From contig VFIW01000147.1 of the NCBI GenBank assembly GCA_006386115.1, forward strand, positions 27,057 to 91,056: a stretch of DNA of 64,000 bases, in the 5' to 3' direction. The DNA is from Globisporangium splendens (taxonomy: Eukaryota > Oomycota > Peronosporomycetes > Pythiales > Pythiaceae). The position numbers and the translations under genes are program-made. The notes beneath the pieces were generated by a model. The model was not told the origin of the DNA. It saw nothing but the letters and a program-made list of their open reading frames with translations, and searched no databases. Shown one piece after another: positions 1 to 64,000 of the stretch (the first letter of the stretch is position 1; each line of letters begins with the position of its first letter).

Positions 1-392
1 ATCAACTCTGGGAGTTCACAATCACAGTCTTGATCCTCTAATGAGGGCTTCACCTAGGCACGCCTGACGATGACACCACGGAATAACACCCTAAAGAACA
101 CAGACAGTTAGGGCGAACCCGAGACACCGTGTCACTATTAGAGAAACCGAGGTAGACCAGAACACAGAATTACGCACAAAAGCACGACTGGCTCAACATT
201 ACAGGAGTTACTGCCACAGAACACCAAAGGGTCAACGCACCGACAATGATTCCGGGATTTATGTCACTAAAGCAACACCCGTTCAGAAAGCGGCTCGAAT
301 AACAACCTCGGAGGTGCCTGGCTTGGACGACGACGGCGACTTGAACGCTTGGAAACGGCCACACTCCCCCCCGGACGCAAAGTGCTACCAGA
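1..392 (-). mobile_element. Internal leader of an LTR retrotransposon (family B), cut by window edge
   Basis: Read on the minus strand, this segment follows an LTR and begins with a primer-binding-site-like TGGTAGCACTTTGCG (plus positions about 376-390). The same leader occurs in plus orientation at 52258-52649, so the two stretches are copies of one element family. No coding frame is recognisable in the leader. The element continues beyond position 1. Confidence 0.7.
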
Positions 393-831
393 TGTAACGA
401 GTCGGAGGTCTTCTTGAGATCTGATTGGTCGAAAGTCGGAAAGTCGGAACTTGATTGGTGAAAGTCGGGGACGATGGCTTGGACTCGGAGGAGGAGGTGG
501 CAACTTGATGGCAAATTGGAAAGTGAATTGAATGGAGGACTTAGTTCGCTAGCGCTACGTCTAAGCCTCCCTGCATGCATGCCTATCCTTTTCTTCAACT
601 GATTACGATTTTTCTTCCTATCCAGGTGTCCCACCTGCAACTGTATTTTTATCTGACTATTACACTAAACTGTATGCATATGTACTACATGAATATGAGA
701 GCCTGACCTCGGAATCGAGGTCAGGCACACGTTACACATGCCTTGACGCTCCGCACGCTAGGCACGTGCGCCGTTAGGCACATGCCGGTCCTGCGCGCGT
801 GCCTGGCGTGCGAGGTCAGGCACACGTGACA
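393..831 (-). repeat. Family B LTR, minus orientation
   Basis: On the minus strand this begins TGTCACG and ends CGTTACA, about 439 bp, with the leader and primer-binding site directly after it. The same LTR occurs at 44252-52257, where another element interrupts it. It carries two copies of a GTGTGCCTGACCTCG-type motif, one of which forms a hairpin (GCCTGACCTCG against CGAGGTCAGGC). The LTR boundaries come from comparing copies by eye. Confidence 0.7.
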
Positions 832-1176
832 TGTAACGTGTGCCTGACCTTGAACTCGAGGTCAGGCTCTCATGCATATGTAACACTAATATATACAGTT
901 ATATGGAACTAGTCAGATAAAAATACAGGTGCAGGCAGGACACCTGGATAGGAAGAAAAATCGTAATCAGTTGAAGAAAAGGATAGGCATGCATGCAGGG
1001 AGGCTTAGACGTAGCGCTAGCGAACTAAGTCCTCCATTCAATTCACTTTCCATTTTGCCATCAAGTCGCCACCTCCTCCTCCGATCCACGCCACCGTTCC
1101 CCGACTTTCGACCAATCAAGTTCCGACTTTCCGACTTTCGACCAATCAGCGTTCAGAAGACCTCCGACTCGTTACA
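832..1176 (+). repeat. Partial family B LTR, plus orientation
   Basis: This matches the last 345 bp of the family B LTR, from TGTAACG to CGTTACA, and sits head-to-head with the minus copy at 393-831. The first ~95 bp of the LTR are missing and no primer-binding site follows. It is probably an older solo or truncated LTR into which the minus-strand element inserted. Confidence 0.65.
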
Positions 1177-1646
1177 TACAGCGTTGACGAGAGCAACTGT
1201 GCACACACTTTGGTGGGACAGAGCGGCAGCTTACAGTACAAAGTATAACCGCCATGCCGTGCCTGCCGATCGCTTCGCTCGCGGCGGCAATGTGGCGGAA
1301 GAAATAGATTGCACGATCTGGCTGAGCATATGCTTCATGGGTTCGCTCGAGGGGTTCTCCGGGGGGCACCCCGCACTCTTCATGCTCTGGTGCTTCTCGA
1401 CCTCCTCGTGGTGCGTTTGGCCCCTCCCTGCGAAATTCCTCGCTGTCAGGCTGGCAATATGTAGCTCTCCACCATGGCGCTACCACTGGGAGCATGGCCA
1501 CCAGGGTGTGGCTCGTGGCACGCGGCGGATTGCACGTGAAGAAGGACGCGCCGAGGAGCTTGGTTTTGATGTCCTCATTTTCGTCCATCCGTTTTGCGCA
1601 CTCGAGCAATTTCTTATTCGCGAATGATACAGTTTCACTGCAGGAC
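1177..1646. other. No recognisable gene
   Basis: Short open frames exist on both strands, but none resembles a known domain and each runs on into flanking repeats. Homology to the ABC transporters starts only at about 1647, so this stretch is not transporter sequence. It may be old transposon DNA. Confidence 0.5.
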
Positions 1647-1997
1647 TTCCCGAACGGCTTTGACACGGACGTGGGCGACCGCGGCGCGCAGGTGTCGGGC
1701 GGTCAGAAGCAGCGCATCGCCATCGCGAGAGCCATCCTGCGCGACCCGGAGGTGCTGCTGCTGGACGAAGCCACGAGTGCGCTGGACAACGAGAGCGAGC
1801 GCGTGGTGCAGGAGTCTCTGGACCGACTGCTGGCGTCCAAGCAGCGCACGACGATCATCGTGGCGCACCGGCTGTCGACGATCCGCAACGCGGACGTGAT
1901 CGCCGTGACGCAGGACGGCGCGATCGTGGAGCAGGGCACGCACGACGAGCTGATGCGCGTGCCTGGCGGGATCTACAAGTCGCTCGTGGCAGGATGA
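1647..1997 (+). pseudogene. ABCB transporter fragment, C-terminal half of NBD2
   Basis: The frame matches the last ~115 residues of the complete ABC transporters in this window. It holds the signature region (VSGGQ), the Walker B and catalytic region ([14 protein letters not shown]) and the switch histidine (VAHRLSTI). It stops two residues past KSLVA. No Walker A, membrane domain or start codon is attached, and the homology breaks off abruptly at about 1647. The ending KSLVA matches the copy at 29032-32910 rather than the two that end KALV. It is a relic without transporter function. Confidence 0.85.
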
Positions 1998-2020
1998 AAC
2001 GAGTCCTAATCTCAGTTGTT

Positions 2021-3417
2021 CAGTGCGAGCCAATTGGTTAGCCGCACTTCGACTTTTTGAACATCATTTTAACCGATCAAGCGTTGGAATTTCTAAGAGT
2101 AGTGTGCAAACCGAGTTGTTTGGACAAATAATCCTGTTCAATTCACGGCTGCTCACCGATCAAAATCAAATCAAAAAATGCAAGCCCTGTCAAACCTGAG
2201 AAAACAGTTCGCGCCAATTGGTCAGCCGCCCCAAGTCAACTGCCATTTAATTACAGATTGGAACGCTCACGTCAATTTCAAAGTGTGGAGCGGCTTCTAC
2301 ATTTAATAGGCTTTCATTTCATGCACGTCTTGTGTGCATATCTCATTGTTTCGACGAGTCATCGTGGGAAGACGCCCGCCACTCGCCGAGATCGAAACGA
2401 GGGGAGATTCGCTCCCTTTCTAGCGTGAAAACGAGCTGTAAAGGACTTACCCAACGTACTAAAAGTCTACCAAAGTTTGTTTGCAACTTCCGACGTGATG
2501 CAACCACCAATGGAACTAAGTTTAAGCCCGGAAGAGTTAACGTACAAGATGATCACGGGCGTCGCCGACTATTTGTGGAGGATGCGAGGACCAGCAGTAG
2601 CGCTAGACGGCTCTGTCTACCGCTGCAGCTCTCTGCTTCTGTCCCAACAACGCAGAGGCAGCTGCAGAACATCGATTTTTTCAGTACGATAAGTTTAACT
2701 AAACACACAAACTAATCCCTGAGTGCAAAAAGTTCAAAGAGTATAGGCGAAAGAAATGTAACGAAAACGAACTGTGTGAAGCTAGTTATTTTCTTGAATG
2801 AAACGAAATCCAATTCCGGATGGGTCAGACATACTACAGCGATGTAGGTCGCCATGCATACGACGAAAAACAAAGCTTCTTTGGTCGTCACAGCAGGTGT
2901 GGGTCTGTGATGGTATGGGGATGTTTTTGTCGATTGGATCTGGCGATTGACGTTTAGTTCGAGTGGTCGAAGTCAGATAGCTACTGCTACGTGTTAGGAG
3001 ACGATTTGTTCTCTTTAGGCAACCAATTCTACGGCTTATGTTTTTGTATTTTAGCAAGACAGGGCGTTGATCCGTCGCGTCATGAGCGAGACGGGGTGAC
3101 TGTGATGAGCCGTCGTACACTGCCCCTGGTTCAATTGATTGATGACCTATGGAGAATACTTGCGCGGGCTGGTTATAGCAGAGCACGTCAAACTGTGGAC
3201 GTGCGTGACCTGAAATTGGTCCTACATACGAATGCATACGAATAGAACAAAGGTCGAGCTTGAGTACTTCAACAAGTGCTGAAATCAATTGCAAACCGCT
3301 CCTTTCATTTTGTAGAGCACTCGGAGCGATACTCTACCCCATAGCAAGCAGGTGGAGACTGATAACCACTCTAAAACAGAGCTTTTACTTAGTGCGGCTG
3401 ACCAATTGGCGCGCACT
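2021..3417 (+). mobile_element. Decayed Tc1/mariner-type DNA transposon
   Basis: A ~28-bp inverted repeat starts CAGTGCGAGCCAATTGG at 2021 and is matched in reverse at about 3391-3417, giving an element of ~1.4 kb, a usual size for Tc1/mariner. Inside, frames broken by stops still show transposase hallmarks: FFGRHSRCGSVMVWG around 2870-2925, then DDLWRILARAGYSR and a VRDLKLVL tail around 3147-3230. The acidic triad cannot be read in one frame, so the copy is dead. A third, slightly different copy of the terminal motif at about 2208-2230 suggests a nested element. No clear TA target duplication is visible. Confidence 0.7.
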
Positions 3418-4732
3418 GTGCGTAGCTAAGCATTTGGAGCTGTTGGCGATTCGGTTTTTAGTGAAAATATCTTTCTGTTACTTTGTCAAGTGGGTCCAAT
3501 CCTGACCCCTTTATCATGTGGGTCTATTATGGGTCACTCTTTTTTTTACTGTGGGCACCAACACTCTGGTGGAGTCTGCGATTAATAGACACCGTGCAGT
3601 TTGCTAAAGTCGAGCATTTCTGAGAACCTGTTTACAGTATTTATTCTTGTATTTACGCAGTTTGTGCCTGCAATTAGCCATTTAAGAACCTCTTTATAAG
3701 GGACACTTTTTACAGAATGAAGAAAAAACATCCCCACGATTGGTGGAGAATCCACGTTTCGTTGATCGCAAAAACGAGTGCGTGGCGTTGTGGGAGCGTA
3801 TCCTTCTACAGACAAACAAGAGGAACGTGTGGCGCATGGAATCTGGAGGCTGTCCTATTGCCATTTACATCCAACATAATCGATTCTCCAGTCGAAGCAG
3901 CCTGGTAGACTCCGAGTCGTGAGACTGTCTGTATCTTTATAAGGTGAGGTATATTTAGGTTCATCGTCGTGACCTACAATATAGTCGTGAGACTGTACTT
4001 CTGCTGCTCAAGCACTCATTGTGATTCTGGCTATTTGTCGACGGACTTATAGTGTCTTGAACGCCAAGTCTTACATTTTCAGGCTGCAGAATTTCTAAGA
4101 GAGGAACTGAAGCAACAGCAAAGCCAACGTGGACGATGAGGCTACCGACTTGATAAAATACGTTTAACTTTAGTGAGAGAAATACTTGCAGTGCGCAGTG
4201 TAAAGGGTCAGTGCGGCGGACCTGGCGGTTGCAGAAATCCAAAGAGAATAACTAAAGCAATAACAATAATGCCAATGCCGAATCGATTTGACGCCATTGG
4301 ACTCGACTGCGTCGTTGGTTATTATTGTCGAGAGAGCCGAACAGAGAACAAATGTTTCGTAGCCTGCTGGCAGTGTAAAACCCCAAAAGGAAGGTTTAAA
4401 CCATCAAAAAGAATGACTCCAAGCAAAACCTTGAAGGGAGGTGCCTCTGTACTCGAGTTGCAGACAACATCGCATGACAGCAGAGTGATTGTTGATGCTT
4501 CGATTGTTTAGTCGCCGTCAACTTGCATAAACGACAGCAACGGCCAATGATGCAGCCCGACGAACCGTAAAGAAAAAGGGAAGAAGAGGAGGAGGAGGGG
4601 ACGCACCGCAGCATGGAAGACGCCCGCCAGCAGCACTCACTCTCCAATTTGCTCTCGACTGGCACCACCACCACGATCACCAACACTCACACGCGGCGCC
4701 ATCACAAACACTCTCGCGCTCACGACCACACG
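3418..4732. other. Upstream region of the first ABC gene; no recognised gene
   Basis: Apart from the short LINE stub at 3929-3982 I recognise no coding domain. Short frames (for example around 3717-3920) do not match a known family. An in-frame ATG at 4613 could extend the following transporter by 40 His/Thr-rich residues, but its two intact paralogues have no such extension. No TATA box or clear oomycete start-site motif was seen. Confidence 0.5.
3929..3982 (-). mobile_element. 54-bp LINE 3'-end stub with 14-bp target duplication
   Basis: AGTCGTGAGACTGT occurs at 3915-3928 and again at 3983-3996, exactly flanking 54 bp. Those 54 bp match the 3' end of the truncated LINE at 56761-57709 (shared TCTTTATAAGGTGAGG and onward). 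Read on the minus strand it is the last few dozen bases of a LINE, so it is a severely 5'-truncated target-primed insertion. Confidence 0.8.
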
Positions 4733-7700
4733 ATGACGGACAAGAAGACCGATCCGGGTGACAACTACGTGGCGATCGAGACGCCTACGCAGAATCGTCT
4801 CGAAGTCGACTTTGCGTATGTCGACCATCCCGTGGGCGAGTCAGCCTCCAAGCAGAAATCGACCACCGATGGCAAGCTCGTGCCCATGACGGAGCTCTTC
4901 GCATATGCTGACAAGACAGACAAGTGGCTCATCGCGTGCGGTACCATCGGTGGTCTTGCTGCGGGTGTAGCTGAGCCCATTCAACTCGTGCTCTTCGGTG
5001 ACGTACTCAACTCGTTCAACCCAGTCGAGACGCCGGATCCTTCCACGATGCGGGACAATATCAACACCACCGCGCTCAACTTTGTGTTTGTGGGGATCGC
5101 CGTGTTCATTGCCGGCTTTGTCCAAGTGGCGTGCTGGTCCGTGACCGCGTCGCGTCAGGCGAAGCGCATCCGAGGCGAGTACGTGAGCGCGATTATCACC
5201 AAGGAGATCGGCTGGTTTGACGTGAACGAACCCATGCAACTCTCCACGAGAGTGGCTGACGCGACGGTCACCATCCAGGAAGGCATGGGCAGCAAGGTGG
5301 GCGATGGTCTGCGTTTCTTCTCGATGGGCGTGTCTGGAGTTGTGATCGGCTTTGTCAAAGGCTGGGAGCTCACGCTGGTGCTGCTTGCGCTCACCCCATT
5401 CATCGCGTTCACGGCGTACTTGTCGACGAAGGTTCTATCTTCGGCGACGCAGTCGGGGATCGAGTCGTACGGCAAGGCTGGTGCCATCGCGCAGGAGTCT
5501 CTGAGTAACATTCGCACGGTGCACATGTTCAACTCGATTCAACATTTCATCCAGAAGTACGACGAAGCGCTTGGCCTCTCCACCAAAGCCGGGATCAAGA
5601 AGGGATTCGCGGTCGGATGGGGGACGGGTCTTCTGTTTTTCACTATGTTTTGTACCTATGCGATCGGCATGTACTTTGGAGCGTGGAAGATCGCGAATGA
5701 TCAACTTGGTGGCAATCACTGTACTGGGAGCGGGTGCTACGACGGTGGCAAAGTGCTGGTCGTGTTCTTTTCGGTCATTACAGCTGCGATGGGGATGGGT
5801 CAAGCTGGTCCCTGTGTCCAAGCTATCTTCTCCGCTCGCGCCGCAGCCTACGACGTGTTTGAAGTCATCAAGCGCAAATCTCTCATCGATCCGCTGAGTG
5901 ACGACGGCAAGAAGTTGACAAGCGTGGCTGGTGAGATCGAGATCGACAGCGTATCGTTCGCCTATCCCAGTCGTCCTGAAGTGATGGTGTGCAAGAACTA
6001 CTCACTCAACATCAAGGCAGGCGAGACCGTGGCTCTTGTTGGTCCAAGTGGTAGTGGCAAGAGCACGATCGTGTCGCTGCTCGAGCGATTCTACGATCCG
6101 CTGAGTGGCTCCGTGAAGGTCGATGGCGTCGATGTCCGAGAGCTGAACGTGAAGTGGTTGCGCGAGCAAGTGGGTCTCGTTGGCCAGGAGCCGTCGCTCT
6201 TCGCGACGTCCATCATGGAGAACATCCGCTACGGAGCACCGTCGGCCACGGACGACCAAGTGATCGAAGCCGCCAAGATGGCCAACGCGTACAACTTCAT
6301 CAAGGAGTTCCCTCAGGGGTTCAACACGGAAGTGGGCGAGCGTGGCACTCAGCTGTCGGGCGGTCAGAAGCAGCGCATCGCCATCGCTCGAGCCATTATC
6401 AAGAACCCGCCGATCCTGTTGCTGGATGAAGCCACGAGTGCGCTTGATACGGAGAGCGAGCGCATCGTGCAGGAATCGCTGGATAGTCTGCTGGCGGCGT
6501 CCAAGCGCACGACCATCATCGTGGCGCATCGCCTGTCGACGATTCGTAATGCGGACCGCATCGCTGTGCACAGTGGCGGGTCGATTGTGGAGATTGGTTC
6601 GCACGACGAGCTGATGGGTCTTCCAAATGGTCACTACCGGATGCTCGTGGAAGCGCAGAATCGGTCGCAGAATGAGGAAAAGAAGCAAGCTGCTGAGGAT
6701 ATGGAACATGCAAATGCTGACTCCGCTGCGTTGGATGTTGGACAGCGCCTCTCGGTGTCGCTGTCGAAGCGCAGTCTGAGCAAACTGAGTCTGCACGACA
6801 ACTCGAAACCGTTCGAAGATGATGATGCGAGCGAAGAGGGCGCTGATGCCTTGGCGCCTAACGTGTCCATGACCCGTCTTTGGAAATTGAGTCTGCCTGA
6901 ATGGAGATTCCTGTTGTTTGGGAGCCTTGGTGCTGTCGTGAATGCGTCCATCTACCCTGTCTGGGGCATCCTGTTGTCGAAAATGACTGTCCTGTTTTTC
7001 CAGTATCAGAAAACAAGACACGAGATGTTAAAGGACGCCACCTATTGGTCGATTGGCTTTCTCGGACTTGGGACCGCGTTCGGACTCTCGATTATCATCC
7101 AGAACGTTGGATTTGCAGTTGTGTCACAGAAACTGGTGTCCCGCGTTCGTCTGACGACGTTCAGCGCGATGCTTCGCCAAGAAGTCGGTTGGTTTGACTT
7201 GGACGAGAACGCATCTGGTGCGCTGGTCTCGCGACTGGCGACGGACTCGGCGATCTTGCAAGCTGTCACGTCGGACAAACTGAACCAAGGACTCGTGAAC
7301 GTTACGACTATGGGGATTAGTCTGGGCATTTCGTTCTATTACAGTTGGCAAATGACACTTGCGATGCTGGCAACGTCACCGATCATGATTTTCGGGTCCT
7401 ATATGGAAGCCAAGCAGATGAGTGGTGCCATGAACAAAAAGAAGAACAACGCCGCGGACACGGCAGCAGGCTCTCTCCTCGCTGAAGCAATTGGCTCCAT
7501 CCGGACGGTTGCGTCGTTCAGTATGGAGAAAGCAGTGAATACGACATACGTGACTTTTCTGGGCGAGTCCAAAAGCGCTGACATTTCAACGGGGATTATT
7601 GCGGGCGTTTCCTTTGGATTCGCACAGGGAGCGATCTTCCTCAACATGTCATTTCTCTTTTGGATTGGTGGCCAATGGGTGTCGAAGAATGTAATCACGT

Positions 7701-8632
7701 TTCAAGATATGTTTATGGTCATTATGGTGATCATGTTGAGTACCTTCGCGGTGGGAATGGCGGCCCAAAACAAAACAGCAAGCGCCAAAGCCAAGCTCGC
7801 AGCCAACCGTGTGTTCAAGATCATCGACCGCGTGCCAGAAATCGACTCCACGTCGTCCACTGGCATTGTGCTTCCTCACGTCAACGGCGACATCGAGTTC
7901 AAGAACCTGACGTTCACCTACCCGTCTCGTCCCGACGCACAGATCTACAAGAACTACAGCCTCAAGATCGCGCGCGGACAAACCGTGGCGCTCGTGGGTG
8001 CGAGTGGAAGCGGCAAGAGTACGGCCATCTCGCTCCTCGAGCGCTTCTACGACCCCACTTCCGGCACCGTCACGCTCGACGGCACTGACCTGCGCGACCT
8101 CAGCTTGCCGTGGGTGCGCGAGCGCATCTCGCTGGTGAGCCAGGAGCCCGTGCTGTTCGCCGGCACGATCGCCGAGAACATCGCCATGGGCAAACCAGGT
8201 GCCACTCGTGAGGAGGTGATGGACGCGGCCAAGAAAGCCAACGCGTTCGACTTTATCAACAACTTCCCGAACGGCTTTGACACGGACGTGGGCGACCGCG
8301 GCGCGCAGGTGTCGGGCGGTCAGAAGCAGCGCATCGCCATCGCGAGAGCCATCCTGCGCGACCCGGAGGTGCTGCTGCTGGACGAAGCCACGAGTGCGCT
8401 GGACAACGAGAGCGAGCGCGTGGTGCAGGAGTCTCTGGACCGACTGCTGGCGTCCAAACAGCGCACGACGATCATCGTGGCGCACCGGCTGTCGACGATC
8501 CGCAACGCGGACGTGATCGCCGTGACGCAGGACGGCGCGATCGTGGAGCAGGGCACGCACGACGAGCTGATGCGCGTGCCTGGCGGGATCTACAAGGCAC
8601 TCGTGTCGAGGCAAGTGACTGGTTCCGAGTAA
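4733..8632 (+). CDS. ABCB full transporter (P-glycoprotein/MDR type), copy 1
   Basis: This predicted integral membrane ATP-driven exporter has the order TMD-NBD-TMD-NBD in about 1299 residues, the usual length of the family. NBD1 has Walker A GPSGSGKST near residue 436, [16 protein letters not shown] and a switch His (AHRLST). NBD2 has GASGSGKST near 1089, VSGGQ in place of LSGGQ, and an intact catalytic Glu. The linker after NBD1 is charged and Ser-rich. I chose the ATG at 4733 because its context (MTDKK...VAIETP) lines up with the start of the paralogue at 29032; an in-frame ATG at 4613 would add 40 residues. No intron is evident. It converges with the next copy. Substrate is unknown; family members export lipids or xenobiotics. 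Confidence 0.93.
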   Translation: MTDKKTDPGDNYVAIETPTQNRLEVDFAYVDHPVGESASKQKSTTDGKLVPMTELFAYADKTDKWLIACGTIGGLAAGVAEPIQLVLFGDVLNSFNPVETPDPSTMRDNINTTALNFVFVGIAVFIAGFVQVACWSVTASRQAKRIRGEYVSAIITKEIGWFDVNEPMQLSTRVADATVTIQEGMGSKVGDGLRFFSMGVSGVVIGFVKGWELTLVLLALTPFIAFTAYLSTKVLSSATQSGIESYGKAGAIAQESLSNIRTVHMFNSIQHFIQKYDEALGLSTKAGIKKGFAVGWGTGLLFFTMFCTYAIGMYFGAWKIANDQLGGNHCTGSGCYDGGKVLVVFFSVITAAMGMGQAGPCVQAIFSARAAAYDVFEVIKRKSLIDPLSDDGKKLTSVAGEIEIDSVSFAYPSRPEVMVCKNYSLNIKAGETVALVGPSGSGKSTIVSLLERFYDPLSGSVKVDGVDVRELNVKWLREQVGLVGQEPSLFATSIMENIRYGAPSATDDQVIEAAKMANAYNFIKEFPQGFNTEVGERGTQLSGGQKQRIAIARAIIKNPPILLLDEATSALDTESERIVQESLDSLLAASKRTTIIVAHRLSTIRNADRIAVHSGGSIVEIGSHDELMGLPNGHYRMLVEAQNRSQNEEKKQAAEDMEHANADSAALDVGQRLSVSLSKRSLSKLSLHDNSKPFEDDDASEEGADALAPNVSMTRLWKLSLPEWRFLLFGSLGAVVNASIYPVWGILLSKMTVLFFQYQKTRHEMLKDATYWSIGFLGLGTAFGLSIIIQNVGFAVVSQKLVSRVRLTTFSAMLRQEVGWFDLDENASGALVSRLATDSAILQAVTSDKLNQGLVNVTTMGISLGISFYYSWQMTLAMLATSPIMIFGSYMEAKQMSGAMNKKKNNAADTAAGSLLAEAIGSIRTVASFSMEKAVNTTYVTFLGESKSADISTGIIAGVSFGFAQGAIFLNMSFLFWIGGQWVSKNVITFQDMFMVIMVIMLSTFAVGMAAQNKTASAKAKLAANRVFKIIDRVPEIDSTSSTGIVLPHVNGDIEFKNLTFTYPSRPDAQIYKNYSLKIARGQTVALVGASGSGKSTAISLLERFYDPTSGTVTLDGTDLRDLSLPWVRERISLVSQEPVLFAGTIAENIAMGKPGATREEVMDAAKKANAFDFINNFPNGFDTDVGDRGAQVSGGQKQRIAIARAILRDPEVLLLDEATSALDNESERVVQESLDRLLASKQRTTIIVAHRLSTIRNADVIAVTQDGAIVEQGTHDELMRVPGGIYKALVSRQVTGSE

Positions 8633-9838
8633 GTGGTGTGTTGGGAATAGATCCACTTGATATCAATTTGTTGCGTAAAAAGTTGAATCATATGTGCAGG
8701 TAAGTTTCCGCTGCATGTTTTTCTTACCAACAAGACAGAGTATCCAGAGTGCGCTGATGATTCCAGACATATCTCCGTTTTCTGCTATGTTGAGGTCTTG
8801 GTTGATGTCGCGAGCTTTTATGTTGTCCATATTGCGCAAGATTTCCCTCTTTCCAGTAACACATCCACATAGAAACACATTCGCCGACTGCGCGAAAAAT
8901 CAAACTCGTCGTGTTCCAAATATTCTTCGCTTGGATGAGCGTGCAAATGCAGCACCCTGTCATAGCCGTTAGCAGCACAGCAGAGTCTCTTTCTCTTGAA
9001 GGGTAGCCCCTCCGAGTGGTTCTCGTGCAGCCTCTTCGTCACAGCAAGCGAACCTCCATTGTCCATATCTTCTACAATGCAGTGTGTAGAAAGGTTTTCG
9101 TGGTGCCGATTGATGACCTCGAGGCAGTTATTCATTGCAGCTCCATCCGTCGCAACAAAGCGCTTCCTTCAGTACGGCGCTCATGCAGATGTCCAAATGT
9201 TGCAGCGCCGTTCATCGTCATCCACATGCATCGTTCGCAGTGATATATGTACAGTTACTTCACGATGTGCAAGTGACCAGTTTTGGCATTGCATCGCTTG
9301 TGCAGCCTTCCTTACTACGTATTATGGGGCGCATTTTGAGGTTTCCCGCGCACTGCTTCCAATATCGCTTTGGTAGCAAACCCAGTCGGACATTGCTCAT
9401 TACAAACCCAGTTGACTGTCTTCAGACTACACTGCAAACAAGAGCACTTTTCCATACTGAAACCCTTTGAATTGCCGACACACGTGCTGCCAGTCGTCCC
9501 AGCAGGTCAAGTTGATTCGCGTCGCATGATCGTAGGTAATCGCTGATGCGTCCGAGTTGCGGTTGCGTGATGCGCAGGCACACTAACTGCGGACGCAAAT
9601 CGAGGCAGAACTTGCTCTTCTCAGGGTCATCTTGTCGAGGACGCGATACTTCAGTCGGAGTGTTCATCTGGTGAAATCCAATACATTAGAAAGAACGTCC
9701 ACGTGTCAACTTTACAACACACAGAAAAATCCAATTAGACCACGCAAAGTGGACACATTGTCAATTTAGCAAATCAACTTGGACGAATATGAAATGGACA
9801 GTCTGCACTGGAAAACAAGAGATTTACCTCTGATGACC
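8633..9838. other. Convergent intergenic region between two ABC genes
   Basis: Both transporters end here, so it contains their 3' flanks. Several short frames lie on the minus strand (about 8818-9135 and 9422-9667). One has a Cys-containing stretch, but none forms a domain I recognise and stop codons separate them. They could be exons or remains of a decayed gene. Confidence 0.4.
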
Positions 9839-12800
9839 TTAAAGGCTATTCATTTGTCTCGCCACGAGTGCCTTGTAGATCCCGCCAGGCACGCGCATCA
9901 GCTCGTCGTGCGTGCCCTGCTCCACGATCGCGCCGTCCTGCGTCACGGCGATCACGTCCGCGTTGCGGATCGTCGACAGCCGGTGCGCCACGATGATCGT
10001 CGTGCGCTGTTTGGACGCCAGCAGTCGGTCCAGAGACTCCTGCACCACGCGCTCGCTCTCGTTGTCCAGCGCACTCGTGGCTTCGTCCAGCAGCAGCACC
10101 TCCGGGTCGCGCAGGATGGCTCTCGCGATGGCGATGCGCTGCTTCTGACCGCCCGACACCTGCGCGCCGCGGTCGCCCACGTCCGTGTCAAAGCCGTTCG
10201 GGAAGTTGTTGATGAAGTCGAACGCGTTGGCTTTCTTGGCCGCGTCCATCACCTCCTCACGAGTGACACCTGGTTTACCCATGGCGATATTCTCGGCGAT
10301 CGTGCCGGCAAACAGCACGGGCTCCTGGCTCACCAGTGAGATGCGCTCGCGCACCCACGGCAAGCTGAGGTCGCGTAGATCAGTGCCGTCGAGCGTGATG
10401 GTGCCGGAAGTGGGGTCGTAGAAGCGCTCGAGGAGCGAGATGGCCGTGCTCTTGCCGCTTCCACTCGCACCCACGAGCGCCACGGTTTGTCCGCGCGCGA
10501 TCTTGAGGCTGTAGTTCTTGTAGATCTGTGTGTCGGGACGAGACGGGTAGGTGAACGTCAGGTTCTTGAACTCGATGTCGCCGTTGACGTGAGGAAGCAC
10601 AATGCCAGTGGACGACGTGGAGTCGATTTCTGGCACGCGGTCGATGATCTTGAACACACGGTTGGCAGCCTTTTTCACCTTTGCTGCGTCAGTTGCACCT
10701 TGTGCAGCCATTCCCACCGCAAATGTACTCATCATGATCACCAAGATGACCATGAACATGTCTTGAAAAGTGATTACATTCTTCGACACCCACTTGCCAC
10801 CAAGCCAGAAGAGAAACGCCATATTCAAAAGTATCACGCCTTGTGAGAAACCAAACGCCAGACCACCCACAATGCCCACCTTGGTGTCGGCTTGCTTCGA
10901 CTCGTCCAGATACCCGACATACACAGTGTTCAGCGCCTTCTCCATGCTGAACGACGCGACTGTGCGAATGGAGCCGATGGCTTCAGAAAGGATCGATCCA
11001 GCAGCCGTATCAGCATCGTTGTTCTTCTTATTGTTAATGGTGCCGCTCATTTGTTGGGTTTGTATGTACGAGGAGAAGATCAGGATCGGTGAGGTTCCAA
11101 GAAGAGCGAGCGTCATCTGCCAGCTGTAGTAAAACGCGATCGCGAAAGCAATACCGAGTGTTGTAAGGTTCACGAGACCCTGGTTCAGAGTGTCCGAAGT
11201 CATGGCTTGCAACGTGGCGGAATCCGTTGCCAGACGAGACACCAGCGCTCCAGACGAGTTTTCATCCAAGTCAAACCAGCCTACCTCCTGTCGAAGCATC
11301 GCACTGAACGCCGCCAAACGGACACGAGACACCAGCTTCTGCGACGCCACGCCGAATCCGTAGTGCTGCATCACGATCGATAGCCCGAACACAATACCCA
11401 AACCGATGAATCCAAGCGACCAGTACCGCGCATCCACCAGCATCTCATGCTTCGTCTTCGAGTACTGAAAGAACAGCACTGTCATCTTCGTCAGCATCAC
11501 ACCCCAAACTGGGAACACAGATGCGTTCACGATAGCGCCGAAGCCGCCCATGACCATGAACTTCCACTCTGGCAGAGTCATCTTCCAGAGACGAGAGATC
11601 GGAACTTGTGGCGCATTCTCGTCGTCACCGTCACTGTCCTCAGTATCCACGTCGCCCTTGTCGTGAACGCTGACTTTGCTCACCGACCGCTTCATCTGAA
11701 TCAAGGAGCTGGAACGCTGGCGGTCGGTACTGGCTGACGCAGTTGCGCTCACATAGTGGTCGAATTCTTCGTCTAGCTCGCCACGCTGCGACCGATTCTG
11801 CGCTTCCACGAGCATCCGGTAGTGACCATTTGGAAGACCCATCAGCTCGTCGTGCGAACCAATCTCCACAATCGACCCGCCACTGTGCACAGCGATGCGG
11901 TCCGCATTACGAATCGTCGACAGGCGATGCGCCACGATGATGGTCGTGCGCTTGGACGCCGCCAGCAGACTATCCAGCGATTCCTGCACGATGCGCTCGC
12001 TCTCCGTATCAAGCGCACTCGTGGCTTCATCCAGCAACAGGATCGGCGGGTTCTTGATAATGGCTCGAGCGATGGCGATGCGCTGCTTCTGACCGCCCGA
12101 CAGCTGAGTGCCACGCTCGCCCACTTCCGTGTTGAACCCCTGAGGGAACTCCTTGATGAAGTTGTACGCGTTGGCCATCTTGGCGGCTTCGATCACTTGG
12201 TCGTCCGTGGCCGACGGTGCTCCGTAGCGGATGTTCTCCATGATGGACGTCGCGAAGAGCGACGGCTCCTGGCCAACGAGACCCACTTGCTCGCGCAACC
12301 ACTTCACGTTCAGCTCTCGGACATCGACGCCATCGACCTTCACGGAGCCACTCAGCGGATCGTAGAATCGCTCGAGCAGCGACACGATCGTGCTCTTGCC
12401 ACTACCACTTGGACCAACAAGAGCCACGGTCTCGCCTGCCTTGATGTTGAGTGAGTAGTTCTTGCACACCATCACTTCAGGACGACTGGGATAGGCGAAC
12501 GATACGCTGTCGATCTCGATCTCACCAGCCACGCTTGTCAACTTCTTGCCGTCGTCACTCAGCGGATCGATGAGAGATTTGCGCTTGATGACATCAAACA
12601 CGTTATACGCAGCGGCGCGAGCCGAGAAGATTGCTTGCGCGCTTGGACCAGCTTGACCGAGAGCCATCGCACCCATGATAACCGCAAAGAACACCGTCAG
12701 AACTCGTCCACCGTCATAACAGCCACTCCCAACGCAGTTGTTTCCATCGAGCCGGTCGTTTGCCACTTTCACTGCACCGTAGAACAAGCCGCAGGCGTAC

Positions 12801-13741
12801 GTGCAGAAGACCGTGAAAAACATCAGCCCAGTCCCCCATCCAACCGCAAAACCCTTCTTGATACCAGCTTTAGTCGAGAACCCGAGCGCAGCTTCATATT
12901 TCTTGACGAAGTGGTCGACCGAGTTGAACATGTGTACCGTGCGGATGTTGCTGAGCGATTCCTGGGCGATGGCACCAGCTTTCCCGTAGGACTCGATGCC
13001 TGACTGCGTTGCCGTCGAGAGCACTTTCATCGCCAGATACGCCGTGAACGCAATGAAAGGAGTGAACGCGAGCAGGACCAGTGCCAGTTCCCAACCTTTG
13101 ATGAGACCAATGGTGATGCCGCCGAACGCCATCGAGAAGAACTGAAGCCCATCGCCGACCTTACGACCCATGCCTTCCTGGATGGTGACAGTAGAGTCTG
13201 CGACTCGCGTCGCGAGTTGCATGGGCTCGTTCACATCAAACCAGCCGATCTCCTTGGTGATGATCGCGCTGACATAGGCACTGCGGATCCGCTTTGCCTG
13301 ACGCGACGCAGTCATGGACCAGCACGCGACCTGGAAGAAGCCCGCGACGATCACACCGAGACCGAGAATCACAAACTTGAGCGCCACGCTGTTGATGTCG
13401 TCGCGCATGATCGCGGGATCCGGTGGGGTTGCTGGGTTGAATGAGTTGATGATGTCTCCAAAGAGCACGATCTGCAGTGGCTGCGCGAGTCCAGCGCCGA
13501 GTCCACCAATCGTACCTGCAAGCATGAGCAACTTGTCGGTGCTGTCAGCGTAGGAGAAGAGTTCTCCGAGGGAGATGAGTTGTCCATCTGTTGTGGACGC
13601 TTGTTTGGACGCCGACTCTTGTGGATTATCCACGTGATCAAAATGCACCTCGAGACGGTTTCCACCCGTAACGGCGCGCGGGGTCGTTGTCGCGACGTAG
13701 TCGGTCGTCGTCATGTCTGCAGCGGATCGTGCGTCCGCCAT
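9839..13741 (-). CDS. ABCB full transporter (P-glycoprotein/MDR type), copy 2
   Basis: About 1300 residues with the order TMD1-NBD1-TMD2-NBD2. Both Walker A motifs (GPSGSGKST, GASGSGKST), the LSGGQ and VSGGQ signatures, both DEATSALD Walker B/catalytic Glu segments and both AHRLST switch regions are present, so both ATP sites look competent apart from the VSGGQ variant shared by all copies. The frame stays open upstream to 13936, but that extension runs through a CCAAT palindrome. The ATG at 13741 (MADARSAAD) gives the same length as the paralogues. NBD sequences nearly equal copy 1; the linker (about residues 650-720) and much of TMD2 differ. Predicted exporter in the plasma or an internal membrane; substrate unknown. 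Confidence 0.93.
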   Translation of the reverse strand: MADARSAADMTTTDYVATTTPRAVTGGNRLEVHFDHVDNPQESASKQASTTDGQLISLGELFSYADSTDKLLMLAGTIGGLGAGLAQPLQIVLFGDIINSFNPATPPDPAIMRDDINSVALKFVILGLGVIVAGFFQVACWSMTASRQAKRIRSAYVSAIITKEIGWFDVNEPMQLATRVADSTVTIQEGMGRKVGDGLQFFSMAFGGITIGLIKGWELALVLLAFTPFIAFTAYLAMKVLSTATQSGIESYGKAGAIAQESLSNIRTVHMFNSVDHFVKKYEAALGFSTKAGIKKGFAVGWGTGLMFFTVFCTYACGLFYGAVKVANDRLDGNNCVGSGCYDGGRVLTVFFAVIMGAMALGQAGPSAQAIFSARAAAYNVFDVIKRKSLIDPLSDDGKKLTSVAGEIEIDSVSFAYPSRPEVMVCKNYSLNIKAGETVALVGPSGSGKSTIVSLLERFYDPLSGSVKVDGVDVRELNVKWLREQVGLVGQEPSLFATSIMENIRYGAPSATDDQVIEAAKMANAYNFIKEFPQGFNTEVGERGTQLSGGQKQRIAIARAIIKNPPILLLDEATSALDTESERIVQESLDSLLAASKRTTIIVAHRLSTIRNADRIAVHSGGSIVEIGSHDELMGLPNGHYRMLVEAQNRSQRGELDEEFDHYVSATASASTDRQRSSSLIQMKRSVSKVSVHDKGDVDTEDSDGDDENAPQVPISRLWKMTLPEWKFMVMGGFGAIVNASVFPVWGVMLTKMTVLFFQYSKTKHEMLVDARYWSLGFIGLGIVFGLSIVMQHYGFGVASQKLVSRVRLAAFSAMLRQEVGWFDLDENSSGALVSRLATDSATLQAMTSDTLNQGLVNLTTLGIAFAIAFYYSWQMTLALLGTSPILIFSSYIQTQQMSGTINNKKNNDADTAAGSILSEAIGSIRTVASFSMEKALNTVYVGYLDESKQADTKVGIVGGLAFGFSQGVILLNMAFLFWLGGKWVSKNVITFQDMFMVILVIMMSTFAVGMAAQGATDAAKVKKAANRVFKIIDRVPEIDSTSSTGIVLPHVNGDIEFKNLTFTYPSRPDTQIYKNYSLKIARGQTVALVGASGSGKSTAISLLERFYDPTSGTITLDGTDLRDLSLPWVRERISLVSQEPVLFAGTIAENIAMGKPGVTREEVMDAAKKANAFDFINNFPNGFDTDVGDRGAQVSGGQKQRIAIARAILRDPEVLLLDEATSALDNESERVVQESLDRLLASKQRTTIIVAHRLSTIRNADVIAVTQDGAIVEQGTHDELMRVPGGIYKALVARQMNSL

Positions 13742-14738
13742 CTTCGCTTGAGGTCCGTCGTGCGCTTCCTTCCTCTCTTTCGAGGGTTCTTGGCGTCTTG
13801 GAGAAATTTCGAGACTGACCGTCCGCGCAGTCCACTCCGTCCAGTAGAGGGAGTAGAGGCGAACCCAGCCGCCTTCTCTGACTGAACGGTGGTGCTGCTC
13901 TGCTTCCTGATTGGCTGATTGGTTCCAATCAGCCAATCAGAGGCCCGTATCCTTTGTTTACATGGATACCGCCAAGTGTAAACCAGTTTTGCTCACGACA
14001 GCACGAGACAGATGCGCGCCAAACAGTCCCACATGCTGACACAACCCTATTCCCTCTTTGTTGATGCTACAACCAACAAAATGTCAACGTGGAAGCCAAA
14101 CTGTGTAAAATGCATCAAAGGCTGTCAACGTGAAGAAGGTCATCTCAACCGACAGCCTTAGCTTTAGGATCCCAGATTGCCTCAGCCTATTTGTCATTTT
14201 GTTGGACCATGCCATTCTCGCACGGAAGAAAGCCCAACCCAAGTTCCTGACAAGTCAAGATGATCTTTTCCCCCTACCCCCAGTCTCAAGCCACAGCAGT
14301 CAATTTTGTGTGCGTGAGTGAAGGTTCGAGAAAATTTGGTGTCGTTCATTCCCGCTGAATTTACAATACCCTACGAATATTGGGCATAGCATACCCTAGA
14401 CAAGGATGAGCTTGCCATATTATACCTTACTTGTCTGCATGCTGCGAAGTGCAACTTTTGAAGCTTTAGGAGCAGCAGTGGGGTGTAATATGCCCTACCT
14501 GTTCACTTGAAGTTTTTCGACCGCATTCACAGTTTGCCATTTTACTTTTAAACCCTCTGTAAATCGGACTCATTCATTACTCTCACCGCGTCTGCATCAT
14601 GGACACGAGGACGAGGGTAAAGATACTGTGCGCCTTCATTTTCTTAGGTGCTAATAGATCGCGGACAACTATGGTTTATGACTCAGCCTGCAATAATCAG
14701 AGTAAACATGAGGAGCTAGCTCAGCAGCATATCGAAGA
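13742..14738. other. Upstream region of copy 2 and LINE-flanking DNA
   Basis: The first ~250 bp are the probable promoter and leader of the minus-strand transporter, including the CCAAT palindrome at 13907-13940. The rest, up to the LINE target duplication, holds no recognised gene. Start-site-like TCATTC motifs are present (about 14351 and 14570) but have no gene assigned. Confidence 0.45.
13907..13940 (-). promoter_or_regulatory. Palindromic cluster of four CCAAT boxes
   Basis: Two perfect 16-base inverted arms (CTGATTGGCTGATTGG and its complement) are separated by TT. Each arm holds two CCAAT pentamers, so there are four boxes, two per strand. The cluster lies 166-199 bp upstream of the start codon of the minus-strand ABC transporter, where CCAAT boxes bound by NF-Y-type factors usually sit. 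The sequence is certain; its regulatory role is inferred. Confidence 0.6.
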
Positions 14739-14755
14739 TGGACACCATCGAAAGC
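14739..14755 (+). repeat. Left target-site duplication of the LINE
   Basis: TGGACACCATCGAAAGC (17 bp) is repeated exactly at 24040-24056. An in-frame ATG at 14738 overlaps this target copy and is therefore unlikely to be the element's own start codon. Confidence 0.8.
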
Positions 14756-14917
14756 ACTTTCGATCTAGCCTTCTACAGGACTGACAGCCTTGGTACCAGC
14801 TGTTTGTATCGGGAGTACAAGTACCACGACGACAATCGACAGTCTACTACAAAGTCATCGGAGAGGGGCGAATATACTGAACTGAGTATACGAGCCTTTA
14901 TAAAGAGCGATAAGCGA

Positions 14918-17900
14918 ATGCTTTCTCCTGAGGTCTCCATGACGAATATGGAGCAACCAAAGGAGGGGGCCGCGCGGAAGGAAGCTCCAGAAGGTGTTTC
15001 CACAAAGACAGCCACCGCGCTGCGGAGTGTGCGTGCGCAAGTCGACGCAGATGTGGCCACACGAGCGTCGCAGCACGAAGAAGGGGGAGCCCTAGATTCT
15101 GTGCACACGAACGATACGGTCCTATTAAAAGCAGGAGGACAAGACAAGACAGGGACCATTGAAGAGGGCACGACACCATCGCGTGCGGAAGGTTCTCGAA
15201 AAGAAGCGTCGACGGAGACTACACCAGTGGAGAGATACGAAGCCCTCGCCGCAAAGTTGCGTGTGTCACCAAACGCGGTCAACAGAGTGGAGATTGAATA
15301 CGAAGTGTGGTTAATGTTCACAGCTCTTTACAACGGGATGCGGATTCTGGAGAAACCAAAAAAGGCGAACGACAATTACCCAACACTCAATGGAGAAGAA
15401 GCGGACACGCTGGTGAACCTTTCCGTCTACTGGCAATTGAAAAGGGAAAATCCTTTCCGGAGTGGAAGCGGACGATCCAAGATTTATGCAAGGATATGCA
15501 CCGGTCATCGTGGACAGTGGTAGCGCTTATCCAAAAGAGAATTGACCAGAACAAGCTGGCAGAAGAAACCAAGGCTTCGCCATGGGGTTCGCAAACCAGC
15601 ACCAACAGTCAAACAAAAGCCAAAGAGCAAGGTACCCAACCCTTCACCTTCAAATCGGACAAATACTCGGAGGAGGAACAAAGCAACATGATCCGACACT
15701 GCAAGCAAAAGTTCGAGTACTCAGTAACCCTGCGTCAGCCGACAACGATGGAATGGGAAACCATGCTAGCGATCGTGGAAGGCGAGCTCCTGATTCGACA
15801 CCTGCCCCAATTCCTACGGCGAGTGTGTGATTGGGACACCCTCTTCCGCTTCCAGAACACCATCGCAGCTCAGGTGGAAGGAGAGCTGGTCGGCAAATTA
15901 TCGGATGCAACGCAGGTTTACAAAGATCACCAATCGACCGGACGAATCGTGGAAGCCATCTTGCAAGCAGCGAGATACCGAAATGACGGCAAAATGGAAG
16001 AGACAATGGCGATGCTGAAAGACCTCAAAGCTGCGGAATATAATGACAGCACTCATTCTCTCCACTTCTATTTCTTTGACAGGAGCACAGCGGCGAAATG
16101 GAACAAAATGACGATCCCCTTCCGACGCCAATTGGTGCAGCTCATATCCGCGCACCAGACGGAGACAACCGGAGAGCGACCGGAGGCAAACAACGTTTGG
16201 AACAGGCAATTGGGAGCGGACGGGCTACAGAATGCAGAATCGAGATCCAGGTACAAAATTTTAGTTTTTGAACACTGCTCGCTCAATGAATATGGCCTTG
16301 TTTTTAGAATACTTGAAGCAGACGACAGGCAAGCGATTCTACGCCTACCCACTTGATCAGTACGGTCCAAGATCCAACTAATCGCAGTGGTGGGAGGTGC
16401 TCTTTGAAGACGAATTGTGTCCAAAAGCGCTTATCGATGTCAGACGAATTATTTGGCGAGGGCGAACGCTCATCCTTCACCACGCATCCAAGTATCGAAT
16501 TGCTCCTTGTTTAATCTGCGGGGCAGCGGGACATTTCGCGCGAGCATGTAAGGCAACGGAAGAGGAACTAAAAACTAACAACTGTATTTACGCAGATGAC
16601 GAAATCGTGAGTAAACTTCCGAGAAAGCCAGCCACTTTCACAAGTGCAGCGGAAATAAAAGAGTCGGTCTCAGACAGTATCGACAAACTGAAACAGCCCC
16701 TTCAACCAGCAGCAGAGAGTCCTCAAGCCAGTGAGGAAAACAAGCCGAGCGAGAACGCGAATCCCGTGACGCCTGACGTGACCAACACGTCCAGCCCACA
16801 ACCGAATTCCAACCCAAGAAATCTAACAAAAAATGCATCGTTTACAGTGGGAACAGGAATTTCAGGACAACAAATCGGCAATCTCAAAGAACAGGCGAAG
16901 GCGAAACCAAACGGCGGAGTAGCGAATACAAAAGGACCCGTGTCAAAGGCAAGCCAGAAAAATGGACCAAGACAAATCTCCAAGGAGGACATCCGGTGGG
17001 CAAAAGAACTGATGCGCTTCCGACGAGATATGGACGAGCTGATGAAGGTGCACGTGGAAAGACAAGCCGAGCTCAACCCGAACCGTAACGACATCATGGA
17101 CTGGGATGGGGAGTACACGCTTCAAGACGTGATGGACGCCAACGGACTTGCAGAAGCAACGACACCACCTACCGGAAATTGCCAATTTTATGCAGTGGCG
17201 GAAGCGATGCTCCAAATCACGCATGACAACATGGCAAATGAGAAGCTGCTCGAGGCAACCGCGAGCAGAATCAAGCAAAGTATGAACGCGGCCGCACGTC
17301 TCAACTTCGATCTTGAATTTCCTGAAGGAACGCATCTGGGAATACTCGAAGCATTGGGGAGAGGGGATCGAAAAATGAGCCCAAAAGAAAGGAAAGCAGA
17401 TGTTCTCGACTATTTCAATGATATCGCAAGCAGCTCCTCCAGCCGGTCGTCCACGCTACCAGGGTCCATGTGGGGTGGACCGGAGTCCTTGCGGATGGCT
17501 GCCAAGGCTTTGCAGAGAAAAGTCTTCGTGCTCATCGAGACAACGTACAGAAACCGAAAAGGGTTTGCAATTTACAAGCCACAATCCAGAGTCCACGCAG
17601 GAGGCCAGTTTCTGTCAGCCAAAGAGCATGCGTGCACGGGGAAGCAATGGGAAGACGAGCTTCGTCAGGACAGAATCGAAGCAGAGGCTACGAGCAGTCC
17701 ACTTCCAATCGTGATGAAATTCGCAAAAGAACACTACAACAGTCTGCATTTCAGAACCCTAAACGAACCATCGTCACCGGCGAATATGACGAGCTCCTCG
17801 TTAGCGAAGCATCTCCAAGGATCCGAAAGGAGCAAGACGGAGTTCAAGACTGACCGATCCGGCCAATTCGACTTCGAACCAGTTACGGAGGATTCAATGG

Positions 17901-18916
17901 AGGACAGCGACAATTCCAGTATGGAAGATTTAGAGGTGGCTCCATCGCTGGAGGAGCGAGAAAAGTTCGAGCCAAACCAGCTCAGCGGACATCACGGTTG
18001 GTCGTTCGCATCTCAGGAGAATCAGCTTGTGGTGTATCACTCGCCCACAACCGAGTTACCTCCACAACCCAGGAAGCGAGATAGAGACGAAACCCTGATG
18101 CTCACAGCCGGAGATGGTGACGACGCGATGAACCTGAACAGCCCCAATGTCCCCCTCAAGAAAACCAGAACGCTCTCGAGACGTTTGGCGATCGAAGGAG
18201 ACTCCATACAGAAACGCAGAGACCTCGAGCGCACGCTGCAGGAGCATTGGGAAGGGTTCCAGGAGCAATGGAAACAAGAAACCAAATGCCCCTTTCCTCT
18301 GCTCTCGTCCAATCATGATGTATGGACCCAGGCAGCTCTTAATGAATGGGAGCGAATTCTAGCGATGTTGAAGACGTCGCCAGGACCGCATCATGTGCTG
18401 AACCATCTCAGAGAGCCAACGCTAGTGGACTTGACACAAGTACTGCGTGAACAGGTGATTGAGGAAGGACTCAAACGTCTTTTATACCGCACCGATGAAG
18501 CAGAAACCAAGGTATGGATTACAGGTTGGTTTGACAGGATTGCAACGGCAACCACGAAGCAACAACGGACGGCACTACTCAACTCCAAGGAAGACTGGTC
18601 GATGCTAGGAAGAATGAAGTACGGTGGTCTCGAAGTTTTGCGGCTTTGTCACCCGACCCAGCAAGAGAAGCTCAGCCGCTACATCATCTGCACAGTGGTG
18701 TATGAGGAGGAGCTGCAGACGTTCAGGTCTAGCGACGCCGAAGACCCAGACAACCTGTACGAGGCGATTGAAGACTTTTGTGCGATGTTGAAGCAAACCA
18801 GAGAACTCAAAGCAGCCTTCAAGAGCGGAGAGGAGCTCAGCGAGTGGTCAGCACTATCGGTGATCATGGCTCAAGTGACCGTGGAAGTGGACTCGGTCGA
18901 GCCCTCAAGGTACTAA
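14918..18916 (+). pseudogene. LINE ORF1: gag-like protein with CCHC zinc knuckle and OTU-type protease domain
   Basis: The likely start is the ATG at 14918, the first inside the element. The frame shifts near 15450 and again near 16265-16290, and an in-frame TAA lies at about 16379, so the protein cannot be made whole. From 16397 an 839-codon frame runs to the end. It holds a zinc knuckle (CLICGAAGHFARAC, CX2CX4HX4C, near 16506-16547). An OTU-like cysteine-protease domain follows: TGNCQFYAVAEAML with the candidate nucleophile Cys near 17181, WGGPESLRMAAKAL near 17476-17517, and HYNSLHF with the candidate His near 17731. The role may be RNA binding plus deubiquitinase-like activity, which is inferred. 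Confidence 0.85.
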
Positions 18917-18965
18917 AGGCACGACACCAACAGGTAACCAAGATGGCAGTAGCCCAGGTACAGAA

Positions 18966-21900
18966 ATGTACGCCGCGCTACAAGCCCTCAAGAATGCATT
19001 TTACAAAAACCAAAAAAAGGAAAAAAGATCATGTCCTAACACGCTACGGGTATTAACTCAGAACGTGTGCGGATTCAAAAAGAAAGAACGAACAAAATGG
19101 TTAGAGGATCTCAAGGGGGCACTAACCGCAGAAAAGTATGATATCATTTATTTGCAGGAAACGAGGATCACCACAGCCAAAGAAGAACGCAGACTCCGAC
19201 AATACTGGAACCGAATATGGGGGATTACAAACCTGGACGAAGCAACGTCCTTTTGGTCCATCCATTCAGACGCGACTGGCGGAGTTGCAATACTCACAAA
19301 TCCGAAGACGATTAGCGAAACACAACTGATCGAGGAATCCAAGTGGACAAATCGCACAGTCGCTATCAAGTCCGAGGGAGTGGTGTGGATTAATGTGTAC
19401 GCACCCAACAAGAAATCAGAGCGAGAACACTTCTTCCGACGCCTAAACGAGGAGCTCCAGATTCATCGCGCAGCAGCAGTGCTCGGAGGCGACTTCGATT
19501 GTGTGATCGACAAGCAACGAGACCGGTACCAAAGAGGAGTTCTGCTACCGATGCAATGCGAAAGTGCAGAACTGAGAAGATTAGTGACGGAGTGGAGCAT
19601 ACACGACGCACGGGAGCTAGTGGAGGATCCGGAGTGGCCAGTGCAGCGAGAACCGACGGAGCATTTCACATACTGGAGAAAAAACTCAGCCAGTCGACTT
19701 GACCGATTCTATATAGCAGGAAACCTGGGCAGCGCCGTGCAATGGGAGGCCATAGAGCTACCCAAGCGCTACTCGGATCACCAAGCAGTGGTGCTGCATT
19801 TGAAATGGACGAGCCAACCGCAGAGACCAAGGAAAGTGAACAAGTGCAGGTACCCGATACGTACTTCGCGTCCTGATTTGGTGCGGACTGGAGTGCAACA
19901 GGCAATCAGTCGCGAGCTGGAGCTGATGCAGAGTGAAGGACCAATCGAGTGGAACCATCTGGAGAAGCGTATCATCCAAGCAATACTGAGAGTGAGTCGA
20001 GCAGAGAAGCGGCAAGTGCGAAGATACCAGCAAAAGTTGGAGGATCAGCAGCACCAACCGGCAAACCGCTCAAGGCGTCAGCTGATCGAAGAACAAGCAA
20101 ACGCGGCAAGAGAGGCAGCAGAGTTTAAATTCGGTAAGTATATGCAAACAACGCAGGGGGATGTTCGTCACTTCTTTCGGAGGATCGCCAACTGGCAGCG
20201 GGATCAAACAATTTCGCGATTGGAACCGACCCCCGGAAGGTACCACCCACCAAACGCGAGTCTAGCGGACATCATGGGGGCAGAGTGGCACCAAATCACC
20301 GGCCAAAGCCATGCTGCAGTCCCTCCGCACAAGGCTGAACAGCGGTTTGATGCACTGGTGTACATTCCGGAAACTCGGAAAGTCACGGAAGCGCAAAACC
20401 AAGACTTGACGGCACCCATTACTGACAAAGAAGTACGAGAGGCGATCGCGGCTTTACATCGACATAAGGCAGGAGGCGTGGACAGTCTGAACAATGACTT
20501 CTACAAGGATTGCGAGGACGTGATGGTCGAAGTGTTGGTGCGGGAATTCAACAACATCCAACGCGGGGCACCCATGCCAAGATCATTCGGTCAAGGAATC
20601 GTTATTCCGTTGCGCAAGAAAGGAGATTCGCTAAATCCCCTCGATTACAGACCAATCACTCTGCTTACGACCACATACAAGTTGTTTGCAAAAGTCCTAG
20701 CAACAAGGCTGCAAGACATCCTTCTGTGGATCATCGGTGAAGAACAACAAGGATTCGTACGCGACCGACTGATGGAGAACGCGATCCTCATCATGCAAGC
20801 CGCATTGGATAAAGCGTACCACAGCAGCACTGAAGGGTTCGATGACGCTCCGGGAATTGCGATGCTTGACTTCATGAAGGCTTACGACACATTGGACAGA
20901 GACTTTCTGTACCTTGTGCTGAGCAAGTTCGGCTTTGGGCGACAATTTGTGGAGTTAGTACGTCGAATGCACACGGACACTACGGCGCAGTACCTGGTGA
21001 ACGGTGAACTGTCGAGAGAATGGGAGGTCAAGTCGGGTATTCGTCAAGGTTGCCCCCTGGCCCCTCTGCTGTTTATCGTTGCTGCGGAGATTCTCGCACT
21101 GGCAGTACAACAAGACCCCTATCTGGAAGGGATTCGTGTGACCAAATCCGGAGCAGAACCCCATCTTATTTCGACCTTCGTCGACGACTCCGCCGTCTTT
21201 TTGAAACAAGGAAACAGCTGCCTCGGCTGATGCAGCTGCTGACCGAGTTTGGCCAGCAATCAGGGCTGCACGTGCAACCAACGAAAAGCAGCTATATCAG
21301 TCTCAACACAGCAGTAGTCCAAGAACAAAGATGCGGCATTCCAATCCTGAAGCATGGAGAGACGGTGAGGTACCTTGGCATCCAAATAGGAACCGGGAAC
21401 ATCACGCGAGCTAATTGGGAGGACCGCCTGCAAAAGCTCTGAACAAGATTGATTATCGCGACCAAAGTCTCCAACAGTGTGGTGGGGAGAGTGCTTATAC
21501 TGAATTCGGTCTTGCTGCCATCGATTCTATTCACTGCCAGCTACATCAAGCCCCCAGTGAAGGTCGTGGATCAGCTAGTGAATCTACAAAAGCAATTTTT
21601 GTGGAAATCGACACTCGGCACAGACGGCATGAGGCACAAGGTGAGTCCTTCCCTGCTCTACCTGCCGGTCAAGGAAGGAGGTATTGGTCTCTATTCAATA
21701 CCTCTGGCAATAAAGCGACAAGCGATGCGGCGGACAACTCGGTGGCTACAGCGAGCGCGAGACAGGTATACAGAAGCTTGGCATGAACAGGTTCATCAGG
21801 ACAAAAGTCAACACTGGGGATGCTGCGCGATCTCACCCAAGGAGCGAAGCCAGCACGCACAGACAAGGCTGTACCAGACGAACAATATCCACAGACTCGG

Positions 21901-23992
21901 GTGGGAGTATCTCGGTGAAGACCTGGTCGCTGCAGAGGGACGCAATCCCGAGTGGAAAGACGATCTAAAGCGGCAAATGGAATCCTTGCTACCGACCCTG
22001 GACCTCGAGTGGAGATCAGACGGATGTGTAGGTGTGTACTTTGGGAGAAAACCTGAGCAGACGATTTATCAACTATCAGAAGAGACTCGAGCGTTCTGGC
22101 CGTCCTTTCAGTGGAACGACAACCCCTGGATAATCGACAGTCAAGGCAAGCAGTACACGGTCAAAACGGTTTCTTTCCTGAAAGAATGCAATTTGGCCAG
22201 CTTCAACGTGAGAAGGGAAGAGGAGCGAGTGTTCTCCGTGCGGCTACCAATCAAGTCGGCGACTCTCACGTCCAAACGAATGGCCGTCCTGCGGAAACTC
22301 GTAACCAGCATCATTCTATGCTCACCGGAGATAGAAATCGATGCAGGCAACCAGCTAATTAGTCACCAGGAGTCGCGGAGCAGGAAACGCACAAAACAAG
22401 AGTACAAGTGGATCAGCAACGGCATGGGAACCATCATCGCGATGCCAGGGTCGGAGAGGAGCCACACGGACTACATTCAGATGCAACGGCAAGCAAACGG
22501 AGTTCTCTGGACAGTGACCGACTGGACCGGGGATGCTACCTGCCAACAAGACGTTGCAATGATCGAAGAAGAAATAAAGACTGTAGGGTGGACATTCAAA
22601 CCGCACCCGCTCACGACGCATTGTCCGTGGCTGGTGCATGAACGTACTCCCCCAAACAGCATCCAGAAGACAATTGACCGAGCAAGAACACGGAGGCTGC
22701 ACAGCAAGCTGTATCAAGGTCTCGGAGTACTCGTAGACAAGCTCAACGAAGTCGCGAAAACTGACCAGTGGTATAGTCATGTGCAGTATCGGCTACCAGC
22801 AGATCTATGGAAGCAACGAGGATGTCTTACACCGTATCAGATGTGGACGACATACCGGATTTCTGCGATGCAGCTCAACCTGTTCCATCCGGGAAGGATC
22901 GAGTCTTCGGCGTGTCCAAGCAATGCCGGATGTGGGGAAACAAAAGAAACTATCTCACACATAGTCTGGAGTTGCAAGCGAGCGCAAGCCGCGTGGACGG
23001 CGTTCCTCGGGCGATGGATTGGTCGAACATTGACGGAGCAAGCACTCAACCTCTTCCTGCCTCATGTTGCTAGCCGCACAGCCCCGCCAGGTCAACGATC
23101 TTTGCTCCGGGAATTGGAAAAGAGCTTCGGGTTCATTACTCCGGAACACTCGACAGCACTACAGAAACTGTGGTTTATCGTCACATCAAGCATCCCAGTA
23201 TTGCTGTGGAGAACGAGAGTGGAAATAGTGCATGAACGGCAACACGTTGCTATCGAAGAAAGCACCAAGCGTGTGTGGACGGCGTGTGTGATGCAAGTGC
23301 GAGCTGTGGCTCATCGGATGAGAACGCTCAAAGGAGAAAAGATCAATGCAACGTGCCTGAGCCAACTGCTCAGCGTACTGGAGAGACAAGACTTGTCGCG
23401 CCAACTGGAAGCATGGGCGACGGCGCGTTTGTATTTCGATGGAGGTGCACGCGGCAACCCAGGTCCAGGAGGCAGCGGCTGGGCACTCATCTTCCTGAAT
23501 GAACGCAGCAATCGATGGGAACTCAAAGCATGCGGCTATGCGTACATGGGACCAGAAGTCACGAACAACAGGTGCGAATATAGCGCACTGAAAGATGGCC
23601 TGGCATACAGTGCACACTACCTACAGCACTATGAAGTCAAGTTGGAAGTCTTCGGAGATAGCCAAATGATTATCGCAGCCCAGAACGGGTTCGCCTCAAT
23701 ACGCCAGACCGAGTTGCAGCCACTAGCAGTTCGGGTAAACCAAATCATCGCCAACTTTGCGTGGATCTCTTGGAATCACACAAAACGAGAACAAAACAAA
23801 ATGGCCGATCTTCTCGCCAACGTGGCAATGAATTCCAAGAGTGCGAAGATACTCACCGACGAATCGCGGGGAAATGATCAAATTCTTATGTCCCAAGTCG
23901 CAGCTCTACTCGACAATGATATCGGTGCCACACCGTCAAAACTTCGAAACACCTCACTGTCAGCAGTGTTAATGAGACTCAGGAATTCTTAA
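18966..23992 (+). pseudogene. LINE ORF2: APE endonuclease, reverse transcriptase, RNase H
   Basis: The ATG at 18966 opens the frame. The endonuclease shows TQNVCG, LQETRI, GGDFDCVID and YSDHQAV (about 19050-19790). The reverse transcriptase follows with YRPITLL, AMLDFMKAYDTLDR, SGIRQGCPLAPLLF and the catalytic FVDD near 21178. A Cys/His cluster lies near 22909-22975. RNase H spans about 23425-23830 with YFDGGARGNPGPGG, NNRCEYSALKDGL, FGDSQ and NKMADLLAN, so its acidic residues are intact. A frameshift near 21215 and an in-frame TGA at 21440 break the frame just after the RT active site, so the copy cannot make full-length enzyme. Confidence 0.92.
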
Positions 23993-24039
23993 ACTATATG
24001 TAGATCATAAGTTAAATAGAATTACCTTCTCTCTCTCTC

Positions 24040-24056
24040 TGGACACCATCGAAAGC
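24040..24056 (+). repeat. Right target-site duplication of the LINE
   Basis: This is an exact copy of 14739-14755, directly after the CT-rich tail of the element and followed by a run of T. Confidence 0.8.
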
Positions 24057-25134
24057 TGAAGACTTTTTTTTTCTGGGGTAATTTTTAATCAACACCCAGT
24101 TCGGCAAAGTAATTGCTAAACAGTAACCAATCACCAAATGCGCTCCTCTGTCCATCAAACGGGCTTCTAATCCTATTCACACTTGTATTCTGTATAGTAC
24201 AAAACCTTGTTTGCGATGTTTTGAGGTAAGGCAGCTGCAACTGCCATATACAGATCCGACAGCTGTAACCCACTCAGTCTAATATCAAGACGAGATGTTG
24301 CTGTATCCTCACTTTCCATTTGTCTCCTTTGGACCTCTTGTGCAACTTCGCCGTAACTCCACTTGGGGTCATGCTACAAATGAGCCAACAAGTCACATTC
24401 ACTGTACTGTGGGCTTCATGGCACGACTCCGGACCATAGTGCTGCAAAACGTGGATGTAAACTTCAAATGCAAGCCATGAGTGGATTCGATTGCGCTCGC
24501 TTCATGGAGACAGATCATTCAAACGCCAAGACAAGGGACAAATGCAGTCGAAAATCTCAGTGAAATCCCATTGTAGCTATGCAAGGGTAAATAGAGTAGC
24601 AGCCGCTGGTATTAAATTATGTCTTTAAACAGACATACAGAGGAGAGAATTGAAGCCTAAAGTGCATTCTAAATGTCAGCTCTGGCGTGAGCGACTTTGG
24701 CCAAAGTGAAAGCTAGAAATACAGTTCCGAACGATGGATCAACTGAAACGGAGTGATGGTGACCCTCCAATAACAGCTTGGCGCAATCTTCGGATTACAC
24801 AAAAGCGTCGAATGATAGTCACACCATCACTCCGATACAGGGAAACCATCATTCTAATACCGTCGTAATCTGCAGATTGCGGTTTGTGGTGCGGGAGTAG
24901 AGTTGCTATCTCTCCTCTAAGGAAACACCACGGACTTGCTTTTCCGTATACCTCGACCATGCCCACTGTAAGCTACGAACTTTTTTCGCCGCCCAACTGA
25001 AGCTCATTCGACAATTTGCGTTCGCAGCAACATCGCTTACTGAGCCTCGTTATCCGAAGATGCTACGAGAAAGAACCATGCAAACGAAGACACCACACCG
25101 CAGTGTGTGGAAATCGACACGCCTCATCAAACCC
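24057..25134. other. No recognised gene between the LINE and the ABC half-gene
   Basis: Only short frames occur. A near-perfect inverted repeat, CGGAGTGATGGTGAC at about 24749-24763 and its complement with a 2-bp insertion at about 24819-24835, could form a hairpin or mark a small transposon relic. The native upstream region and start codon of the following ABC copy are absent; homology to the other copies begins at about 25135. Confidence 0.5.
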
Positions 25135-27100
25135 CTTCGAGGTGCATTTTGATCACGTGGATAATCCACAAGAGTCGGCGTCCAAACAAGCGTCCACAAC
25201 AGATGGACAACTCGTCTCCCTCGGAGAACTCTTCTCCTACGCTGACAGCACCGACAAGCTGCTCATGCTTGCAGGTACGATCGGTGCACTCGGCGCTGGA
25301 CTCACACAGCCACTGCAGATCGTTCTCCTTGGCGATACAATCAACTCGTTCAACCCAGCGACTCCACTGGATCCCGCGGACATGCGCGACGACATCAACC
25401 GCGCGTCGCTCAACTTTGTGATCCTCGGACTCTGTGTCATCGTTGCGGGTTTCTTCCAGGTCGCGTGCTGGTCCATGACTGCGTCGCGCCAGGCAAAGCG
25501 GATCCGCAGTGCCTATGTCAGCGCGATCATCACCAAGGAGATCGGCTGGTTTGATGTGAACGAGCCCATGCAACTCGCGACGCGAGTCGCAGACTCTACT
25601 GTCACCATCCAAGAAGGCATGGGTCGTAAGGTCGGCGATGGGCTTCAGTTCTTCTCGATGGCGTTCGGCGGCATCACCATTGGTCTCATCAAAGGTTGGG
25701 AACTGGCACTGGTCCTGCTCGCGTTCACTCCTTTCATTGCGTTCACGGCGTATCTGGCGATGAAAGTGCTCTCGACAGCAACGCAGTCAGGCATTGAGTC
25801 CTACGGGAAAGCTGGTGCCATCGCCCAGGAATCGCTCAGCAACATCCGCACGGTACACATGTTCAACTCAGTCGACCACTTCGTCAAGAAATATGAAGCT
25901 ACGCTCGGGTTCTCGACTAAAGCTGGTATCAAGAAGGGTTTTGCGGTTGGATGGGGGACTGGGCTGATGTTTTTCACGGTCTTCTGCACGTACGCCTGCG
26001 GCTTGTTCTACGGTGCAGTGAAAGTGGCAAACGACCGACTCGATGGAAACAACTGCGTTGGGAGTGGCTGTTATGACGGTGGACGAGTTCTGACGGTGTT
26101 CTTTGCGGTTATCATGGGTGCGATGGCTCTCGGTCAAGCTGGTCCAAGCGCGCAAGCAATCTTCTCCGCTCGTGCCGCTGCGTACAACGTGTTCGACGTT
26201 ATCAAGCGCAAATCGCTCATCGATCCGCTGAGTGACGACGGCAAGAAGTTGGCAAGCGTGGCTGGTGAGATCGAGATCGACAGCGTATCGTTCGCCTATC
26301 CCAGTCGTCCTGAAGTGATGGTGTGCAAGAACTACTCACTCAATATCAAGGCAGGCGAGACCGTGGCTCTCGTCGGCCCAAGTGGCAGTGGAAAGAGCAC
26401 GATCGTGTCGCTGCTCGAGCGATTCTACGATCCGCTGAGCGGCTCTGTGAAGGTCGATGGCGTCGATGTCCGAGAGCTGAACGTGAAGTGGTTGCGCGAG
26501 CAAGTGGGTCTCGTTGGCCAGGAGCCGTCACTCTTCGCGACGTCCATCATGGAGAACATCCGCTACGGAGCACCGTCGGCCACGGACGACCAAGTGATCG
26601 AAGCCGCCAAGATGGCCAACGCGTACAACTTCATCAAGGAATTCCCTCAGGGGTTCAATACGGAAGTGGGCGAGCGTGGCACCCAGCTGTCGGGCGGCCA
26701 GAAGCAGCGCATCGCCATCGCGAGAGCCATTATCAAGAACCCGCCGATCCTGTTGCTGGATGAAGCCACGAGTGCGCTTGATACGGAGAGCGAGCGCATC
26801 GTGCAGGAATCGCTGGACAGTCTGTTGGCGGCGTCCAAGCGCACGACCATCATCGTGGCGCATCGCCTGTCGACGATTCGTAATGCGGACCGCATCGCTG
26901 TGCACAGTGGCGGGTCGATTGTGGAGATTGGTTCGCACGACGAGCTGATGGGTCTTCCAAATGGTCACTACCGGATGCTCGTGGAAGCGCAGAATCGGTC
27001 GCAGAATGAGGAAAAGAAGCAAGCTGCTGAGGATATGGAACATGCAAATGCTGACTCCGCTGCGTTGGATGTTGGACAGCGCCTCTCGGTATTCTCGTGA
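25135..27100 (+). pseudogene. ABCB half-gene relic: TMD1-NBD1 only, ends in the linker
   Basis: Homology to the intact transporters runs from just after their start (VHFDHVDNPQ) through TMD1 and a complete NBD1 ([28 protein letters not shown]), then stops in the linker after GQRLSV with two foreign residues and a stop. The second half is missing. The frame is open upstream only through unrelated sequence, and I find no in-frame ATG before the one in TMD1 near 25266, so the native start is lost. Membrane domain 1 resembles copy 2, NBD1 codons match the copy at 29032, and the linker equals copy 1. A dimerising half-transporter is possible in principle, but a pseudogene is more likely. Confidence 0.85.
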
Positions 27101-28875
27101 AACGACACGACGTCACCATGCTACTGATGTCTTTGGAGAACAAACGACATGCTTTGCTGGAATTCGCTTGACTTGTACACACCAGGAACAACGTTGGGAA
27201 AAACGCTCGACTTCTTCCAAACTGAAAACGCATCAATAATCCCGAGCACCTCGACCGTGGTGCCCCTGGTAAGTAGCTGCTTGCCAACCTCCTGCAGCGT
27301 CAGCAGCCGCTCTCCACTTGCAAAATGATCGATAAGGTATTTTGTCGTCTGCAGGGGCACACTAGAACCAAAAGTGCGCTGTGGTTTTTTGAGCTTGGAC
27401 CGACCGCTAACCTTCACGGCACAATAGTGTTTGCCGATAGGGTGATTGCGTTTTGTGTTCATTTGCGCGACAACAACATTGTACCGGAGAGCACCTTCGT
27501 TGTCGAAGCACGCTCCACTTTCGCATAGACAAACAGGACACTGGCGAGCGCGAGTCTTTTTCTCTCTTCGCACTGCGTTTCCTACATTGTAACCATTTGG
27601 TCGGATCACACAAAATACAAACAAGCATCAGCACAATTTGGCATTTACCTCGACGTCGCTCGACTCCAGCATGGGTATAAACGTACTTTCGAGCTTGAAT
27701 CGGGCGGTCTGTTGGTCCGCAATCGGTTGGAAGCTCTCATTCATTCGGTATCATTGTCGATAGCATCACGCACAGAAGATTGTTGCACACGCCGATATAC
27801 ACAGCGCTACGTATGCTGCAAGCTGGGTTGTGTTGAAGTACAAGATTGCAATTCGGCATGAGCTTACATGTTGAATGCACTTACCGAAATGGCTGAAACA
27901 TTCGCTCCTTGTACTCATCGAAGAAAGGAATAAACTCATCCCATGAGTTTAAGCGCGTGTTGTCCATTGCGTCTAGCTCAACGAGTTTATTCGCTGTCGA
28001 TTCGCCGACTGTCGAATCTCCAGAGAAACCCGTGCATATAAACCTACTGAGTGCACTGTTTGGTGAGAGAGAATTCATATATCCTAACGTTTGGGTCACA
28101 CAAACCCTAAAGAGTTGTTACTGATAGTATAAAACTGAGTAAAGTGTTCAAACCCTAAAACAAACCCTAGCTGGCAGAGAGAAGTCTTCTCTGGAGGTGG
28201 CACGATCCCTGACTGAGATGAAGAGGTTAGCAGACCTTGCCTCTATTGAGCTTTCGTATGGACAGCCTTTCAGATAGGGTACGGGTGGCACGTAACACGT
28301 CCTCACCAGACGTGTCTGAATGACAGCCCGGTCCAGTCAATGCATGCATTCTTACGCAGAAGAGGGAAGACAGCTGAAGGCGTCCAGTCAGACCCACCAG
28401 GGCTCTCTTGTCGTCGTTCCACGCGCGCGGTTTGTGAGCAAAGCAGAAGTCAAAAGGAGTGCCGCCAATGCTTTGTTGGGCTTCGCAGGCGAATCCTAGG
28501 AAGCACGAACACACACTCTTGGGCCAACACTCGTCGCTGTTTACAGCAGCCAGTGGTACTGTAATCGAGAAAGTGCAGACGTGGTGCTGCCGAGTGGGAA
28601 ACCACTTCAAAGAGGGTCCTTCTAGTCTATTTATAACTAAAAGAGGAACCCACCAGCATGACTCAGAAGGGTCCATCTTTCAAACGTTGTGTTACCCGTT
28701 GTGTCCGAGATTCACACAAGTTCTCCACGTTGCACGCAACATGCATTCGTAATCTCAGGAATGAATGATTGAAGCGTTCATGGGCACAAACGCTTCAACG
28801 AGCGCCTGGCACTATACCAGAGTATGGGACGCCTTCCAGCCTACGAAGTCCGCGCAGTGGCATACTGCCATTGAC
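27101..28875. other. No recognised gene; possible decayed minus-strand coding sequence
   Basis: A minus-strand frame of ~165 codons (27121-27624) lacks an ATG at its start. It contains CPVCLCESGAC and a later HYC, so it may be an exon or the remnant of a zinc-binding protein, possibly transposase-derived; I do not recognise it. A second minus-strand frame at 28227-28676 is Cys-rich but matches no family I know. Confidence 0.35.
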
Positions 28876-28892
28876 CTCATTGTTGAATTTCC
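28876..28892 (+). promoter_or_regulatory. Candidate oomycete Inr/FPR core promoter
   Basis: CTCATTGTTGAATTTCC fits the oomycete initiator plus flanking promoter region pattern (TCATT followed after a short gap by A/T-TTT and C). It lies 140-156 bp before the ATG of the following ABC transporter, a little farther than the usual distance for this motif. Similarity is by eye only. Confidence 0.45.
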
Positions 28893-29031
28893 TCCCAACA
28901 GCAAAAGCAACACCCCAAGAACGAGACAAGAAGAGCGGCCAAGTAACAGGAAGACGCGTCGCCTACACTCCCATTGACTCTGCGCATCAGCTTCGTCCAT
29001 TGTGAACAAGTTCGTATCTACCGTCTGAACA

Positions 29032-32000
29032 ATGGCTGATCCTCAGCCTACGCACTACGTGCCTGTCGAGACCCCTCGTACGACCGACAATTGCCTCGAT
29101 GTGAACTTTGATCAGGTGGATAATCCGCAAGAGTCAGCGTCCAAACAATCGTCCACAACAGATGGCCAACTCGTTCCGCTACGTGAACTCTTCTCCTACG
29201 CCGATACGACCGACAAGCTACTCATGCTCGCGGGTACAATTGGCGCCCTGGGAGCTGGGCTCGGCCAACCGCTGCAGTTTGTCTTGTTTGGAGACGTCCT
29301 CAACGCGTTCAACCCGACGGAGCCCATGCCTGCTGATGTTATCCGTGATGGTGCCAACACCGTCGCCCTTCACTTTGTCATTCTCGGTCTCGGCGTGATC
29401 GTCGCGGGTTTCTTCCAGGTCGCGTGCTGGTCCATGACTGCGTCGCGTCAGGCAAAGCGGATCCGCAGTGCCTACGTCAGCGCGGTCATCACCAAGGAGA
29501 TCGGCTGGTTTGATGTGAACGAGCCCATGCAACTCGCGACGCGAGTCGCAGACTCTACTGTCACCATCCAGGAAGGCATGGGTCGTAAGGTCGGCGATGG
29601 GCTTCAGTTCTTCTCCATGGCGGTCTCCGGCATTGTTATCGGACTCGTCAAGGGCTGGGAGCTCACTCTCCTTTTGATCGCGTTTACACCATTTATCGCA
29701 CTGTCAGCATATCTCTCGGTTCGAGTGCTATCGTCGGCGACCCAGTCAGGCATCGAGTCCTATGGCAAAGCTGGAGCTATCGCGCAAGAATCCCTCGGCA
29801 ACATCCGTACGGTGCACATGTTCAACGCAGTTGACCAATTTGCAAGAAAGTACGAACGTGCGTTGGAGCTCTCGACCAAAGCTGGCATCAAGAAAGGATT
29901 CGCTGTCGGTTGGGGGACGGGGCTGATGTTTCTCGTGATATTCTCCACCTATGCCTGCGGTTTGTTTTACGGCACGGTGAAAATCGCAAACAGTCATCTC
30001 GATGGGAAGACATGCACTGGTAATGGCTGTTACGATGGTGGTCGTGTGTTAGTGGTATTCTTCGCTGTTCTCATGGGAGCCGTCGCATTGGGTCAGGCTG
30101 GACCGAGTGTCCAAGCAATCTTCTCCGCTCGTGCCGCTGCGTACAACGTGTTCGACGTTATCAAGCGCAAATCGCTCATCGATCCGCTGAGTGACGGTGG
30201 CAAGAAGTTGGCAAGCGTGGCTGGTGAGATCGAGATCGACAGCGTATCGTTCGCCTATCCCAGTCGTCCTGAAGTGATGGTGTGCAAGAACTACTCACTC
30301 AATATCAAGGCAGGCGAGACCGTGGCTCTCGTCGGCCCAAGTGGCAGTGGAAAGAGCACGATCGTGTCGCTGCTCGAGCGATTCTACGATCCGCTGAGCG
30401 GCTCTGTGAAGGTCGATGGCGTCGATGTTCGAGAGCTGAACGTGAAGTGGTTGCGCGAGCAAGTGGGTCTCGTTGGCCAGGAGCCGTCACTCTTCGCGAC
30501 GTCCATCATGGAGAACATCCGCTACGGAGCACCGTCGGCTACGGACGACCAAGTGATCGAAGCCGCCAAGATGGCCAACGCGTACAACTTCATCAAGGAA
30601 TTCCCTCAGGGGTTCAATACGGAAGTGGGCGAGCGTGGCACCCAGCTGTCGGGCGGCCAGAAGCAGCGCATCGCCATCGCGAGAGCCATTATCAAGAACC
30701 CGCCGATCCTGTTGCTGGATGAAGCCACGAGTGCGCTTGATACGGAGAGCGAGCGCATCGTGCAGGAATCGCTGGACAGTCTGTTGGCGGCGTCCAAGCG
30801 CACGACCATCATCGTGGCGCATCGCCTGTCGACGATTCGTAATGCGGACCGCATCGCTGTGCACAGTGGCGGGTCGATTGTGGAGATTGGTTCGCACGAC
30901 GAGCTGATGGGTCTTCCAAATGGTCACTACCGGATGCTCGTGGAAGCGCAGAATCGGTCGCAGAATGACACACAGAAGGAGCAGGTAGATGGCGATTTGA
31001 CAGTCGCTGCAACATTTGAACCAAAAAGTTCACACCTTCAAGTAAAACGATCCATCAGCAAGACCAGCGTCCATGTTGACAAGGGAGGCGACGTGGACAT
31101 TGTGGAAAGTGAGACTGGCAGTGGCGATGATGAAGACCTTCCCCAAGTGCCCAACTCGCGCATCTGGAAAATGAGTCTGCCCGAGTGGAAGTACATGGCG
31201 CTCGGCGGCTTTGGTGCCGTGCTGAACGCCGCGATGTTCCCCGTGTGGGGTGTCCTGCTGACGAAAATGACGGTGCTCTGGTTCCAGTATGACAAGACCA
31301 AGCACGATATGCTGACCGATGCACGGTACTGGGCGCTCGCGTTTGTCGCGCTCGGTATCGTCTTCTTGATATCCTCGACGATTCAACAGTACGGGTTTGG
31401 TGTCGCATCCCAGAAGCTGGTCTCGCGCGTTCGTCTGGCAGCATTCACCGCGATGCTTCGCCAAGAAATCGGATGGTTCGACTTGCCCAAGAACTCGTCG
31501 GGTGCGCTCGTGGCCCGCCTCGCGACAGACTCGGCGATCTTGCAAGCCATGACCTCGGAGACGCTTAACCAAGGTTTGGTGAACCTCACGACCCTTGTCA
31601 TCGGTCTTGGAATCGCGTTCTACTACAGTTGGCAAATGACGCTCGCCCTTCTCGCCACGGCTCCAATCCTGATCTTCTCGTCGTACATCCAATCGCAGCA
31701 AATGGCAGGCGCACTCAACAGCAAAACCGCCAATGATGCGGACACCGCAGCGGGGGCGCTTCTCTCCGAAGCGATCGGGTCCATCCGCACGGTCGCGTCG
31801 TTCAGTATGGAGAAGGCACTGAACGCAACATACGTCGGATACTTAGGTGCGTCGAAGCAGGCAGACACCAAAGTGGGCATCTCGGGTGGAGCAGCCTATG
31901 GCTTCTCGCAGGGTATGGTGTTCGTCAGCACAGGGTTTCTCTTCTGGCTTGGCGGCAAGTGGGTCACCAACGGGTCGATCACATTTGAAGATCTGATTAT

Positions 32001-32910
32001 GGTCATCACTGTGATTCTCTTCAGTTCGTTCGCTGTGGGGCTAGCCACTCAGAACATGACGGATAGTGCCAAGGCTAAACTTGCAGCTCGCCGAGTGTTC
32101 AAGATCATCGACCGCGTGCCAGAAATCGACTCCACGTCGTCTGCAGGAACTGTCTTGCCCACCGTCAACGGCGACATCGAGTTCAAGAACCTGACGTTCA
32201 CCTACCCGTCTCGTCCCGACGCACAGATCTACAAGAACTACAGCCTCAAGATCGCGCGCGGACAAACCGTGGCGCTCGTGGGTGCGAGTGGAAGCGGCAA
32301 GAGCACGGCCATCTCGCTCCTCGAGCGCTTCTACGACCCCACTTCCGGCACCGTCACGCTCGACGGCACTGACCTGCGCGACCTCAGCTTGCCGTGGGTG
32401 CGCGAGCGCATCTCGCTGGTGAGCCAGGAGCCCGTGCTGTTCGCCGGCACGATCGCCGAGAACATCGCCATGGGCAAACCAGGTGCCACTCGTGAGGAGG
32501 TGATGGACGCGGCCAAGAAAGCCAACGCGTTCGACTTTATCAACAACTTCCCGAACGGCTTTGACACGGACGTGGGCGACCGCGGCGCGCAGGTGTCGGG
32601 CGGTCAGAAGCAGCGCATCGCCATCGCGAGAGCCATCCTGCGCGACCCGGAGGTGCTGCTGCTGGACGAAGCCACGAGTGCGCTGGACAACGAGAGCGAG
32701 CGCGTGGTGCAGGAGTCTCTGGACCGACTGCTGGCGTCCAAACAGCGCACGACGATCATCGTGGCGCACCGGCTGTCGACGATCCGCAACGCGGACGTGA
32801 TCGCCGTGACGCAGGACGGCGCGATCGTGGAGCAGGGCACGCACGACGAGCTGATGCGCGTGCCTGGCGGGATCTACAAGTCGCTCGTGGCGAGACAAGT
32901 GGCTCAGTGA
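29032..32910 (+). CDS. ABCB full transporter (P-glycoprotein/MDR type), copy 3
   Basis: 1292 residues with TMD1 (about 50-360), NBD1 (about 400-645; Walker A GPSGSGKST near 434), a charged Ser/Asp-rich linker (about 645-715), TMD2 (about 720-1015) and NBD2 (about 1050-1288; GASGSGKST near 1083, VSGGQ signature). Catalytic Glu and switch His are present in both domains. The ATG at 29032 starts MADPQPTHYVPVETP, which fits copy 1. Between 29400 and 29620 its DNA is nearly the same as copy 2 and the half-gene, then diverges sharply, suggesting a conversion tract. No intron seen. Predicted exporter; substrate unknown. Confidence 0.93.
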   Translation: MADPQPTHYVPVETPRTTDNCLDVNFDQVDNPQESASKQSSTTDGQLVPLRELFSYADTTDKLLMLAGTIGALGAGLGQPLQFVLFGDVLNAFNPTEPMPADVIRDGANTVALHFVILGLGVIVAGFFQVACWSMTASRQAKRIRSAYVSAVITKEIGWFDVNEPMQLATRVADSTVTIQEGMGRKVGDGLQFFSMAVSGIVIGLVKGWELTLLLIAFTPFIALSAYLSVRVLSSATQSGIESYGKAGAIAQESLGNIRTVHMFNAVDQFARKYERALELSTKAGIKKGFAVGWGTGLMFLVIFSTYACGLFYGTVKIANSHLDGKTCTGNGCYDGGRVLVVFFAVLMGAVALGQAGPSVQAIFSARAAAYNVFDVIKRKSLIDPLSDGGKKLASVAGEIEIDSVSFAYPSRPEVMVCKNYSLNIKAGETVALVGPSGSGKSTIVSLLERFYDPLSGSVKVDGVDVRELNVKWLREQVGLVGQEPSLFATSIMENIRYGAPSATDDQVIEAAKMANAYNFIKEFPQGFNTEVGERGTQLSGGQKQRIAIARAIIKNPPILLLDEATSALDTESERIVQESLDSLLAASKRTTIIVAHRLSTIRNADRIAVHSGGSIVEIGSHDELMGLPNGHYRMLVEAQNRSQNDTQKEQVDGDLTVAATFEPKSSHLQVKRSISKTSVHVDKGGDVDIVESETGSGDDEDLPQVPNSRIWKMSLPEWKYMALGGFGAVLNAAMFPVWGVLLTKMTVLWFQYDKTKHDMLTDARYWALAFVALGIVFLISSTIQQYGFGVASQKLVSRVRLAAFTAMLRQEIGWFDLPKNSSGALVARLATDSAILQAMTSETLNQGLVNLTTLVIGLGIAFYYSWQMTLALLATAPILIFSSYIQSQQMAGALNSKTANDADTAAGALLSEAIGSIRTVASFSMEKALNATYVGYLGASKQADTKVGISGGAAYGFSQGMVFVSTGFLFWLGGKWVTNGSITFEDLIMVITVILFSSFAVGLATQNMTDSAKAKLAARRVFKIIDRVPEIDSTSSAGTVLPTVNGDIEFKNLTFTYPSRPDAQIYKNYSLKIARGQTVALVGASGSGKSTAISLLERFYDPTSGTVTLDGTDLRDLSLPWVRERISLVSQEPVLFAGTIAENIAMGKPGATREEVMDAAKKANAFDFINNFPNGFDTDVGDRGAQVSGGQKQRIAIARAILRDPEVLLLDEATSALDNESERVVQESLDRLLASKQRTTIIVAHRLSTIRNADVIAVTQDGAIVEQGTHDELMRVPGGIYKSLVARQVAQ

Positions 32911-33452
32911 TAGTGACACATGATCGGACTCGTAACCGAAGGATTCGGCTCTGGTATCTTTTGTGCGGCTGTCAACAACGCCTAGCATGATTTCAGTCCA
33001 GAGAGTGTGTTTTTTCTGAACTGTGGGTTCGTTTTTTTTTACCATATTTTCCCATCTCCTTGCAATTTTTCATCCAATTTTTGCTGCTCGAGTGTGGATT
33101 TTTCTTATTTATTTCCGGTATTTTGCATCGCGTGCGTTTTTGTCCCGCGCGTATCAGCGAAATAGAGTGACACCATCGCCGAATTAGTACCTCGAGTGGG
33201 GCCAATTCGTCCCCTACTCTCGTTTTCGCCAATCCTCCCCCTCCAAAACGATACATGATGGCTGAGAAAAACAGCTTCGGCTCGTCTATGTATGGACAGT
33301 GGCTGAGCGCGCATTACCGTCGTGGAGCCAGTGGTCACTCGCTGTTATCTTTACCGCTCACAACCACTTTCGCTCTGTGCGCGAGAGGCGAAGAGCTGCG
33401 TTCGTCGGTCATTTTCAATAAGAATCCGCTTGCATAGCGCCAGTCACCCGCC
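32911..33452. other. Intergenic and probable 5' leader of the TMEM63-type gene
   Basis: No coding domain. T-rich tracts follow the ABC stop codon and may include its 3' end signal. The last ~50 bp hold a start-site-like TCATTTTC. Confidence 0.5.
33409..33416 (+). promoter_or_regulatory. Candidate initiator ahead of the TMEM63-type gene
   Basis: TCATTTTC lies 37-44 bp before the ATG at 33453, a distance typical of oomycete initiators. The short motif alone is weak evidence. Confidence 0.3.
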
Positions 33453-35864
33453 ATGAGCCTCGAAGACACCGGCATCGACAGCTTCGGGTCCGAGGACCGC
33501 ACGCCGTCGCTCACGATCCGCAACGGTGTCCGCACGTACGGACCCATCGCGCTCGTGGGATGGATCGGCTTCGAGATCGCACGCCGAAAGATCTCGCGCG
33601 CGTACTACTGCCGCGACCGCTCGGGCGAGACGACGAGCCCGACGGTCGAGCAGATCAAGACCATATCGGCGTTCCGCTGGATCTACCCGCTCTACATGAC
33701 GAACGACGACGTGATCTTCCAGTACTGCGGCCTCGATACGCTCTTCTATCTGCGGTTCCTGCGCATGCTGCAGAAGATCGCCGCGCTCGGGATTTTGTTG
33801 TCCGCCGCGCTCTTCCCCGTTTATTACTATGCATCGAGTGACGCGCTCGATGCGCTCTATCGGATGACGCTGTCGCACCTCAGCAGCGAACAGCCGTGGC
33901 GCTTTTGGTTCACGGTCGCCACGATGTACCTCATGACCGCGTGGACGTGCTTCTTGCTCTGGCGGGAGTTTCAGGTGTTCGTGAAGCGCCGCCATGAGTT
34001 TATGAGCCGAAAGTCTACGCAGCAGTACTCGGTCATCCTGAACGGACTGCCCAAGCACCTCCAGACCCAGCAGACGCTGCGCAACTACCTCAACTTGCTC
34101 TTCCCGCGCCAGGTGCTGCACGTGTATGTGGCTCTTGAGTGTGGTGACCTCGAAAAGCTCGTCGCCGAGCGTGTCAAGGTCCGCGACAAACTCGAGCACG
34201 CGCTCGCGCTTAGCGCCAAGACAGGAGACCGTGTGCTGACGCGCACGCGACCATGTGGAGATAAAGTGGACGCGATCGAACTCCACCAAAACAATCTGAA
34301 GAGCCTGAACGCAGCCGTGGAGATGGAAACGCGCTTGATTCTGAGAAACCAAGCAGCGATCGCGAGTCAGATGCTCGAAGCCAGTATGAGTGACGACCCG
34401 CACCAATATCAATACACGCCAACGCTGGGTGATCGCCAGGTCCCGGCGTTGCAGGCAGCGGACGGGATGGACGATTCCAAGGCGGTCGAGTCTGCGTACA
34501 TCAAAGGACTGCGCAGCGAACGCAAGGGTATCAAAAACACGGGCATCATGCGCGGTGCGGGTTTTGTCACGTTCAGCAGTCTTAAGGCTGCGCAATCGGC
34601 GCAACAAGTGCTCCAAAGCTCAAACCCAACCGAGATGCACATCGAAGCGGCGCCGCATGTGGACGATGTCGTGTGGGAAAATGTCGGTGTTTCGTACAAC
34701 ACGAAATCTTACTGGCTGCTCATTTCCGTGGCGCTGACGTCTGCGATTATTCTCTTTTGGACGATCCCGACGAGTTTTGTCGTGAGTTTGTCGAAGGTAG
34801 ATGCGCTGTCAGCGAAGTGGGCCTGGCTTGGGAGGTTGGTCAAAGACCATCCGTGGATTGGATCTGTTTTGGAACAGGTTTCCCCTTTGATGCTTTCGGT
34901 CATGAGTGCGTTGGCTCCTATTATTTTCGGTATTTTGTCCAAGCGCGAGGGTCACGCAACGGGCTCCCAAGTCGAGACGTCGCTGTTGAACAAACTGGTC
35001 GCGTACCAAGTGTTTCTCGTGTTCTTGCTCCCGATTATCGGTGGTACTTTGATCGAGTCACTTACAGGAAAGAGCGACGATCTGAAGAATGTGAGCAAGA
35101 TGCTCAAGATTATCAGCGAAGCGATTCCTCAACAGTCGTCGTTCTTCGTGACGTACCAGATTGTGCAAACTTTCGTGAACTTGACGCTCGAGTTCCTTCG
35201 TGTGACCCCGATTATCAAAGCCGCCATTTACAGCGTGTTCGCACCAAAGTTGACGCCTCGTCAGCGCGAATCGCCATGGTTCGGCCTCTCTCCGCTGTCC
35301 AACCCAGGCAGCTTCGGTACGACGGACGGGATCTCGCAGTACTACTTGGTGTTGATTTTCCTGATGGTGTTCTGCGGCGTTGCACCGATCATGTGCTACT
35401 TTTCGTTCCTGTACCTATTCCTCTCGGACATCGTGTGTCGCTGGGGGGTGCTCTGCGTGTACGATCCGTCGCCCAATAGTGACGGTGCATTTTTCCCGTC
35501 GCTCTACCGTTTCTGCATTGGTGCGCTGGTCTTTTCGCAGGTGATCATCGCGACGTTGATGGGGACAAAGGAGGTGCCGCTGCCTGCACTCTTTTCGCTG
35601 TTTTTGCCGTTCATCACGGGGCTTTTCCACCTGTTCATCAACGCGCGGTACCCGCGCACGGCGATGAATTTGCCGTTGGACGAGTGCGTGCTCATCGACT
35701 CGCGTCGCGCGCGCCAGCACGAAGACCTCGAGAAGATCCTCGAAGACATGTACAAGCAGCCCGCCATGGCTGAGCGTGCGCCGCTGGAGCCCGACTACCA
35801 GGGGCTCTCGAGCGACCCGAACGAAAACAACCGCGTGTCGTCCCCGCCATCCGAGGTATGCTAA
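33453..35864 (+). CDS. OSCA/TMEM63 (DUF221)-type membrane channel
   Basis: 803 residues in the usual family range. An N-terminal membrane segment (about 28-46) and two more (about 107-130, 150-171) are followed by a long cytosolic loop with an RRM-like stretch (GFVTFSSLKAAQSAQ near 370). Then comes a block of seven or eight membrane spans from about 419 to 733, including SYWLLISVALTSAIILFW and the conserved LFLSDIVCRWGVLCVYDP region. The family forms mechanically or osmotically gated cation channels; selectivity here is inferred. The ATG at 33453 has a good context (GCCATG). The stop at 35862 may lie inside an intron: GT at 35856 and AG at 36024 would join an in-frame C-terminal exon. Confidence 0.9.
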   Translation: MSLEDTGIDSFGSEDRTPSLTIRNGVRTYGPIALVGWIGFEIARRKISRAYYCRDRSGETTSPTVEQIKTISAFRWIYPLYMTNDDVIFQYCGLDTLFYLRFLRMLQKIAALGILLSAALFPVYYYASSDALDALYRMTLSHLSSEQPWRFWFTVATMYLMTAWTCFLLWREFQVFVKRRHEFMSRKSTQQYSVILNGLPKHLQTQQTLRNYLNLLFPRQVLHVYVALECGDLEKLVAERVKVRDKLEHALALSAKTGDRVLTRTRPCGDKVDAIELHQNNLKSLNAAVEMETRLILRNQAAIASQMLEASMSDDPHQYQYTPTLGDRQVPALQAADGMDDSKAVESAYIKGLRSERKGIKNTGIMRGAGFVTFSSLKAAQSAQQVLQSSNPTEMHIEAAPHVDDVVWENVGVSYNTKSYWLLISVALTSAIILFWTIPTSFVVSLSKVDALSAKWAWLGRLVKDHPWIGSVLEQVSPLMLSVMSALAPIIFGILSKREGHATGSQVETSLLNKLVAYQVFLVFLLPIIGGTLIESLTGKSDDLKNVSKMLKIISEAIPQQSSFFVTYQIVQTFVNLTLEFLRVTPIIKAAIYSVFAPKLTPRQRESPWFGLSPLSNPGSFGTTDGISQYYLVLIFLMVFCGVAPIMCYFSFLYLFLSDIVCRWGVLCVYDPSPNSDGAFFPSLYRFCIGALVFSQVIIATLMGTKEVPLPALFSLFLPFITGLFHLFINARYPRTAMNLPLDECVLIDSRRARQHEDLEKILEDMYKQPAMAERAPLEPDYQGLSSDPNENNRVSSPPSEVC

Positions 35865-36024
35865 TTCTCTCTTTGCTCCCTTTGCCAGAGGCAAGCCAAC
35901 CATCGAGCGTCCGCCTTGGGTGAACACCTGTCACCCCGAGGGGCTCTTTTGTATCTCTTCATAACATTATACACTTTTGCCTATGCTTCTATTTTGTGTC
36001 TGCCTCCTCATCTTCAATGTCCAG

Positions 36025-36120
36025 AAACTCAGCAGCGTGTTCATCATGGGCGACGCGAGCCTCGCGAGTCCGTCGGAAGTGGACAGACCGCCGCGGTTCC
36101 AAGCCACGCTCTACGGATAA
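36025..36120 (+). other. Possible last exon of the TMEM63-type gene
   Basis: If an intron is removed from 35856 (GTATGC) to 36024 (TGTCCAG), the frame continues in phase 0 for 31 codons to a TAA at 36118. The new tail is polar and ends PPRFQATLYG, and would replace only the final Val-Cys. The intron would be 169 bp. Without splicing the protein ends at 35864. Confidence 0.4.
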
Positions 36121-37008
36121 GGTATGAAACGGCTGCCTTTAGTAACTATAACCGTCCAAAATACAGTAAAAACAAGAACCAAGAAAAAAATGGGACGATT
36201 TCTGGGCTTTGCAGATGGAGAGGCTATGTGCGTGTTGAGTTTTTCTGACTCGATCTCTGGATATGGAGACAGATCTTCCAGAGAGCATCTGGGCTCTGCG
36301 TTGTTTAGAGGTGAGCAATCATTTCTTTGAAGCGGGACGTGACCAGAGGCGGGTCGGAAGAAATCATTTTGGAGCCTCAAGTTCAGACGCGACGCTGTGT
36401 GCTGACCACCCACACGTTCCCAGACAACTTCAATATCCAAGAAATACACAAGTCTTGGCCCGTTTTTTTTCTTGACTGCCAGCCTATGCTTGGCTTTGTA
36501 GTTTCGAATCCTTGGCTTGACTCTTTTATACAGATCCAACCCAGAAATGCACTTGTAACGACTGGGTCTTCCTTCGAAAGAGCCTGCGTCTTCGTCACAC
36601 GACATTCGAATAAATTCGCTTTCACAGGTTCAATTGAAATATCTTCCAAATTTGTATCGTTTCGGTGATTCGCAGATGCATCAAATTATAAAGTGCGCAT
36701 ATATAGAGGGAAGAACATTGTAGTATACCAGGAGCGCAGCTGAGTTGATCAGCCAGCTATTATACGCCGTACCACATGGAGGTCTCTCTGCCAGTATGGA
36801 AGAGAGAGAGAGAAGGAAGCGTCTGTGCGCGCGTGTGGGTATGGGGCTCCTGTTTACGAATACGCACTCTCTCTCTCTCTCGCATCAGTCGTCAGCAGAG
36901 CACTCGCGAGTTCACGCGCGTGGCTGAAGAAGCGAGCCGTCGCGTCCAACGCTTTGCCGTTTCGCGCGCATTTCCGTTGCGCGTGCTGGTTATTACGACA
37001 GTTAAACG
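36121..37008. other. Intergenic region with a CT microsatellite
   Basis: No recognised gene. A minus-strand frame of 164 codons (36111-36605) has a hydrophobic C-terminus but no known domain and overlaps the candidate exon above. A (CT)n run lies at about 36866-36881. The final ~130 bp are probably the leader of the next gene. Confidence 0.45.
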
Positions 37009-39642
37009 ATGCGTGAGCGCTCCCTCTCGATCGCCACTCACTATCACCAGCAGGACGGCACCATAGCGGATTCCTGGGAGAGCTACACCGCCATGAACTC
37101 GCCGCTGGTGATCTCGCGCATCGCGGTCTCGCGCTCCGAGCATGACTCGAGCAGCGGCTCCCAGCGCTCGCTGCAGTTCTCGCCCAAGCACTTCCGCTTC
37201 CATTCACGCAGCGACAATGGCGACAATCCATACAGCCACGGATACCGTCAAGCGCCGCCGTTCCTGCCCCACCCAGCAGACAGCAACCCGCTTCCTGTGC
37301 TTGTGCATCTAAAGCGGCAGCGCATTCTCGCAGGTGCCGTAACGTTTGGCGGATGCACCACTGCGCTCATGTACGCCTTTGCAGATGGCGTGGTCGTGGT
37401 GAGTTTCAGCGGACCGAGTGCATCGCATCGTGCCTTCCAGCACATCAACGACTACAACTTTTACGTGGGAATGATCACGTCGCTCTTTGTCAAGCCGCTG
37501 CTGATGTTCGTGTCGCTCGTCGTGCCCGTCGCGATGCTCTGCTTTGCGACGCGCGCCTACATGCAGAAAAAGCACACTTGGAAAACGCAGCTGGCGATCT
37601 TTTTGGCCATGAACGCGCTCTTGTGGCTGCTCAGCAACGGCTTCCACGCTGTCAACATGCATCTCACAGAACCACGCGTAGAACCAGTGATCAGCAGCGC
37701 CGACCTCTCGATCAGCAGCAGTACAGTCACAAACGAGACGGCAGCAGACTCCCAGTCAAGTGCAGTGGCCAATTCCATCCTGCGCACAGCCGTGCAATCG
37801 CCACAGCCACCGCAACAAAGCATCCCCTGCACGCGCAAATCGCCACGAAGGCTACCTGCACACACCGAGTTTGGCTTTCCATTGCGGACATGGTTTACCG
37901 AGATGTTGCCAACCGCACCAGCTCCCGAAGGCTCACTCAAGATCGACGTAGCCGACCTTTCCTCCGAGCCACTGACATCCACTCGTCCATTTCCCATTGC
38001 ACTCGCGTCCGCTAGGAGCTTGTTCACGTACAGTTTGCACCTGATGAACGACTTTTTTCGAGATCCGACAAATGCAACAGCAGCAGCAAGCACCAGCAGC
38101 CAGAGCGCATTTGAGCTTGATCTACCGAGCGACTTCGACCAAGCAAGCCAGACAGACTCTGTCAATACGATCTCGGCGTTTTACGGAGCCATGGAGGATA
38201 CACTGAGCGGCATTTTTGATGCGTCAACTTCGTATCCGCACTTTGCTAATTTCAACATGGACGATGCCAACGTTGAGTTTGTCAAGTATCAGTTTTCGCC
38301 GCAGCTCGCGTTCGAAGGCATCACGTGGGACATCCCGCTAGCAGAGATGGAACTGCGTCGCCGCGTGTTTTTCAGCGAAGACAACGACACGACTGACCGA
38401 GTCGTCTATGGAGACAACGATGCGCGTGTGTTTGAGATCAACGCGAAGGAGGAATGCAGTTGGAACGGGTGCGTGATCAGTCCACAAGGCGCAAAGATGA
38501 GTGGAGCGGCAGCCGACTACGGGAGCCAAGTCCACGCTCTGTCAATTTGCGTCGGCAACGATGGGGAAACAGAAGATCGTGCGGCCACGTTGGACGAGAC
38601 CGTCGCCAATTGCCCGGCCAAGATGTCCGAGTCGACGATGCTGGTGTTCAGCTTTGCGAAACGGATCACGGGGGACGAGATCAAATGCGTACTCAACGAC
38701 ACCGCAGGGCTCGTCACCTTGACCAACGCGACAAAGTACTACACGGTGACCGTCGGAAGGTTGTCCTGGAATTCTTCCAGCATCGCAGATGCGTTCCATG
38801 CCTCGTGCGCGTCTCCAGACGGTTGTGAGGGACTGCATTTCCCGGTAGCTGGTGGAGACAAGGTTGCGGTCGTCGGTAAGCCGCATCTTCCTCTTGGCCA
38901 GCTGCAAAAGTACTCGTCATCGTCGTCTTGGTCTTCTCTCGTGGGATCGAACGTGCAAGAAATCGACGAAGGTGGCGCCTTGAAGAACGATTTCGTATTC
39001 CCGCGCAATTTCCAGCGCGTGAACGCATGGGACGGCATTGAAGGCAGATATTGTGAGCAGGAGCGTTGCAAGTTCCTCGATCTCGTCACGCGCGATCACT
39101 TATACTCGGAGGAGTCGCTGCAACCGGCATACATGGCCGCGCTCTTCTGGTTGTTCCAGAAAGCCGTCATAATCGAAGCCCGTCCATTTTCAGGAGTGCT
39201 GCTCTCATCGGAAGGCAACGTCACAACACGAAATACGCTCGCGTTCTCTGGCAATGTCGAATGGGTCGATGCTAAAGTGTCGATCCCGAAGCTTTCAGCA
39301 ATCCTCACATGCGTTGGGTGTGCCATCTTGATACTGCTGAGCGTCGCGGTGCAGTTGGGTGGCAAGCGCAAGGAGGCAGAGATCGAAAAGTTCTTTTTTG
39401 CGCACCATCTCGCGCGGCTCGTGATCGGCGACGACGCAATGCCGCATCATCTGGTCAAGTGCAATCTGCTGAGTGTCGAGAACGATCGTCTTGGAAGCTC
39501 CGAGCACCTGGACGAGTTTGAGATCACGGGGCTCGCGCTGAGCTACTGCAAGGACCCAGGCAACGTGCTGTACGTACCCAAGCAGCACACGATGATCACG
39601 GCGTCGTCCGCGTCGTTCCTGTCGTCTGGAGCGGTGCCTTGA
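37009..39642 (+). CDS. Unrecognised multi-pass membrane protein with large ectodomain
   Basis: 877 residues, starting at an ATG with no earlier in-frame alternative that looks better. A Ser/His-rich cytosolic N-terminus (~100 residues) is followed by three hydrophobic spans (about 104-130, 150-184, 194-216), a long loop (about 217-760), and one C-terminal span (about 761-784, LSAILTCVGCAILILL) with a ~90-residue tail. The loop contains several Cys in short pairs (CSWNGC, CASPDGC, CEQERC) and Asn-X-Thr/Ser sites, as expected for a disulfide-bonded extracellular domain. I do not recognise the family; it may be oomycete-specific. It lies between the TMEM63-type and MLO-like genes in the same direction. 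Confidence 0.75.
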   Translation: MRERSLSIATHYHQQDGTIADSWESYTAMNSPLVISRIAVSRSEHDSSSGSQRSLQFSPKHFRFHSRSDNGDNPYSHGYRQAPPFLPHPADSNPLPVLVHLKRQRILAGAVTFGGCTTALMYAFADGVVVVSFSGPSASHRAFQHINDYNFYVGMITSLFVKPLLMFVSLVVPVAMLCFATRAYMQKKHTWKTQLAIFLAMNALLWLLSNGFHAVNMHLTEPRVEPVISSADLSISSSTVTNETAADSQSSAVANSILRTAVQSPQPPQQSIPCTRKSPRRLPAHTEFGFPLRTWFTEMLPTAPAPEGSLKIDVADLSSEPLTSTRPFPIALASARSLFTYSLHLMNDFFRDPTNATAAASTSSQSAFELDLPSDFDQASQTDSVNTISAFYGAMEDTLSGIFDASTSYPHFANFNMDDANVEFVKYQFSPQLAFEGITWDIPLAEMELRRRVFFSEDNDTTDRVVYGDNDARVFEINAKEECSWNGCVISPQGAKMSGAAADYGSQVHALSICVGNDGETEDRAATLDETVANCPAKMSESTMLVFSFAKRITGDEIKCVLNDTAGLVTLTNATKYYTVTVGRLSWNSSSIADAFHASCASPDGCEGLHFPVAGGDKVAVVGKPHLPLGQLQKYSSSSSWSSLVGSNVQEIDEGGALKNDFVFPRNFQRVNAWDGIEGRYCEQERCKFLDLVTRDHLYSEESLQPAYMAALFWLFQKAVIIEARPFSGVLLSSEGNVTTRNTLAFSGNVEWVDAKVSIPKLSAILTCVGCAILILLSVAVQLGGKRKEAEIEKFFFAHHLARLVIGDDAMPHHLVKCNLLSVENDRLGSSEHLDEFEITGLALSYCKDPGNVLYVPKQHTMITASSASFLSSGAVP

Positions 39643-40204
39643 GGTGTGTAATTTAATCAATAGACAACGTGTTATGTGATGTAATTCTGGTTCGTATGTT
39701 TTCTCACCGAGTCCAATAGTGTGTAGCTTTGTGAGATTTTTGTCTTAAAAGCAAACCCAACCCGCTGCGTCAAGGCGCTGATCATCTCAGTCGACGCCAA
39801 TGTCATTCGGTGTAGATGAGATGAGATGGGGGGCGGCGTAGTTCAACAGGCAGTACTGAAGTTGACGTCTCGACGTCTCCGTCCATGCCTCGGAGGTATC
39901 ATTTCCTTTGCTGGAGAGAGTCCTGCACAAAGGCTCGTCACGTACAACGCGCAGCACAACTGGCTGACTCTCACATTGGCATGAGCAGTTGAAATTTTCA
40001 AAACTACAAACCACCTTCCTATGCCTGATGGCCACTGCATCCCATTTTATACTCGGGTATCGCCGTGTCCACTCCTTCATCCTTCTCTCAGTGAGCCCCA
40101 AGACTCTTTCCATGTTATGTGGATACTGCCAAGTTGAAGTGGATCTCAGGATTCATTCGTTCTGAATCTAAAACATGTGATTTATCCCTTACATGGATAC
40201 GTAG
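39643..40204. other. Region upstream of the MLO-like exons; possible transposon relic
   Basis: The missing first membrane segment of the MLO-like gene would be expected here, but no such frame is visible on the plus strand. A 108-codon minus-strand frame (39787-40113) is unrecognised. A motif TGGATACTGCCAAG near 40120 resembles TGGATACCGCCAAG near 13962 and, more loosely, TGGATACGTAGCCA near 40194, which may mark a small mobile element. Confidence 0.35.
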
Positions 40205-42036
40205 CCACTTGGTGTATTTGCTCAAGCACAAGCTCGCCAAATACCCCAAGTACCTCGAGATGATGAACAAAGTGTTTGGCGGTACGTTGTGCATGTTGTC
40301 TGAGGATGCAAAGCGATGTACGCTGTCCCGATTAACCAAGGATGCCCGTGTGCGTATGACCAGAACTCATGGTGCTCGGACTCATCGGGCTGCTCATCAA
40401 GATCGTGAAGGAGGTGGGGACCGTGAACATGTACAGTCCGACAATGATCGCGTTCCAGGCCGCCGATTTGACGATTTTCGTCCTCGCCATGGCGCTTATC
40501 CTTCAGGCACTGTGCGTGTTCTTCCTGATGCGCGGGAAGAACGTGCTGGTCGACAAAGCCGAACTCATCGGCTCGAAGCATTTGCTCGAGTACATGACCG
40601 CACGAGAGGGGCACAGCACGCCACGAGCGTTGGCGGCGTCTTTTCTCAACCGCTTGCCGTCTTTCGCACGCAATATGGCGGATGCAGGTAGCAATGGCAC
40701 AAGCAAAACCAAGATGAAGATCACTTCCTCCGACTTGCCCGAACTCTGCGAAATACGCATTTTGCGTCATTTCTTCTTGCGCACCTACGGACTCCCCGAG
40801 CTCTTCCCGTTCTCCAAATACCTCCGCCAAGCGCAAGACAACAAGATCAACCACATGATCGAAGTCGAGATGTCAACATGGATCATCCTGCTCGCCATCG
40901 CGTGGATAATGGCGTCTGTGACGATGTCGATCAAAAAGGTTTTCCACCTTGAGGAGCGGCAAGCGCTTGTTTATGCGTTTGTTGTGTTTTCATGGCTGTC
41001 GGTGGTACTCCACGTCGCGGTGCTCACGTACATGAAATGGGCGATTGAGAAGATCCTTTCCGCGGCTGGCGAGCATTTTGGCCGCATGAATCGCCTCAAG
41101 TGTCTAAAGGTTGTTGCTGATCAAGAAGAGGTGGCGCTGCAGGCGGAGACCGTGACAGGCGCGATTGCCACGATGGAAGCGGTCCGTGACACGGAGCGGA
41201 AAAAGAAACTCAAGCGCCGTCGGATGTATTTAACGAAACACGACACGGGATTCCAGTTGGTGTCCACAGTGTACCGCTATATCTCTCGAGTTTTGTGCAA
41301 GAGGAAAAGCGCATCTTCTGACTCGACGCATTCTGATGCAAAGGATCCGGAACACGGTGTCGCTGCCGCGGAACTACCGAAAACGCATGTGCTGCATCTG
41401 CGCTGGTTCTCGCGCAAGGCGTGGCACTTTGTCGTCATGTCGCTGCTGATGCTCAATGGGTTTTACGTGGCGCTCTACGTACAGTGTGTCCTCTACGAAG
41501 TGATCAAGGAAACCGGCGAGTTTGGGCCAGTGTTCGTTCTGCTGACGCCGGTGCCGTGTCTGATGAACATGATCTTCTTTCAGAGCCGCATCCTGCGTAG
41601 TTTCGTTCTGGTGTCATGCATCTTCCGTGTGGATGACACGGCTCTCAGCGACGTGATCGATCACTTCACGGAGACTGTGGAGCTTCGCGCCGAGTTTGTG
41701 AACTCTGTGACCAGCTACATGGAGTCGAGTGGTGCCACAATCGCCGATCTTCAGACCGAGTTCGAGTCCAGGGACCCACATAAGACTGGCTTGCTGGATG
41801 TCGAAAGCGTGCGCCTCGTGTTGCACAAATTCGGTTTCAAGCTCTCGTACTTTCGTTTCAACAGTGTCGTGAAGTTGCTGTTCAAGTTGCAAGGTACGCT
41901 GGTGCTGTACGACCAAGTGGCCGTCTTGCTCAAGTTTGGTCAGGAGAATGACGAGATCCGACACTTGTTCGATGGCATGACGCAATTGCATCGCTGCATA
42001 TTGGCGCAGACCTGGACGACATTGAGGGGTGTCTGA
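40205..42036 (+). CDS. MLO-like multi-pass membrane protein, 5' end missing
   Basis: Two exons are supported. The first ends at 40281 and the second starts at 40364, with an 82-bp intron (GTACGT...GACCAG). The join restores a Gly-Glu-Leu-Met-Val-Leu-Gly segment resembling the conserved ELMLLGFISLLL of plant MLO proteins, preceded by a basic stretch (LLKHKLAKYPK). Hydrophobic spans follow (second-exon residues about 1-15, 23-45, 170-190, 203-235, 345-375, 383-410). The C-terminus has a degenerate EF-hand-like loop (DPHKTGLLD). Plant MLO proteins act as calmodulin-binding channels; a similar role here is inferred. The first exon is entered by a possible acceptor AG at 40203. No in-frame ATG or first span is seen upstream, so the gene is partial, misjoined or has a distant exon. 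Confidence 0.7.
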
Positions 42037-42471
42037 GTAGTTAGTATTCATGGCACCGCCCTTACGGAGTCCTTGCGGCAGCTCGTGCGCTCCAAGACAG
42101 CGCGCGCTCTACGCCCTCAACTTCGCAGACAAGAATGCCGAGATCGAGTAGCCTGTTGGAGAATGCAGCGGGGGCACTCATTTATCTTCGGAACTCCAAA
42201 AGACGGAAATTCGGCCACCCCTTTTAAGGGGTAGGCACACTTCAAAAAGTGCTGCTCGCTGCAATTGAACCAGGTGAAAACGGAATTAGCCAACACAATA
42301 AGTGCGGCTAGTTTTGGCTGCCAGTTGGTGCGCGTACTTAACAAATAGAACTTTGTGTGCTGTTTTGTTTAGAATCCATGTAGACGTCGTTTCGCATCCA
42401 GATTGCAATTTGAGCGAAGAATCAGGCGAGGATGGATCCTGGCGCGCATTAATGCAAGAAATTAACGCCAC
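42037..42471. other. No recognised gene between MLO-like and Crypton-like sequences
   Basis: This contains the 3' flank of the MLO-like gene and the upstream end of the recombinase relic. Only short frames are present. Confidence 0.45.
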
Positions 42472-43961
42472 ATGGACAACGAGCACGGCGCTGCATCGAA
42501 AGCGCAAGACAAGTCAAATGCCAAGTTCAACACCTTTCTTCAAGCGCATTTGTGCAGTGTTCTGCATCTGGAGTGCATGGAGACAGAGCATACCACAAAA
42601 GATCTCATTGGAATATTCGCATCATTCTTACTGCGAGATGAGCATGCATGCTGGCAAACGTCGATGAACTACTTGAGCAGTGTTCAGCGACTACTCAAGG
42701 AGAAGACTCAAACAAGCCTATTCGTGGCCAATGAAGGGTGGTATGATCGCATGCGCTCGAATTTGAGCAAGCAGTACCTGCTCAAGTGTGTGCAAGAGGG
42801 CAAACCAGTCAAGATCCAAGCGCCGATCATGACCGTGGAGGGATATAAAAGTATTGGAAGAGCGCTGTTTATGCAAACGACCGTATTTCTCTCAAAGACA
42901 GAACGCTGATGGATCAGCAGTGGAGAGCCATAGGACGAAGCTCGGAAATTGGTGGCTTACGCTTTGTCGACTTGCAATGGATGAATTCGCATCTGCTGGT
43001 TCGAATGAATCGTATCAAGACTCGCACACAACACTCTATCTCTGCCTTTTGTTCTGCGCTCCAATGGGAAATCGATCCCTTTCACTCTCGCGCGCCGGCT
43101 AGTTGCGAATCCTTTCGATGTTTCCAGCTTGATTTTCAGTCAGACTTACAGTAGCAACAAAAACGAAGAGAAAGCGTCGGCATACATTAACAACTTACTC
43201 CGAAAACTCAAGCACAGTGAAGATAATGCCTTCGGCAAAGATTTGAAATCCCACTCAAGCCGACGTGGTTCTGCTGTCCAAGCTTTGTCAAACGCAAACG
43301 TGAGCCTCTTTGATGCGGCCCACCGAGGTCGATGGACCATGGATGACTTTACTGCGCTTCTGGGACACATCGCTGAAACGTCTGCCTCCGATCAGAAAGT
43401 TGCTTGGGTCTTGGTAGGGTGGGATGAACCAAGTCGTTCTGTGCATCCTCCTCAGTTGAGCTGCTCCGTCGATTGCCTAGAGACTGCGCGCCTCAAACGC
43501 GAATTTGCGTCTGCACTCTTCATCCATTATCATGGCCGTCTACAGCCAGTTGAGTTCATACGCGTGTTAGCAGCATCACTGCTCCTCAACTACAAAACAG
43601 CGCACCAGGTCGCCCCAAATCGCTCGGCTCACAAAGCGTTGTCGCCTGGTGTCAAGCAATGTTGTCCAATCTTTGAAGAACACGAAGCACATCAAATGCT
43701 GTCGAAGTGGAGTGTCACGACGCGAGAGGCATTCGTCGTCGACCATATCCTTGCACTTCCGGTATCTCAGGTTGCGGCGAATCTGCCCGAGGATGAGGCG
43801 GCCAAGCATTGCGTCGGCGTTCAAAGCTTTCAATCTTCCATGCCGAAGCCAGTGGTCGGAATGCGCACGATTGCAAAAGATGACCCGAGTCTGCGCACGT
43901 CTATACAAGGAACCAAGGATACACAAAACGAGATCAAGCCCATACAGACAGCTATTCTTGA
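42472..43961 (+). pseudogene. Crypton-type tyrosine recombinase, decayed
   Basis: Three successive frames encode one protein. An N-terminal helical region starts at ATG 42472 (to about 42900). A second frame from about 42909 carries GRSSEIGGLRFVDLQW (candidate catalytic Arg) and RMNRIKT (candidate Lys). A third from about 43150 carries SHSSRRGSAVQAL (His-x-x-Arg pattern) and HRGRWTMDDF. Where Crypton relatives have the nucleophilic Tyr before the final V..L.GW motif, this copy reads LLGHIAE, with His. Two frameshifts and the missing Tyr mean it is inactive. Its 3' end is cut at 43962 by an LTR fragment. Cryptons move by recombination without transposase-type nicking. Assignment is from motifs only. 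Confidence 0.65.
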
Positions 43962-44087
43962 TTTAACGGGGCTTCCCGCCACACTCCCTCACGTGCGTAC
44001 ACTAAGTACGCACGACCCTCCTTCTCAAGTGCACGGTGCGTACTTCAGCTAAGTCCGCACCGCAGGTGGGTGCTAATCCCTCTTCTG
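43962..44087 (+). repeat. 5' fragment of a family C LTR
   Basis: It matches the first ~125 bp of the LTR at 54424-54913 (read there on the minus strand), starting at TTTAACGGGG, a one-base variant of TGTAACGGGG. It ends where another LTR begins at 44088. Confidence 0.7.
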
Positions 44088-44251
44088 TGTAATGGGCTAA
44101 GGCTGCCATTACAAGCAAGGTGGCTGTAATGGACTAAGGCTGCCATTACATGCAAGGTGGCTCTTTGTGTGCGTCACACACCACCTTGTGGAAGTGCATT
44201 GTGGGTGCGAAGATATTAGGTGAAGCACATAAAAGTGATCCCCACATGCAC
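44088..44251 (+). repeat. 5' fragment of a family D LTR with a tandem 37-bp hairpin unit
   Basis: It begins TGTAATGGGC and resembles the segment at 53478-53637 on the minus strand. A 37-bp unit containing the inverted pair TGTAATGG / CCATTACA occurs twice in tandem (44088-44124 and 44125-44161). It is truncated at 44252 by the family B LTR. Confidence 0.6.
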
Positions 44252-44417
44252 TGTCACGTGTGCCTGACCTCGCACGCCAGGCACGCGCGTAGGATCGGCA
44301 TGTGCCTGACTTCGCACGTGTCTAGCGTGCGGAGCGTCGTGGCATGTGTAACGTGTGCCTGACCTCGAGTCCGAGGTCAGGCTCTCATTCATATGTAACA
44401 CTAATATATACAGTTAT
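44252..44417 (+). repeat. Family B LTR, left part (interrupted)
   Basis: It starts TGTCACG and matches the minus-strand copy at 393-831. The complete chromovirus interrupts it at 44418; the LTR resumes after the duplicated GTTAT at 51979-51983. With the insert removed it would be ~440 bp, the same length as the other copy. Confidence 0.75.
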
Positions 44418-44804
44418 TGTAATGGGGCCTCCCATTACATGGGTTCCCGGGTCAGGAGAGTGTGGGTTTTCTCCCACATGGGTTTTACCACCTCTTCCGA
44501 ACCCACCCACGTAGTACAGTTGGAGACACATTAATATGTGTCACTCATGAACACTGTACGTAGCCATTTGCATATTAGCCAATAAGACTAAGCCGTTAAG
44601 ATTTAATCCCATTGGATGATAGTCGGACTGGACATACGATTATCTACCAATGAGAGACACCGTAGGTTTCAGTCACTACGATTGCATGTGAGCACTTTAA
44701 CGTTTTAATTCACTTCTCAATTTGCACGGTAACGCGCAAAGCTCCCTTCCTTTCACCTGCGCTTCCTCAACGCACGTGTACGTCGTGTAACGAGTCCCGT
44801 TACA
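44418..44804 (+). repeat. 5' LTR of the complete chromovirus
   Basis: 387 bp from TGTAATGGGG to CCCGTTACA. The first 22 bases form a hairpin (TGTAATGGG against CCCATTACA). The partner LTR is at 51591-51978. Confidence 0.92.
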
Positions 44805-44806
44805 CC

Positions 44807-44822
44807 TGGTAGCACTTTGTGG
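44807..44822 (+). other. Primer-binding site
   Basis: TGGTAGCACTTTGTGG starts two bases after the 5' LTR, as expected for a site complementary to the 3' end of a tRNA primer. TGGTA resembles the initiator-Met primer site used in many LTR elements, but the tRNA cannot be confirmed here. Confidence 0.75.
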
Positions 44823-44854
44823 TCCGTCCAACCACAGAGCGGGAGCCGTCAGTA

Positions 44855-45904
44855 ATGAGTACTGACGAAGAACCGATGATGAATCTCGAACCCGCGGAAA
44901 CCGCGAGTGCGACGATCAACCGGGAGGATTACCTCCACTTGAGTGATCTCGAGTGGAGTGCCTTCCAACGGATGAGGACGATCATCGGCGAAAAGGCCGT
45001 GTTCGCCATCCTTGCCACCCTGTCGCAGGATCAACATCGCCTCACAGCGATCGGGTTCCTGCAGAAGGAGGTAGAAGACCGTGGAAGTGAAGCAACCCGC
45101 GCAGCTCCTGCGCAGGTACAGTTCCCACGACAAAAGTCTGTGAGGCTTGAAGTCGCGAAGTATGGCGGAGGAGACAATGAGCCTCTCCTCCGATGGTTCG
45201 TCGAAATCGATGCCGCCATTCGCTCCGGGCAAATCTACGATCCGGAGCAACAGGTCGATTTCGCGATGTCCAAGCTCGCTGGGAGAGCCAAGAGCTGGGC
45301 ATTTGGTCGCCGAATGGCCGACCATGGTTGTTTCTCCACACTTTCGGAGTTTAAAGGCGACATCCGTGCCGCCTTTGAGCCACCAAAATCGGAATTTCGT
45401 ACTCGCACGGAATTTCTCGAAATCCGACAGGATAAACGCGATCTCCACGCGTATATCCAGCATGCCCGATACTTGGTATCAAGTATCGTGTCTGAGCCAA
45501 TCGGCATGGCGACGCAAGTCGCCACGTTTATGAAAGGTTTGGTGGATGGTCCCGTCAAGACCTACCTGTTCCGGGAATACCCGGAAACGCTAGAGCAAGC
45601 AATCGCTCTGGCGCTTCAGGAAGACTTTAGCGCGAAGCAAGCACGGCTTCACGCGTTCCCCTACCGTGCCGCGCAGTTCCGGCACGCGAGACCTCCTCCA
45701 CGTTACAGTGGATCCGAACCAATGGATCTCTCATTGGTACAAACCTCGGCGGTTCGAAAGAAAACCGTCGACAAGCGCAAGCTGCGGTGCCACCGCTGCC
45801 AGAAACTGGGGCATTTTCAATACGAGTGCCGAGCGGCGCAGCCCGCTCCCCGCGTCCGAGACACACATCGGACGACTTCTTCGCGTCCAACGCGCGAAGA
45901 ATAA
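44855..45904 (+). CDS. gag: Chromovirus gag
   Basis: About 349 residues from the first ATG; the frame is open slightly upstream without ATG. The capsid-type region includes AGRAKSWAFGRRM, FEPPKSEFRTRTEFL and MKGLVDGPVKTYLFREYP. A zinc knuckle (CHRCQKLGHFQYEC, CX2CX4HX4C) near the C-terminus would bind the element's RNA. The protein forms the virus-like particle. The pol frame overlaps its end by ~117 bp in the -1 frame, suggesting -1 frameshift expression. AAAAAAC lies just past the gag stop, so it cannot serve gag ribosomes directly. Confidence 0.9.
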   Translation: MSTDEEPMMNLEPAETASATINREDYLHLSDLEWSAFQRMRTIIGEKAVFAILATLSQDQHRLTAIGFLQKEVEDRGSEATRAAPAQVQFPRQKSVRLEVAKYGGGDNEPLLRWFVEIDAAIRSGQIYDPEQQVDFAMSKLAGRAKSWAFGRRMADHGCFSTLSEFKGDIRAAFEPPKSEFRTRTEFLEIRQDKRDLHAYIQHARYLVSSIVSEPIGMATQVATFMKGLVDGPVKTYLFREYPETLEQAIALALQEDFSAKQARLHAFPYRAAQFRHARPPPRYSGSEPMDLSLVQTSAVRKKTVDKRKLRCHRCQKLGHFQYECRAAQPAPRVRDTHRTTSSRPTREE

Positions 45905-48900
45905 AAAAACGTCAACCACCAGTAGACGCGGGGCGCTCTACTGGCGAATATGCGTCTGGTGTGATCGTGGTGCACGAGGCGCAAGCCCCCAGCGTGCATG
46001 ACACGCGCTGCTGGACTACCGCGACTACGGAGGAGCCGAGAGATCGGCTCATCCAACTTGAGATAACCGTAGAGGGATTTACGACCCCTCTGCGGGCACT
46101 GCTAGACACGGGTGCGTCAAACAGCTTTGTTCGATCGCATGTCGCCCGTGCACTAGCGAGAGTAATTTCGGAGGAATCACGTTCCTCCGAGTCGAAGATC
46201 ACCGTGCGGTTGGCAACAGGTGCCACGGTCACGACGGAGAAACACGTGACACGACTCCGTGTCACGCATGATGGACGCCAAATGGAAGGAGACTTCATTT
46301 GGCTGGATTTAGATGACAAGCTCGATGTCATCCTTGGAATGCCATGGCTGAAGAAGTATCAGCCGATCATCGATTGGAATCGACAATCGATCAGTTACCC
46401 CGCTATGAAGCGGAAGCAGGCTAACCGCCCGTCGGCGCGCAACGCGCTGCCGGTTAACGAACATGATGCAAGGGTGTGCGATGGCCCCCTTAGCACGATG
46501 CTCGATGGAGAAGCCGCCCGAAAGTCTAAAGGGCAGACTTCGGTTGCTCATCGCTCTGTACAGAAGAGCGATGACGAAGGAAAGGTACCGCCAATGGAGA
46601 CCTCTGATCAAGGCTCCTCGTGCGAAGTCATGAGTGTCTTGGTCACTGATGAGGATGGATCTCATATTCATGAGATGGCGTTAGAAGACCCTCCGAAGGA
46701 CGCTTCGGAAGTGGTAACGCTACCCGTCATGAGCCAGAAACGGTTCATGAAAGAGCTGCATCGAGGCACCCTCGAGCAGATATGTTACATTGCTCCTCAG
46801 GAATCGAGCAATGCCGAGTCGGCAGTGCAGAGGCACCCACTCGATGAATGTTTCCTTGCGTCGTCATCAGTGATGGACACTGATGTGCTCGACGAGCCAA
46901 CGAAGAAGGAACGATTTCAGGCTCAGGGATGGGAATCCCTGAAGGACAGTCCATTCTACGGACTATTGAAGGAGTACGAAGACGTATTCCCAGAAGAAGT
47001 TCCCAGTCATCTTCCGACAGACAAAGGAGTTCGGCATGAGATTGATCTCAAGTTGGGAACAAAGTACTGCGTCACGAGGCAATGGCCACTGCCTCGAGAG
47101 CAAGTCAAGGTGATCGACGAGTTCTTTGAAGCTCGTCGTAAAGCAGGCCAAGTGCGCGAGTCGAATTCTCCGCACTGCAGCCCCACCTTCTGTGTGAAAA
47201 AGGCCACAGGAGGTTGGAGGATCGTGCATGCGTTCAGCAAGTTGAATGCGGCAACAATCCCGACGCAAACGCCGATACCTCGCAAAGATGTCATCATTGA
47301 CAGCATGCAAGGTAGTACTATCTTTAGTACGATCGATTTGAGAGATGGGTTCTATCAAATCTTGATGCGTGAGAAGGACATCCCTTTCACAGCAGTCAGC
47401 ACCCCGAGTGGGATGCTGTGGGAGTGGCTTGTAATGCCACAGGGGCCAACAAATGCTCCCGCCACGTTCAATAGATGCGTCACGCAACTATTACGTCCAG
47501 TGCGAGACTTCGCACCAAGCTATTTTGACGACGTGTTCATACACAGTCGTGCATCGGATGCTGCATCCGATGTGGAAATGCACAAAGAGCACCTCCGACA
47601 GCTATTGGACTTGAGCGGAAGTACAAGCTGTACGCCAACATACAAAAGTGTATGTTTGGTGTTCATGAGATCCCCGTTCTCGGTTGCTTTGTCGGCAAGA
47701 ACGGAGTGCGTCCTGATCCCGAAAAGATCAAGGCGATCAACGACTGGCCAGTTCCAACAAGCCAAAAGGATCTTCGCAAGTTCCTCGGTCTTGCGACGTA
47801 TCACCATAAGTACTCGCAGAACTATGCGGGTATCATCCGACCTCTTTCATCATTACTGAAGAAAGACGTCGACTGGAAGTGGTCCGACGAATGTCAAGAT
47901 GCATTCGTCAAGGTGAAAAGCAGTCTCATGGAGGCTCCGGTTCTCGCGATCGCCGATCACGAGCGACCATTCTATGTGGTCTGTGATGCATCCGACTTTG
48001 CAATCGGATGCGCGCTCATGCAGCGCGACGATGCAGATCAAGAACGCGTGATCTGCTATCAGTCGCGTCAGCTGAAGCCAGCTGAGCGCAATTATCCGGT
48101 TCATGACAAGGAGTTGCTTGCCATGAAGTACGCTCTTACGAAGTTAAGAGTGTATTTGCTCGGAAGTAAACGGTTCACCGTTTACACTGACCACGCTTCG
48201 CTGCGCACCGCAGTGAAGTCGCCACATCTGTCGCAAAGAATGGCCCGATGGCTTTCTTTCTTTGCAGAGTACGAGTTTGACGTCGAGTACAAACCCGGAT
48301 GGTTCAACGTGATCGCGGATGCGTTATCACGTCACCCAGACTTTGAGTCGAAAGCAAACGACTCAAAGGAAGACCGTGTGATGGCAATCACACGGGAAAG
48401 CACGCCGACATCGTCGCTCCTCGACGATATCAAAAGAGCGTGTGCGACAGATAGCGACATCAGTCGACTTGTTGCCCACTTGTCATACCCGTCTGATAAG
48501 TCGCTCAAGGCGTTGGATCCGGCTCAACGCGCTCGTCTACATCGTTACAAGATGCGCAACGATGTTCTCTACTACCGTATAGATGACAGCGGCGTACCGC
48601 GCACTGTCGTTCCAAACGATAGTGACCTTCGCAATCGTGTGCTCTTCGAGTACCACGATGCGCCTTTCCGCGGCCATCCAGGACGCGAGAAAACGTATCT
48701 CGCGCTTTCCCGCGACTTCTATTGGTCACACCAATACAAGTGGGTCCGCAAATACGTACGCGCATGCGAGGTTTGCCAGCGCGTCAAACCAGCACCGGTG
48801 ACCAACGCACCGCTGCGATCTCTGCCAGTCCCGACGGACTGTTGGAAGTCAGTCTCGATGGATTTCATCTTCGGTCTTCCTGCTGACTCCAGCAAGAAGA

Positions 48901-50255
48901 CTGGCATCCTCGTCATCGTGGATCGCTTCAGTAAGATGGTCCATCTCAGTGCTGTCCCTGCTAGCGTCACCGCAAAGCAGACGGCGCAGATATTCCTCGA
49001 TTCTGTGTTTAGGTTACACGGAATGCCCACTGAAATCGTGTCGGACCGAGATCCACGATTCACAGCTGCCTTCTGGCAAGAGTTGTTCCGACTCTTGGGC
49101 ACTCAGCTCAAGATGTCGACAGCTGATCATCCGCAGGCAGATGGTCAGACCGAGCGTGTAAATCGCACGCTCGAGGATATTCTGCGCAGCTATGCGCATT
49201 CATTCACTCACTGGAATGAATGTCTCCCTCTCGCAGAGTTTGCAATCAACAACTCTGTGCATGTCTCAACCGGGCACACGCTATTCTACGTGAACGCCCT
49301 CAGGCACCCACGTGTTCCGTCCATCCTCGGTGGGATGTCCCCTCCGTCGGTGACATCTCCCTTGAGTGGGGGAGGAGTCCGCGAAGCAGCTGCTTCGGAA
49401 CAAGCGAAGAGCGCGGAGATCTCGCACCATCATGGGCAGGCAACTGCTCATGCGGCGATCGTCGACAAAGACATCGTTACAACAGTGTCGCAGCGGCAAG
49501 CTGTCATCCGCTTCGTCCGCGATTCAATCGCCGACGCAGTGGATGGTCAGAAAGAACAAGCGGACAAGAGTGGCCGCAAAAACACGAACGAGTTTCGACG
49601 AAATTCGTTTGTTTTATTATCGACTGCTAACCTACCTAACAGAGTGGTGAGCAGTGACAGCAACAAGTTGCTGCCAAGATACATTGGCCCTTTCAAGGTC
49701 CCTGAAAGGATTGGGGACGCATACACGTTGGAGCTTCCTCCGACCATGCGTCTACACCCGACGTTCTACGTCGGGCGTCTCAAAGCGTATCATCGCCACG
49801 ATGACTCGTTGGTCTCTTCCTCTTCAGGAGACCGTGGTCGCGAAGGATCCCAAGCACAAGCTTGTGATCAGCCTCGAGCCTCGAAAGTCGTCCCTCGAGC
49901 CGCTCGTGCTTCGCGATCATCTCGCTTAGCTCGGCCCGAAGTCGGAGAACCTCGTTCTCCCGCTCAGCGTACTTCAGCCGATCAAAAAGACGCTGATCAC
50001 TCTGAGGATGCGCCTCAGAGTCACGAGCAGATCTTCCCTCCTCCAGCTCCTCCGTTGCGAGACTCCGAGGGGAACCAACGCTGGATCGTGGAGAAGATAC
50101 TTGCTCATCGCGATCGATCGTCGCGAGCGAAGAAGGAGCGCGTCTATCGCGTTCGTTGGCTTGGTTACCCGCCAGATCGAGATACCTGGGAACCGGCCGC
50201 GATGCTCCAAGCCGATGTTCCTGGCTTGGTGCAGCAGTACGAGAGTCGATGCTAA
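45787..50255 (+). pseudogene. pol: Chromovirus pol, one frameshift
   Basis: The first frame (to about 47615) has protease LLDTGASNSF and most of the RT, including TPIPRKD and the active site YFDDV. A one-base shift near 47617 moves to the frame that holds the RT thumb, RNase H (VCDASDFAIG, NYPVHDKELLA), integrase zinc finger (H..H..CEVCQ), a DDE core (MDFIFGLP, VSDRDPRF, DGQTERVNR), a GPF motif and a chromodomain near the end (YRVRWLGYPPDRDTWEP). All catalytic residues are visible, so only the frameshift blocks a full polyprotein. The last 476 bp overlap the antisense frame. Confidence 0.92.
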
Positions 50256-51390
50256 TCGACTCTCGCTTCCACAACTCGCGGATTCGATCTTGCAATCCGC
50301 GAGGAAGCATCACGCCGTTGTAACCACGAAGGTGCTCCTCAGCCAACTGAGGATCATCGCTGGTGCAGATGCGGCAACCCCTCGGTGTGGTCTTGACTCC
50401 ACACGGAACCCCAAGATCCACGCATTCCTCGTGGATCGCCAACAACTTTCCAACGGCATTGTGCCGAAGGAACTTATCCCGATTATCTCGCAATCGAGAG
50501 ATACACTTCGCAGCGTCTTCGTTGAAATTCACAACGAAGGCACCCCACGCTTGCGAAAGGAACAGCGCTTGTTTCTCAGCGCTGTGAGACTTCTTTGACT
50601 TCGATCTACCATCAAAGTACCGCATCGAATGGAAAAGGTCGATGTAAAACTCCTCGCGCGCCTTGGGATGGAAGTTCTGTCGAAGGACGAAGTCATCATC
50701 CTTGATGGTACTAACATCGTACAGCGCGTGAGTGCCCGCACGCTGGGTGCCACGATGTGCACGAACCCAATTGGGTTTGGGCGCCCATAAGTGACTCCAG
50801 CTAGAAGGGGCGAAATCCATCCCTTCAGAAGGACCCGTCACCGGATCCTTCTCCTCCGCCGGAAAGGCAAGATGGCGTGGCAACTTGCTATTTCCCGATG
50901 ACGCAGTAACCTGCGCATCAGATTCGGATTCCACATCGAAGAGCAAGTCCTCGAGTGGATCGACAGCTTCCAGTTCATAATTGGACGCGTCCAGCGAGAG
51001 AAGGATATTTCTCGCTGCATTCACCAGGTCGGGATCAGCTGACGCTAATCCTTCCCGACCGAGATTTTCCATCATGTTGGCAGATGCCGCGCTTCCCGAC
51101 GCTCCGACGTCGGAAATGGCAACCGCCACGATGGATCCGCTCGTTTCTCCGTGAGGAGATCCCTCCTCACGACGCTTCTTCCGCGTAGGCTCATTCAAGA
51201 GGGCCGCGGACGACGAACGATTCGCTTCGTTTCGTTTGAGATTCGAACGGTCAACGGAAGAAGACTCGGCTTCTTCCTCCCGATCGTCACGCACGACATT
51301 CGTCGTGGTGCTACTCATTGGAGTGTTGCAAGGAGTCACCTCCTTGCTACTCGACTCGTAGTCAACAGCATCACTGTCGATCGAAGACAT
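49780..51390 (-). CDS. Long antisense ORF inside the chromovirus, unknown function
   Basis: 536 codons from the first ATG (51390) to the stop at 49780, opposite to gag-pol. About 1.1 kb lies beyond the pol stop, where the sense strand has no comparable frame. The rest runs under the integrase tail and chromodomain. The N-terminus is acidic and Ser-rich and holds a basic nuclear-signal-like cluster (RKKRREE). The middle has a mixed charged/aromatic region with CGVKTTPRGCRIC. The C-terminus has Leu-rich heptads (about residues 470-525) that look like a coiled coil, then a basic tail. I recognise no family. Antisense ORFs at this place are known in some plant gypsy elements. Whether this one is expressed is unknown. 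Confidence 0.6.
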   Translation of the reverse strand: MSSIDSDAVDYESSSKEVTPCNTPMSSTTTNVVRDDREEEAESSSVDRSNLKRNEANRSSSAALLNEPTRKKRREEGSPHGETSGSIVAVAISDVGASGSAASANMMENLGREGLASADPDLVNAARNILLSLDASNYELEAVDPLEDLLFDVESESDAQVTASSGNSKLPRHLAFPAEEKDPVTGPSEGMDFAPSSWSHLWAPKPNWVRAHRGTQRAGTHALYDVSTIKDDDFVLRQNFHPKAREEFYIDLFHSMRYFDGRSKSKKSHSAEKQALFLSQAWGAFVVNFNEDAAKCISRLRDNRDKFLRHNAVGKLLAIHEECVDLGVPCGVKTTPRGCRICTSDDPQLAEEHLRGYNGVMLPRGLQDRIRELWKRESISIDSRTAAPSQEHRLGASRPVPRYLDLAGNQANERDRRAPSSLATIDRDEQVSSPRSSVGSPRSLATEELEEGRSARDSEAHPQSDQRLFDRLKYAERENEVLRLRAELSEMIAKHERLEGRLSRLEADHKLVLGILRDHGLLKRKRPTSHRGDDTL

Positions 51391-51575
51391 TTGTACGAGG
51401 TTCACCTCGCACAGCTTGCGGTGTCTGGAAAGCTCTCTGTTGGGCACGGCGCACACTGAGAACTGAGCCCGCAAGACTCAGTGCTCTGCCTTCTGTGACC
51501 AGTTCCTCCGAACACCAAAGAACACAGAAGAACACAAGATGGATTGGTCGCGCGCGTTTCTACGTGACCAATCGC

Positions 51576-51590
51576 TTTACGGGGGGATGA
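51576..51590 (+). other. Polypurine tract
   Basis: The stretch around ACGGGGGGATGA immediately before the 3' LTR is the expected plus-strand primer. Confidence 0.65.
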
Positions 51591-51978
51591 TGTAATGGGG
51601 CCTCCCATTACATGGGTTCCCGGGTCAGGAGAGTGTGGGTATTCTCCCACATGGGTTTTACCACCTCTTCCGAACCCACCCACGTCGTACAGTTGGAGAC
51701 ACATTAATATGTGTCACTCATGAACACTGTACGTAGCCATTTGCATATTAGCCAATAAGACTAAGCCGTTAAGATTTGATCCCATTGGATGATAGTCGGA
51801 CTGGACATCCGATTATCTACCAATGAGAGACACCGTAGGTTTCAGTCACTACGATTGCATGTTAGCACTTTAACGATTTCAATTCACTTCTCAATTTGCA
51901 CGGTAACACGCAAAGCTCCCTTCCTTTCACCTGCGCTTCCTCAACGCACGTGTACGCCGTGTAACGAGTCCCGTTACA
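51591..51978 (+). repeat. 3' LTR of the complete chromovirus
   Basis: 388 bp, the same ends as the 5' LTR, with about eight substitutions and a one-base insertion relative to it. GTTAT follows directly. Confidence 0.92.
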
Positions 51979-52257
51979 GTTATATGGAACTAGTCAGATA
52001 AAAATACAGGTGCAGGCAGGACACCTGGATAGGAAGAAAAGTCGAATCAGTTGAAGGAAAGGATAGGCATGCATGCAGGGAGGCTTAGACGTAGCGCTAG
52101 CGAACTAAGTCCTCCATTCAATTCACTTTCCAATTTGCCATCAAGTTGCCACCTCCTCCTCCGATCCACTCCACCGTTCTCCGACTTTCGACCAATCAAG
52201 TTCCGACTTTCCAACTTTCGACCAATCAGATCTCAAGAAGACCTCCGACTCGTTACA
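51979..52257 (+). repeat. Family B LTR, right part (interrupted)
   Basis: It continues the LTR begun at 44252, from the duplicated GTTAT to CGTTACA. Nearly the same sequence lies at 898-1176. Confidence 0.75.
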
Positions 52258-53115
52258 TCTGGTAGCACTTTGCGTCCGGGGGGGAGTGTGGCCGTTTCCA
52301 AGCGTTCAAGTCGCCGTCGTCGTCCAAGCCAGGCATCTCCGAGGTTATAAGTCGAGCCGCTTTCTGAACGGGTGTTGCTTTTAGTGACATAAATCCCGGA
52401 ATCATTGTCGGTGCGTTGACCCTTTGGTGTTCTGTGGCAGTAACTCCTGTAGTGTTGAGCCAGTCGTGCTTTTGTGCGTAATTCTGTGTTCTGGTCTACC
52501 TCGGTTTCTCTAATAGTGACACGGTGTCTCGGGTTCACCCTAACTGTCTGTGTTCTTTAGGGTGTTATTCCGTGGTGTCATCGTCAGGCGTGCCTAGGTG
52601 AAGCCCTCATTAGAGGATCAAGACTGTGATTGTGAAATCCCAGAGTTGATATCCTCCCCAACTCGATGCCCAAGAAGCCGCGCGTCAAGCAGGTTCCGGT
52701 TCAAGGCAGCTTTACGTACTTAGGCGTGCCAAAACCTGCAGAAGCTGATAAAGCCCGTCAAGACCTCGTGAACTGTCTGACGAAGGCTTTCCGGATCTGT
52801 GAAGTGCTAGAGAAGCACGTGGACAAGTGTCCAGACAAGCTGAAGAGAAACGCGCAAAGAAGGCTCTCATCCGGATCGCTCAAGGAATCATCGACGCATC
52901 CGACGGTATTGGCGAGTGTTTTCGCCGCGCGCTACGAGACCCGCCGGCCTCGAGTACAGCTACTGGGAAGGCCAAGCTGCGTCCAGGTGTAAGAGGGCGC
53001 TGTTCACAACAGTCCCTCAAACACGACACACACGCTTGTGCCAGAGGAAGCGATCTCCCGACTTGGAGGGAGGAAGAAGACTTGAGGGCTTGAAGGAAAA
53101 ATTGCAACTGAATTA
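52258..53115 (+). mobile_element. Family B element interior: primer-binding site, leader and start of a broken first ORF
   Basis: TGGTAGCACTTTGCG begins two bases after the LTR. The leader to about 52649 matches 1-392 in reverse. A short frame from ATG 52666 (MPKKPRVKQVPVQG) runs ~65 codons and then continues in another frame near 52850 (KKALIRIAQGIIDASDGIG), so it has a frameshift. The product is unrecognised and may be a gag-like start. Nothing identifiable follows. Confidence 0.55.
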
Positions 53116-53477
53116 AAAATGGTTATGGTTCCTGTCGCTACTTGCTAATGAACCCCAAGGGATCCTACAGCTTTTATAACTAAAACCTAAATATACCAAT
53201 AAAACCTATGAAGTATGATAATATAAAACCTTGGGTACACTGATGTTGAACCTACGGGATCTTCTAGAAGCTTGAACTTCAAGTCTTATTTAAAATCCCT
53301 GCAAAGTGATTGGCTCGCGCCACTCACTTCAGGTGGCAGAGACACGCCGGTCTCGTCGCCGGTGCAGTTTCCCAAGCAGGAACCATCACTCAGTACTTGA
53401 TTAGTACATGGATGTCATCGCTCAGTACTGATTAGTATATGAGAACAACATTCTGCACTGATCAGCACAGAGAACAC
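53116..53477. other. AT-rich stretch, nothing recognised
   Basis: No coding frame of note. The sequence has short AAAACCTA-type repeats and may be LTR or 3' UTR remains. Confidence 0.4.
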
Positions 53478-53637
53478 TCGTGACGTCATCGAATGACGTC
53501 ACACGTGCATGTGGGGACTGTATTACCGTAATCCCTTTGTTGTTTGTGTCTCCACAACGCACACTGAAGGTGGTGTGTGACACACTAGATCTGGGGACAG
53601 ATCCACCTTCATGTAATGGCTGGTTGTGGCCCATTAC
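53478..53637 (-). repeat. Family D LTR end interrupting a gag relic
   Basis: On the minus strand it starts TGTAATGGGCC at 53637 with the partner CCATTACA and matches the fragment at 44088-44251, both continuing to CCCCACATGCAC. It begins exactly where gag homology on the minus strand stops. The lower boundary is uncertain. Confidence 0.55.
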
Positions 53638-54387
53638 AGCTTCCTCGAGCGTCTTGGGATGGTCCCGAAACAAATAAGTCTTGATCGGACCATCGTTCAA
53701 GCCTTTCATGTACACGGCTGTCTGTGTGCCCATGTCGATAGGTTCCTCCACGGCATTGGACACCAGATAGCGTGCCCTCTGAGAGTAAGCATGGATGTCA
53801 TGCTTGCCCTGACACAGATTGAGAAACTCAGCTCTCGATCTGAACTCGTTCTTGGGTGGCTCAAACGTGAGCTTGAGCTCGGATTTGAACTCCTCGTAGG
53901 ACGTGAACGCAGACGGATCATGCAGTCTGCGTCCATACGCCCACGTCTTCGCCCGCCCCGCAAGGTAGCTCATGGCGAAGGAAACCTTCAGACCCTCGTC
54001 AGTGATCTGACGAGCGTTTGACAGCAGCGTCGAGCTCGACGAGCCATCGGAGAAGCGGTTCCCCTTCTCCGCCTCTGTACGGAGACACATTGAGTTTTAA
54101 AACTCAACGCGTGGAGACTTGGCAGCAACAGGTGACTGTTGCTGACCGCGTTCTTGCAGCATAAAGCGCAGAGCAGCTGCTCTGTGCTCTTCCAGGGAGA
54201 GCGTGCGCAGCATGGACGCTACGACGCTCTCGCCGACAACCTCTGCCATTCGCCCCAGAGCGTCCCATTCGATGGCGCTCAGGTGTGGGCAGTCTTCTCT
54301 GGTTACGCGACCGCCATCGAACTCCATGGTGGTCGATGGCGGACTCTCTGTCGAGAACCGAGGGAGCGTGCCTGCTTCAGTAGACAA
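53638..54387 (-). pseudogene. Gypsy gag relic (family C element)
   Basis: The minus-strand frame resembles the complete chromovirus gag (LAGRAKTWAYGRRL, FEPPKNEFRSRAEFL, MKGLNDGPIKTYLFRDHP). An in-frame TAA at 54097 divides it and it ends abruptly at the family D LTR at 53637. The N-terminal part (VTREDCPHLSAIEWDALGRM) also parallels that gag. No pol is attached. It lies just inside the family C LTR, so this is the 5' end of a minus-strand element. Confidence 0.85.
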
Positions 54388-54423
54388 GGGATGGCCGTGG
54401 GAAGGACTACAAGTGCTACCAGG

Positions 54424-54913
54424 TGTAACGGGTCAACCGTTACACTGGCGTACACGTGTGCGTCCGTGAGGAAGCGCGCAGTTAGGTGTCACACCTAACT
54501 GGGTTTGTATAGGACTTAGTATAGGACCAGAGAAAGCTGGTCCCAATACTGTAGCGATCGTTCTAGTATGAGGAAAGAATGAGAGTGTTTTTATTTTGTG
54601 TGATTATGTCGAGCGGTCTGGCTAGACCGCGAGTAAAACCTAAAACCTTATGCAAAACCATGATTGTTGGTTGAGAGAATTCCTACTGATTTACTGATAC
54701 CTGATTGGTCCAAATCCTGCCTACTTCTGTATTATTATCCAATGACATACAAGACCTATCATACGGAATGTTGAGGGTTCTTGATGACAGAAGAGGGGTT
54801 AGCACCCACCTGCGGTGTGGACTTCAGCTAAGTCCGCACCGTGCACTTGAGAAGGAGGGTCGTGCGTACTTGGTGTACGCACGTGAGGGCGTGTGGCGGG
54901 AAGCCCCGTTACA
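54424..54913 (-). repeat. Family C LTR
   Basis: 490 bp, reading TGTAACGGGG to CGTTACA on the minus strand, with a TGGTAGCACTT primer-binding site next to it at about 54411-54421. It belongs to the gag relic. Its first ~125 bp recur at 43962-44087. Confidence 0.8.
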
Positions 54914-55653
54914 TCGATGACCTCCATCGTCGCTGCGGTTAATAATCTTGGTGAGAAATCGCACGAGCCTGTGAGGTATTCATGGCCATTCCATCCATTC
55001 CTCCCTTGTACTGCTGCAAAGACACCATTATGAAGGGATACTGGTCCATCGCATCTGAACGTCAGTATTCTTATTGCTGCAAACGACATGCCTTTTGAGC
55101 CAATTCCGAACGCCGCCGGTGATCATGTCGGAACAGCGTTGTCAGCAGTAGCAGATAATTGGTGATGGGAGTTGGCTCGATGGTAGATGCAAGCTCGAAG
55201 TTGTCGTTTCGTAATATTTGGCGCACTAGGAAATGTTGCAGCGATTACCCATCGACTGATTCGTTCAATTCACCTTCGTCACTCAGATGACGACTACCTT
55301 CCAGGGTAAGCAGAAAAATACCATATGACATGCGTATCGAATGTTAATCCACCAATGTCAAGCCCTTCTTTCACTCGTGCGTCCAGATCTTCCATAGCGA
55401 TGTCTTCCATCATCTCCGTACAACGACCGCTCGGCTCCGTAGCAATTATGAGCATGACATCACTGCGGCACACTTTAACTGCTCATGACCATTCATTTAT
55501 GTCACTAGGCAATCAGGGTACCATCATCCAGCAGCTAGGTCTCATTCACATTGTCGACTCCGCTTCAGAATCAGCACATTGACTATCTAATAGCTCGGAA
55601 TTCTCGACTCGCTCCCTCTTCGTTGCGCCCGCTCATCCTCCGTGTTCTCAGAG
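54914..55653. other. No clear gene; possible 5' part of the following retroelement
   Basis: Only short frames occur. It sits between the family C LTR and the first ORF of the decayed element, so it may include that element's leader or terminal repeat. Confidence 0.4.
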
Positions 55654-56760
55654 ATGTCGACCCTCAAGTTTTTCTATCTAATGCCCGATGTGCTGGCGAC
55701 TCCCGGTTACGCGCACGGGACTTGCTCCGTGACTGCCCGAGGACGCGTGCAGAAGATGCAGCGCCTCAACAATGGTCGCTGGAGCACCTTCGAAGATATG
55801 GAGCTGGAACTCGAGGCGAGCCAAGTTATCTCTCGCGAGGTCACTCAGGAAGAGGCAACGTCCGGTATCGGGACGTACGTAGGAAGCTGTGTGTGTGTTG
55901 CGCGTCGAACGGCTGGATCGACCGAGAGGTGGGATAACGGTGTCGTGATGGGGTACCGCTGGGATCGACGTCGGGATAGCGGTGCCCTCCACGTGATGTT
56001 TGTGGATGCGAGCGAAGACGTGGCCAACGACGAGGAGTACCTACAAGAATTAGCGATCGAGGCGTATGCGATTGGAGTGAGCAAGGGCTTGCCAGTGGTT
56101 ACGGTCATTCCAGCGGAGATGCGCGAGCGACACAAGCTCGTTTAAGACATGTTTCACGGTGCCGGGCACACAGCCACGCGCAATGTCAAGATGATATGCA
56201 AACGGCTCAAGGTGGCACAGGTTGAAGAGGTGAGTAAGGTGCAGCTCGTTGATATTGCGTCAATGAAGGTGATGATGGTCTCCGCGAAGCACATCCTCGA
56301 TTTTGTGTATTACCAGGAGGGCGGAAGGCGCGCGCCGAAGTCGGTGCATTTAGGCGAGTCAGTCTTTGATGATGGAATCGTCGACACTCAACACGTCTCC
56401 AGGACTGCGAATGCCATTCCCATTAGTGCAAACGAGAAGAGAACCCGAGGTGGCGAGCACAGTAATTCGTACGACGACAGTGATAGGAGCATCGACTTGC
56501 GCTCGCCTCCCCGCCGGCACAATGAAACGTATGCACGCAAGCGCTTGCGTGGCAACTCTCCTACTGCGTACCATGATGGCGATCTTCTAGCGAGAGGACC
56601 AGCTGAAGGCAACCGACAATCACTGGAACCGCCAAATTCAACAGTCCCAACTTCTGCAATCACACAGCTCGATTAGCTTCAAAACGACACCAGAAGTCAA
56701 TTTCGCCCGTCAGCGCTACAGATGAACGTCCACCGGTTGGTCGTAAACGGTACGTACTCT
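55654..56760 (+). pseudogene. First ORF of the decayed retroelement
   Basis: Starting at ATG 55654 (MSTLKFFYLMPDVLA), one frame runs through a TAA at 56143 and a TAG at 56674 up to the LINE insertion point, so two point mutations explain the apparent gene boundaries. The second piece holds an Arg/Ser/Asp-rich stretch. No domain is recognised; a gag-like or DNA/RNA-binding role is a guess. Confidence 0.5.
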
Positions 56761-57709
56761 TTATCTTTATCTTTATAAGGTGAGGTATATTTAGGTTCAT
56801 CTTCGTGACCTACAATATCCATTCTCCTACCTAATCTTCATTACGAATTTCATCTAGGAGTGTAAATGTGTCTATAGCGCGGATTGCACTAGATCACTTC
56901 TGAATGCTAAATAATCTTTGACCAGGAAGGCATGTTCTCTTGGTCCTATGTGAGGCTGCCTTGTGTTGTCCAATGACCTTGGGTCTTCCGAACTTCGCAT
57001 AAGCCAGTGCATGACGTCGTTGTCAAGATCCTGGGTGAGATTGTTGAAAGCAGCTCGATGAGTTGGGAAGTGAACCTGCGTTGAGGCTCTGGTGTCCATG
57101 GCTAGGTTGGCGGCTGAGTCCGCCATCTTGTTGAAGGCACGGTAGTGATGGTACCATCCTCGTATGTCGATGCAATCCGCGAGTCGTCGACTTGTCTGGT
57201 ATAAACGTGCCAATCGGTGCTGTCGAGGGGACCGATGCATTCGTTGTTGGGAGATAATGAGTGCACTGTCTCCAATCACGTACAACGGTTCGAAGTGACT
57301 GAGTTGGGCTTCTCGGAGTCCGTGTATGAGACCCCAGTACTCGGCAAAGTTGTTGGTCGTGTCCTTCCTGCTATACGCCATGCTCGCGGCCCAAATTAAA
57401 CTGGCTGTGTGCGAGTCCTTATGGGCACGCACGATAATGGATCCAGTCCCTCCTGGTCCTGGATTGCCGCGTGATCCACCATCGAAAAACAACAGGTAAA
57501 CGCCGCGAGTATCATTTGGAGTCAAGGGGATGGTGTCGGTTTGGCTGAGAAAGCAGTCGACATATGCCTTGAGAACTGCTGCAACCGTGTGACCGTCAGA
57601 GTCTCCAGCTTGCGCTTCAGCGAGTCGTGTGGGGTTTCGCATTCCTGCCTCTAATCTGGTCATCATGATCGCCATCTCAGCAGTCGATTTGATTGGATCC
57701 GAATCCATG
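56761..57709 (-). mobile_element. 5'-truncated LINE with 15-bp target duplication
   Basis: AACGGTACGTACTCT occurs at 56746-56760 and 57710-57724, exactly flanking 949 bp. On the minus strand the insert carries an RNase H domain, a short 3' UTR, and ends in a GATAAA-type simple repeat next to the target copy. Its last ~50 bp match the stub at 3929-3982, so both belong to one LINE family, different from the LINE at 14756-24039. Confidence 0.88.
56872..57708 (-). pseudogene. LINE RNase H domain (3' end of ORF2)
   Basis: The frame carries FFDGGSRGNPGPGG, NFAEYWGLIHGL, VIGDSALII and FNKMADSAANLAMD, so the acidic residues of RNase H are all present. The apparent Met at 57708 is at the truncation point of the insertion and is not a natural start. 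No RT or endonuclease precedes it. Confidence 0.85.
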
Positions 57710-57724
57710 AACGGTACGTACTCT

Positions 57725-58579
57725 AGGATGGGAGCACAGCTCTTCGTAGAGAAACTTCAATGCCATGATATCATGCTTGCCTTTACGCCGCATCCTGCCA
57801 CCCATAAAGGTCTCTTTGCGTGGGACTTTGGAACGCGGGGACTCTCTGTGATGCATTTCGAGCGAGTGGCAATCGAGACCAAGCGTAAGAATATGAGGTC
57901 GCACGATATGTGCGACTTCTCCGGGAAAAACGCGTTGCCTGCACCCAGCTCTCCATCCACTATCGACCGCATCATTGAAGCTGTCGATGTATTATCCGCG
58001 GTCGTGAACCTGGTTTATTCGTCTACGGTTGACGAATTAGTGGCTGCCGCTCGGCAGTTCTTTCTGAAGCTTAAAAACACCGGTGTAGACCTGGACAGCG
58101 ACGCTCTGGATGATTTGGCGTGTTGGCTCGACGAGCGCTTCGAGCGATTTCGAACGTTATTTGCCGATGGTGGTGTTGCGGCTGCAAGTGTCGTGAAGTC
58201 CGAGTTCAGCGTTTCCCACCCCTCGTACGTGGAAGTGTTCAATTCAATTACCAGCAACACTTTGAACCATCTTCGCCTGCAAAAGGAAGCTCTTTTGGCA
58301 CGACCCACAATGAACGAGCAGACTACGCGCAGAATGAGTGGAGCCAATCAAGCGCGGCTCAGCTCCCGGGTACCAGAACACATCATCAACGCACTGCCAT
58401 CGTTTAACGGCAAGTCGTTGTGCGTGAAGTACCTCGCGAGGAACTCGTGCCGCGGAAAAGGAACAGACTGCGTGTTTCATTGCAGAGGACATTTCAAGCC
58501 GCATCGCCTGCCACCGGTCGTCAAGGCGTTCATCGAAAAGAATTATGGAGGCATTCGTGAGGAATTCAAAGACCTGTGA
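57725..58579 (+). pseudogene. Continuation of the decayed retroelement ORF, Cys/His-finger protein
   Basis: With the LINE insert removed, the upstream frame continues into this one, making it part of the same ORF. Near the C-terminus it has a finger-like cluster (C-x8-C-x6-C-x2-H, around SCRGKGTDCVFH), compatible with nucleic-acid binding as in gag proteins. It ends at TGA 58577. A frame open from 57629 begins inside the LINE insert and should not be taken as the start. Confidence 0.55.
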
Positions 58580-59684
58580 AGGTGCCGAGGTGCGAAGGAA
58601 GAGAGGATGACACCTCGGCAGCCCCAACTCTCCCGACAAGGTCTCCAGGTGGCTGTAGTACCAGCTGCGTCTTCCACAACTAGCGGGGGTAGCTACTGGG
58701 TGGCGGCATCAGGCGTGTCCATTGGAAGCAGCTCCCAGGAGAGTGCGAGTCCTCTGGTCTCCGATTGCCGAAGCCGTGACAAGACGAATGTACTATCTCT
58801 TTGCGCCATCCCACGGACTCGCGACCAACAGGATATCAAACAGAGTGCGTCTGCGCAAACAAATTTTCTGGGTGTCTGCAAGCCGTTGGCTTCAGTCTCA
58901 GAAGCCGCAGCACGCGACGGTGTCCATCGCGATGCCGTGCGTCGAGTACAGGCGGGAAAAATGTCTGGAAGCGATAGCAACTTCCCGACGCCTGCTTCAG
59001 TCATCTCTGAGCAGGGTCCGTCCGTTGACTATAGCGGCCACTGCTACGCGCAGATGATTGACGACAGAATGCAGACTGAGATAGGACGACAGCCCGACCA
59101 GTCGACCAACACAGCAGCGAGTCTTTCCTTTGTCGCGGGGCAGGAGATTGGAGTGCAACACTCGTGTTCGTGAAAGGTTGCTTGCGCATCACCAGTGTAT
59201 CATATCCGTGCGGCTGGCGAATGCTCTGTCGCAACTCCAAGTCGGTGCCCCGACAGATTGTCCGAGTTTCGACATCGAAGGTGGTAAAAGGCGCTACCGC
59301 ATCGACTGCAACAAACAAGGCGCCTACAGTACATTTCTGAAACGACCCGAGATGCCACTTCCGCAATTCATTCGGCTCCTCCGTGGGGTAACAGCTGCGG
59401 ACTCACGCCCAAACAAAGCGCTGGAGGTACCGAAGCACGTCGAGGCGTGGGAAACGCACGAGCATAGGCACAAGTGGGAAACTATTGTGAATTGTGAAGT
59501 GGAGCCGCAGTGGACAGAGAGGCAACTTCCCGACGCAGCAGCGACCGCCAATGAACCATGCGTCAGCGACAAGAGCAGTGACCGTTGTCACCAAGAATAT
59601 TCGCAAGGGTCAGGACGCAAACCGATACCTCGTCCTCGACATCAGCCTCTTAGATAAACTCGAGGGAGTATTCTGTAGTCCGTT
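58580..59684 (+). pseudogene. Decayed region leading into a reverse-transcriptase start
   Basis: Three overlapping frames (58607-59173, about 59140-59560, about 59540-59684) read as one protein with two frameshifts. The middle part (HVEAWETHEHRHKWETIV) and the last part (KNIRKGQDANRYLVLDISLLD, then CSPF) look like the entry region of a DIRS-type RT. The catalytic part is missing because of the truncation at 59685. Confidence 0.5.
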
Positions 59685-60050
59685 TGTGTCACAGTAGTAG
59701 GCGCTTTGGGATACGATGCTTGGAAAGGAACTTGAGTGGATCAAGGTAAAATGGAAAGTGAGATTTATAGTTAGGGTGTTTGCTAGCGCTTGCTCGTACA
59801 TGGAGTGGCAAAGCAGTGGCCATGAGTGCCTCATAGACATGCTTACTAGTGTCCTACGCTTAGCTTCATTTTTCTACTGCGTACTGGATTCATTTACGAA
59901 TAAAAACTACACCACTAACTTGAGTGCAATGATACGCAATTTCTGTTTTCTGTCGTGCTTTTATGCTATCAATGTTCATTGCAATCTCTTCGAATGACGT
60001 ATGCGAATCACGCTTTAGCTTTGAGAAGCTAAGCTGACGCATCCGTCACA
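59685..60050 (-). repeat. Probable 3' LTR of the right-edge chromovirus
   Basis: On the minus strand it starts TGTGACGG at 60050, directly after a purine tract (AAAAGGAGGTCA), and would end at TG 59685, where homology of the adjacent retroelement breaks off. The ~366-bp size is normal. The pol stop codon lies 22 bp inside it. The other LTR is outside the window, so the ends are inferred. Confidence 0.55.
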
Positions 60051-63000
60051 TGACCTCCTTTTAAGAAGACGCCTCCCTTCTTTCGACTCCAGTATTGTTC
60101 AATGAGTCCGGGAATTTGCTTGAGATTTTCCAACGGTTCCCAAGTTGACTGGTTTTTCGTTTCTCCCAGCCACCAGATCTTGTATTGCATCTTCCCGTAG
60201 CGCTTACGGTGGTTAAGGATGGCCTTAACAAGTTGACCTTCACTTCCGTCTGCAAGTAGAACTTTTTGAATCTTCTGCTGTCGAGATTCATCTTTGCCAT
60301 ATGGCTTGAGGAGCGACGTGTGAAATACTGGGTGCAACTTGAGCTCTCTTGATAGAGCTAATTCATACGAGTCTTTATGTACCTTCTTCACAATTTGGTA
60401 CGGACCGATGAATCGTGGAGCAAGCTTCTTGCTCTGCGCAAAGCCCTTGTGGCGAATGTCCAAATTCTTCCCATCGAGAAGGACATAGTCACCAACTTCG
60501 AAGTCTTGAACAAGTCGGTTCTTGTCGTAATACGACTTCATACGATCTTGAGCTTCACTAATCGCGTCTTGTGCGATCTTCAACATTGCCTCTTGTTTCA
60601 GAACGAATTCTTTTGCTGACTTAGACAGTTCACGAAATTCAGGATCCATTGCCACATCATCTGGCATGCATGGAGTATACCCGAGGTCAGCTTCAAACGG
60701 TGACATTCCAATCGACGAATGCACTCTTCTGTTGTATGCGAATTCTGCAAGATGCAAATAGTCATCCCAATCGTTTTGCGAGGGATTAACAACACCACGG
60801 AGGTAATCTTGAACGAACCTGTTTGTTCGCTCGGTTTGTCCATCTGTTTGAGGACGAAATGCTGATGACAAATTGTGTTTTGTTCCCATAATTGTCATCA
60901 CTTGTTGCCACAACTTTGACGTAAACTTGGTGTCTCGGTCGGATACGATTGTTCGTGGCAAACCATGATCTTTCGCGTAGTGCTTCATAAACAACTCTGC
61001 TGTGTCTTCAGCGCTTGCAGTTGTCTTGGTCGGAATAAACATTGATCGCTTCGTTAGTCGATCAACTATGATCATTATAGCGTCAAAATTGCTACTCGTG
61101 GATGGTAAGGACACCATAAAGTCCATAGAAATATCCATCCATCTACCACATGGAATTTCCAGTGGATTCAAAAGACCTGGAGGCTTCATTTGACGAGCCT
61201 TGTTGCGCTGACACAATTCACAAGTGTTCACATATCGCTTGATGAACTTGTACATTCTTGGCCAATAGTACTTCTTTTGTACGGCCACATAGGTCTTGAA
61301 ATATCCAGGATGACCTGCCGTGACCACATCGTGGTTCTCATAGGCGACACGGTTCTTCAAATCTTCGTCATCTGGAATCACCAACCGTGGAGCTTCATCT
61401 TCCTTGGTTTGGTAATACAAAAGTTCATCATGTGAAGAGTACTTCGGTACTACTTCCTCATTCTTGAGTTTCTTCAAGATATCTTGAAGTCGTTGATCTG
61501 ACGAATATCGCTTGTTGATCAAAGTCTTCAAAGGGGTAGTTGTAGCTTTCACACTTGCTACGATTTCCCTATTCTGAGCAGCGTCCAAAAGCTCACTCAG
61601 ACTGACTTGAGCAGCATTATGCTCAAAGTCTGGATTCCTCGACAATGCGTCTGCAACGTCGTTGCTTTCTCCTGGAATCCACTTGAACTGCGGTTGAAAC
61701 TCAGCAAGTTCATTAAACCATCGTGCCACTCTACGATTGGTGGTCTTTTGCGTGAGGATTGTCTCGATACTCTTATGGTCAGTTTCCACAAGGAATGGAC
61801 GATCGAGTAAGTAGACGCGCCAAACTCGAAGAGCATGCATGATTGCAAGCAGCTCTTGTTCTCGAACCGGATAATTGAGTTCTGCAGCCTTCATCTTCCT
61901 TCCTGTGTACGCGATTGGATATTCCAACCCTCCCTCCTTTTGGAATAAGACGCCTCCAACCGCGAAGTTGGATGCATCCATACGAATACCAAATGGCTTC
62001 GTAAAGTCGGGTAACTTGAGCACAGGCGGTGATGACAAGTGGCGCTTGAGTTCTTCGAAACATGCGAATTGACGGTCATCGAGAATGACAGCTTCACGAG
62101 ACTTCTTTGTCTTAATTGCATCATGCAATGGACCTGCAAATTGTGCAAAGTCAGGGCAAAAACGTGAAACATAGACGGTTGTACCTAAGAAGCTTTCCAT
62201 TTGCTTCTTCGTCTTTGGAGTTGGCCATTCTCTTATTATCTTCACTTTGTCGGGATCCATACGAACGCCATTACGTCCTACGAAATCACCTAAGCATGGA
62301 ATTTCTTCCACACAAAACTGGTACTTGGACAACTTGATATAAAGCTCTTGTTCTTCACATCGCTTGAGAACATGGTCGAGAGCTTTGACGTGCTCGGAGA
62401 CATCATCACTTCTCGTGAATACATAGATGTCGTCGAAATATATGCGCATCACATTACGCAAATCGCTGAAAACTCTTTGTAACAGGCGATTAAATGTCCC
62501 AGGACTTCCACTAAGTCCCATTGGTGTCACTAAATACTCAAAGAGCCCATCGGGGGTTGAGAAAGCGGTAAAAGGAATATCTTGTTCCCGAAGTTTCACC
62601 TGATAGTAACCCCACAGTAGATCCATACAGGAAAACCACTTGCTTCCCGCCATCGCCTCGAAGGTATCTTCCTTTCTTGGCATTGGGATAGCTGGCATGA
62701 TGGTCGCTTGATTTAGCTGACGGTAATCGTGTACGATTCTCCAACCAACAGGTTTCTTCACACAAAACGTTGGAGCGCAAAATGCGGACGTACTTGGACG
62801 AATGATTCCGGCTTTGACCATCTCTTTGGTCCAATCCATAATCACTTGGCGTTGTTCAGGACTCTGACGCCATTGCCTTACAGATATAGGCTTCGTTCCA
62901 GGTTGCAACTGGATCTCATGTTCAATGCCTTCACGAATGGGAGGAGTTGAATTTGGTAACTCCGTCCGAAAGACTGTGTCTTGGTACTTCAATAATGTCT

Positions 63001-64000
63001 CGAAAGCTGGGTTATCACGAAGTGCTTCCCAACCTTGATTTTTGAAGCGTTCAGCTTTCTCAGAGACATGAGGATTGATCACAAATATGGCTTCGATATT
63101 TTTGCTTTTGCGAAGTTCACGCTGGAGTTGTTTTGCAGAGATAATATCTGTCTTGCCATGTTCACCAAAATGACCATTTTGGCAATAAAAATTGAAGATT
63201 TCACGCTGTTGACTGAGTCGTGCCGTTCGTCGACCAGCAATCTTGCGTGAAGGTCGAACGTTTGGAGTCTTCAATGGAATTGGCTTTTCTTCTTTGCGTG
63301 GTTTCAATTGCAGCGCTACCCAATCAATTTCTGGGTTTTGCTCACGCAGCCACATCATGCCAAGGATGACATCTTTTTCCTCTGGTATTGGCATGATTTG
63401 AAAGTTGGTTTTCATAACAGGAAAACCTGGAACTTCCAGGCTCATTTCGACGGTGCGTCTTGGATGGACAACAGTTTGACCAAAACCCAGATCAACTTCC
63501 ATAATTTCGTTTCGATCTTCAGTTACGTCTAAGCCGAGTCGTTGTGCGAGCTCTTCGGATATTCCGTTGAGACTGCAACCATTGTCGATGAAAATTGATA
63601 CTTCTGATGGGTGGTCGGCATCCTTGAACGCTTTAGCCATCACTTGAAGGATCGCATAAAATGAACCGCTCACATAGCGATTAGCTTCCTTCGGCTTGTC
63701 ACCAGTTCTACAATCTGGCGAAATATGACCTTTGATGCCACATTTGTTGCATGTCGCAGACTTCTTCCAATCACTCTGCCTGTTGGCATTGATGGAACTC
63801 CTCTCAGGCTTCTTCGCTGTCTTGAACCTCTTGGACTTGGATGCTGAGGGTTGCACCGAAGTAGACTTCGGTGGTTTGCCAACAAAATGTGCAAATTCAA
63901 AGTTGGAGGCGATTTCAATCACATCCTTAAGCAACATTGGGCTTTCTTCTTTGATCTTCCCAACAGTTTCCGGGCGAAGGCCGTTCTGGAAGTAAAACCG
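60029..64000 (-). CDS. pol: Chromovirus gag-pol polyprotein, 5' end beyond the window
   Basis: One uninterrupted frame covers at least 1323 codons from the window edge. In order it shows the end of gag with a zinc knuckle (CNKCGIKGHISPDC), protease (IFIDNGCSLNGIS), RT (TFCVKKPVGWRIVHDYRQ, active site YFDDI), RNase H (RMDASNFAVGG, NYPVREQELLA), integrase zinc finger (H..H..CELCQ) and DDE core (SMDFMVSLP, VSDRDTKF, DGQTERTNR), and a chromodomain (YKIWWLGETKNQSTWEP). Gag and pol share one frame here, unlike the other chromovirus. The protease reads DNG where D(S/T)G is usual. The sequence is richer in A/T than the ABC genes. The intact frame suggests a younger insertion. Confidence 0.92.
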   Translation of the reverse strand, partial: RFYFQNGLRPETVGKIKEESPMLLKDVIEIASNFEFAHFVGKPPKSTSVQPSASKSKRFKTAKKPERSSINANRQSDWKKSATCNKCGIKGHISPDCRTGDKPKEANRYVSGSFYAILQVMAKAFKDADHPSEVSIFIDNGCSLNGISEELAQRLGLDVTEDRNEIMEVDLGFGQTVVHPRRTVEMSLEVPGFPVMKTNFQIMPIPEEKDVILGMMWLREQNPEIDWVALQLKPRKEEKPIPLKTPNVRPSRKIAGRRTARLSQQREIFNFYCQNGHFGEHGKTDIISAKQLQRELRKSKNIEAIFVINPHVSEKAERFKNQGWEALRDNPAFETLLKYQDTVFRTELPNSTPPIREGIEHEIQLQPGTKPISVRQWRQSPEQRQVIMDWTKEMVKAGIIRPSTSAFCAPTFCVKKPVGWRIVHDYRQLNQATIMPAIPMPRKEDTFEAMAGSKWFSCMDLLWGYYQVKLREQDIPFTAFSTPDGLFEYLVTPMGLSGSPGTFNRLLQRVFSDLRNVMRIYFDDIYVFTRSDDVSEHVKALDHVLKRCEEQELYIKLSKYQFCVEEIPCLGDFVGRNGVRMDPDKVKIIREWPTPKTKKQMESFLGTTVYVSRFCPDFAQFAGPLHDAIKTKKSREAVILDDRQFACFEELKRHLSSPPVLKLPDFTKPFGIRMDASNFAVGGVLFQKEGGLEYPIAYTGRKMKAAELNYPVREQELLAIMHALRVWRVYLLDRPFLVETDHKSIETILTQKTTNRRVARWFNELAEFQPQFKWIPGESNDVADALSRNPDFEHNAAQVSLSELLDAAQNREIVASVKATTTPLKTLINKRYSSDQRLQDILKKLKNEEVVPKYSSHDELLYYQTKEDEAPRLVIPDDEDLKNRVAYENHDVVTAGHPGYFKTYVAVQKKYYWPRMYKFIKRYVNTCELCQRNKARQMKPPGLLNPLEIPCGRWMDISMDFMVSLPSTSSNFDAIMIIVDRLTKRSMFIPTKTTASAEDTAELFMKHYAKDHGLPRTIVSDRDTKFTSKLWQQVMTIMGTKHNLSSAFRPQTDGQTERTNRFVQDYLRGVVNPSQNDWDDYLHLAEFAYNRRVHSSIGMSPFEADLGYTPCMPDDVAMDPEFRELSKSAKEFVLKQEAMLKIAQDAISEAQDRMKSYYDKNRLVQDFEVGDYVLLDGKNLDIRHKGFAQSKKLAPRFIGPYQIVKKVHKDSYELALSRELKLHPVFHTSLLKPYGKDESRQQKIQKVLLADGSEGQLVKAILNHRKRYGKMQYKIWWLGETKNQSTWEPLENLKQIPGLIEQYWSRKKGGVFLKGGHVTDASA

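Follow-up and report, generated by a model that had tools for sequence, protein, structure and literature searches.

Codon-level constraint points to an antisense gene between pol and the 3' LTR of a chromodomain Ty3/gypsy family in Globisporangium splendens

The window, a 64,000-nt stretch of Globisporangium splendens DNA, contains a chromodomain Ty3/gypsy retrotransposon that carries a long antisense open reading frame, hereafter aORF (Table 1). The two LTRs of the element are 387 and 388 bp long and show 8 mismatches per 387 compared bases, and pol of this copy consists of two overlapping frames, i.e., it is frameshifted; diverged LTRs and a frameshifted pol had already been noted in a first-pass annotation of the locus. 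Pfam analysis identified a C-terminal chromodomain in pol. The label "chromovirus" given in that annotation thus holds in the sense of a Ty3/gypsy element with a chromodomain, and in that sense only. The RT_RNaseH models of Pfam covered a single region of pol, and no second, archaeal-type RNase H was found with them. In the available text of PMC5348765, the oomycete Ty3/gypsy element Chronos is described with a chromodomain at the end of pol and a second, archaeal-type RNase H; the chromodomain is common to both elements, whereas the second RNase H is a feature of Chronos only. The window element recurs at locus L009 (contig C33:18400-27700), which is probably a duplicated or haplotype contig; its protein frames are identical there, and so is the target duplication.

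Table 1. Positions of the element, its reading frames and the features of the aORF in the window
Feature	Positions	Strand	Basis and remarks
Target-site duplication GTTAT	44413..44417 (5' side) and 51979-51983 (other copy)	.	sequence read
5' LTR, TGTAATGG...CCGTTACA	44418..44804	+	LTR comparison
gag frame: Retrotrans_gag, zinc knuckle	44813..45904	+	ORF list, Pfam
pol part one: protease, RT	45631..47859	+	ORF list, Pfam; frameshifted relative to part two
pol part two: RNase H, integrase, SH3-like, linker, chromodomain	47529..50255	+	ORF list, Pfam
AATAAA, 161 nt past the aORF stop	49613..49618	-	sequence read
aORF, 536 aa plus stop	49780..51390	-	ORF list, copy comparison
Predicted C-terminal coiled coil of aORF, residues 462-518	49837..50007	-	AlphaFold helix, ω; opposite pol linker
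pol chromodomain PF00385, residues 852-907 of 908	50082..50249	+	Pfam; ω of both strands in text
aORF core domain, residues 225-378, common to stand-alone genes	50257..50718	-	alignment
Putative zinc site H320, C323, C330, C339, C342	50365..50433	-	copy alignment
Basic cluster RKKRR, aORF residues 70-74	51169..51183	-	sequence only
Inverted CCAAT repeat between aORF start and 3' LTR	51542..51573	.	alignment; mostly kept in both subfamilies
Purine-rich, polypurine-tract-like stretch adjoining 3' LTR	51580..51590	+	by eye
3' LTR	51591..51978	+	LTR comparison

The aORF runs antisense to gag-pol in the interval between pol and the 3' LTR, and overlaps the end of pol. Its minus-strand frame is open over 49780-51477 (565 codons), with the first ATG at 51390 and the stop codon at 49780-49782. 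Codons 379-536 (158 codons) are opposite the pol end, and codons 1-378 lie past the pol stop (378/536 codons, 70.5%). These figures bear out the 536-codon frame (minus strand, 51390-49783) that had been proposed opposite pol, as well as its location, for two thirds of its length, outside long sense frames. The N-terminal half of the protein is acidic and of low complexity, and contains a basic cluster that had been described as nuclear-signal-like and is present in the sequence. AlphaFold analysis with 7 sequences predicted a single region well, namely a helix at residues 462-518 (10-residue block means 64-83, against a whole-protein mean pLDDT of 36), which agrees with the C-terminal coiled coil suggested earlier. 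Among the residues of the putative zinc site, H320, C323, C330 and C339 are kept in 30/30 copies and C342 in 29/30. Searches of Pfam, NCBIfam, PHROGs and PDB gave no relative of the aORF pointing to a function; in Pfam no family matched at E up to 1, hence Transposase_28 is absent.

We then asked whether such a frame could be a chance opening opposite GC-rich pol and in non-coding sequence. In a set of 2000 order-1 Markov sequences, with 49780-51590 as training sequence, no open run was longer than 357 codons, compared with 565 observed. On the other hand, order-2 sequences, which already carry the trinucleotides of the aORF itself, reached 569 codons, and when only the stretch outside pol was considered, order-1 sequences reached 441 codons, more than the 407 observed. 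Four further antisense frames of 337-391 aa, largely opposite longer frames, are present in the 64-kb window. The length of the aORF is therefore suggestive but not decisive by itself. Survival of the frame in one copy with a damaged pol, from which real coding had been argued in the first-pass annotation, is likewise weak evidence when taken alone, because a neutral frame could persist at 8/387 LTR differences. The decisive evidence for coding is selection across copies.

We searched the genome with the integrase, scoring 121 matches out of 919 candidates; 39 of the 121 had at least 85% identity. In 38 of these 39, a match to the aORF was found within 1.5 kb on the opposite strand, the sole exception being a partial match on contig C127. 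The aORF is thus a trait of the family and not of one copy. Eight of the remaining 82 integrase matches were examined, and none of the eight had a match to the aORF query. A search with the aORF protein gave 81 scored matches in the genome, 27 of which span residue 1 or 2 to 535 or 536; internal stops were absent from 20 of these 27. The frame was open over at least 565 codons in 19/21 rows of a copy alignment (two rows being identical), whereas a pol of 1541 codons was present in 3/21, a comparison that carries no evidential weight because the copies were picked by aORF score. Three protein-database searches returned 13, 17 and 12 matches, all named as G. splendens apart from ENA entry P0016; these searches begin with a word-based first look that misses distant relatives and did not return the stand-alone genes described below.

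To analyze selection, we aligned 30 copies (the window and L010-L038; L009 was dropped as identical), of which L022, L025, L028, L029, L036, L037 and L038 are partial at one end. Outside the pol overlap, variants common to at least two copies comprised 103 silent, 123 replacement and 0 stop changes (226 in total), whereas singletons comprised 76, 189 and 7 (272 in total); the neutral expectation with transitions weighted was 0.284/0.686/0.030. The silent excess of shared over singleton variants was significant (one-sided Fisher p 3.3e-5). Singletons, largely changes of individual dead copies, thus behave neutrally, and shared variants have been filtered. In young copies alone the contrast was weak (shared, 16 silent and 27 replacement; singletons, 45 silent, 90 replacement and 1 stop), and the signal therefore stems mainly from differences between subfamilies. 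Consistently, ω of the aORF outside the overlap was 0.457 (IQ-TREE MG+F3X4; 2ΔlnL against ω of 1, 97). When stop columns were dropped, ω was 0.468, compared with 1.058, 0.924, 0.977 and 0.963 in four control frames. The only low control was the mirror frame, whose third positions face those of the aORF (ω 0.534); it has a stop in some copy at 26/377 codons. The dN/dS comparison outside the overlap, which had been proposed as a check, thus sets the aORF apart from four controls at 0.92-1.06. These results indicate, at the level of codon substitution, that the aORF is a gene kept as a protein by purifying selection. Real coding, which we regard as nearly certain (about 0.97), is supported by the copy comparison and ω rather than by the survival argument. 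A chance frame can practically be dismissed, given 0 stops among the 226 shared variants as opposed to 7 among the 272 singletons, together with the homologous antisense ORFs in other element families described below.

Constraint is unevenly distributed along the protein. A significant silent excess of shared variants over singletons was detected in residues 186-300, 301-378 and 461-536, and none in residues 1-110, 111-185 and 379-460. As judged from these intervals, the constrained parts of the aORF are the core domain and the predicted C-terminal coiled coil.

In the overlap, the third position of each frame faces the second position of the other, and selection on pol and on the aORF is therefore separable. 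Opposite the chromodomain (50082-50249), ω was 0.248 for pol (2ΔlnL 44.6) and 0.976 for the aORF (0.01). In the coiled-coil stretch (49837-50010), which is opposite the pol linker, the relation was reversed: ω was 0.243 for the aORF (2ΔlnL 54.9) and 1.275 for pol (1.26). The coiled coil is thus conserved to a degree comparable to other proteins of the element (0.243 versus 0.248 for the chromodomain). Over the whole linker (49794-50081), ω was 0.340 for the aORF and 0.762 for pol (2ΔlnL 3.06), so that pol is not fully free there. For the whole overlap, values were 0.516 (aORF) and 0.550 (pol) with stop columns dropped, and a separate run gave 0.651 for the aORF; over this full length, constraint on the aORF is only moderate. 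Two shared variants opposite the aORF in the chromodomain part of the pol frame are stops, and some shared variants therefore stem from dead copies. Judging from these ω values, within the overlap the constrained domain of each strand faces the linker of the other. The overlap offers a clean natural example of two antisense-overlapping proteins that split one stretch of DNA domain by domain.

We investigated whether related elements have the same layout. Antisense ORFs were found in 4/4 fetched loci with 60-64% identical integrase, starting beyond the pol stop and running back opposite the pol end. In family B, which has 104 scored matches out of 653 candidates in the genome, they encode 398 aa (L039), 444 aa (L040) and 397 aa (L042); in family C (L041), 466 aa are followed by one in-frame stop and a further 127 aa. 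Besides these four loci, L050 (family D) shows the same antisense layout, with 214 + 357 aa and one in-frame stop. By our reading of the coordinates, a helix-like C-terminal tail lies opposite the pol linker in each of these loci. In family B, where dN/dS (Nei-Gojobori) covers the aORF frame only, L040 compared with L039/L042 gave 0.41/0.39 outside the overlap, values that are approximate given a dS of about 1.16, 2.17/2.05 where the aORF faces the chromodomain (residues 204-284), and 0.33/0.28 for the coiled coil. Similarly, L039 compared with L042 gave 0.33, 1.62 and 0.13, respectively. The domain-by-domain split is thus seen on both strands in the window family (family A) and, in family B, on the antisense strand. 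The protein of L041 is 34% identical to the window aORF over 230 aligned positions (E 2e-30), whereas the L040 protein gave a weak match (E 0.004-0.008). Family B was rejected as a homologue of the core: it contains a look-alike by eye (FYKELF...SW.TFV), with profile E values of 0.034 to 21 where listed and best shuffles of 0.7-3.2. We claim that family B resembles the window family in position and architecture only. Taken together, these comparisons show that other, related element families in this genome have the antisense layout too.

The core, which spans about residues 225-378, has the pattern [FY]Y.[DN][LI][FY]...W..F......G...H......C.V......C..C, followed by a coiled-coil-like tail. 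Across families H320 (8/9), C330, C339 and C342 (8/9) recur and C323 does not; the core of family D (L050) lacks the His and the last Cys of the pattern. Genome searches revealed further core-bearing frames, 29-38% identical to the L041 protein in one search. These are stand-alone genes of 625 aa (L043, with a near-identical stretch in L044), 553 aa (L046), 584 aa (L047), 465 aa (L045, where a same-strand frame resembling alcohol dehydrogenase ends about 110 bp upstream), 308 aa (L048) and 391 aa (L049). One more gene occupies the end of L027, at a distance of about 1 kb past the 3' LTR of a copy of family A. A profile built from these seven genes, none of which belongs to such an element, was run with a database size of 17350 and found the window aORF with E 1.2e-19, family C with 2.9e-26 and family D with 4.5e-20, compared with 1.6 for the best of 2000 shuffles. 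tblastn with gag/pol queries of families A, B and D gave no match in L043-L049 or the last 1.6 kb of L027; other mobile-element frames nearby are an RNase H frame in L048 and LINE-like frames in L043 and L049. Pairwise dN/dS among L043, L046 and L047 was 0.24-0.46. An unrooted tree built from 11 cores set the antisense ORFs of families A, C and D apart from the rest with 95% support. Pfam gave no match for the core, and the best PDB match had E 0.3; with four core proteins each, PHROGs gave none and NCBIfam at best E 0.091. Viral relatives were also considered and set aside, as 0 of 110 pattern matches in viral contigs were confirmed.

Several frames adjoin the core genes. L046:3530-4252 (-) and L048:713-1492 (-) look capsid-like and RING-like by eye, with no match in Pfam, NCBIfam or viral contigs, and L047:516-1190 (+) and 1272-2027 (+) gave weak phage-integrase (E 8.8e-06, below the cut-off) and weak methyltransferase matches.

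Since the core is also found in genes outside elements that are themselves constrained, the aORF could be a passenger, a host or other gene whose constraint predates capture. All compared copies, however, adjoin pol of the window element family, and the shared variants therefore arose inside the element; moreover, where the two frames overlap, constraint on the aORF interlocks with that on pol. We regard a passenger as highly improbable. Even less credence is due to derivation of the aORF from ORF1 of a LINE, an idea raised by L043, where the core gene is just 5' of a LINE-like endonuclease frame (PF03372), and by a 99% identical stretch on contig C117 with the same core-LINE junction. A DNA search over the junction revealed 38 places besides C125 and C117, all starting at one internal base, and the L051 copy has a single open frame across that base, with upstream DNA giving 40 matches, itself included. 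The LINE beside L043 is therefore a 5'-truncated insertion, and the ORF1 idea is refuted for this LINE family; the core gene is not found as ORF1 upstream of ORF2 across LINE copies. This LINE-like family (L051 1-2100; L043 2-1983 (-)) has a high copy number, with 73 endonuclease matches, and its N-terminal part is in one frame with the endonuclease.

According to the available text of a review (PMC7264820) and of a 2025 study of Retand (PMC11963269), no sequences similar to antisense accessory genes are known outside elements. The function and origin of such genes of retrotransposons are not established, and core relatives outside these elements make the question of origin testable. A speculative scenario, which we consider doubtful, is that the antisense gene represents a protein family, not described before, whose members passed between the genome of the oomycete and its retroelements. 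The common ancestor of several chromodomain Ty3/gypsy lineages would have captured a stand-alone gene once, in antisense (or genes of elements would have been domesticated), and the two versions would now contact each other via their coiled coils, one regulating transposition and the other counter-regulating it.

We then focused on signals for expression. A sense Inr-FPR-like element at 44710..44723 (+) in the 5' LTR and 51884-51897 in the 3' LTR exactly matches what we take to be the oomycete consensus. Allowing at most one mismatch to this presumed consensus, 11 matches were found in the window compared with 2.82 expected. An antisense Inr-like site at 51467 is present in 8 of the 13 alignment rows listed and missing from 5, which constitute the second subfamily, and was set aside as an antisense promoter for this reason. 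The inverted CCAAT repeat is a candidate antisense promoter element. The aORF start has ACAA before the ATG, with A at position -3. One protein-database cluster of 23 annotated proteins represents the aORF, and G. splendens gene models were built with transcriptome hints (PMC7163027), which together hint at expression of the aORF. The conserved CCAAT repeat could drive antisense transcription, and antisense RNAs of such elements may act through dsRNA (PMC7264820), so that the RNA might matter through dsRNA or small-RNA control of the element, with the open frame incidental. We consider this very unlikely: the constraint is specific to the amino-acid frame and repeated in family B, and the RNA as sole function is refuted by ω of 0.457 versus controls near 1. 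The RNA may have an additional role.

Antisense ORFs between pol and the 3' LTR have been described in the plant elements Grande, RIRE2, Retand and PvRetro13 and in fungal Boty (PMC7264820), and the arrangement is therefore not as unusual as the first-pass annotation had supposed. A literature search of titles and abstract starts of openly accessible papers found no report of an antisense retrotransposon gene in oomycetes; the G. splendens case extends the arrangement from plants and fungi to this group. As far as the available texts describe them, the plant ORFs share with the aORF position, orientation, presence in most family copies and a proposed nuclear role (PMC7264820, PMC11963269). By contrast, the aORF differs from them in its domain-by-domain overlap with pol and its relatives outside elements. 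Retand belongs to a non-chromovirus lineage according to the available text of PMC11963269, whereas the G. splendens element has a chromodomain, and TRP28 of Retand has Transposase_28, which the aORF lacks, with no sequence relation between the two. Boty, an LTR element of Botrytis cinerea, likewise has an antisense extra ORF, brtn, in the available accounts (PMC7264820; Zhao 2011, cited in PMC8365987). Its host is also a filamentous plant pathogen, but a fungus, and the likeness noted here is one of arrangement. Extra ORFs of bdelloid rotifer elements resemble the aORF core in that one protein type is found in otherwise unrelated genetic units, but they are GDSL and DEDDy proteins called ORF3 in the available text (PMC5408684), whereas the aORF is antisense and its relatives are genes outside elements.

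Taking these observations together, we propose that this chromodomain Ty3/gypsy family carries the aORF as a genuine accessory gene, antisense to pol, with its own antisense mRNA and a regulatory or integration-complex role; we give this statement as a whole a probability of roughly 0.55. A separate antisense mRNA would start from the 200-bp leader or the 3' LTR. Basic clusters and a coiled coil are among the aORF features; the product would enter the nucleus and oligomerize through its C-terminal helix, and its H-C-C-C cluster may bind zinc. HBZ of HTLV-1 is encoded by an antisense gene towards the 3' LTR and has an acidic N-terminus, a basic cluster and a C-terminal coiled coil. The aORF has the same antisense site and the same three features, but no visible bZIP basic region; host and element differ as well, and no homology is claimed. 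By analogy with GENE23, TRP28 and HBZ, the product would most likely be a regulator of element expression or a helper of the integration complex. Its target may be transcription of the element or the integration complex; in the available texts, similar proposals are made for GENE23 (Grande) and TRP28 (Retand) (PMC7264820, PMC11963269). Whether the role is nuclear and regulatory rather than another accessory one is, in our estimate, evenly balanced. In particular, the protein could assist in structure or replication (assembly of particles or RNPs, or transport of the integration complex), with a coiled coil that oligomerizes and a Cys-His core that binds nucleic acid. The coiled coil is the most constrained part, the Cys-His cluster is conserved, and roles in nuclear transport have been raised for such ORFs (PMC7264820). 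However, the protein has no sequence likeness to capsid or zinc-knuckle families, and its own strand and presumed own promoter would uncouple its dosage from gag-pol, which would fit regulation better; we consider a structural role unlikely, though well worth keeping in view. For the proposed accessory gene, high-copy oomycete families such as family B offer a setting in which antisense expression is measurable directly.

The surroundings of the element have features of their own. A 129-nt inverted repeat with 91% complementarity (43960-44088 and 54787-54915) flanks it, with arms 10.7 kb apart. Beside one arm, a plus-strand frame at 43009-44052 looks tyrosine-recombinase-like by eye, with no Pfam match. 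On the minus strand, 53422-54432 is part of gag from a different, oppositely oriented Ty3/gypsy element that adjoins the window element (Retrotrans_gag E 8e-13).
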